Positions 1-64,000 of a stretch of 64,000 nucleotides of DNA are shown here, piece by piece. The DNA lies in NCBI RefSeq assembly GCF_900166585.1, contig NZ_FVZC01000009.1, forward strand, positions 2,429,444 to 2,493,443, in the 5' to 3' direction. This DNA comes from Mesobacillus jeotgali. Its GTDB lineage: Bacteria; Bacillota; Bacilli; Bacillales; Cytobacillaceae. Below the pieces are notes generated by a model. That model saw nothing but the letters and a program-made list of their open reading frames with translations. It made no database searches and was not told the origin of the DNA. Position 1 is the stretch's first letter; the number at the start of each line of letters is the position of its first letter. Both the position numbers and the translations under genes were made by a program.

Positions 1-107
1 TCACTTTATTGAAAAATGGTGAAACAACCGCATTTGATGATCCTCTCGCACCAGGCGACGAGCTAAGTATTACCTTCGAAAATCCGGTAAGTAAAAAAAC
101 ATCCTAA
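1..107 (+). CDS. C-terminal end of an unidentified protein (partial)
   Basis: An open frame enters from the left edge and ends at TAA 105-107, giving 34 residues from position 3. The visible tail includes FDDPLAPGDELSITFENPV and has a beta-strand-like, SLBB/beta-grasp-like flavour, but it is too short for a family call. Its end coincides with a hairpin and T-tract, so this is a genuine gene end rather than a chance frame. It converges on ytxJ. Confidence 0.5.
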   Translation, partial: TLLKNGETTAFDDPLAPGDELSITFENPVSKKTS

Positions 108-120
108 TGGATGTTTTTTT
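92..120. terminator. Bidirectional terminator between the partial gene and ytxJ
   Basis: AACATCC, a TAAT loop, then GGATGTT, followed by T7 on the plus strand and by a T-run (A-run on plus) on the minus strand. It overlaps the stop region of the partial gene and lies just past ytxJ, so it can serve both convergent units. Confidence 0.7.
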
Positions 121-448
121 ACTTCACATTCTCTTCTTTAGCTGCAGCAAGTGATTTTGAGGTGATTTTAAAATGGGAAGCATGCCAGGCCACATCAGAA
201 TTAACAAAAAGAATGGCCTGAGGTGATTCATGCTTAACATGGAATTTCTCAGCGATGTAATTGGACAGCTCACGGGAATCCTGTACAGTTAAGTAATATA
301 ATTGATCAGTTCCGTTTTGATCGAACTTTGCGAATTCATCATATCCGGCCCCACTGATCGGACATGTTGTACTATGCTTCAGAAAGAAAAACGTTTCTCC
401 TGAATCGACAAGCTTGTCAAACTCCTGGATGGAATCAATTTTTTGCAT
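119..448 (-). CDS. ytxJ: BrxC/YtxJ monothiol bacilliredoxin
   Basis: A 109-residue thioredoxin-fold protein. Residues 26-32 carry HSTTCPIS, the TCPIS active site that characterises BrxC (YtxJ), which removes bacillithiol from mixed disulfides or reduces proteins in the cytosol of Bacillus. The start has a good ribosome binding site (AAAGGAGAG). It is the last gene of the ytxG-ytxH-ytxJ cluster, but a strong hairpin with a T-rich tail separates it from ytxH, so its expression may be uncoupled from the first two genes. The motif and the gene neighbourhood agree, so the assignment is secure; whether it acts on bacillithiol in this organism is taken from the family. Confidence 0.88.
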   Translation of the reverse strand: MQKIDSIQEFDKLVDSGETFFFLKHSTTCPISGAGYDEFAKFDQNGTDQLYYLTVQDSRELSNYIAEKFHVKHESPQAILFVNSDVAWHASHFKITSKSLAAAKEENVK

Positions 449-572
449 CCTGCTCTCTCCTTTTTCATGGCTTGAATCGATACCCTTTCTCTATTCCGGT
501 ATCCTCTCACTAAGCATTTCACAGAACTGAGAAGCAACGATCCATACAAAAAAAGCCTTTTTCATATAAAAA

Positions 573-607
573 TAAACGGTGAAGTTATCTTACCACTTCA
601 CCGTTTA
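573..607 (-). terminator. Strong hairpin terminator between ytxH and ytxJ
   Basis: A 13-bp perfect stem (TAAACGGTGAAGT and its complement) with a 9-nt loop, followed on the minus strand by TTTTTATATG. It lies 10 bases past the ytxH stop, inside the presumed ytxGHJ transcription unit. Confidence 0.8.
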
Positions 608-617
608 CAAGACAAAC

Positions 618-1091
618 TTACTGATTCAGTTTGTTTTCCGTTTCATCGAAAGCTTTTTGTGTTTCTTCAAGCTTTTTCTGAATTTCTTCCCCAGTGGCAG
701 TATGAGTGTTATCCATGGAGCTTGTTTCTGCCATGGAAGTTGGAACCTCCTGCAGCACGCCCTCCTCGGAATCCGTTGAAGATGTGCCATTCTGGTTTTT
801 CATATCCTTCACTTTGTTAACCAGATTAGAAGACTGCTGAGTCACAGTTTCTTTCAAACCGCTAGCCTTCTCCTTCGCTACAGAGGCAAGGTCCACGCCC
901 TTGGTTTTAATAGTGGACGTTTGCTCATTCAACGAACCTCTCAACTCTTTTCCTGACTTTGGAGCTAGCAATAAGGCTGCTAGTGCCCCGGCAAGTCCGC
1001 CAACAATCGCCCCAGTGACAAAATCTCTGGAATTGCTGTTACTCTCCCTCATTGCTCCATTTACATCATATTGGCTTTGTTCCCTGTTCAT
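618..1091 (-). CDS. ytxH: YtxH general stress protein
   Basis: A 157-residue YtxH-family protein. Residues about 23-45 contain the family hallmark: a glycine/alanine-rich hydrophobic segment (GAIVGGLAGALAALLLAPKSG) ending in the conserved APKSG, followed by a long, charged, probably coiled-coil tail. The segment suggests an inner-membrane anchor with the tail facing the cytoplasm. In B. subtilis the gene belongs to the sigma-B/sigma-H stress operon ytxGHJ, and the same order is kept here. The molecular function of the family is not established. It starts 17 bases after the ytxG stop. Confidence 0.88.
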   Translation of the reverse strand: MNREQSQYDVNGAMRESNSNSRDFVTGAIVGGLAGALAALLLAPKSGKELRGSLNEQTSTIKTKGVDLASVAKEKASGLKETVTQQSSNLVNKVKDMKNQNGTSSTDSEEGVLQEVPTSMAETSSMDNTHTATGEEIQKKLEETQKAFDETENKLNQ

Positions 1092-1108
1092 TCTATCTCC
1101 ACCTTTCT

Positions 1109-1588
1109 TTAATACCGGACACGTTCTCTTTGCCTCGACACCATCTCTTCGCCTTCCATCTGATGGTCAATTCGGGCCGTTTTTTTTGATTGCCACTTAT
1201 CCTTCAACTCAAGGAATACATTGCTCCATTGAACAACTTGTGAAATCTTGTCCTTATTCTTGTCAATCTGAAGGTCCACCATTGTCTGTACATTATGGAT
1301 AGATTGATTGAATCTTTGAACAGAATTTCCTACATCCCTCACAGCATTAATGACACCGTTCAAGCTCTCAGATTTTCTGGAAATATCGTCAGCCAGGTTG
1401 TTTGTTTTATGCAGAAGCTCTGTTGTTTCTCGAGTCACACCATCTAACTGCTTCTCCAGGCCATCAAGCGTGCCTGACACACTGTCTAAAGTAGTTTGCA
1501 ATGATTTTAGAGTTTTGGATAACGAAACGACTAAAACCAGGAATGCGATTGCGATTACCGCAACACTTAGATACAAAATAATTTCCAC
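1109..1588 (-). CDS. ytxG: YtxG, DUF948 stress protein
   Basis: A 159-residue protein with one N-terminal membrane segment (residues about 5-23, ILYLSVAVIAIAFLVLVVSL) followed by a long helical region of heptad character, typical of DUF948. The start is GTG at 1588, placed 8 bases after GGAGGTG; no better start exists. It heads the ytxGHJ operon and lies directly downstream of a sigma-B promoter match at 1620-1644. The family is a general-stress envelope-associated protein of unknown biochemical role. The C-terminus is basic and divergent. Confidence 0.87.
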   Translation of the reverse strand: MEIILYLSVAVIAIAFLVLVVSLSKTLKSLQTTLDSVSGTLDGLEKQLDGVTRETTELLHKTNNLADDISRKSESLNGVINAVRDVGNSVQRFNQSIHNVQTMVDLQIDKNKDKISQVVQWSNVFLELKDKWQSKKTARIDHQMEGEEMVSRQRERVRY

Positions 1589-1619
1589 TGTTGAACACCT
1601 CCGTTAGCATATGTACATT

Positions 1620-1644
1620 TTACCCCGCATATAACGACGTAAAC
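1620..1644 (-). promoter_or_regulatory. Sigma-B promoter of ytxGHJ
   Basis: Read on the minus strand the sequence is GTTTAC, 13 bases, GGGTAA, against the sigma-B consensus GTTTAA-N13-15-GGGTAT. It sits about 25-30 bases upstream of the ytxG Shine-Dalgarno. In B. subtilis this operon is a known sigma-B target, which supports the match. Confidence 0.8.
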
Positions 1645-2030
1645 CACCTTGTCCAATAACTATTTCAATAGAGCCTTACCCTTTTCCTTCCTGTTTAAGA
1701 ATATCTTTCTATACGGTGAAAAGCCAGCAGAAAAATAAATTAAGGATCAAGAACACCGTAAAAATGATGATGAATAGGATTCAACAGGAACTGCCCTTTT
1801 CCATTTCGACCTATATCAATTTTTTAGGCAGCTTTTCGATACTCTGCCAGTCTAGATTCAGGACTGCTTTGACAGGTTGCCCGGGTAATGACATTTTCAC
1901 CCTTCACTCAAAGCTTGCAAAAGAACGATGAACTTCTTTGAAAGACTTACATTGAAAAAAAGCACAAATTATAGCGTTTCGGTTACAATATGGTTGTGTG
2001 GTTTATTTTACATATATAGGAGTGATTTAT
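1645..2030. other. Intergenic region between ytxG and ampS
   Basis: Apart from the sigma-B promoter, no gene is supported. Near 1990 a TACAAT -10-like hexamer lies about 40 bases ahead of the ampS start and may be its promoter, but no clear -35 is paired with it. A 71-codon open frame at 1716-1931 lacks a ribosome binding site and family character. Confidence 0.4.
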
Positions 2031-3146
2031 TTGAAAGACCCTCGTATTCAGAAGTTGGCCAAAAACCTGATCAATTATTCCGTTAAGCTGCAAAAAGGTG
2101 AAAAAGTCCTGATCGAAAACTTCGGCCTTCAACGTGAGCTTGTTACGGCCCTGGTAAAAGAAGCTTACGAGGCGGGTGGCTATCCATTCGTTTCCTTAAA
2201 GGACCATCAGGTGGACCGTGCCCTGCTAATGGGTGCGCAGCAGGAACAATTCGACATGATTGCTGACTTCGAAGCAAACGTAATGAGTAAAATGGATGCA
2301 TATATTGGGCTTCGTTCAGGTGATAACATCAGCGAACATGCGGATGTCCCGGCTGATAAAATGAAAATCCACGGCAATACAGTTGGCAAGAAGGTACATA
2401 GGGACATTCGTGTTCCAAAAACAAAATGGGTTGTCCTTCGATATCCGAATTCAGCAATGGCACAGCTTGCAAAAATGAGCACGGAAGCATTCGAAGATTT
2501 TTACTTCAATGTCTGCAACCTTGATTATGGCAAAATGGACAAGGCAATGGACAGCCTGGCAGAAATGATGAATCGCACCGACAAGGTCAGAATTACTGGA
2601 CCAGGGACTGACCTGACTTTTTCAATCAAGGATATCCCGGCTGTTAAATGTGCCGGTGAACTGAACATCCCTGATGGCGAGGTTTATACAGCACCTGTCC
2701 GTGATTCAGTCAATGGCGTAATCACTTACAACACTCCATCTCCATACCAGGGATTCACCTTCGAAAATGTGAAGCTGACCTTCAAGGATGGAAAAATTGT
2801 TGAAGCAACAGCCAATGATACAGAACGAATCACCAAGATTTTCGATACGGACGAAGGAGCACGATATATCGGAGAATTCGCGATTGGCGTAAACCCATAT
2901 ATCCAGCACCCTATGCAGGACATACTGTTCGATGAAAAAATCGATGGCAGCTTCCACTTCACCCCTGGACAATGTTATGATGATGCATTCAATGGCAACC
3001 ATTCCAATATCCACTGGGATATGGTCAATATCCAGCGCCCTGAATACGGCGGAGGAGAGATTTACTTCGATGACGTACTGATCCGAAAAGACGGACGATT
3101 TGTCATCCCGGAACTGGAAGGATTGAATCCAGAGAACCTTAAATAA
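2031..3146 (+). CDS. ampS: Aminopeptidase AmpS, M29 family
   Basis: A 371-residue M29 metallo-aminopeptidase (AmpS/AmpT), a cytosolic dimeric enzyme that removes N-terminal residues from peptides using two metal ions. The conserved C-terminal half is intact: DGEVYTAPV, IGEFAIGVN, SFHFTPGQCYDDAFNG and HWDMV hold the expected Glu, His and Asp metal ligands. The start is TTG at 2031, 8 bases after TAGGAG, and it gives an N-terminus (KDPRIQKLAKNLINYS) matching the family; an upstream in-frame codon would add 11 residues without a binding site. It is monocistronic, with its own terminator. Confidence 0.9.
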   Translation: MKDPRIQKLAKNLINYSVKLQKGEKVLIENFGLQRELVTALVKEAYEAGGYPFVSLKDHQVDRALLMGAQQEQFDMIADFEANVMSKMDAYIGLRSGDNISEHADVPADKMKIHGNTVGKKVHRDIRVPKTKWVVLRYPNSAMAQLAKMSTEAFEDFYFNVCNLDYGKMDKAMDSLAEMMNRTDKVRITGPGTDLTFSIKDIPAVKCAGELNIPDGEVYTAPVRDSVNGVITYNTPSPYQGFTFENVKLTFKDGKIVEATANDTERITKIFDTDEGARYIGEFAIGVNPYIQHPMQDILFDEKIDGSFHFTPGQCYDDAFNGNHSNIHWDMVNIQRPEYGGGEIYFDDVLIRKDGRFVIPELEGLNPENLK

Positions 3147-3154
3147 AACCTAAA

Positions 3155-3187
3155 AAAGGATGCGGACCTATTTGGCCGCATCCTTTT
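3155..3187 (+). terminator. Terminator of ampS
   Basis: AAAGGATGCGG / CCGCATCCTTT stem with an 8-nt loop followed by TTTTCC. The A-run on the other side also makes it usable for murC, whose stop codon is at 3191. Confidence 0.8.
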
Positions 3188-3190
3188 CCT

Positions 3191-4492
3191 TTATACTTGT
3201 AACTGTTTTTCATATGCTTCCTGGAACTTCTGGATATCGCCTGCACCCATAAACAGGATGACTCCGTTGTCATGCTCCTTCAGCAATGATGTATGATCTT
3301 CAGTGATAATTTCAGCATCGTCAATTTTCTCTTTTAGATCGGCAATCGATAGTTTTCCATGAATCTCACGGGCAGAACCGAAGATTTCGCATAGATATAC
3401 TTTATCGGCCTCATTCAAGCTTTCCGCAAACTCATTCAGGAACGCCTGGGTCCTTGTGAAGGTGTGCGGCTGGAAAACTGCAACTATTTCACGGTCAGGG
3501 TACTTCTGTTTTGCCGCATCGATTGTTGCCTTGATTTCTGTAGGATGGTGTGCGTAGTCGTCAATAATGATCTGGTCCGCAACCTTCTTTTCGGAAAACC
3601 TTCTTTTCACCCCTTCGAAAGTTTCAAGCTGTGCCTGGATAACTTTCGAGTCGATATTTTCATAATGGCATAAAGCAATTACTCCAAGAGAGTTAAGCAC
3701 ATTATGGTCGCCAAATGACGGAATCGAGAACGAATCATAGAAAGTATTCCGGACAAAAACATCGAAGGTAGTCCCACTGGTGGATTTAACGATATTTCGA
3801 GCCTGGAAATCATTTTCTTCCCCAAAGCCATAAAATACAACCGGCACCTTGGCCTGTATTTTTTGAAGCTGTTCATCGTCACCACATGCGAAAATACCCT
3901 TTTTGACCTGCCATGACATTTCCTGGAATGCAGAGAATACGTCTTCGATATTGGCAAAGTAATCCGGGTGGTCAAAATCGATATTGGTCATGATGGCATA
4001 ATCAGGGAAATAGGAAAGGAAATGGCGCCGATACTCGCATGCTTCGAATACAAAGTATTGAGCATCCCTGTCACCCTTGCCGGTTCCATCGCCAATCAGG
4101 AATGATGTCGGGTTGGCTCCCCTCATCACATGAGCAAGCAACCCTGTAGTCGAAGTCTTGCCGTGTGCTCCTGTGACTGCGACACTCGTAAAGTTCTGCA
4201 TGAAATCGCCAAGGAAACGGTGGTACCTGATGATTGGAAGGCCAAGTTTCATTCCTTCCTGAATCTCCTCATGGGTATCCGGATATGCATTGCCGGCAAT
4301 GATCGTCATCCCAGGCTGTATATTTTCCTTATTAAACGGAAGGATCTTTATTCCAGATTTCTCAAGGGCCACCTGGGTAAAAAAGTGCTTATCATAATCG
4401 GAGCCCTGTACCTGATAATCCATATCATGGAGAACTTGAGCCAATGCACTCATTCCAGACCCCTTTATACCTACAAAATGGTAAATAGTCAT
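3191..4492 (-). CDS. murC: UDP-N-acetylmuramate--L-alanine ligase MurC
   Basis: A 433-residue Mur ligase that adds L-alanine to UDP-MurNAc, the first amino acid step of cytoplasmic peptidoglycan precursor synthesis. Visible motifs: N-terminal Rossmann [10 protein letters not shown] (8-17), ATP-binding [10 protein letters not shown] (108-117), the central [10 protein letters not shown] region, [12 protein letters not shown] and FQPHTFTRT in the C-terminal domain. The start at 4492 is preceded by GGAGG at 8 bases; longer frames have no site and add non-family sequence. It stands alone, upstream of the ytxGHJ cluster as in B. subtilis, where it neighbours sftA. Confidence 0.95.
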
Positions 4493-4743
4493 ATAAAGAA
4501 CCTCCAACAACGTCTGTATGTAACACAGTATATGACAGATATCCTGTTTTGCTATTTGGCCGGCTTTCTTGAATAATCCGGCGCTAAAGCCAACGGGATA
4601 GCATCTATCTTCCATGTATTGAATCATTATAACATCATTACGGTAAATAACACAGTTTCATTCTTTTTGTTACCGTAATCACAGATAAAAGTACTTTTTC
4701 CCTTAATCAGTCGCTTTTAAACTTCGGGAAGAGATTAAATGTG

Positions 4744-5844
4744 TCAAAATTCGACTTTTTCAAGACGAGCGTTCGGTCTGTACCTGCGGCCCGATTTAGC
4801 CTGGTGTTTTCCATTCAACATAACGTTGTCCCCAGTAAAACCAATTTTCATTTTCAAAAGACTGCCGCCTACTCCATACATGTCGACGGGTACATTTTGC
4901 TTTTCAAACTCCAGGATCCTTTTTTCACTGAAGCCGCCGCTCACTACAATTTTAACATGGTTAAATCCTTCATCATCGAGGGCTTTTCTTAGACCGAAAA
5001 TCAATTCAGCGTTTACACCCCGTGGATCAAATGTGCCAAGCAAGTGCTGGTTCCTCAGGAAATACTGATCGATCATGGTGCGGGAAGTATCAACCCTGAC
5101 ACCTTTCAGTTTTTCGCCAAAGGCCCTTGCGACTTTCAATGAGTCAGTAATCGCATCATTATTATAATCCACAAGAGCAATCAAATCATCGTTCGGAAAA
5201 GTTTCATGATAAGCATGGGTTGCGGCCACGATATCTCCGTCGAACATCTGGATCAAGGCATGTGGCATCGTGCCCATCCCATGCTTGCCCCACCATTCGT
5301 TCATCGCATGGGTTGCCTGGGCCGTCGCTCCTCCTATATAGGCAGCGTAGCCATCTCCGGCCTGTGTCGTATAGTGGTCATCACGGTCACCCATGAAGAT
5401 CACCGGCTTTTGCCTGCCGGAATAGCTGGCTGCTTTTACGACATTATAAACATTCGTGGACACTGATGTCCTTCTGGCGAGGATGCCATCAATGATTCCC
5501 TCCAGATAGCCAAAGCTTTGGTAAGGACCTGTGATGGTCAGGACCGTTTCAAACGGTGAGATTTTATCTCCGTCTTTTAGTGAGTAAATCTCAAGTTCCT
5601 CAGGACGGTCTGAAAATGTTTTTACCAGTGCGATCACTTCATCTGTACCGCACAGAACTGCCTCATCCTTCTGGAAAAACTGCATTGTGATGATATTGTC
5701 TTCATGGTATTTCTTTACTAACTCTCGAGTTTTTAGAAAATACACGGCTGAAAACCAGCCATCCCGAATCCTTTCATCAAATTTAAATGTATGATTGGTC
5801 AGGCGGCTGATTTTCCCCTGCATTTTCAATTCGATTTCCTTCAT
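4744..5844 (-). CDS. Nicotinate phosphoribosyltransferase, short form
   Basis: A 366-residue nicotinate phosphoribosyltransferase, converting nicotinate, PRPP and ATP to nicotinate mononucleotide in NAD salvage. Recognisable blocks: the early KISRLTNHTFKFDERIRDGWFSA-type region, GDRDDHYTTQAGDGYAAY, GGATAQATHAMN and GTMPHALIQMF near the PRPP-binding site, then ALVDYNN and IVVSGGFSE. It is shorter than the approximately 490-residue PncB of B. subtilis and belongs to the compact form of the family. The gene lies between sftA and murC, where B. subtilis has no such enzyme, so it is a lineage-specific insertion in otherwise syntenic surroundings. Confidence 0.85.
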   Translation of the reverse strand: MKEIELKMQGKISRLTNHTFKFDERIRDGWFSAVYFLKTRELVKKYHEDNIITMQFFQKDEAVLCGTDEVIALVKTFSDRPEELEIYSLKDGDKISPFETVLTITGPYQSFGYLEGIIDGILARRTSVSTNVYNVVKAASYSGRQKPVIFMGDRDDHYTTQAGDGYAAYIGGATAQATHAMNEWWGKHGMGTMPHALIQMFDGDIVAATHAYHETFPNDDLIALVDYNNDAITDSLKVARAFGEKLKGVRVDTSRTMIDQYFLRNQHLLGTFDPRGVNAELIFGLRKALDDEGFNHVKIVVSGGFSEKRILEFEKQNVPVDMYGVGGSLLKMKIGFTGDNVMLNGKHQAKSGRRYRPNARLEKVEF

Positions 5845-5927
5845 CCAAAAAGCTCCTTCAATAACAAACCAACTTCAATAGTCATTTATCCTTATTATAA
5901 GTACATGCAAATAAAGAATACCATTTA

Positions 5928-8900
5928 TTAATTGAATGTACTAGTTTCCTGGAGAGCTTCAAGATCTTCCGCTGTAATCAAGACATCCCTTGGCTTGCTG
6001 CCGCGTCCTTCTGAAATGAAACCCTGCTGTTCCATCATTTCAATCAATCTTGCCGCACGGTTATAGCCGATTTTAAAACGGCGCTGGACGCTTGATGTTG
6101 AAGCGCCACCCTGATCGATGACAAATTCACAGGCTTCATAGAACAGCTCATCTTCGTCATCAGTTACCTGGGCTTTCTTTAAGAGTTCTTCCTGTTCAAA
6201 CAAGTATTCAGGTGCACGCTGCTCCCTCACGAATGCAACAATGTCATCAATCTCATTGTCCGTCACAAAGGTCCCTTGCAGTCGGAAAGGCTTGGATGAC
6301 CCATTTTCAAGGAACAGCATATCTCCGCGGCCCAAAAGCTTTTCGGCACCGCTTATATCAATGATCGTCCTTGAATCGACCTGTGATGAAACAGAGAATG
6401 CAATCCTCGTAGGAACATTTGCTTTGATAAGGCCAGTGATGACATCTACAGAAGGCCGCTGTGTCGCAATGATTAAATGGATACCGCAAGCCCGGGCTTT
6501 TTGGGCAATCCGGCAAATAGCCTCCTCGACATCCGCAGGTGCCATCATCATTAAATCTGCCAGCTCATCGATGACAATAACGATATAAGGCAGTTTGTGG
6601 GAGAATCTGCGATGCTTCTCAGCAAGCTCGTTGAATCGGTTTATATCACGGACACCAGTATGTGCAAACAATTCATAACGACGTTCCATTTCCTCTACCG
6701 CCCATTTGAGCGATGCGGTCGCGGCTTTAACATCCGTAATAACCGGACTAACGAGGTGAGGAATTTGGTTGTATGGAGCTAATTCAACCATTTTAGGGTC
6801 AATCAGCAAAAGCTTTACCTCATCTGGATGGGCTTTATAAAGCAAGCTCACCAGCATTGTATTGATGCAGACACTCTTTCCTGATCCGGTAGCACCGGCA
6901 ATCAAACCGTGCGGCATCTTCTTCAGGTCAGTGACAATCGGATTCCCCGCAATATCCAGCCCTAAGGCAACCGATAAAGGAGACTCAATGTCCATGAACC
7001 CAGCAGTCTGTAAAATTTCACTTAACAGCACGGGCCTGCTTGAATGATTAGGCACCTCGATTCCGATTGTGTGCTTACCTGGAATTGGTGCTTCAATCCG
7101 GATGTCCTTCGCGGCGAGACTTAACTTGATGTCATCTGACAGGTTGGTTATTTTATTTACTTTCACACCAGGTTCCGGCTGTACTTCAAAACGGGTAACA
7201 GATGGTCCCTGCGTCACGTTGACCACTCTTGCGCCCACATTGAAGTTCCTTAAAGTATCGTTTAACATCTGCTCTTGTTCTGAAATCCATTCTGGATCCG
7301 GCGCCTTAAAGACGGGCGGATTTAGCAATTCAAGCGGCGGGAATTCATAAACCGCTGCCGGATGGATTTCTGTACTAACTTCCGGAACTCGAACGGCCTC
7401 TTTGATTCCAGGCAGACTGTCCACTTTAGGAGCAGATATAAGGACTTCCTCCTGCGGGGCTTCTTGCTGACCTATAAATCCCGGCTCCGATGATGTTGCT
7501 TCTGGATTTGGCACTGGTGTAAAAGCTTTCTTCTGTGCAACAGGTTCCGCTTCACTGACATTAGACTCGGCAACTGACGGCAGTACTCTTTTTTCCGAAA
7601 GAGCAGCTTCGGGATATGAATCTTCACTTACTGCAACTGAATGAGTTTCATGCTTTATTTCCCTGGATTGGTTCGGTGCGTCAGCTTTTCCCTCTGTCAT
7701 GAAAGAAGGATACTTAGACATGTTACGCTTTTCCCATTTCCTCTTGTCCTGTTTAAGCATCAGCACGTTGAAAGGAAGCTGCCTTTTCGGTTCTTTCTGC
7801 TTTTCCTCTTCCATTTGATCAGGTTCATTGTCAGTACTCTGAGCCGATTCACCGGAGTGCTCGGATATCTTGATATCCTCCAACTCACCTGGATGAATAA
7901 TTTTTTGATAAGATTTGTCCTCTTCAGCCTCGTGCAGTTTAGTCTCTATTAGCTGAGAATCCTCTTCTTCAAAAATGAGCAGAGAGTCGCCTTGTTTTGC
8001 TTCTGTCTGGGTTTGATCACAATCTATTACCTCAGCATCTTCAACAAGATGGCCAAAAATCTCTGCTCCTTCATAGACTTGCTGGGGGTCACTTCCTGCC
8101 TGGCTTGGTTCAGGTAATAATACTTCATCCTGGACGTTTGCTGTTAATTCATTGGTCTCGCTTATCCTATTTTCTGCCGTTGTTTTTTCTGCAACGCCTT
8201 CATCGGGGGTCTCTTTTTCTGGAATAAAACTACCAATCTCTTTTTCTGAATGGTCACTAAGAATTAAATCGAGTGTTTCTGTTTCCAGGTCAAATTGCTT
8301 CAATTCATCCTCAGGCGCTGCGTTGTCCAGCGTTTCTGAAAGGTTATCTTTTAGATTTTGATTTTGCTCTGGCATTTCTTTAGAATCTGGATTTTCCTGC
8401 CGTATCGTCTCTTTCTGAATAAAATCTTTATCCCTTTGAATAGATTCTGCACCCAGGTTTTCCTGTGCTCCTTCAAACCCAGTCAGTTCATACTCCACCT
8501 CTTCATGGCTCTTTTGTTCCGGTTCTTTTCTAGGCGGCCTGTTGAATGCATAAATTGGTGAAGGGATTTCCGTTGGCTTGAACGGCTGCCTGAATTTCGG
8601 TCCAATGTCCTTTCTCGGTTCATAACGGAACTTCGTTGCAGATTCCTCTGCTCCAGCAGGCTTCAGCGGTTCCTTCGCTTTCCTTGCCCGTTCTGATACA
8701 AAGGTGTCCTGGGCAGGACTGGCAGACTCCCGTCCTGGTTTGGAGAAGGAATCCCTTTGAGGAAGGCTGTCACCTTTAAACCTTAACGATCCTCTTTCAT
8801 TAATGAACGGCTTTATTTCTTCAACAGGGCTAACCTTTATGGTACGTTCCTTTTTCGGTTTCTCCGCAGCAGATTCACCATCGGGAATCAAAGGAAAGCG

Positions 8901-9062
8901 GAACTGCCCTTTAGGATATTGGTATAAAACCTTTGCTTCTATATCCTTTTTTTGATTACTTGTTTGTTTGGATGGTTTTTGAATAGGTTGTACTTTCTCG
9001 ATATCATCAAATTCATCATCGTCATTTTGGAACATCGTAAAAATTCTTTTAATCCAACTCAA
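5928..9062 (-). CDS. sftA: DNA translocase SftA (YtpS), FtsK/SpoIIIE family
   Basis: A 1044-residue soluble FtsK/SpoIIIE-type ATPase. It lacks N-terminal membrane spans, as SftA does; residues 1 to about 600 form a long acidic, low-complexity linker with many Glu/Gln/Pro. The motor follows: an alpha-domain near 610-690, Walker [11 protein letters not shown] near 723, [11 protein letters not shown] near 758, Walker [14 protein letters not shown] near 832, and a C-terminal winged-helix gamma domain (about 965-1035) that reads chromosome polarity sequences. SftA moves DNA out of the closing septum at cell division. The linker is about 90 residues longer than in B. subtilis. The neighbours ytpQ and ytpP match the B. 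subtilis order, but ytpR is missing. Confidence 0.93.
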
Positions 9063-9229
9063 TTTAAATCACTCTTTCTTTCGCATTTCATTCTTTATTT
9101 TAACAGTAAATCAATATTTTTCGAGATAAATTGAAAGAATGAGCATTTTTTACGAGAAGAATTCTCCCAGAAGAATCAACTTTCGGCTCAGTTATTTACA
9201 AAACATTACATCATAAGTACAAAAAGGAA

Positions 9230-9254
9230 AAAAGCCCATAATAACGGGCTTTCA
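9230..9254 (-). terminator. Terminator of ytpQ
   Basis: Minus-strand AAAGCCCGTTATTATGGGCTTTTTTCC: a 6-bp GC-rich stem followed by six T, 12 bases past the ytpQ stop. The remainder of 9063-9229 shows nothing recognisable. Confidence 0.75.
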
Positions 9255-9265
9255 TCTTATAGAGC

Positions 9266-10060
9266 TTATTCCTTTTTCGTTTTTCCCAAAATGAAGATGG
9301 GTTCCAATTCTCCATCTTCATATAGGAAACTTAAGGCTGTGATCGGCACTCTTCCACTTGCAAAAAAGCTCATTGTCATCTGCGCCATTATATCATAGCC
9401 TGTATTATTTTCTACATCAGCAATAATTAATACATCTTGATGGGGTACAGCCACAGCCATCGTCCCCTTCATCTTTTTCTTCATTTCATTCAAGAAGCTT
9501 GTATTGAGAATCCTGCTTGCATCGTAGCCGTCATTCGAATTCAGGAAGTAGAAGGTATTATCTGCGACACGGTCCTCTTTCAGTTTTACAGAAAGAGAAC
9601 GGACATTGAACAAAGCCGTCTCACGGACCTGACCCGCTGTCCATCCTTCTTTTTTCAAAAGCTTCGAATCAATCAGCCTGTATGTAGCGCCTAAATCCAA
9701 AGCATAATAGATCCTTGTTTCAGCGGTATGATCATCATAGAGAAAAGGGACTCCTTCTTCCGCTTCTGATGGAAACGACGTCGAACGAATCACAGGAAAG
9801 ATTTTCTTCTCCTTGCCTGACAGCTCAAGCTGGCTTTCCATCGCATTCAGGCCCTCTGACACATAATAGACAACCTCATCAATCGCCTTTTCTTTCTGAT
9901 CCTGCCACTTGGCAACAATTCCAGGAAGAGCGATTGTAATGCCGCTTCCTGTATTTTTATTTTCAATCCTTAACTGATCTTTTTCCCGGTCATAGGAAAA
10001 AGTCCTGTCAGGATGCTGAAGTCGGTTCTCAAGCTCTTTCCTCATTTTTCTGCTGTCCAC
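9266..10060 (-). CDS. ytpQ: YtpQ, DUF1444 protein
   Basis: A 264-residue DUF1444 protein, conserved among Bacilli. It has no signal peptide or membrane segment and contains family blocks such as [17 protein letters not shown] near the start, [13 protein letters not shown] in the middle and [21 protein letters not shown] text near the end. No catalytic motif is visible and no function is established. It follows ytpP on the same strand, as in B. subtilis. Confidence 0.8.
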
Positions 10061-10105
10061 TATCTAATCCCTCCATTTCTTAAGGAGTTTCTGAAACCCA
10101 TTTTA

Positions 10106-10140
10106 CATGAAATTTCCCTCCACCTCAAAAGATGGAGGGA
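10106..10140 (-). terminator. Terminator of ytpP
   Basis: Minus-strand TTTCCCTCCATC / GAGGTGGAGGGAAA hairpin followed by TTTCATG. It lies right after the ytpP stop codon and before ytpQ, so the two genes may be partly separated. Confidence 0.65.
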
Positions 10141-10145
10141 AACGA

Positions 10146-10460
10146 TTATGCTAGACCTTCAATGAAGTTTTCGATTTCAGTCTGCGTTTTTCTGTCCTTG
10201 CTGACAAAACGTCCAAGCTCTTTGCCATTTTCATATCCAATAAAGCTTGGGATCCCGTAGACATCAAGCTGGATGCACAAATCGATGAAGTCATCCCGGT
10301 CAACTGAGACGAATTCATATTCGCTGTATTTGCTTTCGATTTCTGGCAGGACTGGCTCAATCACACGGCAATCCGGGCACCAGCCAGCCGTAAAAAGAAA
10401 TATATGTTTTCCATCATTTTTCAACGCTTCAAATTGTTCCATTGACTCCAAGGTTTTCAT
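10146..10460 (-). CDS. ytpP: Thioredoxin-like protein YtpP
   Basis: A 104-residue cytosolic thioredoxin-fold protein. The active site is GWCPDC at residues 26-31, and the cis-proline loop (YGIPSFIGY) is present. The start at 10460 follows GGGAGG by 9 bases; a longer frame to 10514 has no binding site. In B. subtilis the YtpP protein reduces disulfides and may help resolve coenzyme A- or bacillithiol-mixed disulfides; that role is from the family, not from this sequence. Confidence 0.87.
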   Translation of the reverse strand: MKTLESMEQFEALKNDGKHIFLFTAGWCPDCRVIEPVLPEIESKYSEYEFVSVDRDDFIDLCIQLDVYGIPSFIGYENGKELGRFVSKDRKTQTEIENFIEGLA

Positions 10461-10649
10461 TTTGAATCCTCCCGGTAAATATCGCATTATACTTTCCTTA
10501 TTGTACCCATGCACTGAAAAAAAAGAAAATAATCTGTTTGAATTTTATTACTTACAGCTTTGGCTTAGGAATCTTAAATGCTGTCATAATCCCGCTCTTT
10601 TTTTGACAGCTTTAGCAGACTGACCCCAATATTTATGACACCTATTAAA

Positions 10650-10696
10650 AACAAAAAGCTGTCAGAATCGTTTTGCTCAGCTTTCTGACAGCTTCA
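10650..10696 (-). terminator. Terminator of the lipoprotein gene at 10705
   Basis: An 11-bp stem, AAGCTGTCAGAA with its complement, interrupted only by the loop, and a minus-strand TTTTTGTTTTT tail. Confidence 0.82.
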
Positions 10697-10704
10697 TCAT
10701 AAAG

Positions 10705-11208
10705 TTATTTTACTTTTACAGAATTCGCAATTTCCATCATTGCTTCGGCATCTTCTCTTACATTTTCCGTTTCAGTGGTCAGCTTGACACCGCCGATGCC
10801 GACAATTAATTGATAGTTTTTTTCTTTCAATTGCTTGACCAGCATGTAGCCGAATTTCCCGTTTTTACTGAAAGTCTCATTCGCGTCCCATTTTTTCTGC
10901 TGCTTAACAGTAGAGTTATAAACTACTTTGCTGTCTTCTTTTTCATGTTGATTATAAAAAAGAATATAGGTTTTCGATCCGTCCTTGAATAAGACGTTAT
11001 TAGGAGTTTCCTCTTCAACTTCATAATCTGCTGGCAAGTAATATTCTATGTCTTTTGCACTATTGTTTGGTTTTTCAGGCTGGCTTTCTAATGTATTCGC
11101 AACTTCTTTTTTTATTTCAGCCTTTTGTTCTGGAAATGAGGCAGAGCAAGCGCTCAGCAGAAATACTCCTACTATAACAAGCCCAAATGCCCTTCTGAAC
11201 TTCATCAT
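10705..11208 (-). CDS. Small secreted lipoprotein of unknown function
   Basis: A 167-residue protein with a type II signal peptide: basic MMKFRR, hydrophobic core, and lipobox LLSAC with Cys at residue 21, so it should be anchored to the outer face of the membrane. The mature part is lysine/glutamate-rich with an alpha+beta pattern and no family motif that I recognise. The start is supported by GGGGG 8 bases upstream. It is a single-gene unit with its own terminator and no counterpart at this position in B. subtilis. Confidence 0.75.
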   Translation of the reverse strand: MMKFRRAFGLVIVGVFLLSACSASFPEQKAEIKKEVANTLESQPEKPNNSAKDIEYYLPADYEVEEETPNNVLFKDGSKTYILFYNQHEKEDSKVVYNSTVKQQKKWDANETFSKNGKFGYMLVKQLKEKNYQLIVGIGGVKLTTETENVREDAEAMMEIANSVKVK

Positions 11209-11349
11209 ACTTTTTTCCCCCTAGCTAAGGACTTAACCACTCCTTTTCTATCATACCTTTCTTGCTTGATTGGTGACAAGGCTTCGCAAGCGTTTTTTGT
11301 TGGAAATTAAGACATTTTTCAGAAATTTGTCGAGAAACCTTTCTGAACC

Positions 11350-11376
11350 TAAAAAGACAGCCGATTAAGACTGTCC
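11350..11376 (-). terminator. Terminator of the DUF84 gene
   Basis: Minus-strand GGACAGTCTTAATCGGCTGTCTTTTTAGG: short stem (ACAGTC/GGCTGT) and T5 tail directly after the stop codon region. Confidence 0.65.
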
Positions 11377-11383
11377 ATTTTTT

Positions 11384-11893
11384 TCATTTAGTTTTATATT
11401 CATATTGTCCAGCGAGCAATTTCATGACATGAGTGAACATTTCACTGCGGTTGATTTGTCCATTTGTAAAAATCCCAATGGCCCCTTCATTACTTCTCAC
11501 ATTCCGTTTCCTGGAATACTCGTCCATTACTGGGCCCAGCTCAGCCCCTGCCAATAATTGCTGAGCGACTTCATCCGGAAGCGGAATCCTGGCTCCCCCG
11601 GCAATGATTGGGTCCATTCCTTTTACTGACAATGCCCCCCAGTTGCAAAGCATCAATCCAAATGGAGTTTGCTGGACACCACCTTCAAGTCCGATGCCGA
11701 TTTCAGCTTCTGCTTTTTCAGCAGACTGTTTTGCCCTGTTGACTGCTCCTCTGATGGTTTCCTCATCGGACATCGGCTGGTCGCTCACACCCGATTCAGC
11801 ATCGATTGAGATGATCTCAACATCTGTATCTTTAAATGCTTCCTTTACGGCGTTTATTTTTGCCGGATTTTTTGAACCTATTGCCACTTTCAT
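11384..11893 (-). CDS. yjjX: DUF84 inosine/xanthosine triphosphatase (YjjX type)
   Basis: A 169-residue member of the DUF84/YjjX family, which hydrolyses non-canonical ITP and XTP to keep them out of nucleic acids. The N-terminus KVAIGSKNPAKINAVKEAF is the family substrate-binding loop; DEETIRGAVNRAKQA-type and GIGLEGGVQ blocks follow. Length matches the family (about 170-180). The start has AAAGGCGG upstream. It is downstream of ytoP on the same strand. The activity in Gram-positive members has been little tested. Confidence 0.82.
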   Translation of the reverse strand: MKVAIGSKNPAKINAVKEAFKDTDVEIISIDAESGVSDQPMSDEETIRGAVNRAKQSAEKAEAEIGIGLEGGVQQTPFGLMLCNWGALSVKGMDPIIAGGARIPLPDEVAQQLLAGAELGPVMDEYSRKRNVRSNEGAIGIFTNGQINRSEMFTHVMKLLAGQYEYKTK

Positions 11894-11917
11894 AAGCTTT
11901 TCCGCCTTTCATTCCAT

Positions 11918-11948
11918 GAAAAAGGAGCAGTTGTCATCTGCCCCTTAT
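11918..11948 (-). terminator. Terminator of ytoP
   Basis: Minus-strand GGGGCAGATGACAACTGCTCC followed by TTTTTC. It sits between ytoP and the DUF84 gene. Confidence 0.7.
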
Positions 11949-11958
11949 TTCGAGTAGG

Positions 11959-13032
11959 TTAGCTATTGTTTTTGATTGTTTCCACTGTTGTCTTATCTGC
12001 TGCCTTAACAAGCTTGATAAGCAGTTCCTTTGCTGCTGCATAGTCATCAACATGGATCATGGATGCTGCTGTATGGATGTATCGTGAGCAGATACCGATG
12101 ACCGCACTCGGGATTCCCTGATTGGAAGTATGGACTCTTCCAGCATCGGTTCCACCCTGGGAAACAAAATACTGGTAAGGAATATCATGTGTTTCAGCCA
12201 TATCCAGGATGAACTCTCTCATGCCGCGATGAGTGACCATCGAACGGTCAAGAATTCTTAGTAATGTTCCCTTGCCAAGCTGGCCGAATTCATTTTTGTC
12301 TCCTGACATATCATTCGCCGGGCTTGCGTCAAGCGCAAAGAAAATGTCTGGATCAATCATATTCGCAGCAGTCTGTGCGCCTCTTAATCCGACTTCTTCC
12401 TGGACTGTCGCACCGGAGTATAGCGTATTTGGCAATTGGATGTCCTTTGTTTCTTTCAACAATTCAATCGCCAGGCCGCAGCCATAACGGTTATCCCATG
12501 CTTTTGCGAGAATCTTCTTCTCGTTTGCCATCGGGGTGAATGGACAGATCGGCAAGATTGGCTGTCCCGGTTTGATTCCGATTCTGATTGCATCTTCTTT
12601 ATCATCTGCACCGATATCGATCAGCATATTCTTGATTTCCATTGGTTTATTCCGTTTTGATTCATCGAGCAGATGAGGAGGGATCGAGCCGATTACACCA
12701 GTAACCGGTCCATTGTTCGTGATGATCTGGACACGCTGTGCCAAAAGCACCTGGCTCCACCAGCCGCCAAGTGTCTGGAATCTAATCATCCCGTTTTTCG
12801 TAATGGAAGTCACCATGAAACCGACTTCATCCATATGGCCGGCAACCATGATTTTCGGTCCATCCGGATTGCCTTTTTTTACTCCGAACACACTTCCCAA
12901 TTTATCCTGGATCAATTCATCAGAATACTGTTCCAGCTGCTCACGCATGAATTTGCGGACTGCATGCTCATTGCCTGGTGCACCAGGTAATTCTGTCAAT
13001 GTTTTAAACAGGCTTAAAGTTTGCTCGTTCAT
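11959..13032 (-). CDS. ytoP: M42 family aminopeptidase YtoP
   Basis: A 357-residue M42 glutamyl/leucyl aminopeptidase, forming large cytosolic complexes that trim peptides with two metal ions. All ligand motifs are visible: [10 protein letters not shown] (His, Asp), [12 protein letters not shown] (Asp), [11 protein letters not shown] (catalytic Glu pair), [14 protein letters not shown] (Asp) and [11 protein letters not shown] (His). Length is usual for the family. It sits as in B. subtilis between the ytzB/ytnP and ytp genes. Confidence 0.92.
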
Positions 13033-13232
13033 TTAACTGCTCCTTCGCAATGAAAATTTAGGGTTACTAAACATTATGTATACATTCCATTTTACAGAAC
13101 ATTCGCTATGCGTGCCAGTCTTAATCTTTCATGCACCTTTTTCTGAGGGGCAATAATCCTTTAATCCTGTATAGCGATTTGTTATGATGAAGATAACTGA
13201 AATTCCATATATAACCTTGGAGGTACTCGACT

Positions 13233-13547
13233 ATGAACTGGAAAGCCTTTATCCTCGGCGTTGGTGCCGGCCTGGCTGGTGCATATGCTGTAAAAGAACT
13301 CGCTTCACAAAAAGAAACTGTCTCAGCTGAAAAAGTATTGAATGATGCAAAGGCCGCTTTTAAAAAATCCGGGCCCATCAGCGGTTCATGGATCAATATG
13401 ACAGTTGAACCTTATTCCAAAACGCCAATTGAATACAAGGTTTACAAAGGCGGAATCTCACGAAATGTTAACGGCGAGGTCGAGCAATATGAGTTTATCG
13501 CAGACGCGGCGACTGGAACCATATTGGATGCCTACCCTTTAAATTAA
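13233..13547 (+). CDS. ytzB: YtzB, PepSY-domain small membrane protein
   Basis: A 104-residue protein with an N-terminal hydrophobic segment (AFILGVGAGLAGAYAVKEL, residues 5-23) that probably anchors it, and a PepSY-like C-terminal domain (YEFIADAATGTILDAYPLN ending). PepSY domains often bind or inhibit peptidases; no target can be deduced here. The start has a clear GGAGG at 9 bases. It is convergent with ytnP. Confidence 0.8.
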   Translation: MNWKAFILGVGAGLAGAYAVKELASQKETVSAEKVLNDAKAAFKKSGPISGSWINMTVEPYSKTPIEYKVYKGGISRNVNGEVEQYEFIADAATGTILDAYPLN

Positions 13548-13561
13548 ATCCTAAGAAATTC

Positions 13562-13589
13562 AGACCTGCAGCTGCAGGTCTATTTTTTT
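13562..13589 (+). terminator. Terminator of ytzB
   Basis: A 20-bp perfect palindrome, AGACCTGCAGCTGCAGGTCT, followed by ATTTTTTT. The T-tract overlaps the last codons of convergent ytnP (stop at 13580). Confidence 0.8.
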
Positions 13590-14419
13590 CGCTCAATTGT
13601 TTCTGTTATTTTTCCTTCCTGGTCAAACTTGACGGCCCTGTACAAAGCATCATGGTAAAATGTGAACCACGCGTCCCTGCTGATTCCAAAGTCAAGCCAC
13701 TTTTCCTTGGCAAAAATCGAATCCATCGGGTAATCGTCATAAGCCATTACCCAGAGCGGATTTTGATGGGCATGTGTCGGCATGATATCAGCCATATGGA
13801 CAATAGTCGACTCTTCATCCTCAACCAACAGAATGGAGTGGCCATCGCTGTGCCCCCCTGTATGTACCATCTTAATCGGCCCATATGACCATTCTTTTTC
13901 AAATGCCTCCACCTGTTGTTCGATTCCCTGCCAGTTTTCTTTCCAGTATGTACTTTTGGATCTGATATTAGGATTGCGCATTTCATCCCATTCAATCTGT
14001 GATGTGATGATTTTTGCATTCGGAAAAACGGAAGACAGTTCACCATTCACCTCTTTTGTTAATCCACAGGCATGGTCAAAATGCATATGGGTCATCAGGA
14101 TGAAATCAATATCCGCAGCAGTTAGTCCTAGCAATTCCAGCTCAGCATCAAGACTTGATTCTTCCAGGACACCAAAATTACGCTTTTGTTTTTCATTTAG
14201 TTTCCCATTTCCCATCCCGGTTTCAACAAGGAAATTCTTTCCCTCTGCCTGGATTAAGATTGGATCGGTCCTCAATTGTATCTGGTTTTTGTCATTCACT
14301 TCATATTTTCTAGCCCATAGCGCTTTCGGTACGACCCCGAACATCGCGCCGCCATCCAGGTGGGTTACCCCGCCATTCAGCCACTTGAGCTTCACGTTTC
14401 GCAAATCCAGGTTTTCCAT
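13580..14419 (-). CDS. ytnP: YtnP metallo-beta-lactamase-fold hydrolase
   Basis: A 279-residue metallo-beta-lactamase-fold protein. The dinuclear metal motif [11 protein letters not shown] (HxHxDH) is present, with a later GGHSDGHS and [12 protein letters not shown] providing further ligands. In B. subtilis, YtnP was described as a lactonase that degrades signalling lactones, including quorum-quenching of streptomycin-inducing signals. The start at 14419 follows AGGGGGATT by 7 bases. The substrate in this organism is unproven. Confidence 0.86.
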
Positions 14420-14524
14420 AGCCAATCCCCCTTTTTCTTTTGATTGTAACATTAGGATTTTAAATTTTTAAATAATTCAACTTTCACTTTGTCCTTTTAT
14501 TTATGGATTTACTTGTGAATTTTT

Positions 14525-14640
14525 TTATTGGCGGAGTTCACATATTTATTGGCGATCATTTATTTTTATTGGCGATAATCCGATTTTATTGGCGAAAATT
14601 AATTTTTATTGGCGATTTTCACACATTTATTGGCGAATTG
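14525..14640. repeat. Six-unit array of TTATTGGCGA at about 20-21 bp period
   Basis: TTGGCG starts at 14528, 14549, 14569, 14589, 14609 and 14630 (steps 21, 20, 20, 20, 21). The shared core is TTTATTGGCGA; the 10-11 bases between are AT-rich and differ from unit to unit. It fills most of the 285-base gap between ytnP and trmB. It is not a coding tandem repeat and not a CRISPR (spacers too short). Confidence 0.9.
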
Positions 14641-14667
14641 GAAAATTCCGCTCATTTTTCCCAGTAA

Positions 14668-14695
14668 ATAAAACAACCGGCAAAAAGGCCGGTCG
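14668..14695 (-). terminator. Terminator of trmB
   Basis: Minus-strand GCGACCGGCCTTTTTGCCGGTTGTTTTATT: a 6-7 bp GC stem with a T-rich tail right behind the trmB stop. Confidence 0.8.
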
Positions 14696-14704
14696 CAAAC
14701 TTAC

Positions 14705-15349
14705 TTATTTAGATTGAAATTGCACTTCACAACGGTATATCCGACTGCCTCTTGAGGAGAATTTCTCCTCATACTCCGTCATGATGTTACCTTCGTAATC
14801 ACTCTTGTGCAGGTCAAGGCTGACAAAGTTCAGCTTCATGCCATAATGCGAAAAGCTAATCAGTGAGTACTCAAATAATCCCTGATTATCAGTCTTGAAA
14901 TGAATCTCGCCATTTTTAACAAGGATGGATTCATAAACTTCAAGGAAAGATTTGAACGTCAGTCTTCTTTTTTCATGGCGGGTTTTTGGCCATGGATCGG
15001 AGAAGTTCAAATAAACCCGGCTGACGTCCCCGCTTTCGAAATACTTGGCAAGCTCAGCACCGTTGACATTCATCAGCTTGCAGTTTGGAAGCTCTTCCTC
15101 AATCAGCTTGTCCAAGGCGCTGACAATGACGCTTTCCTGCAACTCAATCCCAATATAGTTAATGTCTGGATTAGCTTTGGCCATACCCGTGATGAATTGG
15201 CCTTTCCCAGTACCAATTTCGATATGGAGCGGCTGGTCTTTTTCAAAAACCTTGCCCCATTGTCCCCGCTGCTGCTCAGGGTCCTGGATCACATAATTCG
15301 AGTATTCCTGCAATTTATCTTTAGCCCAAGGCTTGTTTCTTAGTCTCAT
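14705..15349 (-). CDS. trmB: tRNA (guanine-N7-)-methyltransferase TrmB
   Basis: A 214-residue class I SAM methyltransferase that makes m7G46 in the tRNA variable loop (YtmQ in B. subtilis). The SAM-binding [11 protein letters not shown] is at about residues 43-53, and the family-specific [16 protein letters not shown] holds catalytic residues. Full family length. The neighbours ytzH and ytmP are as in B. subtilis. Confidence 0.94.
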
Positions 15350-15496
15350 ACTGACACCCCTGTACTATTTTCATTCGTTTCAAACAATATCATGCAACTC
15401 TGCTGTTTTCAAGGTGAAATTTCTCCTGGCTGCATAAACGTAAAAAGGAATCCACAATCTATATGTGAATTCCTTTTAAAAGAAAGGGTGATCGTT

Positions 15497-15787
15497 GTGC
15501 CATTAAGCCACCATGACCAGGTTAATTTATTAAAGGATATATTAAGCAACCAGCAGACTGACTGCTGCGGATCGGTTGCAGAGTACCAACAATTGGAACG
15601 CCTGATTAAATCGCTCATGGTCAACACGAATGTTGATGGAAATATCAAATCGATTCTTCAGGATGTTTATCACTATAGCCAGAACGGCATCAATACCTCA
15701 GATCTGGAACATCATATCCAAACTAATCGTGATCAGTTATCCCAGTGGGTCGATGATATCGGTCAATTCTTGATGAAAATTAAATAA
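15497..15787 (+). CDS. ytzH: YtzH-like protein
   Basis: A 96-residue cytosolic protein of the YtzH family (unknown function, Bacilli only). The start is GTG at 15497 with AAAGGGTG upstream; longer in-frame text is not family-like. It contains NQQTDCCGSVAEYQQLERL, with a vicinal Cys pair. Its last 8 bases overlap the convergent ytmP stop. It lies opposite in strand to trmB and ytmP. Confidence 0.72.
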   Translation: MPLSHHDQVNLLKDILSNQQTDCCGSVAEYQQLERLIKSLMVNTNVDGNIKSILQDVYHYSQNGINTSDLEHHIQTNRDQLSQWVDDIGQFLMKIK

Positions 15788-16553
15788 TTGCCTTTAAAAA
15801 GTCAATCCACTTTTCCATCTCTGGAATGCGGTTTTGGTTTTTATGCCATTGAATCGAAGAAAGCGATTGGGCTAATGCATACCATTTCATCCGCTGCCTG
15901 AGGTTCTCCGTCAGGCTGATGCCGTACTTGTCCAGCCAGGCTTCCCACTCCTCCAATGGTATGTATGAGTAAAGGAGAAGTCCAAGATCAATGGCAGGAT
16001 CAGCAATCATCGCCCCATCCCAATCAATCAAATACAACTGGTTGTCTTCAGTAAGCAGCCAGTTGTTATGATTCACGTCGCAATGGCAGACAACCTTTTC
16101 GGAAGAGTCGACATGGCTGACGTTTTCAGAAAGGAAATCCATGGCCTGAATGACTGCCGGCTTCGACCGAAGCTCCTCATCCAAGTCCTCTTTAAGGGCA
16201 TGCAGGAACATTTCGGGTTTCAGCGGGCTTTTTCCAAGCCTTGTAAGCATCCCAAGAAGCGGGTCTGATGCGTGGATTTTCTTTAAAAGCTTGGCCACAC
16301 GGTCATTGTTCATATCCCCGGGCTTCAGCTCACTCCCATTCATCCATTGCTGCGCCGTTATAACATCTCCGTTTTCTAACCTTTTAGTCCAAACAAGCTT
16401 GGGTACGATTCCTTCTGCTGAGAGTACAGCAAGAAAAGGGGATGAATTTCGTTTTAAAAACAGCCTTTGTTCTTCATGCTGTGCAAAATAGGCAGCACCG
16501 GTTGCGCCGCCAGCAGGAACGATCTCCCAATCCTGTCCAAATAAATGTTCCAA
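15780..16553 (-). CDS. ytmP: YtmP, aminoglycoside phosphotransferase-fold kinase
   Basis: A 257-residue APH/choline-kinase-fold protein. The catalytic loop VCHCDVNHNNWLL (HxDxxxxN) and the metal-binding LIDWDGAMIADPAIDL are present, so it is probably an active small-molecule kinase. The N-terminal FGQDWEIVPAGGATGAAYFA nucleotide-binding region is also recognisable. Its substrate is unknown. It overlaps the end of convergent ytzH by 8 bases. Confidence 0.82.
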   Translation of the reverse strand: MEHLFGQDWEIVPAGGATGAAYFAQHEEQRLFLKRNSSPFLAVLSAEGIVPKLVWTKRLENGDVITAQQWMNGSELKPGDMNNDRVAKLLKKIHASDPLLGMLTRLGKSPLKPEMFLHALKEDLDEELRSKPAVIQAMDFLSENVSHVDSSEKVVCHCDVNHNNWLLTEDNQLYLIDWDGAMIADPAIDLGLLLYSYIPLEEWEAWLDKYGISLTENLRQRMKWYALAQSLSSIQWHKNQNRIPEMEKWIDFLKAII

Positions 16554-16653
16554 AGTTAGTCACCTTCATTTATCACTATTTCCCTTGTGCTGAATAACCG
16601 GAAATGGATTCTCTAAAATCTAAATTCACTGTTGTTTCTATAATCGGAAATAA

Positions 16654-16878
16654 GAAAAGCGCAAGCGCCCTGGTCAGTCCCGGCAAACACATACCGCCAA
16701 AAAAACGCCACGTCCTCCCAAAAGCGATCGCTTTCGGTCGTGTGATGCATCGTTTCGAAGCTTTCCTTATCCTGTGGCTGGCAGGTCTAGCCCATCGTGT
16801 GCAGGCCAGTTGAGTCACTTTTGACTTCATGGGCCGGAGCAGAACTTCTCGATGGGCTAGGTGCGGGAGCTGGACACT
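16654..16878 (+). repeat. Dispersed Bacillaceae intergenic element (GCGCAAGCGCC ... GAGCTGGACA type)
   Basis: The 5' end reads GAAAAGCGCAAGCGCCC and the 3' end GGGAGCTGGACA, the two ends of an intergenic element that I know from many Bacillus and Geobacillus genomes. The distal half folds: CTAGCCCATCG (16787-16797) pairs perfectly with CGATGGGCTAG (16850-16860). It has no coding frame of note. The rest of the 491-base gap (16554-17044) holds nothing else. Confidence 0.75.
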
Positions 16879-17044
16879 AATCTATAGTAAAGAAATCAAA
16901 TATTTTTATAAAGTAAAAAGACAGCTATTGATAGAAAAATACATACAATAGCTATCTTATAAATTTTATCCCCATAGGCTCGGTACGTCAACCCCAACAG
17001 CCCTAAATTAATATTTTGAAAAAGTTATCATTTCAAGGAACATG

Positions 17045-19180
17045 CTATTTTGCTGCAATAAACAGTGAGCATGGCTCCAGAAGGACCTTATTTCCTTCTA
17101 TATGGCGAAATGGCATTGCAGACGCATTTTCATGGTCAGCCAGGACATTCCATTTTGCCTCTTCCGAAAGTTCAACCAGCTGCTGATCCATTGAGGGGTT
17201 AATGAGAACAATGATTTTTTCCCATTGTTCTGCTTTTATTTCATAACCCATCAACGGTGCAGGCAATGGCCAAAATGACATCTTGCTGCGGATTTCCTCG
17301 CTGTCCCCGAGCCTGAATGCTTGGTTGGATTTCCGTATTTCAATGATCCCTTTAATATAGTCGACATTATCCCGGTTATCATCACGAAGGTCCCAATCTA
17401 GCCAGTTTATTTCATCAGGAGACCTGTAGCTGTTGCCAATCCCTTTTTTTGTCCTGAAGAATTCCTGGCCGCTGTGCAAAAACGGAATTCCCTGTGCCAG
17501 CAAAACCATGGATGTCGCCAGCCTGTGCTGTTTTTTCAAAATAGCTTCATCCTGGTCGGAATTGCATATTTTCAGCTTATCCCACAATGTATGATTATCA
17601 TGCGACTCAATATAATTCACAGACTGGGCCGGCTGAAGGAATAAGCCGTTCCGCTTGCCGATTCCAATACTGCCTGCCATCACCTGTTTTGCAGCTTCTA
17701 GATACCGATCATTTCCTAAAGCATACCCTTTATCGTAGGTATTAAAGGTACTCCCCTTAATGGAATCCCGGAACCAGTCATTGAATTGTCCAATCCCCGG
17801 AAGCTTTGCCTGATTGGCAATATTGGCTTTCCTGTCGCCTGGGAGAGGTGTGTTCAAATCCCAGCCTTCGCCGATGATCAAAACATCTGGCTTCATCTCA
17901 GCCACAGCCTTCCTTACTGCTGCCATGGTCTCGATATCAAGGATTCCCATCAAATCGAAACGAAATCCATCGAGATGATACTCCTGCAGCCAATAAAGCA
18001 CTGAGTCTACGATGTATTTTCTAGCCATCAGCCTTTCAGAAGCGATATCGTTCCCAACTCCTGTTCCATTTGAGGGAAGACCATTGTCATCATGGCGAAA
18101 ATAATAGCCCGGCACTATTTTTTCAAAAGGAGAATCTTCCCGAATGTATACGTGATTATATACCACATCCATAATGACACCCATTCCCATTTTGTGTATT
18201 GCGGAGATTAGCTGTTTAAGCTCAATGATCCGATTGTAGGGATCTGCAGGGTCCGTCGCATAGCTTCCATCCGGGACATTATAATGGACAGGATTATAAC
18301 CCCAGTTATAGGAACTGCTTCGATCCAGTTCGTCAACTCCTTCGAAATCATTGAATGGAAGAAGCTCAATATGAGTGACACCGAGCTCCTTGATATAAGA
18401 TAACCCAGTCATCTCCCCCATCGGAGTCCTCGTATCGATTTCAGCAGCGCCCAAATACGTCCCTTTCCTTGCTGTTCCACTGTTTGGATGCATCGTCAAG
18501 TCCCTGATATGAGCTTCATAGATAATCGCACCCACCGGACGGCTCACTGGCGAAATATCACTGTTCGCCCCCCGCGCTTTGACCGGGTCGATCACAACAC
18601 CATATTCACCATTGACCGTTAATGCAATTGCATAAGGATCAACCGCCTCTCTCCATTCGAGATTGAAACAGACCAGGAAAGAATAGCGATAAAGTTCCAG
18701 ATTCCTGTCTACTGTAATGCTCCAAATACCTTTTTCAACCCGTTCCATATTAATAAACTCAGGATTATGCTGAGCATCCCTGAATAGCTTCAGCCTGATT
18801 TTCGCAGCGGTTGGGGCCCATACTTTGAAAATTGTCTTTTCTTTTGCATAGCTGACCCCTAGGTCCGTTCCATCGTAAAAAAATAAGGTATCGAATTCCT
18901 CCGTTCGGATGACCGCTCCTATTTGGAGGTCGGTTTCACCGCCATGCCCATCTATTATTTTATAGGGTTTGCCTATTTCTGGCCTGACACTGGTAAAACA
19001 GATATATTTCACTGTATCCTCAAGGAATACCTTATCCCGGATTGCCATAGGCAAATCAACGTCCTCTCCCTGGAGCCTGAACTCATTCGAGTCACCTTCA
19101 AAATATGAATAAGGAAGCAAAACAGTAATTATATCCATTTGATCAAGATAGGCGTAAAATTTCCTTTCAATGGCAATCAT
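17045..19180 (-). CDS. amyX: Type I pullulanase
   Basis: A 711-residue glycoside hydrolase family 13 debranching enzyme, cleaving alpha-1,6 bonds in pullulan and glycogen-like glucans. No signal peptide, so it acts inside the cell. An N-terminal CBM48-type domain (around KTIFKVWAPTAAKIRL, residues 115-130) precedes the catalytic barrel with YNWGYNPVHYN, MDVVYNH, DGFRFDLMGI (nucleophile Asp), IGEGWD (acid Glu) and ESHDNHTLWDKL. Length matches AmyX of B. subtilis. Its start overlaps the ytlR stop by 14 bases, so the two are probably co-transcribed. Confidence 0.93.
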   Translation of the reverse strand: MIAIERKFYAYLDQMDIITVLLPYSYFEGDSNEFRLQGEDVDLPMAIRDKVFLEDTVKYICFTSVRPEIGKPYKIIDGHGGETDLQIGAVIRTEEFDTLFFYDGTDLGVSYAKEKTIFKVWAPTAAKIRLKLFRDAQHNPEFINMERVEKGIWSITVDRNLELYRYSFLVCFNLEWREAVDPYAIALTVNGEYGVVIDPVKARGANSDISPVSRPVGAIIYEAHIRDLTMHPNSGTARKGTYLGAAEIDTRTPMGEMTGLSYIKELGVTHIELLPFNDFEGVDELDRSSSYNWGYNPVHYNVPDGSYATDPADPYNRIIELKQLISAIHKMGMGVIMDVVYNHVYIREDSPFEKIVPGYYFRHDDNGLPSNGTGVGNDIASERLMARKYIVDSVLYWLQEYHLDGFRFDLMGILDIETMAAVRKAVAEMKPDVLIIGEGWDLNTPLPGDRKANIANQAKLPGIGQFNDWFRDSIKGSTFNTYDKGYALGNDRYLEAAKQVMAGSIGIGKRNGLFLQPAQSVNYIESHDNHTLWDKLKICNSDQDEAILKKQHRLATSMVLLAQGIPFLHSGQEFFRTKKGIGNSYRSPDEINWLDWDLRDDNRDNVDYIKGIIEIRKSNQAFRLGDSEEIRSKMSFWPLPAPLMGYEIKAEQWEKIIVLINPSMDQQLVELSEEAKWNVLADHENASAMPFRHIEGNKVLLEPCSLFIAAK

Positions 19181-20147
19181 TTATTTTCAACTCCTCGGTA
19201 TGCCCTGGATTGTTTTTTCCTGTTAAAATACTTAAGGCTTTTGGACACGCCTGGATCTTTAATGGTGTATGCCCGACCGCTTCTCCATCGGCATGGGCAA
19301 AGACGTCCTGTGGGGATAAAATGGTGATGGACTTGCCGGTAAATTGCTCAACTTCCTTGAAGTTCGTGTGTTTCCCCCAGAAGACACTGATGAAAACGAG
19401 CAATAGCTTCCATCTGGATATACTATGAACGACAGTGACATCAAGAATTCCGTCATCCGGACATGCAGCGGGAGCTATTTTCATGCCCCCTCCGTAGTAG
19501 GGCTGATTTGAAACGGTTACAAACCATGCATGATCATATCGGAACACTTTGCCGTCGACTGTTATTTCAATCGGGATGGTGCGGAAAGTGAGCAGTTTTT
19601 TTATAAGAATATAGACATAGACCAGCCTGCCGAGGGATACACGGTTCAGCAGTATTTTCATTGAGGACTCGTTTGATTCCTTTGCCACTGCTGCATCGAA
19701 GCCTACACCCATATTATTCATGAAGTAGGTTTCTTGTAATTCCTTGTGCTGAATTTTTCCGATGTCAATTTCGGCTGTGTGAGAATGGTTCTGGTCTGCC
19801 ACCAAATACAAGGCGTCCGCTGCCTTTTTGGGAATGGAAAATCCTCTTGAAAAATCATTTCCGGATCCTCCCGGTATAAATCCAACCGTAACATTAGGAT
19901 AGGTTGCCGCCCCATTCACCACTTCATGCAGCGTTCCGTCCCCTCCCACTGCCGCAATAATTGCCTGGCTGCCGTTTAAATTTCGCGCTATTGTCCCGGC
20001 GATTTCTTCTGCATGCCCGCTATATTCGGTAAAAAAGGCGAGATATAGGATATCCTGGGCCTTCATCTCTGCCTCTACCTTTCTCCAAATCTCCCTGCAT
20101 CTCCCATTTTTTGCGTTCGGATTGACGATGAAATAAAGTTTCTCCAT
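19167..20147 (-). CDS. ytlR: YtlR, diacylglycerol/lipid kinase-like protein
   Basis: A 326-residue DAGK-catalytic domain protein. The nucleotide motif AVGGDGTLHEVVNG (about residues 68-81) and FIPGGSGNDFSRGF are characteristic. Family members phosphorylate lipids such as diacylglycerol or sphingosine-like substrates at the membrane surface; the substrate here is undetermined. It overlaps amyX by 14 bases, the same adjacency as in B. subtilis. Confidence 0.88.
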   Translation of the reverse strand: MEKLYFIVNPNAKNGRCREIWRKVEAEMKAQDILYLAFFTEYSGHAEEIAGTIARNLNGSQAIIAAVGGDGTLHEVVNGAATYPNVTVGFIPGGSGNDFSRGFSIPKKAADALYLVADQNHSHTAEIDIGKIQHKELQETYFMNNMGVGFDAAVAKESNESSMKILLNRVSLGRLVYVYILIKKLLTFRTIPIEITVDGKVFRYDHAWFVTVSNQPYYGGGMKIAPAACPDDGILDVTVVHSISRWKLLLVFISVFWGKHTNFKEVEQFTGKSITILSPQDVFAHADGEAVGHTPLKIQACPKALSILTGKNNPGHTEELKINDCH

Positions 20148-20219
20148 ATGATCAACCTTTATCTATTTATTAGGTATATATCTTGTAACCTATCTGTCAA
20201 ACGATATTCGGAAGCGGTG

Positions 20220-21191
20220 TTATTTTTTTTCCCCCTGGATGTTCTCCCATTCAAGTCTCCTGACCGACGTTGTCTGGCAAAATTGAAGCAGTACCTGTGC
20301 CGCTTTTAATTGCATATGCTTCAATGGAGATTTCATTCCTCTCTGGGCCATAAACCATTCCTCAAAATTTCGTTTATCGATGAACTGAACTCCATATGGC
20401 TGCAATGGATAATCGAAATAGCCATTTCTGCTTAACAGCAGCTTTTGGACAGGGAGCTCCACACCGTACATGTCGAAAAGGGATTTAACGATTTTCTCTG
20501 TCCTGTTCAGTGCAATCAGCGGATTCAGGATTTTCGTTTCTCTGCGTTTCGTTTTCTTGATCCAAAACCGTTCTTTTGAACCAACAAAAGCCGCATCCTC
20601 TTCAGCCTCAACAAAGGAAATGCAAATGGCTGCAGCGGGAGTAATCAATACTAACTCGGCTTCGACAGGCGCTTTTTTCAGTAAAAATATAGGCTTATAT
20701 AAAATGAGGTAAGTATCTGGAAAGCGCTGCAGCAAAAATCTAAGGGTCGAATCATGGATGAATTCTTTAGCGACAAAGGAACGTTCCGTCAATGTCGAGC
20801 TCGCCCACTTTAATTGGAAGGGCAGCAAGCCATCTAGAAAATGCTGCTTTAACTCTTCCTCGGTTTTTATTCTGCTGATTGAATTGAATGCACCGGCATC
20901 CATCATCATGTCCTGATTTCCCCCTTTTTTTGAGTATTCGGGAATCAAATCCTCTTCTTTTAATGAACCGGGCTGGCGGATTTTGTTTTTGATTTTATCC
21001 AGGATGGAATCGGAAATTTCTTGGACCGGTTCCTTATTGAATTCTTTTACAGGTAGCTCATGACCGTTTTCCCACCTATTCTTCAAGCCCTCCCACTGTT
21101 TTTTCTTCAGGCGGACATATCTCGATGGATAGAGATAAATATCCTGAGTATAACGTGATATATAATCTTGAAGTTTTATTAATTGTGCCAT
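20220..21191 (-). CDS. ytlQ: YtlQ-like protein
   Basis: A 323-residue protein conserved at this locus in Bacilli (YtlQ). It begins MAQLIKLQDYISRYTQDIYLYPSRYVRLKK and carries a central alpha/beta region; I recognise it by position and overall character, and it vaguely resembles nuclease-related (NERD-like) proteins, but no catalytic triad can be stated. The start at 21191 is preferred because its N-terminus is the conserved one. It lies between ytlP and ytlR. Confidence 0.75.
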   Translation of the reverse strand: MAQLIKLQDYISRYTQDIYLYPSRYVRLKKKQWEGLKNRWENGHELPVKEFNKEPVQEISDSILDKIKNKIRQPGSLKEEDLIPEYSKKGGNQDMMMDAGAFNSISRIKTEEELKQHFLDGLLPFQLKWASSTLTERSFVAKEFIHDSTLRFLLQRFPDTYLILYKPIFLLKKAPVEAELVLITPAAAICISFVEAEEDAAFVGSKERFWIKKTKRRETKILNPLIALNRTEKIVKSLFDMYGVELPVQKLLLSRNGYFDYPLQPYGVQFIDKRNFEEWFMAQRGMKSPLKHMQLKAAQVLLQFCQTTSVRRLEWENIQGEKK

Positions 21192-21231
21192 AGATTGACC
21201 TGCCTTCATTCAATGCTTTTCGCTGGCATTT

Positions 21232-21804
21232 TCAGCGAGAAACAAACTCAAATTGTTTGATTGATTCATATTTAGGACTTTTCCCCAGATGGGTCTTGTA
21301 TAAAACGACCCTCTCTGCATGAAAAGAAATTTGTTCGTTTTTAAAAGGGATAGCTGACTCCAGAATTTCAGCAGTAAAAGGTTGTTCCCCCACCCATTTT
21401 CTTGCGATTGTGATATGAGGACTGAACGGACGCTTTTCAAGCGTAAAGCCTGCTGCCTGGCATGCCGAAAACACATTATTTCTGACTTCCTTCAATTCCG
21501 GGGATTCATCCAGTCCCGCCCAAAAAATCCTTGGATTCTCCTTACGGCCGAAAATGCCTAGATGGTCAATTTTCATATCAAATGAAGACTGTTTGCTTAA
21601 CGCAGCCTCAATTCGTTGACTGGAAGCAATCAGCTTGTCCTCAGGGGCATTTCCGAGAAACGCAAGTGTAATATGTAAATCCTGGGGATGGACCCATGTT
21701 TTAAAAGGCAATTGTTCTTGCAGACGGTCAACTTTGCCCGTCAAAGTTTCTTTTATCGCCCCAGGAAGCTCCAGAGCATAGAAAAAATGAGCATGCTGTC
21801 CCAT
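21232..21804 (-). CDS. thpR: RNA 2',3'-cyclic phosphodiesterase (YtlP/ThpR)
   Basis: A 190-residue 2H-phosphoesterase (LigT family). Both signature tetrapeptides are visible: HITLAFLG (about 46) and HITIAR (about 131), which hydrolyse 2',3'-cyclic phosphates. The start at 21804 follows AAAGGGG by about 10 bases; the upstream extension to 21945 is not family sequence. It neighbours ytlQ. Confidence 0.9.
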   Translation of the reverse strand: MGQHAHFFYALELPGAIKETLTGKVDRLQEQLPFKTWVHPQDLHITLAFLGNAPEDKLIASSQRIEAALSKQSSFDMKIDHLGIFGRKENPRIFWAGLDESPELKEVRNNVFSACQAAGFTLEKRPFSPHITIARKWVGEQPFTAEILESAIPFKNEQISFHAERVVLYKTHLGKSPKYESIKQFEFVSR

Positions 21805-22025
21805 AACTGAAATACCCCTTTCTCGTCCACTGAATTTATTGTAGCAAATGCCATGTAATATTGGCAGAAATTCCTTATGAACATTCCTAATCCCTACAAG
21901 TTGATAGGAATAGTCTTTTTTTATATGATAAAGAATAGTTAACATTATTTTTCAATTGCTGATAATCAATTATTCACTTAGATGGAAATACTAAAGCAAT
22001 CGAACACATTCAAGGAGGCTATCAC

Positions 22026-22961
22026 ATGAGAGTCGTTAATGATATTGCATCACTTATCGGTGAAACACCGCTGTTAAAATTAAATCGCCTGGCACCTGAA
22101 GGCGGGGCATCCGTTTACCTCAAGCTGGAATACTTCAACCCGAGCAAAAGTGTGAAAGACAGAGCTGCGTTCAACATGATTGTCCAGGCAGAAAACGAAG
22201 GAAAGCTTAAGCCCGGCTCTACCATCATTGAGCCAACAAGCGGCAACACGGGAATCGGACTGGCGATGAATGCTGCCGCAAGGGGCTACAAAGCAATTCT
22301 TGTAATGCCAGATACGATGACAATGGAGAGAATCAACCTGTTAAAAGCTTACGGAGCAGAAGTCGTTCTCACACCGGGAGATGATAAAATGCCCGGGGCC
22401 ATAAAAAAAGCTGAAGAATTATTAAAGGAAATACCAGACAGCTTTATGCCGATGCAGTTTGAAAATGAAGCAAATCCAGATGCCCACCGAAAATCTACGG
22501 CAAAAGAAATCATTGAAGCTATGGAAGAACTGAAAAAGCCGCTTAGTGCATTTGTGGCCACAGCTGGAACAGGCGGAACGATCACCGGAACAGGCGAGGG
22601 ACTGAAAGAGGTGTACCCTGACCTTGCCGTCCATGTTGTTGAACCAGCAGGATCCCCTGTGCTGTCAGGCGGCAAGCCAGGAAAACATAAACTTGTTGGC
22701 ACAAGCCCAGGATTCATTCCGGAAATTCTCAATCAGGATGTGTATGAAGAAATTCATAAGATTGAAGACGAGGATGCATATGAAACTGCGAGAAGACTTG
22801 CCAGGGAGGAAGGAATCCTTGTTGGCCCATCATCAGGTGCTGCCTGCTTCGCTGCAATCAATGTCGCGAAGCAGCTTAAACCAGATGAAGTCGTCATATG
22901 CATCGCATGCGATACAGGTGAAAGATATCTTTCCAGCGATTTATTCCGGTTTGAGGATTAG
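22026..22961 (+). CDS. ytkP: Cysteine synthase-like PLP enzyme (YtkP)
   Basis: A 311-residue O-acetylserine sulfhydrylase-type fold-II PLP enzyme. The PLP lysine lies in PSKSVKDRAAFN (about residue 43); PTSGNTGIGLAM binds the substrate carboxylate and TAGTGGTITGTG the PLP phosphate. It should make cysteine from O-acetylserine and sulfide, though paralogues may use other substrates. An AAGGAGG site precedes the start by 8 bases. It is monocistronic with a strong terminator. Confidence 0.88.
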   Translation: MRVVNDIASLIGETPLLKLNRLAPEGGASVYLKLEYFNPSKSVKDRAAFNMIVQAENEGKLKPGSTIIEPTSGNTGIGLAMNAAARGYKAILVMPDTMTMERINLLKAYGAEVVLTPGDDKMPGAIKKAEELLKEIPDSFMPMQFENEANPDAHRKSTAKEIIEAMEELKKPLSAFVATAGTGGTITGTGEGLKEVYPDLAVHVVEPAGSPVLSGGKPGKHKLVGTSPGFIPEILNQDVYEEIHKIEDEDAYETARRLAREEGILVGPSSGAACFAAINVAKQLKPDEVVICIACDTGERYLSSDLFRFED

Positions 22962-23002
22962 TTATTGACTTTACAAAACGAGGTTCTTAACCTTTAAATA
23001 CT

Positions 23003-23041
23003 AAAGGCGTGTGGATGAATGATCAGCCACACGCCTTTTTG
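23003..23041 (+). terminator. Terminator of ytkP
   Basis: AAAGGCGTGTGG / CCACACGCCTTT stem, TGAATGATCAG-type loop and T5 tail. It abuts the stop of convergent speD at 23042 and can act for both. Confidence 0.85.
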
Positions 23042-23890
23042 TTATTTTTCCGTCTCTTCGTCTTCCTCTTCAAAAATCGTACCTGAATGAAGTGTCACTC
23101 CTGATACGATTTCTTCCATTTCAGCCTGAATTCTTTCAGTGATTTCTTCCCGTTCTTCCGGAGACAGTGATTCTTTAGTGTAGCCGAAAAGGTAATTATC
23201 CAGATCGAATTCATTTAACTTGCACTTTGTATGGAAGATATTTTCCTGATAGACATTGATATCAACCATATCAAATTGGTCTTTAATATTCTGCGGGATG
23301 TAGTTTTGAATCGAGCTTATGTCATGGTCGATGAAAAGCTTGTTTCCATCCTTGTCCCTTGTAAAGCCCCTTACCTTATAATCAATTGTCATGACATCTG
23401 TTTCGAAGGAATGGATTAGATAATTCAATGCTTTCAATGGTGTAATTTCCCCGCAGGTTGATACATCGATATCTGCACGGAACGTACTGATTCCTTCATC
23501 CGGATGGAACTCGGGGTAAGTATGGACGGTGATATGGCTTTTATCCAGCTGCAAAACAACATTATCTGGCAGCGGTCCCGGAGACTCGTCATACGCTTCA
23601 TCAGGAACCTCGACGACCGGTCCTTCGGAGACGAGGATGGTCACGCTGGCTCCCTGGGGCACGTAGTCCTGCTTGGCAACATTCAGGACATGCGCTCCAA
23701 TGATATCTGCAACATGGGTAAGGATTTTGGTAAGCCGTTCTGCACTATACTGTTCATCGATATATTCAATATAAGCTTCACGCTCTTCCTTCGTCCTCGT
23801 ATAACAGATGTCATACATATTAAAACTTAATGATTTTGTCAGATTATTAAATCCATGCAGTTCGATATGCTGTTCAGGTGTGAATTTCAT
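23042..23890 (-). CDS. speD: S-adenosylmethionine decarboxylase, E. coli-type (large) SpeD
   Basis: A 282-residue AdoMet decarboxylase of the Gram-negative class, colinear with E. coli SpeD (264 residues) over nearly its whole length: [52 protein letters not shown]. It provides decarboxylated AdoMet for spermidine. The pro-enzyme self-cleaves before Ser in [13 protein letters not shown] to make the pyruvoyl group, and both residues are present. B. subtilis instead has the small 126-residue form. The start at 23890 has AGGGGG 8 bases upstream. The C-terminus has a short acidic tail (EEEDEETEK). Confidence 0.93.
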
Positions 23891-24049
23891 TTCCGTTCCC
23901 CCTGTTCGGTTTTCTGCTGTACATTGTCTAATTATGAACAAAAGCAGGTATGATGATTAAATATTTTTATGATACCCATTCCTGCCAATAAAAAACAAAG
24001 CAAGCGGTAAATGCGAAAGGGATTGAAGATGCGATTTATTTTTCATATT

Positions 24050-24080
24050 AAAAAACCTGCAGCTTTTTAGCTGCAGGCCC
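24050..24080 (-). terminator. Terminator of dat
   Basis: Minus-strand CCTGCAGCTAAAAAGCTGCAGG followed by TTTTTTAATA, immediately after the dat stop. Confidence 0.88.
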
Positions 24081-24084
24081 AGAG

Positions 24085-24939
24085 TCAGATTTGACCACAT
24101 TCACGTTCGATTTCTGCTTTGAAAAGGTTTTGGAGGTTCCTGGTAACGGCTCCCGGCTGGCCGTTTCCGACAGGTTTTCCATCGACCTCAATAATTGGCA
24201 TAATTTCAACTGTCGTACCGGATGAGAAAACTTCATGTGCTGATGAAAGTTCCTCAAGTGTATAAGCTCGCTCTTCGACAGGAATGCCCTCATTCCTGCA
24301 GATTTCCAGCATCTTTTGTCTCGTTATCCCATTTAGAATGAAATTGTCGGCCTGATGGGTGATGATCACGCCGTCTTTTACTATCGAGATATTGGAATGG
24401 CTGCCTTCGGTAACGGTTTCTCCTCGATGAAGGATCGCCTCGAAACAGCCTGCTTCTGCCGCTTTTTGTTTTGAAAGCAAGTTCCCAAGCAGGTTCAGGC
24501 TTTTGATATCACAGCGAAGCCAGCGGATATCGTCATCAAGGATGGTGCGTACCCCTTTTTCCATTGGATCGACAGGACGCGGAACCTTGCGAGTATACGC
24601 GACAAAGGTTGGCGCCACGTCTCCGCCCGGAAAAACATGGTTACGAGGAGAAGTCCCTCTTGTGAACTGCATATATACGGTTCCAGTGTCCAATTCGTTT
24701 TTCTTGATCAACTCTTCCATTTTGGATAAAAGATCTTCTGGGCTGTATGGAAGCTTCATCCTGACCTTTTCTGCACTATCCACAAGCCGATTCAAATGCT
24801 CTATGCCAGTAAACATTTTGCCGTTATATACCCGGATGACCTCGTATACACCATCTCCAAACTGATAGCCCCTGTCCTCAATGTCCACCTTTGCAGCTGC
24901 CCTGTCTAAAACCTCACCGTCTACAATTACATATTCCAT
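24085..24939 (-). CDS. dat: D-alanine aminotransferase
   Basis: A 284-residue class IV PLP aminotransferase that interconverts D-alanine and 2-oxoglutarate with pyruvate and D-glutamate, feeding peptidoglycan precursors. The PLP lysine is in CDIKSLNLLGN (about residue 145), preceded by family blocks YQFGDGVYEVIRVYNG and FTRGTSPRNH, and SHSNISIVKDG follows. Length matches known Dat proteins. It lies 30 bases downstream of pepV on the same strand, as in B. subtilis. Confidence 0.93.
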   Translation of the reverse strand: MEYVIVDGEVLDRAAAKVDIEDRGYQFGDGVYEVIRVYNGKMFTGIEHLNRLVDSAEKVRMKLPYSPEDLLSKMEELIKKNELDTGTVYMQFTRGTSPRNHVFPGGDVAPTFVAYTRKVPRPVDPMEKGVRTILDDDIRWLRCDIKSLNLLGNLLSKQKAAEAGCFEAILHRGETVTEGSHSNISIVKDGVIITHQADNFILNGITRQKMLEICRNEGIPVEERAYTLEELSSAHEVFSSGTTVEIMPIIEVDGKPVGNGQPGAVTRNLQNLFKAEIERECGQI

Positions 24940-24968
24940 TCTCTTTCCCTCCTTGAATCCAAATTCTT

Positions 24969-26384
24969 TTATTTTGCCAATTCATAAATAGCCTGCGCAT
25001 AAATCGCAGTTGCTCTTAGAAGGTCCTCGATAATCATATACTCATCCTTCTGGTGCGCAATATCCGGTCTTCCAGGGAAAAGGGGGCCGAATGCCACTCC
25101 GGATTTCAATGACCTTGCATAGGTACCGCCGCCAATGGAAATAAGTTCTGCCTTTTCACCAACCTGTTCTTCATAAACCTTTTTCAACGTCTGAATAAGA
25201 AAATCATTTTCATCCACATGATGCGGATTGGAGTTGCTGAAATTTTCGATGGCCAGTCCCTCAGCTTCCACTGCCTGCTGTAAGGTTTCCTTGGTTTTTT
25301 CAAGGTTGGTTGTAACCGGGTAACGCATATTCAAGCCAGCACGGCCGCCGTTCTCACGAGTATAAGAAAGCTTGCCGACATTGATCGTCAAATCTCCGGT
25401 GATATTATCTGCATAGGCAACGCCCAATTCTCTTCCCCGTGAGTCCTTGCCAAGGAATTTAGCGGTGAACTGAAAGAACTTTTCGCTATTTCCGTCAAGG
25501 CTTAATTCAGAAAGGAACGACGCCATATAGAGGCCTGCGTTTTTCCCGTTGTCCGGCTCCATGCCATGGGCTGAAACCCCTTCAAGCTCAAGGACAAGCC
25601 TGCCGCTGTCGACAACCGCTTTGCCATCCAGGTCATTTTTCCTTTTAAATTCATCAAAACGCTGGACGATATCTGTCTGGCCTTGCTCCACAGCCAGAAC
25701 CGCCTTCGCAAAATCCGGCACCATATTATAGCGGCGGCCGGATGAAAATTCGATAACCTCAGCATCAAAGCCTTCTTTTTCAATACCTGATGCCTTGCAC
25801 ACTAAATCATAATCAGCGATTCCTTTTTCGGCATAGATGATTGGGAAATCGGCATCAGGAGCAAAACCCATTGATGGCATTTCTTCATGTTCAAAATAAT
25901 GGTCCACACAACGCCAATTACTTTCCTCATCCGTGCCAATGATCATCCTTACACGCTTATTAAGTGGCAAGCCCAATTCTTTGACAATTTTCATAGCATA
26001 ATATGCTGCCATTGTCGGACCTTTGTCATCGATTGCACCCCTGGCATAGATTTTCCCATCTCGTATTTCTGCGCCATAAGGATCGCTCGACCATCCATCT
26101 CCTTCTGGCACTACATCGACATGGCAAAGAACACCGACGATTTCTTCTCCCTGTCCGAATTCAAGGTGGCCGGCAAGATTTCCGACATTTTTGGCGGTGA
26201 ATCCATCCTTTTCACCTAATTGAAGCATGAAGTCCAATGCTTCCTTTACTCCTTCACCAAGCGGAGCGTCTGGAGTGCTGTTTTCCTCATCCAGAACACT
26301 TTTGATCTTCAGCAGGTCTTGAGCATCTTTAATCAAATCCGCTTCTCTTTTCTCTACTTCCTTACTCCATTCGATTGAAGTCAT
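24969..26384 (-). CDS. pepV: Dipeptidase PepV, M20 family
   Basis: A 471-residue zinc dipeptidase. Metal and catalytic motifs are complete: GVLCHVDVVPEGDGW (His, Asp), GAIDDKGPTMA (bridging Asp), GTDEESNW (catalytic Glu and ligand Glu), ADFPIIYAEKG, and a C-terminal RPDIAHQKDE (His). It cleaves a broad range of dipeptides in the cytosol. Probably co-transcribed with dat. Confidence 0.93.
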   Translation of the reverse strand: MTSIEWSKEVEKREADLIKDAQDLLKIKSVLDEENSTPDAPLGEGVKEALDFMLQLGEKDGFTAKNVGNLAGHLEFGQGEEIVGVLCHVDVVPEGDGWSSDPYGAEIRDGKIYARGAIDDKGPTMAAYYAMKIVKELGLPLNKRVRMIIGTDEESNWRCVDHYFEHEEMPSMGFAPDADFPIIYAEKGIADYDLVCKASGIEKEGFDAEVIEFSSGRRYNMVPDFAKAVLAVEQGQTDIVQRFDEFKRKNDLDGKAVVDSGRLVLELEGVSAHGMEPDNGKNAGLYMASFLSELSLDGNSEKFFQFTAKFLGKDSRGRELGVAYADNITGDLTINVGKLSYTRENGGRAGLNMRYPVTTNLEKTKETLQQAVEAEGLAIENFSNSNPHHVDENDFLIQTLKKVYEEQVGEKAELISIGGGTYARSLKSGVAFGPLFPGRPDIAHQKDEYMIIEDLLRATAIYAQAIYELAK

Positions 26385-26849
26385 GGACCAAAACCTCCAA
26401 ATTATAGTTGTATGTAAGTCTTTTTTCTCTTAAACAAGAAGATGTTCTTATTGGACCTTAAATGCCCTCATAAAAACTTGAATACTATTTTACTCCTTCC
26501 ATCCGCCTTCCGTAAACTATTGGACGCAAACTACTTTTTCTAATTTTCTAATAACTGTCATATTTAGCCTGTTTAACACCATAACGTTAAGTATATAAAC
26601 ATTTATGAAGGAGGGAAAAGAATACTAATTGTTAAATTTTTATAAAAAAACAGTGAATAGTCTGGAATTTTATTTTTTTAAAGTGTAAAATAGTCCAAAA
26701 GGTAGGACATCTTATGACTTCCTTTTTAAAATGGACGCAAAAGGAGCTGTCTGGAAAGAAGAAAACTACATACTTGAGGATTCGTCTTCAATCATTGTCG
26801 GTTGCAGGAAAATGACAAAGGGGTTTAAAAAAGGATAGGGAGTGGTTGT
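26385..26849. other. AT-rich intergenic region upstream of ytzE
   Basis: No family-supported gene. It contains a good Shine-Dalgarno (GAAGGAGGG, about 26607-26615) without a convincing start behind it, and a 35-codon frame at 26731-26838 without a binding site. The ytzE leader lies at the right end. Promoters for the divergent pepV and ytzE must be here but I see no consensus pair. Confidence 0.4.
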
Positions 26850-27071
26850 TTGAAACCTTCGACTAACCGGATGATAAACCGCATCAAATCCATCTACATG
26901 TATATATGTCAGAATGGTACTGTCACAACTCAAGATCTTGTAGAGGAATTCGGAATTACTCCTCGAACCATCCAGAGGGATTTGAATGTCCTGGCTTATA
27001 ACGACTTAGTAAAAAGTCCGAGCCGAGGTAAATGGACAACGACCCGGAAAAAAGTAAAGATGTCATCTTAA
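26850..27071 (+). CDS. ytzE: YtzE, short DeoR-type helix-turn-helix protein
   Basis: A 73-residue protein consisting of only the N-terminal DeoR-family DNA-binding domain: NGTVTTQDLVEEFGITPRTIQRDLNVLAYNDLV is the winged helix-turn-helix. The sugar-sensing domain of normal DeoR regulators is absent, as in B. subtilis YtzE. The start is TTG at 26850, preceded by GGGAGTGG. Its regulon is unknown. Confidence 0.8.
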   Translation: MKPSTNRMINRIKSIYMYICQNGTVTTQDLVEEFGITPRTIQRDLNVLAYNDLVKSPSRGKWTTTRKKVKMSS

Positions 27072-27087
27072 AAACTCATTATTAGAA

Positions 27088-27121
27088 AGAAATCGCCTGA
27101 GGAAAATCCTCGGCGATTTTT
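27088..27121. terminator. Bidirectional terminator between ytzE and the pseudouridine synthase gene
   Basis: AAATCGCC-GAGGA / TCCTC-GGCGATTTTTT hairpin with a 4-nt loop; T-runs on both strands serve the convergent genes. Confidence 0.85.
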
Positions 27122-27837
27122 TATACTTCATAGTTCTGCAGCATTTCCAATTCTTCGTCAGTCAGTTCCCTGTATTCTCCTAATTCAAGCGTTTCATCCA
27201 GGCTGAGAGGTCCCATTGATAGACGCTTCAAGTAAATGACCCTTTTCCCAACAGCCTGGAACATCCGCTTCACTTGATGGAACTTCCCTTCTGTGATGGT
27301 CAGCTCTATGTCTGAGGTTAAGCCTGATTTCAAAATAACAAGTTCACCAGGTTTGGTCTCATAACCATCATCCAGCGTGACACCCTGTTTGAATGCTTCG
27401 ATATCTTCTTCAGTCACTTCCCCCTCGATTACCGCAAAATACGTTTTTGGGACATGCTTTTTCGGAGATAAGAGTCTGTGGGACAGCTGGCCATCATTGG
27501 TGATCAATAACAGGCCCTCGGTATCCTTATCAAGTCTGCCCACCGGGAATGGTTCAAAGACCAAATCCTCCATTTCAAGCAAGTCGATAACCGTCTCATC
27601 ATGGTTATCTTCTGTAGCCGAAATAACGCCAGGAGGCTTGTTCATCATCAGATAAATAAATTCCCGATAGTGGATTTCCTCTCCGTTCAACGTAATGACA
27701 TCAGCTTCAGGGTCCACATGCTGCTTTGCATCCTTGATGATGACTCCATTTACCTTGACACCACCATCTTTTAAAAGTTTTTTCACATCTTTTCTGCTTC
27801 CATAACCCAAATTGGAAAGCACTTTATCAATTCTCAT
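27121..27837 (-). CDS. ytzG: 16S rRNA pseudouridine synthase, RsuA family
   Basis: A 238-residue RsuA/RluB-family enzyme. An S4 RNA-binding domain occupies residues 1-60 (MRIDKVLSNLGYGSRKDVKKL). The catalytic Asp is in VGRLDKDTEGLLLITNDG (about residue 104), and KTYFAVIEG and KFHQVKRMF blocks follow. RsuA modifies U516 of 16S rRNA in E. coli; in this family RsuA and RluB are hard to separate by eye, so the target site is inferred. The symbol follows the B. subtilis locus. Confidence 0.87.
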   Translation of the reverse strand: MRIDKVLSNLGYGSRKDVKKLLKDGGVKVNGVIIKDAKQHVDPEADVITLNGEEIHYREFIYLMMNKPPGVISATEDNHDETVIDLLEMEDLVFEPFPVGRLDKDTEGLLLITNDGQLSHRLLSPKKHVPKTYFAVIEGEVTEEDIEAFKQGVTLDDGYETKPGELVILKSGLTSDIELTITEGKFHQVKRMFQAVGKRVIYLKRLSMGPLSLDETLELGEYRELTDEELEMLQNYEV

Positions 27838-27942
27838 TGTGAACCTCCCCTAAATTCAGATGGGCATATGCCCATTCCATTTCCTTTTTTCATACATAGA
27901 CTAATATCATAATTCACAAAAGATTATGAGGAGATGACCCTA

Positions 27943-28224
27943 ATGAATTATCGGCAGCAAGGACAAGGCTTGTACATCCCGCCCCCTGGCATTCCCGGCG
28001 GAGGTGCTCCTGGCGGCGGATTCCCTGGCGGAGGATATCCCGGCGGTGGATTCCCTGGCGGCGGGTTCCCTGGCGGCGGCTTTGGCCAATTTGAACAAAG
28101 ACTTAACCGCCTTGAGAGACAGGTAGAAAGACTAAACAATCAAATCGACCGGCTTGACCGAAGGATCGACAGAATCGAGCGCCGCCTCGGTATCCGGGAA
28201 GACAGCCAGCAGTTTTACTATTAA
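27943..28224 (+). CDS. Glycine-rich repeat protein with basic coiled-coil tail
   Basis: A 93-residue protein of two unlike halves. Residues about 12-45 are Gly/Pro repeats of the type PGGGFPGGGYPGGG. Residues 46-85 are a heptad coiled coil dense in Arg, Leu and Ile (FEQRLNRLERQVERLNNQ, then DRLDRRIDRIERRLG), ending in QQFYY. The start at 27943 follows GAGGAG by 9 bases. The composition recalls spore coat or surface proteins, which is only a suggestion; no family is recognised. It has its own terminator. Confidence 0.7.
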   Translation: MNYRQQGQGLYIPPPGIPGGGAPGGGFPGGGYPGGGFPGGGFPGGGFGQFEQRLNRLERQVERLNNQIDRLDRRIDRIERRLGIREDSQQFYY

Positions 28225-28235
28225 GATGAATTATA

Positions 28236-28272
28236 AAAAGATGGCCTTCAGTTATGAAGGCCATTTTCCTTA
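28236..28272 (+). terminator. Terminator of the glycine-rich protein gene
   Basis: GATGGCCTTCA / GTTATGAAGGCCATTTTCC hairpin with a short T-tract, also positioned for convergent ytgP. Confidence 0.75.
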
Positions 28273-29901
28273 TTAGACGGGCAGCCTTAATTTACGCTTA
28301 ATCCTGGTAACCCTGTCCCCAAAGAGCCTGTCTACCAATTTAGTACGCAAACCCAGGTAGAAGTACACTCCCGCACCCACCAGTGCAGAAATGGCAATAA
28401 TCACAATCGACTGGAACTTTGAAGCGGGAGACAGGAACTGGACAAGCATCTCATAGAATGCAGCCGTTACACCTGCCATCAATCCTGAAAAGACAAGGAT
28501 AAGAGTAATCCTTCTGGCTACAAATCCCATTGGATACCTTGCGAATTTTTTGATTACATATATGTTGATAAGAATAGCTGCCAAATAACCTATCGCAGTG
28601 GAAATTACAGCACCTTGCGTTTCAAAAAGCTTAATCATTGGAATGTTAAAAGTTAGCTTCACCAATAATCCGGTCAATAAACTTAAAATCGTGAAACGCT
28701 GTTCGTTTATTCCTTGAAGGATGGCCGCAGTGACGGAAAAAAGGGCAAACAGAATCGCTACTGGCGCGTAGCTGGTCAACACTTCTGTTCCAAGGTTATC
28801 ATGTGCATAGAAAACAGTATACATAGGTTCTGCAAGCAGTGAAATGCCAATAGCTGCAGGCACCGTCAAGTACATGAGGACCTGGAACGTCTGGTCTAAC
28901 TGCCTCCTCATCCCTTTTCTATCGTTTTCTGTGAATGCTTTGGTGATGCTCGGTACCAGTGTCAATGAAAAAGCCGTAGCCAGAGATACTGGAATGATCA
29001 CCAGCTTATGTGTTTCAAAATTTAATACTGAAAAAGCAGAGCTTGCTTCATTTGAACTAAAGCCGATCGATGTCATCGCTTTAGTGAATGTCATCATATC
29101 TATGAATTGGAACAGCGGATTGGCAATCCCTACGAAAACAAATGGTGCTGCATAAAGCAAGATTTCCTTATAAATATCTTTTAAGGAAATATCCATAGTT
29201 TTCTTATCTTCCTCAAGAAGCTTATCTAGATGAGGTTTCCGCTTCACCCAGTACCATCCAAGCACACCCAGACTCCCAAGCGCCCCGATAAATGCTGCAA
29301 ATGTAGCCACACCAACTGCTGTGACCATATCCCCCTCGAAAATATTCAATACTGCGTATGCCCCTGCCAGCACAAAAACTATCCGTACAATTTGCTCTAC
29401 AACTTGCGATACAGCAGATGGACCCATTGATTGATGACCCTGGAAGAAACCCCGGATCAAGCTCATGAATGGAACAACGATCAAGGCAAAACTCACTGCA
29501 CGAATCACCGTTGTAACATCCTCGGATGTAATTTTTACATTTTCATCACTGCCCTTTTCAATAACCATTTCGGCAAGACCCGGTGCTGTCAAATACATGA
29601 CCAAAAACGCCAGAATGCCTGTCGCGAGCATTACGACAACACCAGACTTGAATAATTTCCTGCCTACCGAATATTCTTCAAGAGCATTATATTTTGCAAT
29701 GAATTTAGAGACAGCGAGCGGAACCCCTGCTGTAGCTATGCTTATGAAAATCGTATACGGAATATAAGAAAACGAGTAAAGAGCAGTTCCATACCGGCCT
29801 ACAATCGCGAAAAAGGGAATAACATAAAACAACCCAAGCACCTTTGATAAAATCGTGCCAAGTGTCAATATGAACGTCCCTCTTAAAAGCTTAGATGACA
29901 T
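28273..29901 (-). CDS. ytgP: YtgP, MOP-superfamily lipid II flippase-like membrane protein
   Basis: A 542-residue polytopic protein (about 14 membrane spans) of the MOP/polysaccharide-export family. It starts MSSKLLRGTFILTLGTILSKVLGLFYVIPF, the typical first helix. Homologue YtgP/MurJ of B. subtilis can flip lipid II, redundantly with Amj. The start at 29901 is favoured because the preceding 30 residues of open frame are not family-like and a TAGGGA site precedes it. Function as flippase is from the family. Confidence 0.88.
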   Translation of the reverse strand: MSSKLLRGTFILTLGTILSKVLGLFYVIPFFAIVGRYGTALYSFSYIPYTIFISIATAGVPLAVSKFIAKYNALEEYSVGRKLFKSGVVVMLATGILAFLVMYLTAPGLAEMVIEKGSDENVKITSEDVTTVIRAVSFALIVVPFMSLIRGFFQGHQSMGPSAVSQVVEQIVRIVFVLAGAYAVLNIFEGDMVTAVGVATFAAFIGALGSLGVLGWYWVKRKPHLDKLLEEDKKTMDISLKDIYKEILLYAAPFVFVGIANPLFQFIDMMTFTKAMTSIGFSSNEASSAFSVLNFETHKLVIIPVSLATAFSLTLVPSITKAFTENDRKGMRRQLDQTFQVLMYLTVPAAIGISLLAEPMYTVFYAHDNLGTEVLTSYAPVAILFALFSVTAAILQGINEQRFTILSLLTGLLVKLTFNIPMIKLFETQGAVISTAIGYLAAILINIYVIKKFARYPMGFVARRITLILVFSGLMAGVTAAFYEMLVQFLSPASKFQSIVIIAISALVGAGVYFYLGLRTKLVDRLFGDRVTRIKRKLRLPV

Positions 29902-30192
29902 ATAATCCCTACTTTTCAATCTATAAAATAAAATCGGTTTACAAACTTGTATTTTACCATAAACACAATCCCACACCGTGATATTTATCAACAGATACAG
30001 AAATTCCCTGCATCCCCGCTGCAGAATTCCTGCATTCCCTAGTTTACTCCTTCTTCAACTGGACTGCCAGTTTTTCAGGCTGGATATGTTTGAATTTCTC
30101 ATTCGTGGCAATGTTTTTAATGAAGAGATGCATTATAATAAGAAAAGTGCACAACAGCAATTAAAAAAGTGAAACGAAAAGTTGGTGAAGCA

Positions 30193-31461
30193 ATGAAATA
30201 CGATGTAATTGTTCTTGGCGGCGGACCATCCGGGCTGATGGCTGCGATTGCTGCTGGCGAGCAGGGTGCTAAAGTGCTGCTCATCGATAAAGGGGACAAG
30301 CTTGGACGTAAACTCGCGATTTCCGGGGGAGGACGCTGTAATGTGACCAACCGTCTTCCAGTGGATGAAATCATTAAACATATACCCGGAAATGGGCGCT
30401 TCTTATACAGTGCGCTCTCCATTTTCAGCAATGAAGATATCATTTCATTTTTCGAAGGGCTAGGAATACAGCTTAAGGAAGAAGATCATGGCCGGATGTT
30501 CCCTGTCTCAGATAAAGCTCAATCTGTTGTCGATGCGCTTTTATCCAGGCTTGGAGATTTGAAAGTTGAAATTAAGACGAACACCCCTGTAGCGGATGTC
30601 CATTACATCGAGGGAAGAGCAGAGTCGGTTGAATTGAAGAATGGAGAAAGATTTTTTGCTGACAGTGTGATCATAGCCGTCGGCGGAAAATCTGTTCCAC
30701 ACACTGGTTCGACTGGCGATGGATATGCATGGGCGGAGAAAGCAGGCCATACAATTACTACCCTGTTCCCAACAGAAGTGCCTGTAACCTCTTCTGAGCC
30801 GTTTATAAAGGAAAAAGTTTTGCAGGGACTTTCTCTGAGAGGAATAGCACTCAGCGTCCTTAATCCAAAGGGTAAAGCATTGATTACTCACAAAATGGAT
30901 ATGATTTTCACTCACTTCGGCGTGAGCGGTCCAGCGGTCCTCCGCTGCAGCCAGTTCGTCGTCAAAGCGATGCAAAAATGGAACCTGAAAGAGGTCGTCA
31001 TGTCACTCGATGCCCTGCCTGACATGAAAGAAGAAGAGGTCTTTCAGGAAATCAATAAACTGATAAAAGCCGAGCCGAAAAAAACAATCAAGAATCTGCT
31101 TAAAGGACTTTTGCCTGAACGTTATCTGATGTTCCTGCTAGAGCGCAATGAAATCGATCCAGCCATGCAGGGGGGCCAGCTCGGACATGAAAAAATCAGG
31201 AGTTTTGCGAAATCAGTCAAGCAATTCGAATTCAAGGTCAACGGCACACTTCCGCTTGATAAAGCCTTCGTCACCGGCGGCGGCGTCTCCGTTAAAGAAG
31301 TCGAGCCGCAAACGATGGCATCCAAGAAAGCAGAAGGACTTTATTTCTGCGGTGAAATCCTCGATATCCACGGGTATACAGGTGGCTACAATATCACCTC
31401 GGCACTTGTCACAGGCAGGCTCGCCGGAACAAATGCAGCTCAGTTTGCTCTGCAAAAATAA
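30193..31461 (+). CDS. ytfP: YtfP, NAD(P)/FAD-dependent oxidoreductase (HI0933 family)
   Basis: A 422-residue flavoprotein of the HI0933/YhiN family. The N-terminal dinucleotide motif [19 protein letters not shown] (5-23), then [31 protein letters not shown] and a C-terminal [16 protein letters not shown] that completes the FAD site. The reaction of the family is not firmly known. The start at 30193 is preceded by GGTGAAG. It is followed by a terminator hairpin whose sequence is then repeated downstream. Confidence 0.86.
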
Positions 31462-31472
31462 CATAGAAAACT

Positions 31473-31510
31473 TAGTGTCCGTCATCATTTTGATGATGGA
31501 CACTTTTTTA
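31473..31510 (+). terminator. Terminator of ytfP (first unit of the 51-bp array)
   Basis: GTGTCC.TCATCA / TGATGA.GGACAC with a TTT loop and then T6: a near-perfect 13-bp stem, 12 bases past the ytfP stop. Confidence 0.85.
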
Positions 31511-31697
31511 GTATTTTTGCTGGTTTATGTCCGTCATGGCGTTGATGATGGACACTTTTTCAGTTTTCTCACTGGTTTTTGTCCGTCATGACAGTGATAA
31601 TGGACACTTTCTTAGTTTCCCACTGTTTTTTGTCCGTCATGCTCCCTCATGGCGGACATTATACTATTTCTCAACTCTCGTTTCTGTCCGTCATGGT
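31473..31697. repeat. Array of GTCCGTCAT hairpin units with 51-53 bp period
   Basis: GTCCGTCAT begins at 31477, 31530, 31581, 31632 and 31685 (steps 53, 51, 51, 53). Units 1-3 also share the downstream GATGATGGACACTTTTT-type arm and so resemble degenerate copies of the ytfP terminator, separated by short divergent text with CTGGTTTxTGT. The array fills the gap between convergent ytfP and cse60. Confidence 0.88.
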
Positions 31698-31707
31698 TAA
31701 TCCACAT

Positions 31708-31740
31708 AAAAACAGAGCCTGAGGATTTCTCAGGCTCTGT
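31708..31740 (-). terminator. Terminator of cse60, overlapping its last codons
   Basis: Minus-strand ACAGAGCCTGAG / CTCAGGCTCTGT, a perfect 12-bp stem with a 5-nt loop and a T5 tail. The stop codon at 31730 lies inside the stem. Confidence 0.85.
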
Positions 31741-31915
31741 ACACAACCATGGCTGAAAAGCAGTAGATCTGCTCTTCATCCTCTTCTTCGGGTATGACGG
31801 CGACATTGTATTTAATGTCCACTAGCTTTTTTTCATCAAGCTTCTGTAAGAACTGGTTCATGTCCTGTTCTAAGTCTTTTTCATGTTCATGATCAAACAT
31901 TCTGACCTGGATCAT
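31730..31915 (-). CDS. cse60: Sporulation protein Cse60
   Basis: A 61-residue acidic protein matching Cse60 of B. subtilis (60 residues): MIQVRMFDHEHEKDLEQDMN, then EEDEEQIYCFSAMVVYR near the end. In B. subtilis the gene is made by sigma-E in the mother cell; its molecular role is unknown. The start at 31915 follows GGAAGGAAGG at about 10 bases. Presence of this gene supports an endospore-forming host. Confidence 0.83.
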   Translation of the reverse strand: MIQVRMFDHEHEKDLEQDMNQFLQKLDEKKLVDIKYNVAVIPEEEDEEQIYCFSAMVVYRA

Positions 31916-31976
31916 GGTAAGTCTTCCTTCCTTCCTTTTTACCATCCATTCTGGCCAGATTTTCAGAATTTTATAA

Positions 31977-32288
31977 TTATGGTCGTTTTGTTTCTCCGCC
32001 CCAGCTCATCATGCCGCCAACCATATTGCGGACTTTGTATCCTTGTTCGTTCATATAATGGCAGACATTGCCGCTGCGTGCACTTGAACGGCAGATGAAG
32101 ATGTATTCCTTGTCCTTGTCGAATTCATTCAGTCTTTCAGGAATTTCGCCCATAGGAATATGCTTAGCTCCCGGTATCATTCCAGATTCAACTTCCTCAT
32201 GCTCACGTACGTCGACCATTTCAAGCTTTTCCCCTGCTTCCAGTTTCTGTTGAAGCTCTTCAGTTGAGATTGTCTCAATTTTATTCAT
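31977..32288 (-). CDS. ytwF: Single-domain rhodanese YtwF
   Basis: A 103-residue rhodanese-like sulfurtransferase. The active cysteine is in FICRSSARSG (about residue 72), and the N-terminal LEMVDVREHEEVESGMIPGA motif is typical. It can carry persulfide sulfur in the cytosol; the acceptor is unknown. It lies between cse60 and leuS as in related Bacilli. Confidence 0.88.
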   Translation of the reverse strand: MNKIETISTEELQQKLEAGEKLEMVDVREHEEVESGMIPGAKHIPMGEIPERLNEFDKDKEYIFICRSSARSGNVCHYMNEQGYKVRNMVGGMMSWGGETKRP

Positions 32289-32429
32289 TAGTCATTACCT
32301 CCAATTTTAAATAAAGTTGATCCATATTAAAGGATTCAATACCATATTGTATTTTCCCCTATTTATTATATAGAAACTCTGTTTACATTACAAAGAATAA
32401 ACCTAATGGGGTATTTAAGAATTGCCTAA

Positions 32430-32460
32430 AAAAGGGCCGTCATTAAACGACCCTCTTAAA
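32430..32460 (-). terminator. Terminator of leuS
   Basis: Minus-strand AAGAGGGTCGTTTAATGACGGCCCTTTTTT: imperfect GGG.CGT/ACG.CCC stem and T6 tail just after leuS. Confidence 0.75.
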
Positions 32461-32467
32461 CAAGGTA

Positions 32468-34882
32468 TTAGTTAGCGACAATATTGACAAGCTTCCCAGG
32501 TACCGCAATGACTTTGCGGACTGTTTTGCCGTCGATTTGTTCTTTAACGATATTGTCGTCCATGGCGATTTGCTCAAGAGTTTCCCTGTTTGCATCTGCA
32601 GGAACCATCATCTTCGCCTTGATTTTTCCATTCACCTGGACAACAATTTCTACTTCGTCGTCAACAAGTTTTGCTTCATCGTAAGCTGGCCATGCAGCAT
32701 ATGTGATTGACTCACTGTGGCCAAGCTTAGCCCACAGTTCTTCTGCGATATGCGGTGTAATCGGTGCCAGCATTTTCACGAAACCTTCCACGTATGCTTT
32801 TGGAAGCTCCTCAGCCTTATAGGCCTCATTGATGAATACCATCATTTGAGAGATGGCTGTGTTGAAGCGAAGTCCTTCATAATCTTCTGTTACCTTTTTC
32901 ACTGTCTGGTGGTATACCTTTTCAAGGTTCTGATTGTCAGAATCCTTGATTTTAGTGCTCAAGCCGCCGTTTTCGTCGATAAACAGACGCCAGATGCGGT
33001 CAAGGAAGCGGCGTGATCCATCAAGGCCGTTGGTTGACCAGGCAATGGATGCTTCAAGCGGTCCCATGAACATTTCATAAAGACGAAGTGTATCAGCTCC
33101 ATGGCTCTCAACAATCTCATCAGGATTGACGACATTGCCTTTAGACTTACTCATCTTTTCGTTATTCTCACCAAGAATCATGCCTTGGTTGAAAAGTTTC
33201 TGGAATGGCTCTTTCGTGTGGACAACGCCTACATCGTATAGAACCTTGTGCCAGAAACGAGCGTAAAGCAAGTGGAGTACCGCGTGCTCCGCTCCTCCAA
33301 TATAGATGTCAACAGGAAGCCATTGCTTTAATTTTTCCTTATCAGCAAGTGCCTTGTCGTTCTTCGGATCGATATAGCGCAGATAGTACCAGCAGCTGCC
33401 ACCCCATTGCGGCATTGTATTCGTTTCCCTGCGGCCTTTTTTGCCTGTTTCAGGGTCCACAACATTCACCCAGTCATCGATATTGGCAAGTGGGGACTCC
33501 CCTGTGCCAGAAGGCTTGATATCCGTCGTTTTAGGAAGAACTAAAGGCAACTGGTCTTCTGGAACGGCTGACATTGTGCCATCTTCCCAGTGGATGATTG
33601 GAATCGGCTCACCCCAGTAACGCTGGCGGCTGAACAGCCAGTCGCGAAGGCGGTAAGTGACCTTCTTCGTCCCAATTTCTTTTTCCTCAAGCCATGCAAT
33701 CATCTTGCCGATGGCCTCTTCCTTGTTCATGCCGTTAAGGAATTCAGAGTTAACGTGATCACCGTCGCCAGTATATGCTTCTTCCTGGACGTTTCCGCCG
33801 GCCACGACTTCCTTGATTTCCAAATCGAACTTTTTAGCAAACTCATAGTCGCGCTCATCATGCGCAGGAACGGCCATGATTGCACCTGTTCCATATGATG
33901 CAAGAACATAGTCGGCAATCCAGATCGGCATTTTGCCGCCGTTTGCTGGATTGATCGCATAAGCCCCTGTGAAGACACCAGTTTTGTCTTTCGCTAAATC
34001 TGTACGCTCAAGATCGCTCTTGCTCTTGATTTCATCGATATATTTTTCAACAGCAGCCTTTTGCTCAGCTGTTGTGATTTTATCCACCAGCTGGTGTTCT
34101 GGTGCAAGCACCGCGTATGTTGCGCCGAAAAGTGTATCCGGGCGAGTTGTGAACACAGTGAATGTGCCCTCATGTCCTTCGATGTTGAAGGTGATTTCCG
34201 CACCTTCTGAACGGCCGATCCAGTTGCGCTGCATATCCTTCAGGCTCTCCGGCCAATCAAGCAAGTCTAAATCCTCAAGCAGGCGGTCTGCATACTCAGT
34301 GATCTTAAGCATCCACTGTCTCATCGGACGGCGCTCAACCGGATGTCCGCCGCGCTCACTTTTTCCATCTATAACTTCCTCGTTTGCCAAAACAGTTCCA
34401 AGTGCGGGGCACCAGTTAACCGCTACCTCATCAATATACGCAAGGCCTTTTTCATAAAGTTTTAGGAAAATCCACTGCGTCCACTTGTAGTATTCAGGAT
34501 CAGTCGTGTTGACTTCTCGGTCCCAGTCGTATGAAAAACCTAACGCCTTAATCTGGCGGCGGAACGTGTTAATGTTTTTCTCTGTGAACTCTGCCGGGTC
34601 ATTACCAGTGTCCAGTGCATATTGCTCTGCCGGCAGCCCGAAAGCATCCCAGCCCATTGGATGAAGGACGTTGAAACCCTGCATCCTTTTCATGCGTGAA
34701 AGGATATCAGTCGCTGTGTAGCCTTCCGGGTGGCCAACGTGAAGTCCGGCACCAGATGGATACGGGAACATATCAAGCGCATAAAACTTCTCTTTCCCTT
34801 TATCTTCAGTTGTTTTAAATGTTTTGTTTTGTTCCCAATGCGATTGCCATTTTTTCTCGATTTCCTGATGGTTAAAACTCAT
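32468..34882 (-). CDS. leuS: Leucyl-tRNA synthetase
   Basis: An 804-residue class I aminoacyl-tRNA synthetase. The HIGH-type motif is in [16 protein letters not shown] (about residues 40-55) and KMSKS in [13 protein letters not shown] (about 575-590); the CP1 editing domain lies between, with [12 protein letters not shown] recognising misacylated tRNA. Length is that of the Bacillus enzyme. A GGAGGAC site precedes the start. Transcription is controlled by an upstream T-box leader. Confidence 0.96.
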
Positions 34883-34941
34883 CGTAACTGTCCTCCTGTT
34901 TGGTTTAGATTTATTTTAGCGGATGGATTTTTTCCAGAAAA

Positions 34942-35193
34942 ATAAAAAACTCCCGCCCCTGTAAAAGGGACGAGAGGTTATGTATGATCTCCCGCGGTAC
35001 CACCCAAATTAGTGTGTAACACTCGCTTCATTCATCCTTAACGCGGAAAACGGCAAACGCTACATGTTTGTTCACGTCTGCGACTCAAAGGCGAGTTCAT
35101 GATGGATCCTGTCTGGCTTGCACCGGCCGCCAGCTCTCTAAATCAGGTTTTACACCACTACTACTCCTTGTCGAAGTCTTTCGTTATGAATAT
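34942..35193 (-). promoter_or_regulatory. T-box leader of leuS (leucine specifier)
   Basis: Read on the minus strand: a stem I with the AGAGAGCTGGCGGCCGGTGCAAGCC-type distal element (35121-35146), a specifier region ATGAACTCGCC (near 35094-35104) with CTC for leucine, the T-box sequence GGGTGGTACCGCG (34993-35005), and a terminator CTCGTCCC...GGGGCGGGAG with T6 (34945-34978). Uncharged tRNA-Leu should stabilise the antiterminator and allow leuS expression. Confidence 0.92.
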
Positions 35194-35199
35194 AGAGTT

Positions 35200-35228
35200 A
35201 TTGTAATAAAATTCCCTCCCGGATGCAA
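35200..35228 (-). promoter_or_regulatory. Sigma-A promoter of the leuS leader
   Basis: Minus-strand TTGCAT, exactly 17 bases, TACAAT. The predicted start near 35193 fits the beginning of the T-box leader. Confidence 0.8.
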
Positions 35229-35345
35229 GCGGGGATGGAATAAATGATTATGGAAAGTAGTTTATGAATGTTCTATAGGATTTGTGTAGGAATAATACCT
35301 TGTTTTATGGACACATTTTTGGAAAAAATCGTGCGGAATTTCCAG

Positions 35346-35439
35346 TTCGCGGAATCATGCTGGAATTTCGCGGAATCCACTGGCACTTTCGCGGAATTAT
35401 GGTGAGTTTTCGCGGAATAAACCTAATATATCGCGGGAT
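35346..35439. repeat. Five-unit TTCGCGGAAT array with exact 21-bp period
   Basis: TTCGCGGAAT starts at 35346, 35367, 35388 and 35409, with a variant ATCGCGGGAT at 35430; every step is 21. The 11-base spacers differ. A further GCGGAAT lies out of register at 35333. It lies between the divergent leuS leader and the NERD gene. The rest of 35229-35541 shows nothing more than the NERD gene ribosome binding site. Confidence 0.92.
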
Positions 35440-35541
35440 TCCCCCGTTTTTCTCATAACGAAATAATCTCCATGTATAAATAAAGGATTTTCAGCTGCGA
35501 TAACGAATGTATTTGGTAAAACTTAATATGGAGTGATGCAA

Positions 35542-36510
35542 GTGATCGCAAAATATCGCACGATCCCCATGGAAATCCTCATTTATGAAGCCATTACCCG
35601 CCGTTTGCCTGATCACCACCCTCGAAAACCAGAATTCCTATCGAAATTAAACCGATGGAAAGCAGGATACAAGGGGGAAAAAGAAGTAGATTACTATCTT
35701 TCCCTTTTTCCCGACGACGACTTAACAATTTTTCAGTACCTCAGGCTCCCCCACCATAACGGTCATTTCCAAATAGATACTTTGATCGTCAGCGCCTGGT
35801 TTATAGCAGTCATCGAATCAAAAAATTTAGCAGGCACAATTGAACTCGACCCTGAATTGGATCAATTGCTCCAAAATTCCGAAGGTGTAGAGAAGGCGTA
35901 TAGCAACCCGATTTTACAAGCAGAAATCCAAAGTTCCCACCTCGCCAAGTTGCTTCTCAAACATCAACTTCCACTGCCTCCGATCGAGGTTTTTGTTACC
36001 ATCAGCAATCCCCAGACGATTATCAAAAATCCTGCCCACAATAAAGAAGTAACCCATAGACTATGTCGCGCAGCAAGAATCCCTTTCAAGATATCCACTT
36101 TAAAAGCAAAGCAAAATAAAGAAAAACTGACAAAGAAGGATATTAAAAAAGTTACCAGGCTGTTGCTCAAACTACATGAACCATTCATCCCCGACCCCAA
36201 ATCACTGGATAATCCCCAGGATCTTATCACCGGTGTCCAGTGTCCCCATTGCAGCGTTTTTAGGATGGAGCGCATTCACGGGACCTGGTTATGCAAAAAT
36301 TGCGGCAAGACATCAAGAGACGCTCACAAGGCTGCTGTGAAGGACTATTTTCTTTTGTATGGTCCTGTTTTAACCAATATCCAATTGAGGAAATTCCTCC
36401 ATATTAATTCAGAGGATACTGTCACTCGAATCCTCCATTCTATGGATCTTCTCATTACCGGCACCACCAAAAACAGAACCTATTCCCCTCCAAAAGATTT
36501 TTTCAGCTGA
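35542..36510 (+). CDS. NERD-domain nuclease-like protein with zinc ribbon
   Basis: A 322-residue protein. The N-terminal half is a NERD domain: GYKGEKEVDYYLS, then FQIDTLIV and VIESKNLAG, where D and ExK fit a PD-(D/E)xK nuclease core. A CPHC...CKNC zinc ribbon (about residues 226-250) and a helical tail follow. The GTG start at 35542 is 8 bases after GGAG; two earlier in-frame starts overlap that site. NERD proteins are thought to be DNA processing enzymes, but the role here is unknown. It stands alone beside a repeat array. Confidence 0.8.
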   Translation: MIAKYRTIPMEILIYEAITRRLPDHHPRKPEFLSKLNRWKAGYKGEKEVDYYLSLFPDDDLTIFQYLRLPHHNGHFQIDTLIVSAWFIAVIESKNLAGTIELDPELDQLLQNSEGVEKAYSNPILQAEIQSSHLAKLLLKHQLPLPPIEVFVTISNPQTIIKNPAHNKEVTHRLCRAARIPFKISTLKAKQNKEKLTKKDIKKVTRLLLKLHEPFIPDPKSLDNPQDLITGVQCPHCSVFRMERIHGTWLCKNCGKTSRDAHKAAVKDYFLLYGPVLTNIQLRKFLHINSEDTVTRILHSMDLLITGTTKNRTYSPPKDFFS

Positions 36511-36565
36511 CCAACTTAATATAGTACTATAAAAGTAAAAAGTTAGAGGAAATGAGGCGGGCCAT

Positions 36566-37282
36566 ATGAAGGTGACGTTGTTTGCGACTTGCCTGGTTGA
36601 TTTGTTCCAGGGCAATGTTGGAAAAGCGACGGTCGAATTGTTGGAGCGGCTTGGCTGCGAAATTGATTTTCCGGAATCCCAGGTTTGCTGCGGGCAGCCA
36701 GCTTTTAACAGCGGGTATGTAAAAGAAGCGAAAGCAGCGATGAAGTCAATGATCGATGTGTTTGCTCATGCCGAATATGTAGTCTCCCCATCCGGTTCAT
36801 GCATTACGATGTTCCATGAGTATGCCCACGTCTTCAAGGGAGACCCGGTCTGGGAACCGAAAGCCCGTGCACTGGCAGCTAAATCGTATGAATTGACGCA
36901 ATTCATTGTCGATGTTTTAAAAACCGAAGATGTCGGGGCTAAGTTTGAAGGAAAGGCAACCTACCATACCTCCTGCCACATGACCAGACTGCTGGGTATA
37001 AAAAAGGCACCTATGATTCTTTTAAACAATGTAAAAGGGCTTGAAATCACCGAGCTTCCCGGCAAGGAGCAATGCTGCGGTTTCGGCGGTACTTTTTCCG
37101 TAAAAATGGCGCAAATTTCCGAACAGATGGTGGACGAAAAAGTGATGCATATCGAAGAAACGGGAGCGGACTATTTGATTGGCGCAGACGCCGGCTGCCT
37201 GATGAACATAGGCGGCAGGATTGACCGTCAAGGTAAGCCAATCAGGGTGCTGCATATCGCTGAAGTTTTGAACAGCAGGTAA
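36566..37282 (+). CDS. lutA: L-lactate utilisation protein LutA
   Basis: A 238-residue (Fe-S)-binding oxidoreductase subunit with two CCG domains: [10 protein letters not shown] (about residue 41) and [11 protein letters not shown] (about 170). With LutB and LutC it oxidises L-lactate to pyruvate at the membrane. Length agrees with B. subtilis LutA. The start has GAGGCGGG at 6 bases. A possible promoter (TATAAA near 36526-36531) lies upstream. Unusually, about 200 bases separate it from lutB. Confidence 0.93.
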
Positions 37283-37485
37283 CGTTTCGATTTGCTATTG
37301 GAATGAGCAAATAAAAGTATAGATTACTAAGAATATAACGTCTCGTTTTTACTTGAATTTGTAGTAGCAAAATCAAGCTTGAAATCACTAAAATTGCATC
37401 ATCAAAACATCGTTATAAAACACTCAGATTGCATGAGCAGATGAAGCTGCTGCCATCCGAATTTCTGATTAAAGGAGGGATTCAC

Positions 37486-38916
37486 ATGCCAATGAAAATC
37501 GGAGCTGACGACTTTAAGGAACGTGTGCAAACCGGCATCCATGACTCTTTCATGCGTGGGGCGGTTGCGGGTGCCCAGGAACGGATGGGGACACGCAGGC
37601 AGGATGCTGCAGATGAACTTGGCAATTGGGAGGAATGGCGGAACCACGGTGAGGAAATTCGCCAGCATGTCCTGGAGAACCTGGATTTTTACCTGGAACA
37701 GCTCAGTGAAAATATTGCCAGCCGCGGCGGCCATGTTTTCTTTGCCCAGACTGCTGAAGAGGCTACGGATTACATCAAAGATGTCGTCAGAAAAAAGAAT
37801 GCGAAAAAAGTAGTCAAAGCCAAATCGATGGTGACGGAGGAAATCAATCTTAACTCCACTCTTGAACAAGCGGGCTGCACAGTGGTCGAAACAGATCTTG
37901 GAGAATATATTCTCCAGGTTGATGATCATGATCCGCCATCGCATATTGTCGTACCGGCTTTACATAAAAACAAGGAGCAAATCAGGGATGTTTTTGCCAG
38001 AAAACTCGGCTACCAGAAGACAGAGAAGCCGGAGGAGCTCGCATGGCATGCCAGGGAAATGCTACGGCAGGAATACTTGACTGCAGATATCGGCATCACT
38101 GGATGCAATTTTGCCGTGGCTGAAACTGGATCGTTTGCATTGGTGACCAATGAGGGAAATGCCGATCTTGTTACTTCGCTCCCAAAGACACAAATTACCG
38201 TGATGGGGATGGAGAGGCTGGTCCCGACGTTCGACGAACTCGAGGTCCTTGTCAGTCTTTTGACCAGAAGCGCGGTTGGCCAGAAACTGACGAGCTATAT
38301 CACCGTCCTGACAGGTCCGCGCGAGGAACTGGATGTCGACGGCCCTGAAGAATTCCATCTGGTGATTGTTGATAATGGCCGTTCAAATATACTGGGCACA
38401 GAGTTCCAGCCTATTTTGCAATGCATCCGCTGTGCAGCTTGCATTAATGTTTGTCCAGTTTACCGCCATGTCGGCGGCCATTCCTATGGATCGATTTATT
38501 CCGGACCAGTCGGTGCCGTGCTTTCTCCGCTGCTCGGCAGGTATGATGATTACAAGGAGCTCCCGTATGCCTCGACCCTGTGCGGAGCGTGTACGGAGGT
38601 TTGTCCGGTAAAAATTCCGCTCCATCAGCTTTTGCACAAGCATCGGCAGGTCATCGTAGAACAGGAAGGCAAAGCACCGATCTCTGAAAAGCTTGCCATG
38701 AAGGCATTCGGACTTGGAGCCGCCTCCCCGATGCTTTACAATTTCGGCTCTAAGGCAGCCCCGGCGGCGATGACTCCTTTTACTGCCGGTGATAAAATTT
38801 CAAATGGTCCCGGACCTTTGAAGGCCTGGACAGAAATCAGAGAATTCCCTGCTCCTAATAAAGAACGGTTCCGGGACTGGTTCAAAAACAGGGAAAAAGG
38901 AGACGGTGAATCATGA
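37486..38916 (+). CDS. lutB: L-lactate utilisation iron-sulfur protein LutB
   Basis: A 476-residue LutB. The N-terminal LutB/LutC-type domain spans about 60-300, and two 4Fe-4S sites follow: [19 protein letters not shown] and [15 protein letters not shown] (about 313-390). It transfers electrons in lactate oxidation. The start at 37486 follows AAAGGAGGG by 7 bases; an in-frame start at 37429 has no site. lutC begins inside its stop codon (ATGA overlap). Confidence 0.93.
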
Positions 38917-39617
38917 CAGGGACTATTCAAAACCGTGAAGCATTTCTAAACAATGTAGCCAGCTCATTAGGCAGAAGCCGGCGACCAAACGGGGTCAATG
39001 TTCCAAAATGGAAGCACCGTCCTCAGGATGAGGTTTTAAAAAATGCCACTTCTGATGAACTGATTGAAGTCCTGAAGAACCAGTGTCTGAAAATCCATAC
39101 TAGTTTAGTCATGTCAGATACTAAAAAACTGCCAGAAACCTTGAATGAGGTAATACAGAGTTATGGCGGCGGTCCAATCGTTACCTGGAAGGACAGCCGG
39201 TTTACAGAGTGGGGCCTGACCCCTATGCTTAATCAGGAATTCGAAGTGTATGAATGGGATTACCTAAAAGGCGAAGAAAATATCCGTGTAGCAGAGAAGG
39301 CAAATGTCGGTCTTACCATTAGCGAGATGACTCTTGCTGAATCTGGCACAGTCGTCCTGTTCAGCGACAAAGATAAAGGGCGGACTGTCAGCTTCCTGCC
39401 GGCCACTTATATTGCGCTGGTTCCCAAAAGCACAATCGTGCCGCGAATCACCCAGGCAGCACAAAAACTTAGAGAAAACCATCTTTCCGGTAAAAGAGTC
39501 GCACCCTGCATCCACTTCATTACCGGTCCAAGCAATTCAGCCGATATCGAGCTGAACCTTGTCGTTGGAGTGCATGGACCGGTGAAAGCTACTTATATTG
39601 TAATTGAAGATTTGTAA
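38913..39617 (+). CDS. lutC: L-lactate utilisation protein LutC
   Basis: A 234-residue DUF162/LUD domain protein, the third subunit needed for lactate oxidation. It includes [19 protein letters not shown] and [22 protein letters not shown], both typical of LutC. It overlaps lutB by 4 bases, implying translational coupling. Confidence 0.93.
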
Positions 39618-39618
39618 A

Positions 39619-39664
39619 AAAAACGGGCCGACTTCCAAAAAGGAAGATCAGCCCGTTTTTTTAT
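39619..39664. terminator. Bidirectional terminator between lutC and the SDR gene
   Basis: AAAAACGGGC...CTTCC / GGAAG...GCCCGTTTTTT with an AAAAA loop; T-runs on both strands. It overlaps the end of the convergent dehydrogenase gene (stop at 39661). Confidence 0.88.
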
Positions 39665-40437
39665 TGAATCGTATAGCCGCCATCAATGACCGCCGCCTGG
39701 CCGGTGATTCCTTTCGCAGAATCACTGGCAAGGAAAAGCACATAATTGGCGATTTCTTCGACAGCCAGCAGGCGTTTCTGCGGTACAAGCGGGAAAATAA
39801 CTTCTTCAAGAACTTTTTCCAATGGGACATTCCTTGTGTCCGCAAGGCTTGATAGCTGATTGCGAACTAACGGAGTATCGACATACCCCGGGCAGACTGC
39901 GTTTACTGTTATTCCGTGCTGTGCTGTTTCAAGTGCTGCCACCTTTGTCAGCCCAATGACCCCATGCTTGGCACTATTGTATGCTGCTTTCCCAGCAAAA
40001 CCCACCAGCCCATTAATCGACGCCATGTTGATTACCCGGCCAAAACCCTGTTTTTTCATGACTGGCAGTACATACTTTAATGCGACAAAAGGTGCTGTCA
40101 GCATGACCTTGATCAACAGCTCAAATTTTTCGGTAGGGAAGTCTTCGATCATCGAAACATATTGCAAGCCTGCGTTATTGATGAGAACATCGACACTGCC
40201 AAAGTGATCGACACATTTCACTACTGCCTTTTCGATGTCTTTTTCATTTGTAACATCACATTTCAAGCCAAAAGCTTCATGTCCTGATTGCCGCAGGCTC
40301 TCGGCTGCTTTTTTTACAGCGCCTTCTTGTAAGTCTGTCAAAAAAACCTTCCCGCCCTGTTCAGCAAAACTTTTTCCAATCTCAAACCCGATCCCCTGGG
40401 CGGCCCCGGTGATCAAAAGAACCTTATCCTTTACCAT
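39661..40437 (-). CDS. bdhA: 3-hydroxybutyrate dehydrogenase, SDR family
   Basis: A 258-residue classical short-chain dehydrogenase. NAD-binding TGAAQGIGFEIG (8-19), NNAG (about 88) and catalytic YNSAKHG (about 153-159) with the preceding Ser (NMASINGL) are present. The similarity in blocks and the adjacent GntP permease point to D-3-hydroxybutyrate oxidation to acetoacetate; other SDR substrates cannot be excluded. It lies 16 bases after the permease gene and should share its sigma-54 promoter. Confidence 0.85.
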   Translation of the reverse strand: MVKDKVLLITGAAQGIGFEIGKSFAEQGGKVFLTDLQEGAVKKAAESLRQSGHEAFGLKCDVTNEKDIEKAVVKCVDHFGSVDVLINNAGLQYVSMIEDFPTEKFELLIKVMLTAPFVALKYVLPVMKKQGFGRVINMASINGLVGFAGKAAYNSAKHGVIGLTKVAALETAQHGITVNAVCPGYVDTPLVRNQLSSLADTRNVPLEKVLEEVIFPLVPQKRLLAVEEIANYVLFLASDSAKGITGQAAVIDGGYTIQ

Positions 40438-40453
40438 TATGTGTCTCCTTTCG

Positions 40454-41773
40454 TTAAATACCTAATCCAAGTGAGAAAAGAACAATCGCAATTGCCACAC
40501 CAATCGCCGGCACAATGACAGTTACTGCTGCAACAGGATTATACGCGTCCTGATGGGACTCGCCACAGATGGCACGGACAGTGGTGACAACATAGCCATT
40601 ATGCGGCAATGAATCTAGTGCTCCGGAGGATATTGCCGCTACCCTGTGAAGCGCTTCAGGATTGACCCCCATATCCAGATAATGCGGAGCAAGCAGTGGC
40701 AGAGCGATTGCCTGACCGCCGGAGGCAGACCCTGTCATCCCGGCAATGACACTGACGGCAATCGCCGCACCGATCAGGGGGCTTCCCGGAATATTGGTCA
40801 TTGTATCAACAGCTACCTGGAAAGCTGGAACGGCTTTCGCGACACCGCCAAAGCCTACAACCGCAGCTGTGTTGCCGATGGCAATCAGGGCACCCATTGT
40901 TCCTTCTGAAAGGGCCTCCCAGAAATTTTTGAAATACTTGCGATTTAACAAATAAGCAGATACCACTCCTCCAAGCAGGGCAATAATAAGGGCTGATTGC
41001 TTCAATGAATCATGGAAGACGAATGAGATGACCAATACCACAACTAATGGGATAAGCCCCATAAGTGGATGTGGCAGTTCTCGTTTTTCCATTGTTGGAT
41101 CCGTCTTTCTGGCTTCAAATTTTTCTCCTTTTGCGATGGCCTTTGTAATCATCCGTTTCAGCCACCAGTATCCAAAAATCATCATAAAGACAGCAACAAT
41201 GGCACTGACTTCCCAGCCTGCAAGCGGAGAAGTATTAAGGAACTCAATTGGAATCCAGTTCTGGATTTCCGGAGAACCAGCAGATGTCATCGTAAAAGTA
41301 ACAGAACCAAAGGCAAGTGCTGCAGGTATAAAACGCCTTGGCAAGTTGGCCTGCCTGAACAAGCTCAGTGCCATTGGGTATACTGAAAATGCTACAACGA
41401 ATAAGCTTACGCCTCCATATGTCAATATTGCACAGGCAGCGACAATTGCGAGCACCGCATACTTCATTCCCAATTTCTGTACAATGAATTCGGAAACGCT
41501 GTCAGCTGCTCCGCTGTCTTCCATGACCTTGCCGAAAATGGCCCCAAGCAGGAACATCATGTACCAGGACGTTACAAATCCAGAGAAGCCGGCCATGTAG
41601 TTGCCGACAAAGTTGGCAGCTCCTTCCTCAGCCAGCTGCGGAAACAATGGCATACCACTAAACACAGCAACAAACAACGCAGAGATCGGTCCGACAATTA
41701 GCAGATTCATTCCCCTCATCGTCAGATAAATTAATAAAGCCAGACCGCCAATCAATCCAATCATACTCAGCAT
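40454..41773 (-). CDS. GntP-family permease, probably for 3-hydroxybutyrate
   Basis: A 439-residue membrane protein with about 12-14 spans of the GntP/CitM type (DFVQ-like texts are replaced by WYMMFLLGAIFGKVMEDSG, ASGGQAIALPLLAPHY and LDSLPHNGYVVTTV). GntP transporters import gluconate and other hydroxy acids; linkage to the dehydrogenase suggests 3-hydroxybutyrate as substrate. It is the first gene behind a sigma-54 promoter. Confidence 0.87.
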   Translation of the reverse strand: MLSMIGLIGGLALLIYLTMRGMNLLIVGPISALFVAVFSGMPLFPQLAEEGAANFVGNYMAGFSGFVTSWYMMFLLGAIFGKVMEDSGAADSVSEFIVQKLGMKYAVLAIVAACAILTYGGVSLFVVAFSVYPMALSLFRQANLPRRFIPAALAFGSVTFTMTSAGSPEIQNWIPIEFLNTSPLAGWEVSAIVAVFMMIFGYWWLKRMITKAIAKGEKFEARKTDPTMEKRELPHPLMGLIPLVVVLVISFVFHDSLKQSALIIALLGGVVSAYLLNRKYFKNFWEALSEGTMGALIAIGNTAAVVGFGGVAKAVPAFQVAVDTMTNIPGSPLIGAAIAVSVIAGMTGSASGGQAIALPLLAPHYLDMGVNPEALHRVAAISSGALDSLPHNGYVVTTVRAICGESHQDAYNPVAAVTVIVPAIGVAIAIVLFSLGLGI

Positions 41774-41878
41774 TTCTTTTCCCCCTTGTTATTTAAAATA
41801 AAAAACAACCAGAACTGCCCTCCTTTTTTATTGATAACGCTTACATAAATGGTAAATAAAATTGCTGTTTATCTTTAA

Positions 41879-41895
41879 TGCAACTTCCGTGCCAA
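41879..41895 (-). promoter_or_regulatory. Sigma-54 (-24/-12) promoter of the GntP-bdhA operon
   Basis: Minus-strand TTGGCACGGAAGTTGCA against the consensus TTGGCACG-N4-TTGCA: all the invariant bases, including GG and GC at the right spacing. The expected start is near 41868, about 95 bases ahead of the permease start. Confidence 0.9.
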
Positions 41896-41958
41896 CTTTT
41901 TAAACACGTCTATTTCTGGGTTTATTCTGAATTTTCAGTTGTCTTAATCCGGATTTCT

Positions 41959-41978
41959 GGACAATAGTATATTTGTCC
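41959..41978 (-). promoter_or_regulatory. Upstream activator site for the sigma-54 regulator
   Basis: GGACAATAGTATATTTGTCC, with perfect 6-bp arms GGACAA/TTGTCC, 63-80 bases upstream of the -24 element. Position and symmetry fit an enhancer for the activator encoded by the adjacent gene. The rest of 41774-42079 has no other recognisable element. Confidence 0.68.
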
Positions 41979-42079
41979 GTTTTAAAATTAATAGATTATG
42001 AAGGTACTTACCTGTCCAGCACTTGTTGTTTTTTTACCATTTACACAGTAGATAACTTTTCATAAAATACTAGAAAAAA

Positions 42080-42121
42080 AGAAAGTCCGAAAATCCGGAT
42101 ATCATTCCGGATTTTCGGACT
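42080..42121 (-). terminator. Terminator of the sigma-54 regulator gene
   Basis: AGTCCGAAAATCCGGA / TCCGGATTTTCGGACT, a 16-bp perfect stem with a 4-6 nt loop and a minus-strand TTTCTTTTTTTC tail. The stop codon at 42120 lies at the foot of the stem. Confidence 0.9.
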
Positions 42122-43484
42122 ACAAGAGGTCGTGTTTATTGAGCTTATCATAAAGTGTGGATCTGCTGACGCCAAGTTCGTTGGCTGTAAGTATCTTGTC
42201 ACCTTGATTTCTTTCCAGGCTTTGCTTCAGCACCCATTTTTCTGTTTCCTCCATAATATCCTTAAGCTTTTTATTGTTGAACCGGTAAATGGCGTTTTGC
42301 GTCTGCATGTAATCCGGCAGTGATTCGAGAGTGATCTGCTCCCCTTTGGTCAGGTGGACCGCCGCCTCAATAATATTTTCAAGCTCACGGATATTTCCCG
42401 GCCAGCTATAGGATTTCAATACGGCCATCACTTGACGGTCAATTCCAGCAATCCGCTTACCCAGCCGGTTGGTGACTTTGTTTATAAAATGATCGATTAA
42501 AAGCGATAAATCCTCGGCGCGTTCCCTTAATGACGGGACGCTGAATGGAACGACATTTACCCGGTAAAACAAATCCTCCCTGAACCGCTTCTCCTCAATC
42601 ATCTTTTCAAGCGGCCGGTTCGTGGCCGCAATGATACGTACATTCACCGATACAGACCTGGTCGAGCCAATCGGCTCTATCTCACCGTCCTGCAAAGCGC
42701 GCAGCAGCTTGACCTGCATGCTCAATGGCATATCACCGATTTCATCCAGGAAAAGCGTTCCTCCGTCGGCCAGCTGGAATTTTCCTTTTTTGCCGCCCTT
42801 TTTTGCTCCGGTAAACGCCCCTTCTTCATATCCAAAGAGCTCCGATTCGAGAAGGTTTTCCGGTATCGCTCCACAGTTGACCTTGATGAACGGTTTCTGG
42901 CTTCGGCTGCTGAGCTGGTGGATGCTGTGTGCAAAAAGCTCCTTTCCTGTACCGCTTTCTCCCCTGATCAGGATAGAAATATCGCTGTTTGATACCATTT
43001 TTACTTTTTCTTTCAGATTGATAATTTGCTGGGATTCTCCCAATATATCATCAAGCGTGTATTTAACGCCTGAATCAATTTTTTGGATGTAAGGCTGCAT
43101 CCTTGTAATCAGACTTTTGACATGGCTGTCCATTTTCATCCATTCTTGAGTATCCCTGAAAAACACTGTCCCGAACGCAGCAATGACTTCACCGTTTTTG
43201 ATAATTGGCACCCTGTTAGCAATCATATAATTACCTTTGATATATTGCAGGTCCGCAAGTTCCTCCTTGCCTGTCTTGGCGACAATATGCATCCTTGTAT
43301 TCTCAATCACTTCGGTCACATGCCTGCCAATCGTTTCTTCTCGGTTTACCTCAAGGAATTCGCAATAATTGTGATTGATATAAATGATCCTTCCTTCCCT
43401 GTCAACGACGACCAGCCACTCAAACGCGTTCTCGACAATGGTTTCAATGATATCTGCGGGTATATGTAATAGCTTCGTATTCAT
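42120..43484 (-). CDS. Sigma-54-dependent transcriptional activator (PAS-AAA-HTH)
   Basis: A 454-residue enhancer-binding protein. A PAS domain spans about 10-110 (NAFEWLVVVDREGRIIYINHNYCEF). The AAA+ domain (about 145-385) has Walker A GESGTGKELFA, the sigma-54-contacting GAFTGA, Walker B GGTLFLDEIGDM and the arginine-finger FREDLFYR. A Fis-type HTH ends the protein (LTANELGVSRSTLYDKLNKH). It should activate the adjacent permease-dehydrogenase operon in response to an effector sensed by the PAS domain. It is transcribed on the same strand, upstream of its target. Confidence 0.92.
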   Translation of the reverse strand: MNTKLLHIPADIIETIVENAFEWLVVVDREGRIIYINHNYCEFLEVNREETIGRHVTEVIENTRMHIVAKTGKEELADLQYIKGNYMIANRVPIIKNGEVIAAFGTVFFRDTQEWMKMDSHVKSLITRMQPYIQKIDSGVKYTLDDILGESQQIINLKEKVKMVSNSDISILIRGESGTGKELFAHSIHQLSSRSQKPFIKVNCGAIPENLLESELFGYEEGAFTGAKKGGKKGKFQLADGGTLFLDEIGDMPLSMQVKLLRALQDGEIEPIGSTRSVSVNVRIIAATNRPLEKMIEEKRFREDLFYRVNVVPFSVPSLRERAEDLSLLIDHFINKVTNRLGKRIAGIDRQVMAVLKSYSWPGNIRELENIIEAAVHLTKGEQITLESLPDYMQTQNAIYRFNNKKLKDIMEETEKWVLKQSLERNQGDKILTANELGVSRSTLYDKLNKHDLL

Positions 43485-43547
43485 CCTTGTCCCCTGTTTT
43501 TTCTTTTGATTTTATCATACTTTTCAGAAAATAAATGAACACAAAAT

Positions 43548-43572
43548 AAAAAGCACCCAACTGAGTGCTCTT
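43548..43572 (-). terminator. Terminator of cueP
   Basis: Minus-strand GAGCACTCAGTTGGGTGCTTTTTATTTTG: short stem AGCAC/GTGCT and a T5 tail, right after the distal stop codon. A terminator placed after the distal part supports treating both parts as one gene. Confidence 0.75.
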
Positions 43573-43574
43573 CC

Positions 43575-44108
43575 TTACATCAACTGCATTGTGGTAATGC
43601 AGGTATTATCATTTTTAAAAGTGGAGATTTCCGCTTCTGCTTTTTTTCCGTTATGTTCGATCAAAACGGTATACTTTTGATCTCTAGGAAGCCACAGGTC
43701 GATAAATCCATTGGCCTGTGATTTTATTTTCTCATCGACAATCACTTTGCCATCCATATCCTCAATATAAACATCAAACTCTTCCTCAACCATCTCACCT
43801 TGACAACCTGTCAAGCTATGATTCGTTCAAGGATGGGTTTCATTTTCATAAGGAGCGATCGAGACAAAGAAATCTTCACCAGATAGATCGTAGACTTTCT
43901 TTTCTCCTTCACTGTCGGCGACCATCAGTTCATGTGAGGTGATGGAGGCATTGTCGCCCTTGATCTTGCCCGAGCTGTAATCACTCACCAATTCCTTGAT
44001 GTTTTGCTGTTGTTTTTCAGGTTCTGCCGTTTTTTCGCCGCTATTGCACCCAGCCAGTAAACCGGCAGCCAATAAGGCCATTCCGAGGAGTTTAAATTTC
44101 AACCCCAT
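43575..44108 (-). CDS. cueP: CueP-family copper-binding lipoprotein with in-frame TGA, probable selenoprotein
   Basis: 178 codons including the stop; 177 residues if the TGA at 43829-43827 is decoded. A lipobox (LLAGC, Cys about 21) anchors the protein outside the membrane. The sequence is CueP throughout: ASITSHELMVADSEG, DFFVSIAPYENETHP, then TGA, then TNHSLTGCQGEMVEEEFDVY, ANGFIDLWLPRD and NDNTCITTMQL. The TGA is residue 94 and takes the place of Cys in HPC; the next Cys are 8 and 76 positions on, the same spacing as Salmonella Cys96, Cys104 and Cys172 (from memory). Downstream there is no other stop or frameshift. A GGU-loop hairpin follows the TGA. Alternatives are a recent nonsense mutation or a sequencing error. 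The start has AAGGAGGTG. Confidence 0.8.
43799..43829 (-). other. Putative bacterial SECIS element after the cueP TGA
   Basis: Minus strand: TGA (43829-43827), 12 bases, then C-TTGACA, loop GGT (43808-43806), TGTCAA-G. The stem is 7 bp and perfect, and weaker pairs continue below a G-G mismatch. The GGT is the 7th codon after TGA, exactly as in E. coli fdhF, and the loop G-U is the SelB-contacting feature. The encoded LTGCQ is probably conserved in CueP, so part of the pairing may be forced by protein sequence. Confidence 0.68.
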
Positions 44109-44128
44109 TCACCTCCTTGTCTTTCAAA

Positions 44129-44155
44129 CTATGGTTATATTATAAACTCATAGTC
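44129..44155 (-). promoter_or_regulatory. cueP promoter -10 inside an inverted repeat
   Basis: ACTATG (44129-44134) and CATAGT (44150-44155) flank a TATAAT (minus strand, 44145-44140), 30-50 bases ahead of the cueP start. No good -35 at 17 bases; TTCACT at 20 bases spacing is the nearest. Two direct CTATGA copies are also present. This looks like a regulated promoter with an operator over the -10. Confidence 0.55.
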
Positions 44156-44173
44156 CTATCATAGAGTGAAAAT

Positions 44174-44203
44174 ATGCATTTTTTATCGAGAAAAAATGCA
44201 TAA
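44174..44203. repeat. Perfect 12-bp inverted repeat upstream of cueP
   Basis: TATGCATTTTTT, ATCGAG loop, AAAAAATGCATA. It sits between the MFS gene terminator and the cueP promoter. It may be an operator or a structured RNA end; nothing further can be assigned. Confidence 0.6.
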
Positions 44204-44212
44204 ATTGTGTCA

Positions 44213-44246
44213 TAAAAAAGAAGCTGAACAATGTGAGCAGCTTCTC
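44213..44246 (-). terminator. Terminator of the MFS transporter gene
   Basis: Minus-strand AGAAGCTG / CAGCTTCT stem with an 11-nt loop and T6 tail, 8 bases after the MFS stop. Confidence 0.82.
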
Positions 44247-44253
44247 TCATGTA

Positions 44254-45438
44254 TTACGCGCTTGCAGCGACCTTATGTGCTTCTTTCAATTTCCGGTCGT
44301 ATATTACGGTTGTGAAAATCCCGATGAATATGATTGCTATCAGTATCGCAAATAACATCGACATGCCGTACAGGTCGACAAGGATTCCGCCCATGAGCGG
44401 ACCGACCATCCTCCCGCCGGTTGCTGTGCTGTTGACGATCCCCTGATAAAAGCCTTCGCGCCCCTTTGGAGCCAGGTCATTCGCGATGGTAGGCACTGCT
44501 GGCCAGATCAGCATCTCGCCAACGGTCAGTATCACCATTCCAGCTACAAATCCAGAAAAAGCCTGAGCCCCAGCCGCGACAGCATACGAAACCATGAAGA
44601 TAACCATCCCGATGATGATTTGCAGCTTCATTTTATTCTGGAACGGCTTAATCAGTCGGTTGACAACTGGCTGCCCAAGGACGATCAGGGCACCGTTGAT
44701 TGTCCAGAGTATGCTGTACTGGTTCAGGGAGATATTCAGCTGTTGGGTATAAGCGGCAATTGTTGTTTGCCACTGTACGTAACCGACCCAGCAAAGCAAA
44801 TAGCCGACTGACAGGATCAGCAGTGCATAAAGCTTGGTATGGCTTTTGACCGCTCCGTTTTCCTGAAGGACGTTCGTTTGCGCCGCCGCACGTGTATTGA
44901 TGCTGCGGTAGCCAAAAACCGCAATCATCATGAAAATCAGGTACATGGCTGCGTTCGCCATGAATATTAACTGGAACGAGTAGGATGCTACAAGTCCGCC
45001 TAGCGCGGCACCAACAGCGACCCCAAGGTTCTGGGCCACGTAGATAGCGTTGAATGCTTTCCTGCCGCCTTCCTTCCAGACCGATCCAGCCATCGCATAC
45101 ATCGCCGGAAAAACAATTCCCGAGCCAAAACCAACCAGGGTCAAAAAGAAAATATACTGCGGCCATCCGGACCAAAAGGTCAATCCCATCAGTGCCAGAA
45201 TCGTAATGCCGATTCCGAGAATGATAGACTTGTAACCGCCAATTTTATCAAAAAGGCTTCCGCCAAACAGATTGCCGATGACACTGGCTGCAGAATTAAG
45301 CATCAGTACGATACCCGCAACGGACAGTGACTTGCCTAAATGTTCATGTATATAGATTGTATTCAAAGGCCATAAAAAAGAGGAACCAGTAACATTGACT
45401 GCCATCCCGATAATTAAAAGCCACAAGGCTCTAGGCAT
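44254..45438 (-). CDS. MFS transporter, multidrug-resistance type
   Basis: A 394-residue major facilitator with 12 predicted spans. The loop 2-3 motif NLFGGSLFDKIGGYKSI (about 57-73) matches motif A of drug:H+ antiporters. It resembles YttB/MdtH-like efflux pumps of Bacillus, but the substrate cannot be read from sequence. It is monocistronic with its own terminator, upstream of cueP on the same strand. Confidence 0.8.
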   Translation of the reverse strand: MPRALWLLIIGMAVNVTGSSFLWPLNTIYIHEHLGKSLSVAGIVLMLNSAASVIGNLFGGSLFDKIGGYKSIILGIGITILALMGLTFWSGWPQYIFFLTLVGFGSGIVFPAMYAMAGSVWKEGGRKAFNAIYVAQNLGVAVGAALGGLVASYSFQLIFMANAAMYLIFMMIAVFGYRSINTRAAAQTNVLQENGAVKSHTKLYALLILSVGYLLCWVGYVQWQTTIAAYTQQLNISLNQYSILWTINGALIVLGQPVVNRLIKPFQNKMKLQIIIGMVIFMVSYAVAAGAQAFSGFVAGMVILTVGEMLIWPAVPTIANDLAPKGREGFYQGIVNSTATGGRMVGPLMGGILVDLYGMSMLFAILIAIIFIGIFTTVIYDRKLKEAHKVAASA

Positions 45439-45593
45439 GAAAAACGCCTTCTTTCACTGATTAATTTGCGAATGTCAAAGTAATTTTAGAGGTTTTTATC
45501 TAGGGTTGCAATAGGAATTTCTAATGGAATTTGAAGTTTAAATTTTCTATTTCTTTGGGGGTTTGACTGGAAAAATAGTTTAATTTTTTCCAG

Positions 45594-45687
45594 TTCGCGG
45601 AATTACATGCCATTTTCGCGGAATCGCGCGCTGGTTTCGCGGAATAAACTGCTATTTCCGCGGAATTATCGGGTAGTTTCGCGGAAT
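45594..45687. repeat. Second five-unit TTCGCGGAAT array with exact 21-bp period
   Basis: TTCGCGGAAT (one unit TCCGCGGAAT) starts at 45594, 45615, 45636, 45657 and 45678; each step is exactly 21 and spacers are 11 bases of differing sequence. The core is the same as in the array at 35.3 kb. It lies in the 509-base gap between the MFS gene and nrfA. Confidence 0.93.
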
Positions 45688-45881
45688 AAAAGATGTCTGA
45701 GCAGAATATAGCGGGGATGGACGGAGGATTCTTAATGTTTGCTGCATGCATTACTGGATTCTTCTACTGTTTTTTCTGAAATGCAGCTATTTTTGGCAGT
45801 CAAAGGCTAAGCTCCAGATAACATGTCAGATTTGAACATGGAATAATTGACACCCATCCACTTTTCTGCAAAACTAAAGAA
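45688..45881. other. Intergenic remainder between repeat array and nrfA terminator
   Basis: No gene, promoter or RNA motif could be supported here. A 76-codon minus-strand frame at 45521-45751 merely translates the 21-bp repeat. Confidence 0.4.
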
Positions 45882-45918
45882 AACACCGTACAAAGTACCA
45901 TTTGCACAGTGTTTTCCT
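45882..45918 (-). terminator. Terminator of the ccm-nrf operon
   Basis: Minus-strand GGAAAACAC...GTGTTTTC hairpin with a long loop, followed by TTTAGTTTTG. It lies about 30 bases after the nrfA stop. Confidence 0.62.
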
Positions 45919-45947
45919 ATTTATCTATTCTCTAAATGTACTATTCT

Positions 45948-47381
45948 CTATTTTTTCGGAGCTGGCTGTTGTGCCGGGAAGTAACTGTTGACTGCTTTGT
46001 CTTTCTTCTTGAAGTTATCTTTTTCGTCGTAAACAGCCTTCTTCACTTTTTCAATCTCCGTTTTGACTTCTTCCAGGTTTACACCTTTCTTGGTCAGTTC
46101 TTCGATGGCAATATTGATTGCTGCGTTCGATTCTTCAATGGAAACCCTCAATGAATCCATAGCTCCCTGCGGATTATGGAATCCTGCCGAACTTTCAGCC
46201 GCTACGATATCCCAGAACCATTGTCCTTTTCTGATATGCTCCTGAGCCTGCTTGATTTTTTCTTCGCTTACTCCTGATGTGATCATTTTATTCACATAAT
46301 AGTGTGAGGTAATTGAAATATCCTCAGCCTTATGAAGGGCTTCCATATGTGTATCCTGGATACCGATTACACGTTCTTTCAGCTCTTCCATATCCCTGTT
46401 GGTATGGCAGGTTGCGCATGATTGATCCATAGTCTTCAGTGGCGATGTCCACCAGTGTGAGCTGATTTTCTTTTTGCCGTCTACCCTGTCATATGGCATG
46501 TGACAGTCTGCACATGTGACGCCAGCTTCGCCATGCGGACCTTCGATATGGGTCTCAAAATCAGGGTGCTGGGATTTTAGCATTGGCGTTCCCGAGATAT
46601 TGTGCACCCAGTCCTTCTCGAAGCCTTTTTCTTTGGCGGTAGTTTCATAGTATTCATACATGTCTTCCGGCTTGAAGCCATTTGCCCAAGGAAAAGTAAC
46701 TTCCCCGTTATCAGCTGCAAAATAGTATTCTACGTGACACTGCCCGCAGACGTAGTTCCTCATGTCATTTTTCGTTGGGTTGGACATGTCGATGCCCTGA
46801 GATTCCATAGCTTTGATGAAGCTAGGTCGGGTGACGCGCAAATCCATGGTCTGCGGGTCGTGGCAGTCTGAACAGCCGATTGGTGAGTGTCCCATTGCTT
46901 CTGCTTTCGGCCAGATGTCTTTGTTAAAATTGCCGCTCCAGTAGTCATCGCCCATTTCCTCAATCATATGGGGAACAGCAGTCGATTTACATGTCAGACA
47001 TGAACCGATTGACTTGTCTGTAATACGAGCAATTGCCCGGATATCCTCATTTGCATAGATATGGCCGCGGTCCTCGTTATACTCTGTGGCAAACCCGTAG
47101 CCGTTAAAAAGAACAGGCAAATACGGTTCCTTATCATGGTCAAACTTGCTTCGTTTGACGGAACCGCTGTATTTGGTGTCCTCCATTTTTTCATTTTGTT
47201 TATAGCTGTCATATTGAAGCGGGAAAAGATCCTTGAATGCCTCATTGCTGATTTCATCTTTGCTTAGCCCCGTTTTCAGCTCACTGGCTGAAGTTGCTTT
47301 TTCATCTGAACTGGAGCAGCCTGTTATGATGAGCATGACAGCCGCAAGGAGCAAATAGGCCCAGCGGAAATTTCTAGCCAT
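45948..47381 (-). CDS. nrfA: Ammonia-forming cytochrome c nitrite reductase NrfA
   Basis: A 477-residue pentaheme nitrite reductase reducing nitrite to ammonium outside the membrane. Five heme sites are visible: the catalytic CLTCK (CxxCK, about 124-128), then CSDCH, CGQCH, CADCH and CATCH. A lipobox (LIITGC, Cys 22) indicates a lipoprotein anchor as usual in Gram-positives. Catalytic Tyr/His regions (HIEGPHGEAGVTCADCHMPY) are intact. It overlaps nrfH by 8 bases and is the last gene of the operon. Confidence 0.96.
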   Translation of the reverse strand: MARNFRWAYLLLAAVMLIITGCSSSDEKATSASELKTGLSKDEISNEAFKDLFPLQYDSYKQNEKMEDTKYSGSVKRSKFDHDKEPYLPVLFNGYGFATEYNEDRGHIYANEDIRAIARITDKSIGSCLTCKSTAVPHMIEEMGDDYWSGNFNKDIWPKAEAMGHSPIGCSDCHDPQTMDLRVTRPSFIKAMESQGIDMSNPTKNDMRNYVCGQCHVEYYFAADNGEVTFPWANGFKPEDMYEYYETTAKEKGFEKDWVHNISGTPMLKSQHPDFETHIEGPHGEAGVTCADCHMPYDRVDGKKKISSHWWTSPLKTMDQSCATCHTNRDMEELKERVIGIQDTHMEALHKAEDISITSHYYVNKMITSGVSEEKIKQAQEHIRKGQWFWDIVAAESSAGFHNPQGAMDSLRVSIEESNAAINIAIEELTKKGVNLEEVKTEIEKVKKAVYDEKDNFKKKDKAVNSYFPAQQPAPKK

Positions 47382-47898
47382 TGTTCATCGTACCTCCTTT
47401 TTTCTCTAAAAGCTCGCCTGGTTTAGGCGGTTTAAAATAATCCTCTGTCTTGAAGCCTTTGCCATGCGGCACTGCCTGGTGACAGCTTGAACAGCTGTCT
47501 TTTGCATCATGCGATACATTATCCAGTGTGTTTTCATGGCAGCTGATGCAGTTTCCATTTATGACTTCGTCAGAGCTTCCTGTTGCATGGAGCACCTTGG
47601 GTATTTTTGCTTCCCCCAGTGTATTGAAATACACATGCGTCATGCCTGCTTTTGCCTTATAGGTATATTTTTTGACCATATTCTCGTGCGGCAAATGGCA
47701 ATCCCCGCAGGCCAGGCCGGCGTGATTGGAATCAGAAAATGAGTCATGGACTTCTGTCATGATGTGGCAGCTTGAACAAAACTCCGGTGAATCCGTATAA
47801 GCCAGCGTCTTGACAGTCACGACAGAAACAATGATTCCAGCAAAAACACCAATGAATAACAGCATCTTCTTGTCTATCCCCAACAGCTTTTTCAGCAT
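47374..47898 (-). CDS. nrfH: Cytochrome c nitrite reductase small subunit NrfH
   Basis: A 174-residue tetraheme NapC/NirT-type quinol dehydrogenase that feeds electrons to NrfA. One N-terminal membrane helix (MLLFIGVFAGIIVSVVTVKTL) is followed by four CxxCH motifs: CSSCH, CGDCH, CISCH, CSSCH. The start chosen (MLKKLLG) has AAGGTGA 7 bases upstream; an upstream in-frame codon at 47925 is possible. Its end overlaps nrfA by 8 bases. Confidence 0.94.
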   Translation of the reverse strand: MLKKLLGIDKKMLLFIGVFAGIIVSVVTVKTLAYTDSPEFCSSCHIMTEVHDSFSDSNHAGLACGDCHLPHENMVKKYTYKAKAGMTHVYFNTLGEAKIPKVLHATGSSDEVINGNCISCHENTLDNVSHDAKDSCSSCHQAVPHGKGFKTEDYFKPPKPGELLEKKGGTMNNG

Positions 47899-47988
47899 CT
47901 TTTTCACCTTTTTCACCTCCCTCATCGCAATCTACTAAAGGCTGCTGCAAAACAGTCTTATTAAAACACAATAGTGCTTTAACCAAGG

Positions 47989-48504
47989 TCAAGGTGATGT
48001 TTTTTCCTGGATGATCGCTATTAAATCATCCTTCGTTGTGGGGCCGGAGAAGCGTTCAACTATGATTCCGTTTCCGTCGACGATGATGGTCTCAGGCTGA
48101 CCGATCACGTTGTATTCTTTTGATATCTCTTCTTTTGTATCCAGTAAATAAGTAAGCTTTGAGCCGCTTTCGCCAATGTATTTTTCCATCCGTCTTTTCG
48201 ATTCGCCTTTGGCAAGGATCAATAGCTTTGCATCCTTATACTCTTTGCCGAATGCTTCAAGTTCAGGCGCTTCTTCAATGCATGGCGCACACCAGGTTGC
48301 GAAAAAATTCAGGACCACCGGCTGGCCTTTAAAATCGGAAAGCTTATAGGTGTTGCCATCGATATCCTGAAGCTCAAAATCGATGGCCTGGTCACCAGCC
48401 TGTGCGGATGTCTTCCCGCCCAGACCGCTGACCAAAAAGCCTAGGAGTCCCAGAACGGCAGCGATCACGATAACCGGAACAATTTTTTTGAGCATCTTCA
48501 TCAC
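47989..48504 (-). CDS. CcmG/ResA-type thiol-disulfide oxidoreductase
   Basis: A 171-residue membrane-anchored thioredoxin-fold protein. An N-terminal helix (about 5-27) precedes an extracytoplasmic domain with ATWCAPC (active CxxC near residues 70-75) and [11 protein letters not shown] after the cis-Pro. In this operon it should reduce the heme-binding cysteines of apocytochromes NrfH and NrfA (the CcmG/ResA step). It follows ccmD. Confidence 0.88.
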
Positions 48505-48510
48505 CCGCTT

Positions 48511-48642
48511 TTAAAAATCTGAGTTCCATTCTTCAAGTAGTTCGATTTCTTTCTTCAGCTGCTTCTGGCGTCGGCCAAGCACGAGTACATAACCTGCAAT
48601 CAAAGTCCAGATCACTGTATAACCCATGAATAAGTAAGTCAT
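48511..48642 (-). CDS. ccmD: CcmD, small heme-exporter membrane protein
   Basis: A 43-residue protein too short for standard gene calls. It starts MTYLFMGYTVIWTLIAGYVL, a single membrane helix with a cytosolic basic/acidic tail (RRQKQLKKEIELLEEW). AAAGGAGG lies 7 bases upstream of the start at 48642. Size, topology and position between ccmC and the thioredoxin gene identify it as CcmD, which helps release holo-CcmE from CcmABC. Confidence 0.85.
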   Translation of the reverse strand: MTYLFMGYTVIWTLIAGYVLVLGRRQKQLKKEIELLEEWNSDF

Positions 48643-48662
48643 TTTCTATTCCTCCTTTATAG

Positions 48663-49373
48663 TTAACCCGCAAGCTTTTCCATTGCTTTTAATTTAGCCT
48701 TTTTGACGACATGCCTCATTTTCTCAATCTCGATTCCTTTGCGCATCAAGAACGCGTAGAGCAGGGTAATCGTAAAAATGGAGAACAGCAGTGCGACGAG
48801 CATATCAGGTTCAATCCCGCCCCCTGACTGGCTTTTCCCTTCCCCGAACACGATTGGGTGAAGCTTCGTATTCCACCAGCGAATGGCCATGAAAACGATC
48901 GGGACATTGATGACGCCAACGATGCCAAAAACAGCTGACAGCCTTGCGATTTTTTCCATTGAACCGTCCATCTTGCGGACGAACAGATAAGCAACGTAGA
49001 TGAACCAGAGAATCAGGGTTGTAGCGAGGCGCGGTTCCCAGGTCCACCATGTATTCCAGCTTGATTTTCCCCAGATCATCCCGGTAATCAATGTAATCGT
49101 GGTGAACAGGACGCCGATTTCGGCAGAGATTCCTGCATTGATATGGTGCCGCAGTTTCGGTTTGATCAGCACCCTCACACTGTAATATCCAACGACACCG
49201 AAAGCGAGGAAGGCTACCCAGGCACTGCCAACGTGGAAATAAAATATTTTCTGGGTAACACCCATCATTTTTTCAACTGGCGACCAAATAAAAATCAGAT
49301 AAAGTGCAATAAAAAATGACGGTATCAACGTAAACAGCAAGATCCGGTCGATCATGCCCGTATTCCTTTTCAT
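48663..49373 (-). CDS. ccmC: Heme exporter protein CcmC
   Basis: A 236-residue, six-helix membrane protein of the heme-handling (WWD) family. The WWD motif region reads WGKSSWNTWWTWEPRLATT (about 107-125), flanked by His residues for heme (FYFHVGSAWVAFL upstream, later NTKLHP). It loads heme on CcmE. The start at 49373 has GGAGGGG 6-7 bases upstream and overlaps the ccmB stop (ATGA). Confidence 0.93.
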   Translation of the reverse strand: MKRNTGMIDRILLFTLIPSFFIALYLIFIWSPVEKMMGVTQKIFYFHVGSAWVAFLAFGVVGYYSVRVLIKPKLRHHINAGISAEIGVLFTTITLITGMIWGKSSWNTWWTWEPRLATTLILWFIYVAYLFVRKMDGSMEKIARLSAVFGIVGVINVPIVFMAIRWWNTKLHPIVFGEGKSQSGGGIEPDMLVALLFSIFTITLLYAFLMRKGIEIEKMRHVVKKAKLKAMEKLAG

Positions 49374-50056
49374 CAAGACCCCTCCATAATAAATTCGAAT
49401 AAGAAAAAGCACGCTGCCAGGAACAATAAATCATAAGCGGCCATCAACCTGATCCAGGACGCCGCATCGGCGATCATTTCATTTTCCAGAACGATTCTCG
49501 TCGCCTGTACACCTGCAATCAGCAGCGGGCTTAAAAGCGGCAGCAGCAAAACTGGCAAGAGCATTTCACTGTTTTTGGCGTTTGCCGACAGTGCTGCAAG
49601 GAATGTGCCGACAATGATGAAGCCCAGTGTTCCGATGACGACAATAAGGATGAACCAGCTGATTTTCCCAAGAAAGCGATAGTCGAACAGCAGGAATAGA
49701 ACCGGGATGCTTACAAGCTGAACTGCCGTTACGAGTATAAAGTTCGCTAAAACCTTTCCGAGATAGATGCTTGAAGGATCGATTGGTGCAGAGCGCAATC
49801 CAGTCAATGCATCGTTTTCATGCTCAGACAGAAAGGATCGATTCAGTCCAAGAATCCCGGAAAACACGGTGATCAGCCAGACAAGGCCCGGAATGACAGC
49901 CTTCACCATATTGTTCGTCGGATCGAAAGCGAAGCTAAAGATAAGGACCACCAAACTGGAGAAGATGACCATCATCCCGATCGTCTGCTTCGTCTTGATC
50001 TCATTGTTAAGGTCTTTGCTGGCAATCGTCCATGCATCTCTAATGATTGACATCAT
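49373..50056 (-). CDS. ccmB: Heme exporter ABC permease CcmB
   Basis: A 227-residue, six-helix ABC permease of the CcmB type (IIRDAWTIASKDLNNEIKTKQ, then hydrophobic segments, ALTGLRSAPIDPSSIYLGK loop). With CcmA and CcmC it forms the heme-transfer complex. Its start overlaps the ccmA stop. Two adjacent ATG codons at 50056 and 50053 are possible starts. Confidence 0.92.
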   Translation of the reverse strand: MMSIIRDAWTIASKDLNNEIKTKQTIGMMVIFSSLVVLIFSFAFDPTNNMVKAVIPGLVWLITVFSGILGLNRSFLSEHENDALTGLRSAPIDPSSIYLGKVLANFILVTAVQLVSIPVLFLLFDYRFLGKISWFILIVVIGTLGFIIVGTFLAALSANAKNSEMLLPVLLLPLLSPLLIAGVQATRIVLENEMIADAASWIRLMAAYDLLFLAACFFLFEFIMEGS

Positions 50057-50778
50057 GAGCTTTTCACCTCTGCCTCGTACCACTGCTTCATCTCAGCGAG
50101 GGTAACATCTTCTCCAAGCTGCCTGGCAGCGATGATTCTCCCTTTCTTCAGCAGGGCTGCCCTGTCAGCAAGTGCATGTACTTGTTCAAAGTCATGAGAA
50201 ATGATGAGAATCGATGTCCCGCTGTCCCGTTTGTTTTTAATGATTTGATTCAATAGTGCAACCGCCTCCTGGTCGAGTCCGGTGTGCGGCTCATCAAGCA
50301 TCAGAATTTCCGGGTCAGGCAGCAGCACTCTGGCAATCGCCAGCCGCTGCATCATTCCCCTTGAGAACGACCTGATTGGCATATCCCTGAAGAGGTAAAG
50401 ACCGACTTCCTTCAAAAGTTCATTTGCTTTCCTGTCAAGGTCTTTCACCTTGTAAAGCTTACCGTAAAATTTTAGATTCTCGAGCGGGGACAGGTTATTG
50501 TACAGAAATGATTCATGACCTAAAAAGCCAATTCGCTGCTTAATCTGTGCTGAGTTTTTCTTAACCAGCTTTCCATCAAGCAGGATGTCCCCGCTGGTTG
50601 GCTGCAGCAATCCGACCGTACATTTGAAAAACGTACTCTTCCCTGCACCGTTAGGCCCTATTACTGCGAGGATTTCCCCTTTTTCCAAAGTAAGGGTGAT
50701 GTTTCGCAATATCAGCTTATCCCCCAGCATCTTGGTCATTTTTCTTAATTCCAGCATGGTCCCCAACTCTTTCATCAA
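50053..50778 (-). CDS. ccmA: Heme exporter ATP-binding protein CcmA
   Basis: A 241-residue ABC ATPase: Walker A GPNGAGKSTFF (about 39-49), signature FSRGMMQRLAIAR, Walker B ILMLDEPHTGLD. It powers release of heme-loaded CcmE from CcmCD. The start overlaps the previous gene by 4 bases (ATGA). Confidence 0.93.
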   Translation of the reverse strand: MMKELGTMLELRKMTKMLGDKLILRNITLTLEKGEILAVIGPNGAGKSTFFKCTVGLLQPTSGDILLDGKLVKKNSAQIKQRIGFLGHESFLYNNLSPLENLKFYGKLYKVKDLDRKANELLKEVGLYLFRDMPIRSFSRGMMQRLAIARVLLPDPEILMLDEPHTGLDQEAVALLNQIIKNKRDSGTSILIISHDFEQVHALADRAALLKKGRIIAARQLGEDVTLAEMKQWYEAEVKSS

Positions 50779-51113
50779 GTGTATTGTTCCAGTTCCTTGT
50801 TTACCTCGGTTAATTGGCGATGGTACTCGAGCTTTCTATTGTTAAACGTTTCTTCAGTAATTTCTGCTGAGACCAGCCTGCCTGGAAGTCCGGCAAGTTC
50901 TTCCTCGATCACTTTCTTTCTTAGTAAAAGGTGCCTGAACAACTGCTCCTCCTCTGTGTCTTCGGGTGCCGACCGATTTTTTCTTTGATAAAACCAATTC
51001 AGCGTAACCACTGCTCCAAAAAATATCAGCACAAAATGGGGATTCAACAGGTTCAAACCAGGAGCCGCCAGCCAGAAATTCACGAGCCATTCAGGATGAT
51101 AGGCAGGTGCCAT
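50775..51113 (-). CDS. Small membrane protein of the ccm operon, unknown
   Basis: A 112-residue protein with one N-terminal membrane span (about 27-43, FVLIFFGAVVTLNWFYQ) and a charged helical tail. It belongs in sequence position between the CcmH-like/CcmI-like genes and ccmA, and overlaps ccmA by 4 bases. No family is recognised; a role in cytochrome c maturation is inferred from position only. Confidence 0.72.
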   Translation of the reverse strand: MAPAYHPEWLVNFWLAAPGLNLLNPHFVLIFFGAVVTLNWFYQRKNRSAPEDTEEEQLFRHLLLRKKVIEEELAGLPGRLVSAEITEETFNNRKLEYHRQLTEVNKELEQYT

Positions 51114-51118
51114 TCAAC

Positions 51119-51496
51119 TCACCCCTTCTGCTGGCGAAGCTTCTTCAGTTCCCTGAAAATTTCTTCTTCCGCTTCGTCAGCCTTCAGTTTTGCTTTCCCT
51201 TTTGGCAGCGTCTTTTTCCCTGATGTGAGCAATTTTGTTTCTTCCTTTAACATTTCAGCCGCAAGGAGGTGATAATCCTCTTTCATCTTTTCAAAATCCT
51301 CACGGGTGATTTTCTTCATTAAAAAGTCCATTTCCAGCTCATTCACTGCGCTATACACCTGCTCAAGCGTCAACCTTTCACCATCTGCCTCCAAACCTTC
51401 GTTCCGCACTTCGGCTGACGAGAAGAAAGGTGAAATGATGAAGTAGAAGCAAGTAATGATAACGAGTGATCCAATTATTAAAAATACATACTCCAT
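51119..51496 (-). CDS. Membrane-anchored small protein of the ccm operon, possibly CcmI-like
   Basis: A 125-residue protein: one N-terminal helix (MEYVFLIIGSLVIITCFYFII) followed by a charged, helical domain (LEQVYSAVNELEMDFLMKKI). The anchor plus helical domain after a CcmH-like gene recalls the N-terminal part of CcmI, but no TPR domain is present. Function inferred only from place in the operon. Confidence 0.7.
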   Translation of the reverse strand: MEYVFLIIGSLVIITCFYFIISPFFSSAEVRNEGLEADGERLTLEQVYSAVNELEMDFLMKKITREDFEKMKEDYHLLAAEMLKEETKLLTSGKKTLPKGKAKLKADEAEEEIFRELKKLRQQKG

Positions 51497-51508
51497 TTTG
51501 ATCAGCTC

Positions 51509-51979
51509 CTAGAAAAGCTTCCGGCGCTCTTCGTCAAAAGTTTTTGATGCGATTTCCCTCTCGATTTCGGAATTCCATCCTGCCTTGTCTTCAACCTTTA
51601 TTTCCGCCTTTTTGATGGTCAATTTCCTTAGCCAGAATCCGACAATCACACTTCCAATGCCGAAACCTGCAGCCGGCATTCCCCAGGCAATCCAGCCGCT
51701 CGTGCCGCCGCCCGGTGTTCTCAAGGCGGCCTGCCCGTATTCCTCTACATAAGATTGAATGATTTCCGGTTCTGACTTGCCCCCATTCAGCATTTCGACC
51801 ACTTCATCGTAATAAACCTTCTTCACCGAACAGGTGGACAGTTCATGGTCCGCATGTCCCTGCATATCAAGCTGAGAGATGATGTGCTTGAATTCCTTTG
51901 AATTGTAAGTGAAAGCTGTAGTGATTCCTGGAATCACGATCAGCAACAGGAGTGTCGTCATCATAATCCTCTTTTTCAT
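51509..51979 (-). CDS. CcmH-like protein lacking the CxxC motif
   Basis: A 156-residue protein: signal/anchor (MKKRIMMTTLLLLIVIPGI), an extracytoplasmic CcmH-like helical hairpin (KKVYYDEVVEMLNGGKSEPEIIQSYVEEYG), then a membrane helix and cytosolic tail. It aligns with E. coli CcmH in the region around VYELMQEGKS, but CxxC is replaced by MQGH and only one Cys (ELSTCS) is nearby. CcmH normally reduces or binds the apocytochrome thiols, so this variant may only scaffold CcmF. Start placed at 51979 after AAGGTGA. Confidence 0.78.
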   Translation of the reverse strand: MKKRIMMTTLLLLIVIPGITTAFTYNSKEFKHIISQLDMQGHADHELSTCSVKKVYYDEVVEMLNGGKSEPEIIQSYVEEYGQAALRTPGGGTSGWIAWGMPAAGFGIGSVIVGFWLRKLTIKKAEIKVEDKAGWNSEIEREIASKTFDEERRKLF

Positions 51980-51984
51980 CCCCA

Positions 51985-53967
51985 TCACCTTCCAACCTTC
52001 GGAATCGCCTTATTAATCTGGTAACGGAATGCAGTCGGCCGGCCGCCTGCGAGCGCAAATGCTGTGCCGATGACCATGATGATGCCGCCTGCCCAAATCC
52101 AGCTGACGAATGGATTCACTTTTACCATGAAAGTGACTTTGTCTTTGTTCTCCCAAGAACTGAGTACCACGTATAGGTCCTGGCTCCAGTTAGTCTTGAT
52201 CGCTACTTCAGTCGACGGCTCGGGCCATGTCTCATAAAAGATTTTTTCCGGCTTGATTTTGCCGATGTCTTTGCCTTTATAAGTCACATCCAAATCCGCT
52301 TCGACAACGCCATTTCCGTTTTTCATATGTTCAGTAAGCTCGTTGAATTTCAGGCTGTATTCGCCAATCTTGATGCTGTTTCCGGAATCTACCGTTTTCA
52401 ATATTTCTGTTGAGTAGGAGTGAGAAGAAATGACCCCCACCGCAATGACCGCGATACCGATATGGACGATATATCCGCCATACCGGCGCTGGTTTTTCAC
52501 CGTCAGCTTGAAAGCAGCCTTCAGAATATTTTCCCTGGTTGCTTTCCTTCTTGCATTGATACCTCTTGCGAATTCAAGTACATGTGTACCGAACATAAAG
52601 CTTGTTGCCGATAATCCAATGATGGCGTAAATACCCTTGATGCCAAAAGCGAGCAGGATGATTGCGGTCACCACCCCCATTACTAGCGGCCAGAGCATGT
52701 TTTTCATGAATTTTTCAAGTACTGCTTTTTGCCAGGCAATGAGAGGACAGATTCCCATCAGCACAATCAGCACCAGTAAAATCGGGGCCATTACTTTATT
52801 AAAATAAGGCGCTCCCACATTGACCTTTGTTCCGGTGAAGGTTTCTGAAATCAGCGGATACATCGTGCCCCAGAAGACAGCGAATGCTGCTGCCACCAGG
52901 ATCAAGTTGTTCAGAAGGAAGCTGCTTTCCTTTGAAAAGTAAGCTTCAATTGGGCTGCTTTCTTTCTTGATCAGTCCGTATCTGGTCATGACGATATAGA
53001 GTGAAAACAGCATCATGAACGCCATGAACACCAGGAAGTAAGTTCCCAAATTGCTGTCGCCAAAAGCATGGACACTAGTCAGGATGCCGCTTCGCACCAG
53101 GAAAGTACCGAACAATGTCAGGATATAAGATAGGATGATCAAACTTACATTCCACGTCTTCAGCATGTTCTTTCTTTCCTGAATCATGACCGAATGCAGG
53201 AAGGCCGATACGGTCAGCCACGGAAGGAAGGAGGCATTTTCAACCGGGTCCCATGCCCAGTAGCCGCCCCAGCCAAGCTCAAGATATGCCCACCAGCCGC
53301 CGATGACATTTCCAAGTGTCAGGAACAGCCATGCCAGCAAAGTCCATCTCCTTGTCAGCTTGATCCACTCTGAATCCATTCTCTTCAGGATCAGTGCGGC
53401 AATCCCGAATGCAAATGGTACCGCCAGTCCGACATACCCCATATAAAGCGTTACAGGATGGAGAATCATCCCGGGATTTTGAAGCATGGGATTGAGCCCT
53501 TTTCCATCAGCCGGAATCTTATCGGTCATTTCAAACGGGTTGACATTCAGTGCCATGACCGTGAAAAAGAACAGGATATTAAGCATCAGGATACTAGAGA
53601 CATATGGCATCATCGGATTCCTTTTTTCTTTTGAAAAAACAACCATTGCCGCATAGATAGATAAAAGGAAGGCCCACAAGAGCAGCGATCCCGCATTTCC
53701 AGCCCAGAAGGCTGTCAGCTTATAAGCCATTGGCAGACTTTCGTTTGTATAAGATGCTACATATTTATATTGGAACTGGCTGGTTCCAAGCAGATATAAC
53801 AGCAGGAAGGATGCGATGCTCGAAACAAAAGCGAGTGAGAGTACTGCTCCTCTGGCACTTTCAAGCCATTTGCTGCTTTTCTTCCTAATCCCAGCCATAT
53901 TGGCAATGATTCCATAAAGCGCAATCACGATCCCGAGATAAATTGAGATATTGCCGATCAAATACAT
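51985..53967 (-). CDS. ccmF: Heme lyase CcmF
   Basis: A 660-residue polytopic protein with the WWD signature WGGYWAWDPVENASFLPW (about 226-243), conserved HPVTLYMGYVGLAVPF, and a large C-terminal extracytoplasmic domain. It ligates heme to apocytochrome c. The start at 53967 has GGTGG 8 bases before it; the earlier GTG at 53979 overlaps that site. Stop overlaps the start region of the CcmH-like gene. Confidence 0.94.
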   Translation of the reverse strand: MYLIGNISIYLGIVIALYGIIANMAGIRKKSSKWLESARGAVLSLAFVSSIASFLLLYLLGTSQFQYKYVASYTNESLPMAYKLTAFWAGNAGSLLLWAFLLSIYAAMVVFSKEKRNPMMPYVSSILMLNILFFFTVMALNVNPFEMTDKIPADGKGLNPMLQNPGMILHPVTLYMGYVGLAVPFAFGIAALILKRMDSEWIKLTRRWTLLAWLFLTLGNVIGGWWAYLELGWGGYWAWDPVENASFLPWLTVSAFLHSVMIQERKNMLKTWNVSLIILSYILTLFGTFLVRSGILTSVHAFGDSNLGTYFLVFMAFMMLFSLYIVMTRYGLIKKESSPIEAYFSKESSFLLNNLILVAAAFAVFWGTMYPLISETFTGTKVNVGAPYFNKVMAPILLVLIVLMGICPLIAWQKAVLEKFMKNMLWPLVMGVVTAIILLAFGIKGIYAIIGLSATSFMFGTHVLEFARGINARRKATRENILKAAFKLTVKNQRRYGGYIVHIGIAVIAVGVISSHSYSTEILKTVDSGNSIKIGEYSLKFNELTEHMKNGNGVVEADLDVTYKGKDIGKIKPEKIFYETWPEPSTEVAIKTNWSQDLYVVLSSWENKDKVTFMVKVNPFVSWIWAGGIIMVIGTAFALAGGRPTAFRYQINKAIPKVGR

Positions 53968-53988
53968 ACAGATAACCACCCATCTGTT

Positions 53989-54438
53989 TTATTCCTTCTT
54001 GTCATTTTTGTACATTTCCTTATGCATTTCGGTATCATAGTTCTCCATATCTTCGCCTTCATATTTTGTCGGGCATTTCGTCTGGACTTTTTCAGCCTCG
54101 AAAACTCCGTCCTTCTGGATGAAACCTTCAACGAGGACGATGACATCCTCAGAAAAATTGTCAGGCTTTATGCCCTTATGAAAGACCTGGAGTGTTCCCT
54201 CGCCTTCCTCATATAGCTCGAAACGAAGCTCCAGCTTATCAGCATCCCACTTCACCGATTCCTTATTGAGCAATCCCTGTGTCATAATATAATCACCTTC
54301 ATACTTCGACCCATTTTTACTAAGGTCAGCGATTGTGATTTCCTTGCTGCCGGCGCTTGGCATCGTCGAAAACATCATGATTATGAATGCGACAGCTGCA
54401 AGTCCCAGCCCGATAACGATTTTTTTGTTTTTGGACAT
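53989..54438 (-). CDS. ccmE: Heme chaperone CcmE, CxxxY variant
   Basis: A 149-residue CcmE: one membrane helix near the N-terminus (KIVIGLGLAAVAFIIMMFS) and an OB-fold domain. The usual heme-binding HxxxY is replaced by CPTKY (about residues 122-126) after EAEKVQTK. The Cys-type CcmE is known from Desulfovibrio and archaea, where heme is held by the Cys. The start overlaps the previous stop (TAATG). Confidence 0.92.
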   Translation of the reverse strand: MSKNKKIVIGLGLAAVAFIIMMFSTMPSAGSKEITIADLSKNGSKYEGDYIMTQGLLNKESVKWDADKLELRFELYEEGEGTLQVFHKGIKPDNFSEDVIVLVEGFIQKDGVFEAEKVQTKCPTKYEGEDMENYDTEMHKEMYKNDKKE

Positions 54439-55397
54439 TACTTTTTACCTCCCAGCTTTTTGAGCAATTCATTGTATTCTGTTTCCGTTATGCTTCCATC
54501 CACTAGCATCCCGCGCAGTTTTGCTTTTTTCGTTTCATAGTCTGCTGTAATCTCGTCTTTTACCGGCCTTGTTTTCTTTCTCTTCATAAGGAAAATCAGA
54601 AGCAGAGCCGCGATGACCGTTACACTGCCAACAACCGTGATGACAAGCCACAAAGGCATTTTCTCTTCATTCTGTTTTAGTGTGCCAGCTTTCTTTGCGT
54701 CTCCGGCCATATCCTCCATAATCTCAGCTGTCGTCCGATCGTCTTTTCGTTCGTACTCCAGTGTGATGTTCTTCGTTTCACCTGGCTTCATTCCCTGGCC
54801 TTGATAAAGAAACATGTTCATGTTGTAGGAATTCTTCTGCTGCTGCTCCGACGCAGGTTCCAGCTTGAAGCTTTCCGAGTTGAGCGGCTCCACGAAAATC
54901 AGGTTAAGCAGGCCTATATTCGTAAAGCTTTCGAAATCGTAAGTGAGCTTTTTCGTGTCTTCTTTCACGTTGATGCTGTCGGTGTAGTACTCAATCACAA
55001 ATTTATAGATTTCCTGTGGCTGGATTTCCTCGCTCGTTTCCCAGGAAATTGTTCCTTTTTTCTTATCCAGCTCATATTCGATTTCATTCATTTCTTTGAG
55101 ATCGCGGGTATAGTCAGCCACGAATCCAAGCCTGAAATTCTTCTCATCCATCGGCAGCGGAATGACTACCTTGCCTTTTTGTGCCTCTTCCGAATTATTT
55201 TTCAGCGCTCCATGGTAACCGACCAAAAGTGGTGGATTCTTCTTTTTATCTTTCGGATGGTAGGAGTACTCAGGCATTACCTGGATCGTCAGCTCCTCCA
55301 TATTCAAAACATCGGATGTGGCTTCAGCACCTGCCAATCCTGGCAGCTGAAAAATGAAAAATAATATCAAGGACAAAGCGGACTTGACAACTTTCAT
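54438..55397 (-). CDS. First gene of the ccm-nrf operon, membrane protein with SHOCT-like tail
   Basis: A 319-residue protein. A signal peptide (MKVVKSALSLILFFIFQLPGLAG) leads to an extracellular beta-rich domain (residues about 25-245), then a membrane span (LWLVITVVGSVTVIAALLLIFL) and a basic linker plus a SHOCT-like end (RGMLVDGSITETEYNELLKKLG). No known Ccm component has this architecture. The start at 55397 follows AAAGGAG by 8 bases. Position as first gene of the operon suggests an assembly or anchoring role. Confidence 0.75.
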   Translation of the reverse strand: MKVVKSALSLILFFIFQLPGLAGAEATSDVLNMEELTIQVMPEYSYHPKDKKKNPPLLVGYHGALKNNSEEAQKGKVVIPLPMDEKNFRLGFVADYTRDLKEMNEIEYELDKKKGTISWETSEEIQPQEIYKFVIEYYTDSINVKEDTKKLTYDFESFTNIGLLNLIFVEPLNSESFKLEPASEQQQKNSYNMNMFLYQGQGMKPGETKNITLEYERKDDRTTAEIMEDMAGDAKKAGTLKQNEEKMPLWLVITVVGSVTVIAALLLIFLMKRKKTRPVKDEITADYETKKAKLRGMLVDGSITETEYNELLKKLGGKK

Positions 55398-55428
55398 ATA
55401 CATGACTCCTTTCTACATGTGACAGATT

Positions 55429-55444
55429 CGTGAATATTTTCACA
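55429..55444 (-). promoter_or_regulatory. Fnr/CRP-type box proximal to the ccm-nrf operon
   Basis: CGTGA-ATATTT-TCACA, one mismatch from TGTGA-N6-TCACA, centred about 40 bases ahead of the first start codon, so close that it could act by occlusion. Confidence 0.6.
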
Positions 55445-55546
55445 AGACAACTTGCATTTAAAAACCAACCTTTATGGTTGATGTATTTTTCAAAACTTAC
55501 TGATGTGCCGCTACCTTATTTAAACCATTTCTAAAAGCCCCCAATC

Positions 55547-55562
55547 TGTGATTTACATCACG
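55547..55562 (-). promoter_or_regulatory. Fnr/CRP-type box distal to the ccm-nrf operon
   Basis: TGTGA-TTTACA-TCACG, one mismatch from TGTGA-N6-TCACA. A weak -10 like TTTAAATA (about 55520-55525, minus strand) lies 30 bases downstream, fitting a class II activator position. Fnr-type regulation fits an anaerobic nitrite reductase operon. No more features in 55404-55682. Confidence 0.7.
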
Positions 55563-55682
55563 GAATTTCCGCCAGTTTTATCCGAATTGTGAACGGGGGG
55601 TATTTTTTGGATTTGCCATTTAGACTGTTGAGTGCCGCATTCCGGGTTTAGATTCAATCAATAATATGAAAGTAAAAAGAAA

Positions 55683-55712
55683 AAACCCCACTTCCTTTTT
55701 GGAAGTGAGGGT
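55683..55712 (-). terminator. Terminator of the 59-aa protein gene
   Basis: Minus-strand CACCCTCACTTCC / GGAAGTGGGG with an AAAAA loop and T6 tail. Confidence 0.85.
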
Positions 55713-55721
55713 GTTACAAAT

Positions 55722-55901
55722 TTATGAAGATTGCTCCGGTTCTGGATGGAATTTTGACTTAACAGGCTGTCCGCCGCTTTGTTCATATTTTTTCTTTGCT
55801 TCTTTTACAGGATCGTGATCGGTTCCAAGTTCAAGATCCTGGTTATTGATCCCATTCCGTGTCTTTTGTTCAGGATTGTTTTGCTTTGAGCGTTTTTTCA
55901 A
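55722..55901 (-). CDS. Small hydrophilic protein downstream of ytzC, unknown
   Basis: A 59-residue very hydrophilic protein rich in Lys, Asn, Gln, Pro and Glu (KKRSKQNNPEQKTRNG, EPEQSS end). Start TTG at 55901 has AGGAGGGG 6 bases upstream. Composition is like small spore proteins, but no SASP signature is present. It lies 16 bases after ytzC and is probably co-transcribed. Confidence 0.65.
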   Translation of the reverse strand: MKKRSKQNNPEQKTRNGINNQDLELGTDHDPVKEAKKKYEQSGGQPVKSKFHPEPEQSS

Positions 55902-55917
55902 AGTTTTCCCCTCCTGT

Positions 55918-56181
55918 TTAATGGTCAAGCAAAATCATATTGTTTTGGACCTGCTGGAGCTGCAGTCTCATTCTGTGCAGCTGGTCTCGCTGCTGGGCGT
56001 TCGCGCTGAAGGCCAGCTTGGCCAAATCATTATAAGCGTCCTCAAGAGCCTGCAGGGCGTTCGTGAAATTGCCGTCATTATAATGCTGCTGGGTAGCTGC
56101 AGTCTTATATTGTTCCTGGGCAAGATTGATTGCATCTTCACATTGCTGAAGTAGCTGGTCAACCGATTGACGTGTTGCCAT
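55918..56181 (-). CDS. ytzC: YtzC, DUF2524 protein
   Basis: An 87-residue all-helical protein of DUF2524, beginning MATRQSVDQLLQQCEDAIN with Gln-rich helices (LRLQLQQVQNNMILLDH at the end). The start at 56181 follows GGAGGGGCTAA by 7 bases. YtzC is known only from Bacilli, with no established function; it lies beside ytqA/ytqB as in B. subtilis. Confidence 0.82.
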   Translation of the reverse strand: MATRQSVDQLLQQCEDAINLAQEQYKTAATQQHYNDGNFTNALQALEDAYNDLAKLAFSANAQQRDQLHRMRLQLQQVQNNMILLDH

Positions 56182-56381
56182 TTTTAGCCCCTCCTTTTTA
56201 TGTTGCTGAAGCAAAGTCCGCTTCTTCTTTATTTTGTTCACAATGCATTTTCCTATCACGTTTTTGTTGAAGTTTAATGATGGCAAAAGCTTTTTGTAAT
56301 CTTTTTGCAATTGGATTCACCTATTCTAAGTGGTACAATTTTTATTATTACTGACTGACAGGCTTTAAGGAGGCATCTGGC

Positions 56382-57356
56382 ATGAAACAGGCCAACCCTT
56401 TTCCATTCGCAACAGATGATAAAAGATACCATACATGGAATTACCATTTAAGGAACCATTTTGGCCATAAGGTTTTCAAGGTGGCGCTAGATGGCGGTTT
56501 CGACTGCCCGAACCGTGACGGCACAGTGGCCCATGGCGGCTGCACGTTTTGCAGCGCATCTGGTTCAGGCGATTTCGCGGGTGACAGGGTTGAAGATCTT
56601 GGAACTCAATTTTCTAAAATAAAGGGAAAAATGCATACGAAGTGGAAAGATGGCAAGTATATGGCTTATTTCCAGGCTTTCACTAATACCCACGCGCCGG
56701 TCGATGTGCTCCGGCAAAAATACGAAACCGTATTGAACGAGGAAGGTGTCGTCGGGCTCTCCATTGCAACGAGGCCTGATTGCCTGCCGGATGATGTCGT
56801 TGAATATCTTGCCGAGCTTAACCAGCGAACGTATTTATGGGTTGAGCTAGGTCTTCAGACTGTGCATGAAAAAACGGCGAATTTAATCAATCGTGCTCAT
56901 GATTATGAAACGTACAAGCAGGGTGTGGACAAACTCCGCAAACATGGCATCAGGATTTGTTCCCACATCATTAACGGATTGCCTATGGAAACTCCTGAAA
57001 TGATGATGGAGACGGCTCAAGAAGTCGCCAAGCTTGATGTCCAGGGCATTAAAATCCATTTGCTCCATTTGCTGAAAGGCACCCCGATGGTCAAGCAATA
57101 TGAAAAGGGACTCCTAAAGTTCCTAAGCTTTGAGGATTATGTAAAATTAGTCTGCGACCAGCTTGAAATTTTGCCTCCGGAAATGATCATCCATCGGATT
57201 ACAGGAGATGGTCCGATTGAGCTGATGATCGGACCGATGTGGAGCGTCAACAAATGGGAAGTGCTGAACGCAATTGATAAAGAAATGAAACGCCGCGATA
57301 GCTGGCAAGGTAAATTTCAGGTTAAAAATAGTGTGGTGATTGAAAATGAAGCTTGA
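56382..57356 (+). CDS. ytqA: YtqA radical SAM protein (MnmL-type tRNA-modification enzyme)
   Basis: A 324-residue radical SAM enzyme. The cluster motif CPNRDGTVAHGGCTFC (about residues 43-58) is the extended form of this family (TIGR01212). YtqA was reported as MnmL, which converts the cmnm5 group to nm5 at the wobble uridine of some tRNAs; this is from recall. It overlaps ytqB (next enzyme) by 17 bases. GGAGGC precedes the start. Confidence 0.88.
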   Translation: MKQANPFPFATDDKRYHTWNYHLRNHFGHKVFKVALDGGFDCPNRDGTVAHGGCTFCSASGSGDFAGDRVEDLGTQFSKIKGKMHTKWKDGKYMAYFQAFTNTHAPVDVLRQKYETVLNEEGVVGLSIATRPDCLPDDVVEYLAELNQRTYLWVELGLQTVHEKTANLINRAHDYETYKQGVDKLRKHGIRICSHIINGLPMETPEMMMETAQEVAKLDVQGIKIHLLHLLKGTPMVKQYEKGLLKFLSFEDYVKLVCDQLEILPPEMIIHRITGDGPIELMIGPMWSVNKWEVLNAIDKEMKRRDSWQGKFQVKNSVVIENEA

Positions 57357-57918
57357 ACGGATTCTTCCCTTTGCACGGAACCTTCTTGAATCAGCCATAC
57401 ACCCCGGTGACATCGCTGTGGATGCAACCGTGGGAAATGGTCATGATACGATTTTCTTAGCTAATCTTGTGGGTCCTTCTGGACGGATTTACGGTTTTGA
57501 TATCCAGGATGAAGCGCTAATGTCATGCAAAAACAAGCTGCGTGAACATCATCTGCAGGATCAGGTTACCCTGTTCCATACCGGACATGAAAACCTTACC
57601 GAATGCATCCCGCCGCTGCACTTCGGAAAAATAACAGCCGCTGTTTTCAATCTCGGCTATCTTCCAGGCGGAAATAAGGACATCGTCACCGTCCCAGAGA
57701 CAACCATCCAGGCCATCGATCAGCTGCTTGAAATCATGGCACCAGAAGGAATCATCGTAATCGTCATTTACCACGGACATCCAGAAGGAAAAGTCGAAAG
57801 AGACTATTTATTAAGATATGTGAAGTCGCTCGATCAAAGCATCGCACACGTACTCGAATATAAATTCCTGAACCAGAAAAATAACCCGCCTTTCATTATT
57901 GCGATTGAAAAAAGATAA
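57340..57918 (+). CDS. ytqB: YtqB methyltransferase (MnmM type)
   Basis: A 192-residue class I SAM methyltransferase with AVDATVGNGHDTIFLA (about 28-43), FDIQDEAL, and the family-specific FNLGYLPGGNK. In B. subtilis MnmM methylates nm5s2U to mnm5s2U in tRNA, the step after YtqA. It overlaps ytqA by 17 bases, supporting a coupled pair. Confidence 0.9.
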   Translation: MKMKLERILPFARNLLESAIHPGDIAVDATVGNGHDTIFLANLVGPSGRIYGFDIQDEALMSCKNKLREHHLQDQVTLFHTGHENLTECIPPLHFGKITAAVFNLGYLPGGNKDIVTVPETTIQAIDQLLEIMAPEGIIVIVIYHGHPEGKVERDYLLRYVKSLDQSIAHVLEYKFLNQKNNPPFIIAIEKR

Positions 57919-57922
57919 CAAG

Positions 57923-57948
57923 CCTCCTGAAGATGGGAGGCTTTTTTC
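57923..57948 (+). terminator. Terminator of ytqAB
   Basis: GCCTCC-TGAAGAT-GGGAGGC then T6, right after the ytqB stop. Confidence 0.88.
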
Positions 57949-57989
57949 TAAGGAGTTGTCCTTTTGATGAATTCAGGGGAAAAGATTCT

Positions 57990-58245
57990 GGGTTTTGTGA
58001 CCGATTTCTCACTATTGGCCAGTGGCCGGGAACTTTACCAGGGTTTATTTATGTGACCCGTTGTTCTCTATTGGTCATGACCGGGCACAGGTCGAGGGTT
58101 TATGTGACCCGTTTCTCCCTTTTGGCCAGAACCGGGAACATATCTAAGGTTTATGTGACCCGTTTCTCCCTTATGGACAGAGACCGGGAACCTATCGAAG
58201 GGTTATGTGACCCGTTTGTTCCTTTGGGCCATGACCAGTAACAAA
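57990..58245. repeat. Array of GTGACCCGTTT units with 51-56 bp period
   Basis: GTGACC starts at 57997, 58053, 58104, 58155 and 58207 (steps 56, 51, 51, 52). Each unit also shares CTCCCTTTTGGCCAG-ACCGGGAAC-like text and a GGTTTATGTGACC join. It lies in the 474-base gap between convergent ytqB and ytpB. The 58246-58345 remainder holds nothing recognised. Confidence 0.88.
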
Positions 58246-58349
58246 TGGCTTAAGAAGAAATCCCGCCTTCTCAATTTCCTTTTTAAGTGCACGGGCTGAG
58301 GGCTGCTGAACACCTCCTACCTCAATTGGTCTGAACTAATCAACGGAAT

Positions 58350-58380
58350 AAAAAAAAACAGCCAGGCTCGGCTGTTTCAA
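58350..58380 (-). terminator. Terminator of ytpB
   Basis: Minus-strand ACAGCC-GAGCCT-GGCTGT followed by nine T, just after the ytpB stop at 58393. Confidence 0.87.
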
Positions 58381-58392
58381 AAAAATCCTAAA

Positions 58393-59487
58393 TCATTTTA
58401 TAAACGCCCGCACCAGTCCACCTGGCACCCATCTTTGCAAAGAGCGGTAGGCTCGTCCATTGATATAAAAGAAGTAGCTGACGGGGCCGGCTGTTTTGAT
58501 CATTTCCCTGGCAAGCTTTCTGATTCTCTCCTGACGTCTTACTTTTTCATCCGAAAGATAGACGCCGAGGAGGCCCCTGTTAATCAGTTTATGAAATCTT
58601 TGATGAGGCAGTTTGGCGGTGTGATAATCGGCGTTTTCCACGAAATGCCGTAAACGGTCGAACAATGCTTCTTCATTCTCATAATAGAAACAGAAGTTCA
58701 AATCCCCGCCTTCCCGATCCTCTTCCTGGTCTATGAAATAATCCAACAGGATGTGCAGCCCTTGTATGTATGGAAAATAGCCATTGCGGATGCTATCCGC
58801 GTATTCCGGTTTGAAGTCATCTCGCAGCGCGTAAGAGACGAGGCAGAAGATCCCTAGTGTAGAACCGGTACATGCCGAGAATTCATACCACTCCATCTGC
58901 GGAATGTTTTTGCGATGGCCATCGAACCAAGTTTGGAGCCTCGGAACCCGCTCTTTCACTTCGACGTGTTTATGGATTTGCAAATCACAATAATACTCAC
59001 ATAGCTCTCCAAGATGTTCTCGGATCACATGGTAATGCTCAAGCTCTGCGAGGACTTCACGGCAAACGGTCACCAGTTCGATCAAGTACCCGCCATCATT
59101 CTGGTCTTCCCGCTCGCGGTAATAATTTTTAAGCTGACTCTCTAGATTGAGTGCGTCTGCCATTGATTCATGCAGCGCTGCAAAATCTGCCGGGTCAAGG
59201 GACGTGCTGCGGTCACATAGATTATCAAGATAATCGCTGATTGTCTGGTAGGCGACAATGAACCTGATAGCCTGTTTATATTTTTTTTTTGCGGTAAGGC
59301 TTAAAATCGAGCCGCCTTCGCAGTGGAATGTTTTGTGCTCGATGCTTGCCAATGCCTGCTTTCTTAATTCAGGGTTCGGAATCTCTTCCGCCCTGCTTTT
59401 CCAATATGTCAGCTCTCGGTGAACCTGGGGCAGGACTTGTCTGTACACCCGGTACATCAAACTTATGGGCATTGATGGAATCATCAT
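58393..59487 (-). CDS. ytpB: YtpB, tetraprenyl-beta-curcumene synthase (DUF2600)
   Basis: A 364-residue helical DUF2600 protein. The motif DNLCDRSTSLDP (about 88-99) and YFIDQEEDREGGDLNF (about 250) carry Asp/Glu clusters of the large terpene cyclase class described for YtpB, which makes C35 sesquarterpenes from heptaprenyl diphosphate. It follows ytpA by 24 bases, the same gene pair as in B. subtilis (lysophospholipid and sesquarterpene genes). Start codon has two adjacent ATGs. Confidence 0.88.
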   Translation of the reverse strand: MMIPSMPISLMYRVYRQVLPQVHRELTYWKSRAEEIPNPELRKQALASIEHKTFHCEGGSILSLTAKKKYKQAIRFIVAYQTISDYLDNLCDRSTSLDPADFAALHESMADALNLESQLKNYYREREDQNDGGYLIELVTVCREVLAELEHYHVIREHLGELCEYYCDLQIHKHVEVKERVPRLQTWFDGHRKNIPQMEWYEFSACTGSTLGIFCLVSYALRDDFKPEYADSIRNGYFPYIQGLHILLDYFIDQEEDREGGDLNFCFYYENEEALFDRLRHFVENADYHTAKLPHQRFHKLINRGLLGVYLSDEKVRRQERIRKLAREMIKTAGPVSYFFYINGRAYRSLQRWVPGGLVRAFIK

Positions 59488-59511
59488 GCTGCAGTTTCAC
59501 CCTCTCCATCT

Positions 59512-60315
59512 CTAATAAACATATCCTATCGCCTTCAGCTGGCTCATGACAAAATCATGAGCATAGTCAAACACTTCTTCGCGTTCAGGCTCGTTAAAAA
59601 CTTCATGATAGCATTTTGGCCACTCTTTGTAGCGCTTCTCCGACAGCGGGGCATTGTTGAACCATTCTTTCACCTCACGCTTATCGACAATTTTATCATC
59701 CCCGCCCTGCAGCAGCAGAGTCGGTACGTCCTGTACTTTGCCCATTTCTTCAAATGCCTGCTCCATTGCAGCTGCCAATTCACGGTACCATCGCACCGAA
59801 ACCTTCGTAATATAAAGCGAATCATTCGCATCAACAGCCTTGACGTCATCATTCCTGGTTGCCATTTCGACAGTCAGACCAGGAGAGATCCGTAAAGTCG
59901 GAACTACCACATTCAAACCGTGAGAGACCATATCTAGCAATTTTGAAGGGTAAGTCACCAATCCAAGGCATGGTGATGACAAAATAAGTCCGGCAATCTC
60001 AACCCGTTCCTCCTGAAGCAAGCGGATGGCGATAAGTCCGCCCATGCTGTGGCCCAGCAAAAACACCGGGAGGTTAAAGTCATACGCAGCTTCTATCCAC
60101 TCTTTCGCTTCAAGGATATATTCCTCAAATGAATCAATATGGCCACGGTTCGCCCTAGTTGTCATGCCGTGTCCAGGCAAATCACCCATTATCACATGAA
60201 AACCGGATGAACGCCAGGCTTCAATCAGCCATCCATACCGGCCATGATGCTCCAGTGCACCATGAATCATGACGATTACAGCTTTAGCATCCCCATCAGC
60301 TTCCCATTTCCACAT
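59512..60315 (-). CDS. ytpA: YtpA, lysophospholipase / alpha-beta hydrolase
   Basis: A 267-residue alpha/beta hydrolase. The nucleophile elbow is LLGHSMGGL (Ser about 98), preceded by the oxyanion MIHGALEHHGRYG; an Asp in LLLQGGDDKIVDKRE and a His in CYHEVFNEPE complete the triad. In B. subtilis YtpA makes the antibiotic lysophospholipid bacilysocin. The start at 60315 follows GGGGG by 7 bases. Confidence 0.87.
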   Translation of the reverse strand: MWKWEADGDAKAVIVMIHGALEHHGRYGWLIEAWRSSGFHVIMGDLPGHGMTTRANRGHIDSFEEYILEAKEWIEAAYDFNLPVFLLGHSMGGLIAIRLLQEERVEIAGLILSSPCLGLVTYPSKLLDMVSHGLNVVVPTLRISPGLTVEMATRNDDVKAVDANDSLYITKVSVRWYRELAAAMEQAFEEMGKVQDVPTLLLQGGDDKIVDKREVKEWFNNAPLSEKRYKEWPKCYHEVFNEPEREEVFDYAHDFVMSQLKAIGYVY

Positions 60316-60420
60316 GACCATTCCCCCACTCAAATACTTTTTCTTTCTTTAAAAGAACTATAATATATAATTAGAAAAAAATAAAAACCAAAGCCTTAAT
60401 AAATTACAGGAGTGTGCACA

Positions 60421-60942
60421 ATGATTTATCCTTACAATGGCAAAACACCTAAAATAGCGGATTCAGCTTTTATCGCAGATTATGTAACAATTACTGGGGA
60501 TGTTGAAATAGGCGAGGAATCGGGTGTCTGGTTCAATACCTCGATCCGCGGTGATGTGGCTCCGACAATCATCGGCAATAGAGTGAATATACAGGATAAC
60601 TCAGTCCTGCATCAGAGCCCAAACAATCCATTAATCCTGGAAGACGAAGTGACGGTCGGCCATCAGGTTATCCTCCACAGCTGTATTATCAGGAAAAAAG
60701 CATTAATTGGGATGGGTTCCATCATTCTCGACCAGGCTGAAATTGGAGAAGGTGCTTTTATTGGAGCCGGCAGCCTTGTTCCTCAGGGTAAGAAAATCCC
60801 TCCCAATACTCTTGCTTTCGGACGCCCCGCTAAAGTCATCCGAGAACTGAACGAAGAAGATATCCGCGATATGGAGCGGATTTCACGAGAATATGCAGAA
60901 AAAGGGCAGTACTATAAAAGTTTGCAGAATAAAGGTCAATGA
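60421..60942 (+). CDS. ytoA: YtoA, gamma-carbonic anhydrase-like hexapeptide protein
   Basis: A 173-residue left-handed beta-helix protein. Blocks IRGDVAPTIIGNRVNIQDNSVLHQSP, TVGHQVILHSC and MGSIILDQAEIGEGAFIG hold the three His ligands typical of the gamma-carbonic anhydrase family. Whether it hydrates CO2 is not known. The start at 60421 follows AGGAG by 8 bases. It is divergent from ytpA. Confidence 0.88.
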   Translation: MIYPYNGKTPKIADSAFIADYVTITGDVEIGEESGVWFNTSIRGDVAPTIIGNRVNIQDNSVLHQSPNNPLILEDEVTVGHQVILHSCIIRKKALIGMGSIILDQAEIGEGAFIGAGSLVPQGKKIPPNTLAFGRPAKVIRELNEEDIRDMERISREYAEKGQYYKSLQNKGQ

Positions 60943-61022
60943 TCCGCTAAAAAAATTGCTTGCCAGTCCGATACTAAATAATATAATATACCCTTTTATT
61001 ATGGAAATATGCGGACGTGGTG

Positions 61023-61907
61023 ATGGACGTGGACAAATTATATTTACCGCTCGCAGCAATCATACCGCTGCTGGTTTTGTTTTATCTATTGATTCGAAAA
61101 CAAAATAGCATGATGAGATCCATCCTGATGTTTATGCTTGTTTTTACATCGATTGTGGGAGCTTTCCTGCTGGAAAATCTTCAGGCATCACATGTTGCCC
61201 AGGCAGTGCAGTCTGTGAAAGACTGGCTTGATGAACCTGAATCCCCTGCCAAAAAGGCACCTGTTTTTATAGATGATTACGAACCACAGATCATCCCGAT
61301 AAAAAAACAGGTACTCCTTGAGGCTCCAGTCGTTTGGCAAATGCCGGAGCTCCCAAGAGGTTGTGAGGTCACTAGCCTGGCCATGCTCCTGCAGCATCAG
61401 GGAGTTCAGACAGACAAGCTGACTCTTGCTAAGGAAGTACGGAAAAACCCTGCCGAATACCGTATCAGCAATGGAAAAATCTTTTTTGGCGATCCGAATA
61501 AGGGTTTTGTCGGCAATATGTATACATACACAAAACCTGGGCTGGGAGTCTACCATAAACCGATCGCTGAACTTGCAGAAAAGTATCTCCCCGGCAAAAT
61601 AAAAGATTTGACTGGAGCTGAATTCCAGGAATTAAAAATCCATTTATCTGATAACAGGCCCGTTTGGGTAATCATTAACACCGAATATAAAAAACTGGAC
61701 GATAGCTTTTTCCAGACATGGCATACACCTGATGGAGCTGTAAAAATAACCATGAAGGAACATTCTGTCCTGATTACCGGCTATGATGAAAACTCTGTTT
61801 TCTTCAATGACCCACTTACAGGTGAGAAAAATAAAAAAGCACCCATGAAAGACTTCGTGGAAGCCTGGGTGCAGATGGGGAGGCAGGCCATCACCTACCT
61901 CCCCTGA
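61023..61907 (+). CDS. C39-like peptidase, membrane-anchored
   Basis: A 294-residue protein with two N-terminal membrane segments (LPLAAIIPLLVLFYLLI, then ILMFMLVFTSIVGAFLL) and an extracellular papain-like peptidase_C39_2 domain: catalytic Cys in LPRGCEVTSLAMLLQH (about 114), His in MKEHSVLITGYDE and Asn/Asp in VFFNDPLTG. It resembles B. subtilis YvpB. Its start is the ATG at 61023, with a weak site. It ends 3 bases from the convergent asnB stop. Confidence 0.82.
   Translation: MDVDKLYLPLAAIIPLLVLFYLLIRKQNSMMRSILMFMLVFTSIVGAFLLENLQASHVAQAVQSVKDWLDEPESPAKKAPVFIDDYEPQIIPIKKQVLLEAPVVWQMPELPRGCEVTSLAMLLQHQGVQTDKLTLAKEVRKNPAEYRISNGKIFFGDPNKGFVGNMYTYTKPGLGVYHKPIAELAEKYLPGKIKDLTGAEFQELKIHLSDNRPVWVIINTEYKKLDDSFFQTWHTPDGAVKITMKEHSVLITGYDENSVFFNDPLTGEKNKKAPMKDFVEAWVQMGRQAITYLP
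61826..61872 (-). terminator. asnB terminator, inside the C39-like gene
   Basis: Minus-strand GCACCCA, 20-nt loop, TGGGTGC then TTTTTTATTTTT. It is encoded within the last 80 bases of the convergent peptidase gene, 40-85 bases past the asnB stop. Confidence 0.7.
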
Positions 61908-61910
61908 ATT

Positions 61911-63806
61911 TTAGGATTGAAATACTTTTTGAGCCTCATACTCCTTCTGGAAGGAGTATTTTTTTTCGACATATACATCATGCCACATCATGAACATCAG
62001 AACAGTCCAGATTTTACGGCTGTTGTCTGCCTTGTTCTGGCAGTGCTCATCCAATAATTTTAAAAGATACGATTTATTGATCAGATGTTCTGTGTTGCTT
62101 TCTTTTATCAGGTTCTTGGCCCATTCATTCATTTCATCCTTCAGCCAGTGGCGGATCGGCACTGGGAAGCCAAGCTTCTTCCGGGTCAATACGTGCTCAG
62201 GAACCACACCCTCTGCCGCTTTACGCAAAATATACTTAGTCGTATTATTGGCAGTCTTAAGGCTTGTAGGAATCTTTGATGCTGTTTCAAAAACAATTTT
62301 ATCAAGGAATGGTACGCGAAGCTCAAGTGAGTGAGCCATTGTCATTTTATCAGCCTTCAATAGAATATCGCCGCGCATCCACGTATGGATATCAATATAC
62401 TGCATTGTATCAACCGGGTCATACCCTCTGCTCTCTCTGTATAGAGGCTTTGTGATATCCCTATAATCGTACTGGCCGTTATATACGTGCAGCAGCTCGC
62501 TTTTCTCTTTTTCAGAGAACATCTTCGCATTCCCGATATAACGCTCTTCCATTGGCGTCACACCGCGCTCAATGAAGCTTTTCCCCTTCATTCCATCCGG
62601 CATTATTTTCGAAATGCCTTTAAGCATAGCTTTCCCTGCCTGAGGAATCTTGTTGAACATCTCCAAATCCTGCGGTTCACGATAAATATTGTATCCGCCG
62701 AACAATTCATCCGCACCTTCACCAGACAGAACAACCGTTACATGTTTCCTGGCTTCACGCGCAACGAAATACAAAGGTATAGCTGCCGGGTCCGCAAGCG
62801 GATCATCCATATGCCACATGATTTTAGGAAGTTCATCCATGTATTCCTGAGGGCTGATTACATAACTGATGTTTTCAACACCAAGTCGATCCGCCGTTTC
62901 CTTCGCTACGTCAATCTCACTGAAGCCATTCTGTTCAAAACCAACAGAGAATGTCTTGATTCCAGGATGATATTGCTTCGCAATCGATGCAATGATGGAA
63001 GAATCGATTCCACCGGAAAGGAATGAACCAACTGGCACATCACTGCGCATGTGGATTTTCACCGAATCGAACAGAACATCCCTGATCTCCTTCGTGAATT
63101 CATCCTCAGATTTGTGGATTGGCGAGAAACTAGCTTTCCAATAACGTTTGATTTCCATCGGTGAACCGATTTTCTTTGTAAAATAATGCCCTGGTTCAAG
63201 CTTGTAGATGCCTTCGGACATTGTATTAGGTTCTGGAACGAACTGATAAGTCAAATAATGTTGAAGAGACTTATAATCAATCACATCATTCTCAAGTGCA
63301 AGCAAAATACTCTTCTTTTCAGATCCGAAGAAAGTACGATTCTCATCTTCAAAGTAGAAGAAAGGCTTAATGCCAAAATGGTCACGAGCGCCATAAAGAA
63401 CCTGTTCCTGCTTATCCCAGATAACAAATGCGAACATTCCGCGAAGCTTGTCGACAGCCTGCTCTTTAAGATGGCTGTAAAGGGCAATGATAACTTCAGT
63501 ATCTGAATGAGTTTCGAATGTAAGGCCTTCTTCGATCAACTCTTCACGAAGCTCAAGATAGTTGTAGATTTCTCCGTTAAAAATGATCCAGTAACGTTCG
63601 TTTTCATAGGTCAAAGGCTGATGTCCAGCCTCCAGGTCGATGATGCTCAGGCGTCGGAAGCCGAATTGGATATGCTCATCATAAAAATACCCATCATCAT
63701 CTGGACCGCGGTGGGTAATGATATCATTCATATTTTTGAACAGCTGCTTTTCATCGCTGCTGAATTCTTGTGCTTTTTCATGTACACAACCGATAAAGCC
63801 ACACAT
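61911..63806 (-). CDS. asnB: Asparagine synthase (glutamine-hydrolysing)
   Basis: A 631-residue AsnB. The nucleophile Cys2 (MCGFIGC), the glutaminase blocks FNGEIYNYLELREEL and YGARDHFGIKP, and the synthetase PP-loop SFLSGGIDSS (about 258-267), then GEGADELFGGY are intact. It makes asparagine from aspartate and glutamine, and Bacillus AsnB also amidates peptidoglycan. The start at 63806 gives a mature Cys N-terminus and has GAAGGTGA 8 bases upstream. Length equals B. subtilis AsnB (632). Confidence 0.95.
   Translation of the reverse strand: MCGFIGCVHEKAQEFSSDEKQLFKNMNDIITHRGPDDDGYFYDEHIQFGFRRLSIIDLEAGHQPLTYENERYWIIFNGEIYNYLELREELIEEGLTFETHSDTEVIIALYSHLKEQAVDKLRGMFAFVIWDKQEQVLYGARDHFGIKPFFYFEDENRTFFGSEKKSILLALENDVIDYKSLQHYLTYQFVPEPNTMSEGIYKLEPGHYFTKKIGSPMEIKRYWKASFSPIHKSEDEFTKEIRDVLFDSVKIHMRSDVPVGSFLSGGIDSSIIASIAKQYHPGIKTFSVGFEQNGFSEIDVAKETADRLGVENISYVISPQEYMDELPKIMWHMDDPLADPAAIPLYFVAREARKHVTVVLSGEGADELFGGYNIYREPQDLEMFNKIPQAGKAMLKGISKIMPDGMKGKSFIERGVTPMEERYIGNAKMFSEKEKSELLHVYNGQYDYRDITKPLYRESRGYDPVDTMQYIDIHTWMRGDILLKADKMTMAHSLELRVPFLDKIVFETASKIPTSLKTANNTTKYILRKAAEGVVPEHVLTRKKLGFPVPIRHWLKDEMNEWAKNLIKESNTEHLINKSYLLKLLDEHCQNKADNSRKIWTVLMFMMWHDVYVEKKYSFQKEYEAQKVFQS
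61939..61968 (+). terminator. C39-like gene terminator, inside asnB 3' end
   Basis: ATACTCCTTC...GAAGGAGTAT stem followed by T8 on the plus strand, 31 bases past the peptidase stop and within the last codons of asnB. Confidence 0.78.
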
Positions 63807-64000
63807 TATGTACTTCACCTTCTCCATTTCAGAAAAAATTTATTGTTATTTCCAATGATTTTTTACGTTCAACGCTGTTTTCAATTGGTTCATTGCATGT
63901 CGTTAGAATGAGCTAAAAACAATAAAGTTCGCGAAAAAAGCAGTCTCTAAAAACATACCATCTTATACTATCATTAAACGCATAATTTTTGCAGTAAAAT
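63807..64000. other. Intergenic region upstream of asnB
   Basis: AT-rich sequence with no recognisable gene. The asnB promoter must lie here, but no clear hexamer pair could be identified. Confidence 0.4.

Follow-up and report, generated by a model that had tools for sequence, protein, structure and literature searches.

Our results indicate that the cueP gene of Mesobacillus jeotgali, located on the minus strand at 43575..44102 of the 64,000-nucleotide stretch of DNA analysed here (the window), very probably belongs to a selenoprotein family that is new by sequence evidence, and that selenocysteine (Sec) is almost certainly inserted at its in-frame UGA. The gene had been put forward as a candidate selenocysteine protein in a first-pass annotation of the window, and this proposal is now supported by the conservation of the recoding site, a SECIS hairpin, the presence of the Sec genes and the signature of selection.

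The minus-strand frame from 43575 to 44108 is interrupted only by a TGA at 43827..43829 (minus strand), the putative Sec codon, which is codon 94 counted from an ATG at 44106-44108; as the annotation had stated, the frame is intact on both sides of this single TGA and no second lesion is present. Read through with Cys in place of Sec, the product scored 152.9 bits against PF21172 (Pfam CueP, cut-off 27) and 187.8 bits against NF038094 (cut-off 60); scored separately, the halves on either side of the TGA gave 28.9 and 94.3 bits with the Pfam CueP model, and 45.4 and 113.4 bits with NF038094. The residue replaced by the TGA is the Cys of a THPC motif, and the codons of Cys102 (TGT, 43803..43805, within the hairpin described below) and Cys170 (TGC, 43599..43601), both on the minus strand, lie 8 and 76 codons downstream. 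In the alignment to 4gqz (entry numbering 19-179), the TGA codon, Cys102 and Cys170 fall on Cys96, Cys104 and Cys172 of Salmonella CueP, in agreement with the spacing from the HPC motif that had been claimed. The protein has the three conserved Cys positions of the CueP family, one of them as the predicted Sec, together with the His cluster, and it matches the fold of the family.

Salmonella CueP (PF21172, NF038094/NF038095; 4GQZ) is a periplasmic copper protein, from which the window CueP differs by the predicted Sec in place of Cys96, by a lipobox-like N terminus (recognized by eye) and by a score of 148.4 bits against NF038095, the exception model for Salmonella-type CueP, which is below the cut-off of 195. 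Alignment of the upstream regions makes a TTG at 44100-44102 a more likely start than the ATG, because the spacing to the Shine-Dalgarno sequence AAGGAGG (44112..44118, minus strand, with a similar sequence in the genus genomes that were aligned) suits the TTG better and because an ATG occupies that place in the loci L018, L025 and L037. With the TTG start the product would have 175 amino acids (177 from the ATG), and Sec would therefore be residue 92.

An in-frame TGA was present in the cueP of all 21 genomes searched in the genus, one copy of which (G001) is also broken further on. In the family sample, a CueP match was found in 106 of 193 genomes, two of them fragments below the cut-off, with 87 TGA and 17 non-TGA forms; in the order sample, CueP was found in 88 of 397 genomes, and the 76 genomes outside the family set yielded 29 TGA forms, 45 non-TGA forms and two broken copies with TGA. 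The phylum sample contributed Cys forms only. Over the 206 loci read, repeats included, the codon at the Cys96-equivalent site was TGA in 128, TGT in 54, TGC in 23 and TAC in one, and after removal of repeats 195 loci remained, 123 with TGA and 72 with Cys (this count omits L039, the second piece of L038, and L040-L048, among which L040-L042 repeat genomes already counted and L043-L048, five Cys and one TGA, were left out without a repeat check). TGA genes occur in 26 genera of 13 families and, once family f206 of another order contributes three more genera, in 29 genera and 14 families, corresponding to 119 genomes. Some genomes carry several cueP copies: G182 has three TGA copies (L066, L118 and L127), and G065 (L124, L160) and G224 (L196, L079) have one TGA and one Cys copy each.

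Cys102, the C-terminal Cys (one Cys codon in the tail of every gene), His92 and His97 are kept in 194 of 194 genes, TGA and Cys forms alike, and thus the Cys96 equivalent is the only conserved Cys that is ever TGA, the degraded locus L218 aside; the broken copies L038, L039 and L218 are omitted from this count, as they are from the 194-gene tree and the selection counts given below. The UGA is aligned with a Cys conserved in homologues, and TGA homologues occur in other Sec-utilizing organisms, two features that mark selenoproteins. In the comparison of homologues that the annotation had proposed, TGA/Cys pairs at the site extend through many genera.

The strongest evidence for the selenocysteine reading is a predicted SECIS hairpin, CUUGAC-AGGUU-GUCAAG, at 43799..43815 on the minus strand, corresponding to nt 15-31 when the U of the UGA is counted as 1. 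Its stem consists of nt 15-20 paired with nt 26-31 in six unbroken pairs, and its apex is AGGUU (A21-G22-G23-U24-U25; 43805-43809, minus strand). The SECIS of E. coli fdhF likewise has AGGU at nt 21-24 after the UGA and a U at 17, the same as the cueP hairpin, and differs in having a bulged U in its stem, which is lacking in cueP. All six pairs and the AGGUU were found in 122 of 122 TGA genes; among the Cys genes, the six pairs are complete in 14 of 72 and AGGUU is present in 14 of 72 (L224, with a short flank, is omitted from these hairpin counts).

In the 74 TGA genes left after deduplication (72 distinct), 432 of 432 cells pair, and changes are compensatory. At pair 16-30, 62 genes have UA and 10 have CG, none being in a mixed state; at pair 19-27, AU occurs in 69, GC in two and GU in one. 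The tree places six changes of pair 16-30 within the TGA genes; L245, from another order, has a C-A mismatch at this pair. None of 500 shuffles matched the observed number of paired cells, the number of double-change cells or the covariation score; two weak measures of covariation, the number of pairs with a double change and the number of pair types, were as high in 37 and 412 of the 500 shuffles, respectively. Silent positions could be used as a control, because the amino acids HSLTGCQ are largely common to TGA and Cys forms, and in the TGA genes these positions are frozen: Ser98 is AGC in 48/48 TGA genes and 31/52 Cys genes, Thr100 is ACA in 71/71 and 23/58, and Gly101 is GGT in 74/74 and 21/58. 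Diversity is about equal in the two forms at codons 104-108, and codons 91-93 and 97 are likewise somewhat less diverse in the TGA genes.

According to the Fig. 2 legend of PMC13188914, the bSECIS model has a loop of 3-9 nt, a stem of 4-16 bp, a G in the first two loop positions, a spacing of 16-37 nt and a minimum free energy of -7.5 kcal/mol or lower. The window hairpin falls within these limits, with an AGGUU loop on 6 bp or, in the energy fold, a GGU loop on 7 bp, a spacing of 17 or 18 nt and an energy of -8.8 kcal/mol (first 36 nt) to -13.4 kcal/mol (48 nt); the energy alone is not exceptional, with 5.5% of synonymous draws being as low. The hairpin had no place in the first-pass annotation.

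We propose that SelB carrying Sec-tRNA(Sec) would bind the AGGUU hairpin, which starts 11 nt past the UGA, and that Sec would be inserted, so that a full-length extracytoplasmic lipoprotein would be made rather than a 93-residue fragment that lacks most of the copper site. The lipobox-like LAGC would anchor CueP outside the membrane, and in the mature protein the selenolate of Sec94, together with Cys102, Cys170 and the invariant His92 and His97, would take up copper. Electrons for the reduction of Cu(II) to Cu(I) would most likely pass through a Sec94-Cys102 selenenylsulfide, which could be re-reduced by a membrane thiol transporter, and the Sec form of the site would be faster, easier to re-reduce and harder to over-oxidise than the Cys form. 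To this scheme of copper uptake and Cu(II) reduction by the selenenylsulfide route, whose copper role is assumed from Salmonella, we assign an even chance. Reduction of Cu(II) and holding of Cu(I) by the Sec94-Cys102 pair are favoured because a review places the CueP copper site in the Cys/His cluster (PMC7558416, section 6.6), another paper credits the protein with a putative Cu2+ reductase activity (PMC8966772), and the C104S exchange is reported to abolish the copper resistance conferred by cueP in Salmonella (PMC13201067).

The gene order at L117 (genome G027) suggests that a DsbD/CcdA-like transporter may carry out the re-reduction: here a TGA-type cueP stands between a preceding Lgt gene and a following gene for a DsbD/CcdA-like transmembrane protein, an arrangement that suggests a lipoprotein and thiol-reduction cassette. 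Matches to these genes were also found at L118 (G182), and a DsbD/CcdA-like gene is near cueP in only 4 of 206 loci. On a broader scale, the arguments seem to us evenly balanced for a view of CueP as a copper-defence lipoprotein that depends on selenium, holds a selenolate at the site of copper binding and would be present in more than 100 Bacillota species, seemingly cut at the UGA in annotation, with repeated switching between Sec and Cys and SECIS relics in Cys genes. If this is true, selenium supply would be linked to copper tolerance, since the residue has been switched repeatedly between Sec and Cys.

Among the alternatives, the one that survives best, and that we consider unlikely while giving it real weight, accepts that Sec is inserted and holds that its role is general scavenging of peroxides or radicals at the cell surface, copper binding being incidental. 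A radical-scavenging role has been proposed for Salmonella CueP, which counts in its favour. However, the Cys and His residues that align with the copper cluster do not vary in either TGA or Cys genes, and the loss of cueP-given copper resistance in the Salmonella C104S variant (PMC13201067) speaks against copper binding being incidental.

Returning to Sec insertion itself, the genome of M. jeotgali (assembly of 4.63 Mb in 9 contigs, 100% complete) contains all four sel genes, selA, selB, selC and selD, that the annotation had named as the ones to search for. The tRNA-Sec scored 56.1 bits, above the gathering score and with ARAGORN concurring. Scores of 560 bits for selA, 364 bits for a full-length selB and 399 bits for selD complete the SelA/SelB/SelD/tRNA-Sec set expected in a genome that encodes selenoproteins. 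The selD gene (L225, C9:1349298-1350224 of the same genome) is a Sec gene itself: its STKAGUG motif contains an in-frame TGA, and downstream of that codon AGGUU again caps a seven-pair hairpin.

Across 178 genomes, the TGA form occurs with selA in 114 and without it in two, and the Cys form occurs with selA in 25 and without it in 37 (Fisher p 3e-19, a value inflated by relatedness). Both TGA genomes without selA, G179 and G183, are 81% and 80% complete, and tRNA-Sec is present in both. Of the 119 TGA genomes, 16 were tested for tRNA-Sec, and it was above the cut-off in all 16; among the 62 Cys genomes it was so in 25, exactly those with selA. The table omits G140 and G141 (sub-cutoff fragments) and G350 and G537 (broken copies), places G065 and G224, which have both forms, with the TGA genomes, and counts G138 as Cys although its match begins past the site; without G138, selA is found in 24 of 61 Cys genomes. 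On starred (well-supported) branches there are only four independent pairs, none of which runs contrary to the link between TGA and selA, in a test that left out the phylum-sample genomes and in which the sign test is not significant and is unable to reach significance.

A selenium-free decoding of the UGA as Cys or Trp, whether by a different tRNA or by simple readthrough, is highly improbable. Cys would be tolerable at the site, as all non-TGA homologues read have it there (the degraded L218 aside), but the TGA forms occur with the Sec trait, the SECIS hairpin would be superfluous, and, judging by its Sec-type selD, this cell is able to decode UGA as Sec.

Even less credible is a nonsense mutation in a pseudogene or a sequencing error. 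The TGA is one base change away from TGC or TGT, and degraded cueP copies do exist: besides the G001 copy, G350, which has no selA, carries a Cys copy (L192) alongside a degraded one (L218) in which the Sec site is TAC and Cys102 is TGA, and the frame of L223 is broken by extra stops although its genome has selA and tRNA-Sec. Against this explanation, the TGA recurs in cueP across the 119 genomes, its hairpin is frozen and covarying, and only one of 122 TGA genes (L223; the G001 copy was left out of the count) carries a further stop in codons 68-169. Within the genus, dN/dS has a median of 0.098 downstream of the hairpin and of 0.043 upstream of the TGA, and by this measure the frame after the TGA is under purifying selection. 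That the TGA is no random stop, as the annotation had argued, is borne out by its recurrence at the site across 29 genera and 14 families and, within the genus, by a frame that stays under selection past the TGA (median dN/dS of 0.10 when rounded).

Just as hard to believe is a stop at the UGA followed by a restart at the TTG of Leu99, giving two polypeptides: a TTG does lie 12 nt past the UGA in 110 of 122 TGA genes (64 of 74 after deduplication), but the remaining 10 of 74 have CTG, each with a matching CAG partner, which fits base pairing and not a start codon (CTG with CAA occurs only in L245, outside the 74-gene set), the 20 nt preceding the Leu99 codon lack any Shine-Dalgarno-like five-mer in 120 of 122 genes, and the second polypeptide would be without an export signal and the tie to selA would be left unexplained.

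The 194-gene tree requires 23 changes between TGA and Cys, at least four of which are forced by well-supported branches, many forks of the tree being unresolved. Three Cys genes, L056, L059 and L200, keep the full hairpin and AGGUU. L200 groups with two TGA genes in a starred clade, and selA and tRNA-Sec above the cut-off are both missing from its genome, G520, a pattern expected for a change from Sec to Cys when the Sec trait is lost. The repeated Sec/Cys switches and the putative SECIS relics make this family a good case for the study of Sec gain and loss.

Bacterial SECIS-dependent selenoproteins (FdhA, SelD and others) share with CueP the UGA, the adjoining hairpin, a G in the first two loop positions and the SelA/SelB/SelD/tRNA-Sec machinery; unlike their CxxU or UxxC motifs, the CueP motif would be HPU-x7-C, and the fold is that of CueP. 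Table 1 of a 2026 review (PMC13188914) lists 119 selenoprotein families or subfamilies, and CueP is absent from that table, which cites Haft and Gwadz 2023 and Haft and Tolstoy 2025, both outside the scope of this comparison. The metal-linked predicted selenoproteins in the same table, namely CopZ-like (2Fe-2S) proteins, the SO_0444 Cu/Zn efflux transporter, the mercuric transport protein and MbdU, have Sec tied to metal handling as proposed for CueP, but they have other domain models and motifs, and none of them is CueP.

A literature search for CueP together with selenocysteine gave a single match, which concerns hydroxyapatites, and among the literature matches listed no earlier report of CueP as a selenoprotein was found, consistent with the annotation, which knew of no described selenoCueP. 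NCBIfam 20.0 yielded two CueP models only, neither of which is described as a selenoprotein. Among the best 120 of 1213 protein matches, the top identity was 71%, compared with 77-78% for the nearest DNA relatives (L040 and L041), and six of the listed matches that were inspected all have Cys at the site; full-length TGA forms therefore seem to be absent from the protein sets searched, and the TGA genes seem to be annotated short. For Bacillales, a 2006 survey gave three selenoproteins in three families (PMC1794560). CueP would add a common selenoprotein family to a group with few known, and Sec at an extracytoplasmic copper site would be a use of Sec open to direct test.

No copper genes were found among the six window neighbours of cueP that were scanned. 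Between an MFS gene and cueP, at window positions 44173-44202, lies the palindrome TATGCATTTTTTCTCGATAAAAAATGCATA, a possible candidate operator, whose core pattern was found in the cueP loci of 16 of the 21 genus genomes and in no fetched locus outside the genus except for the repeats L040 and L041. On the strand of cueP and upstream of it, window positions 45948-48504 contain genes for a cytochrome c552 and a NapC/NirT-type cytochrome (PF02335, PF03264) and an AhpC/TSA-type thioredoxin-like gene.
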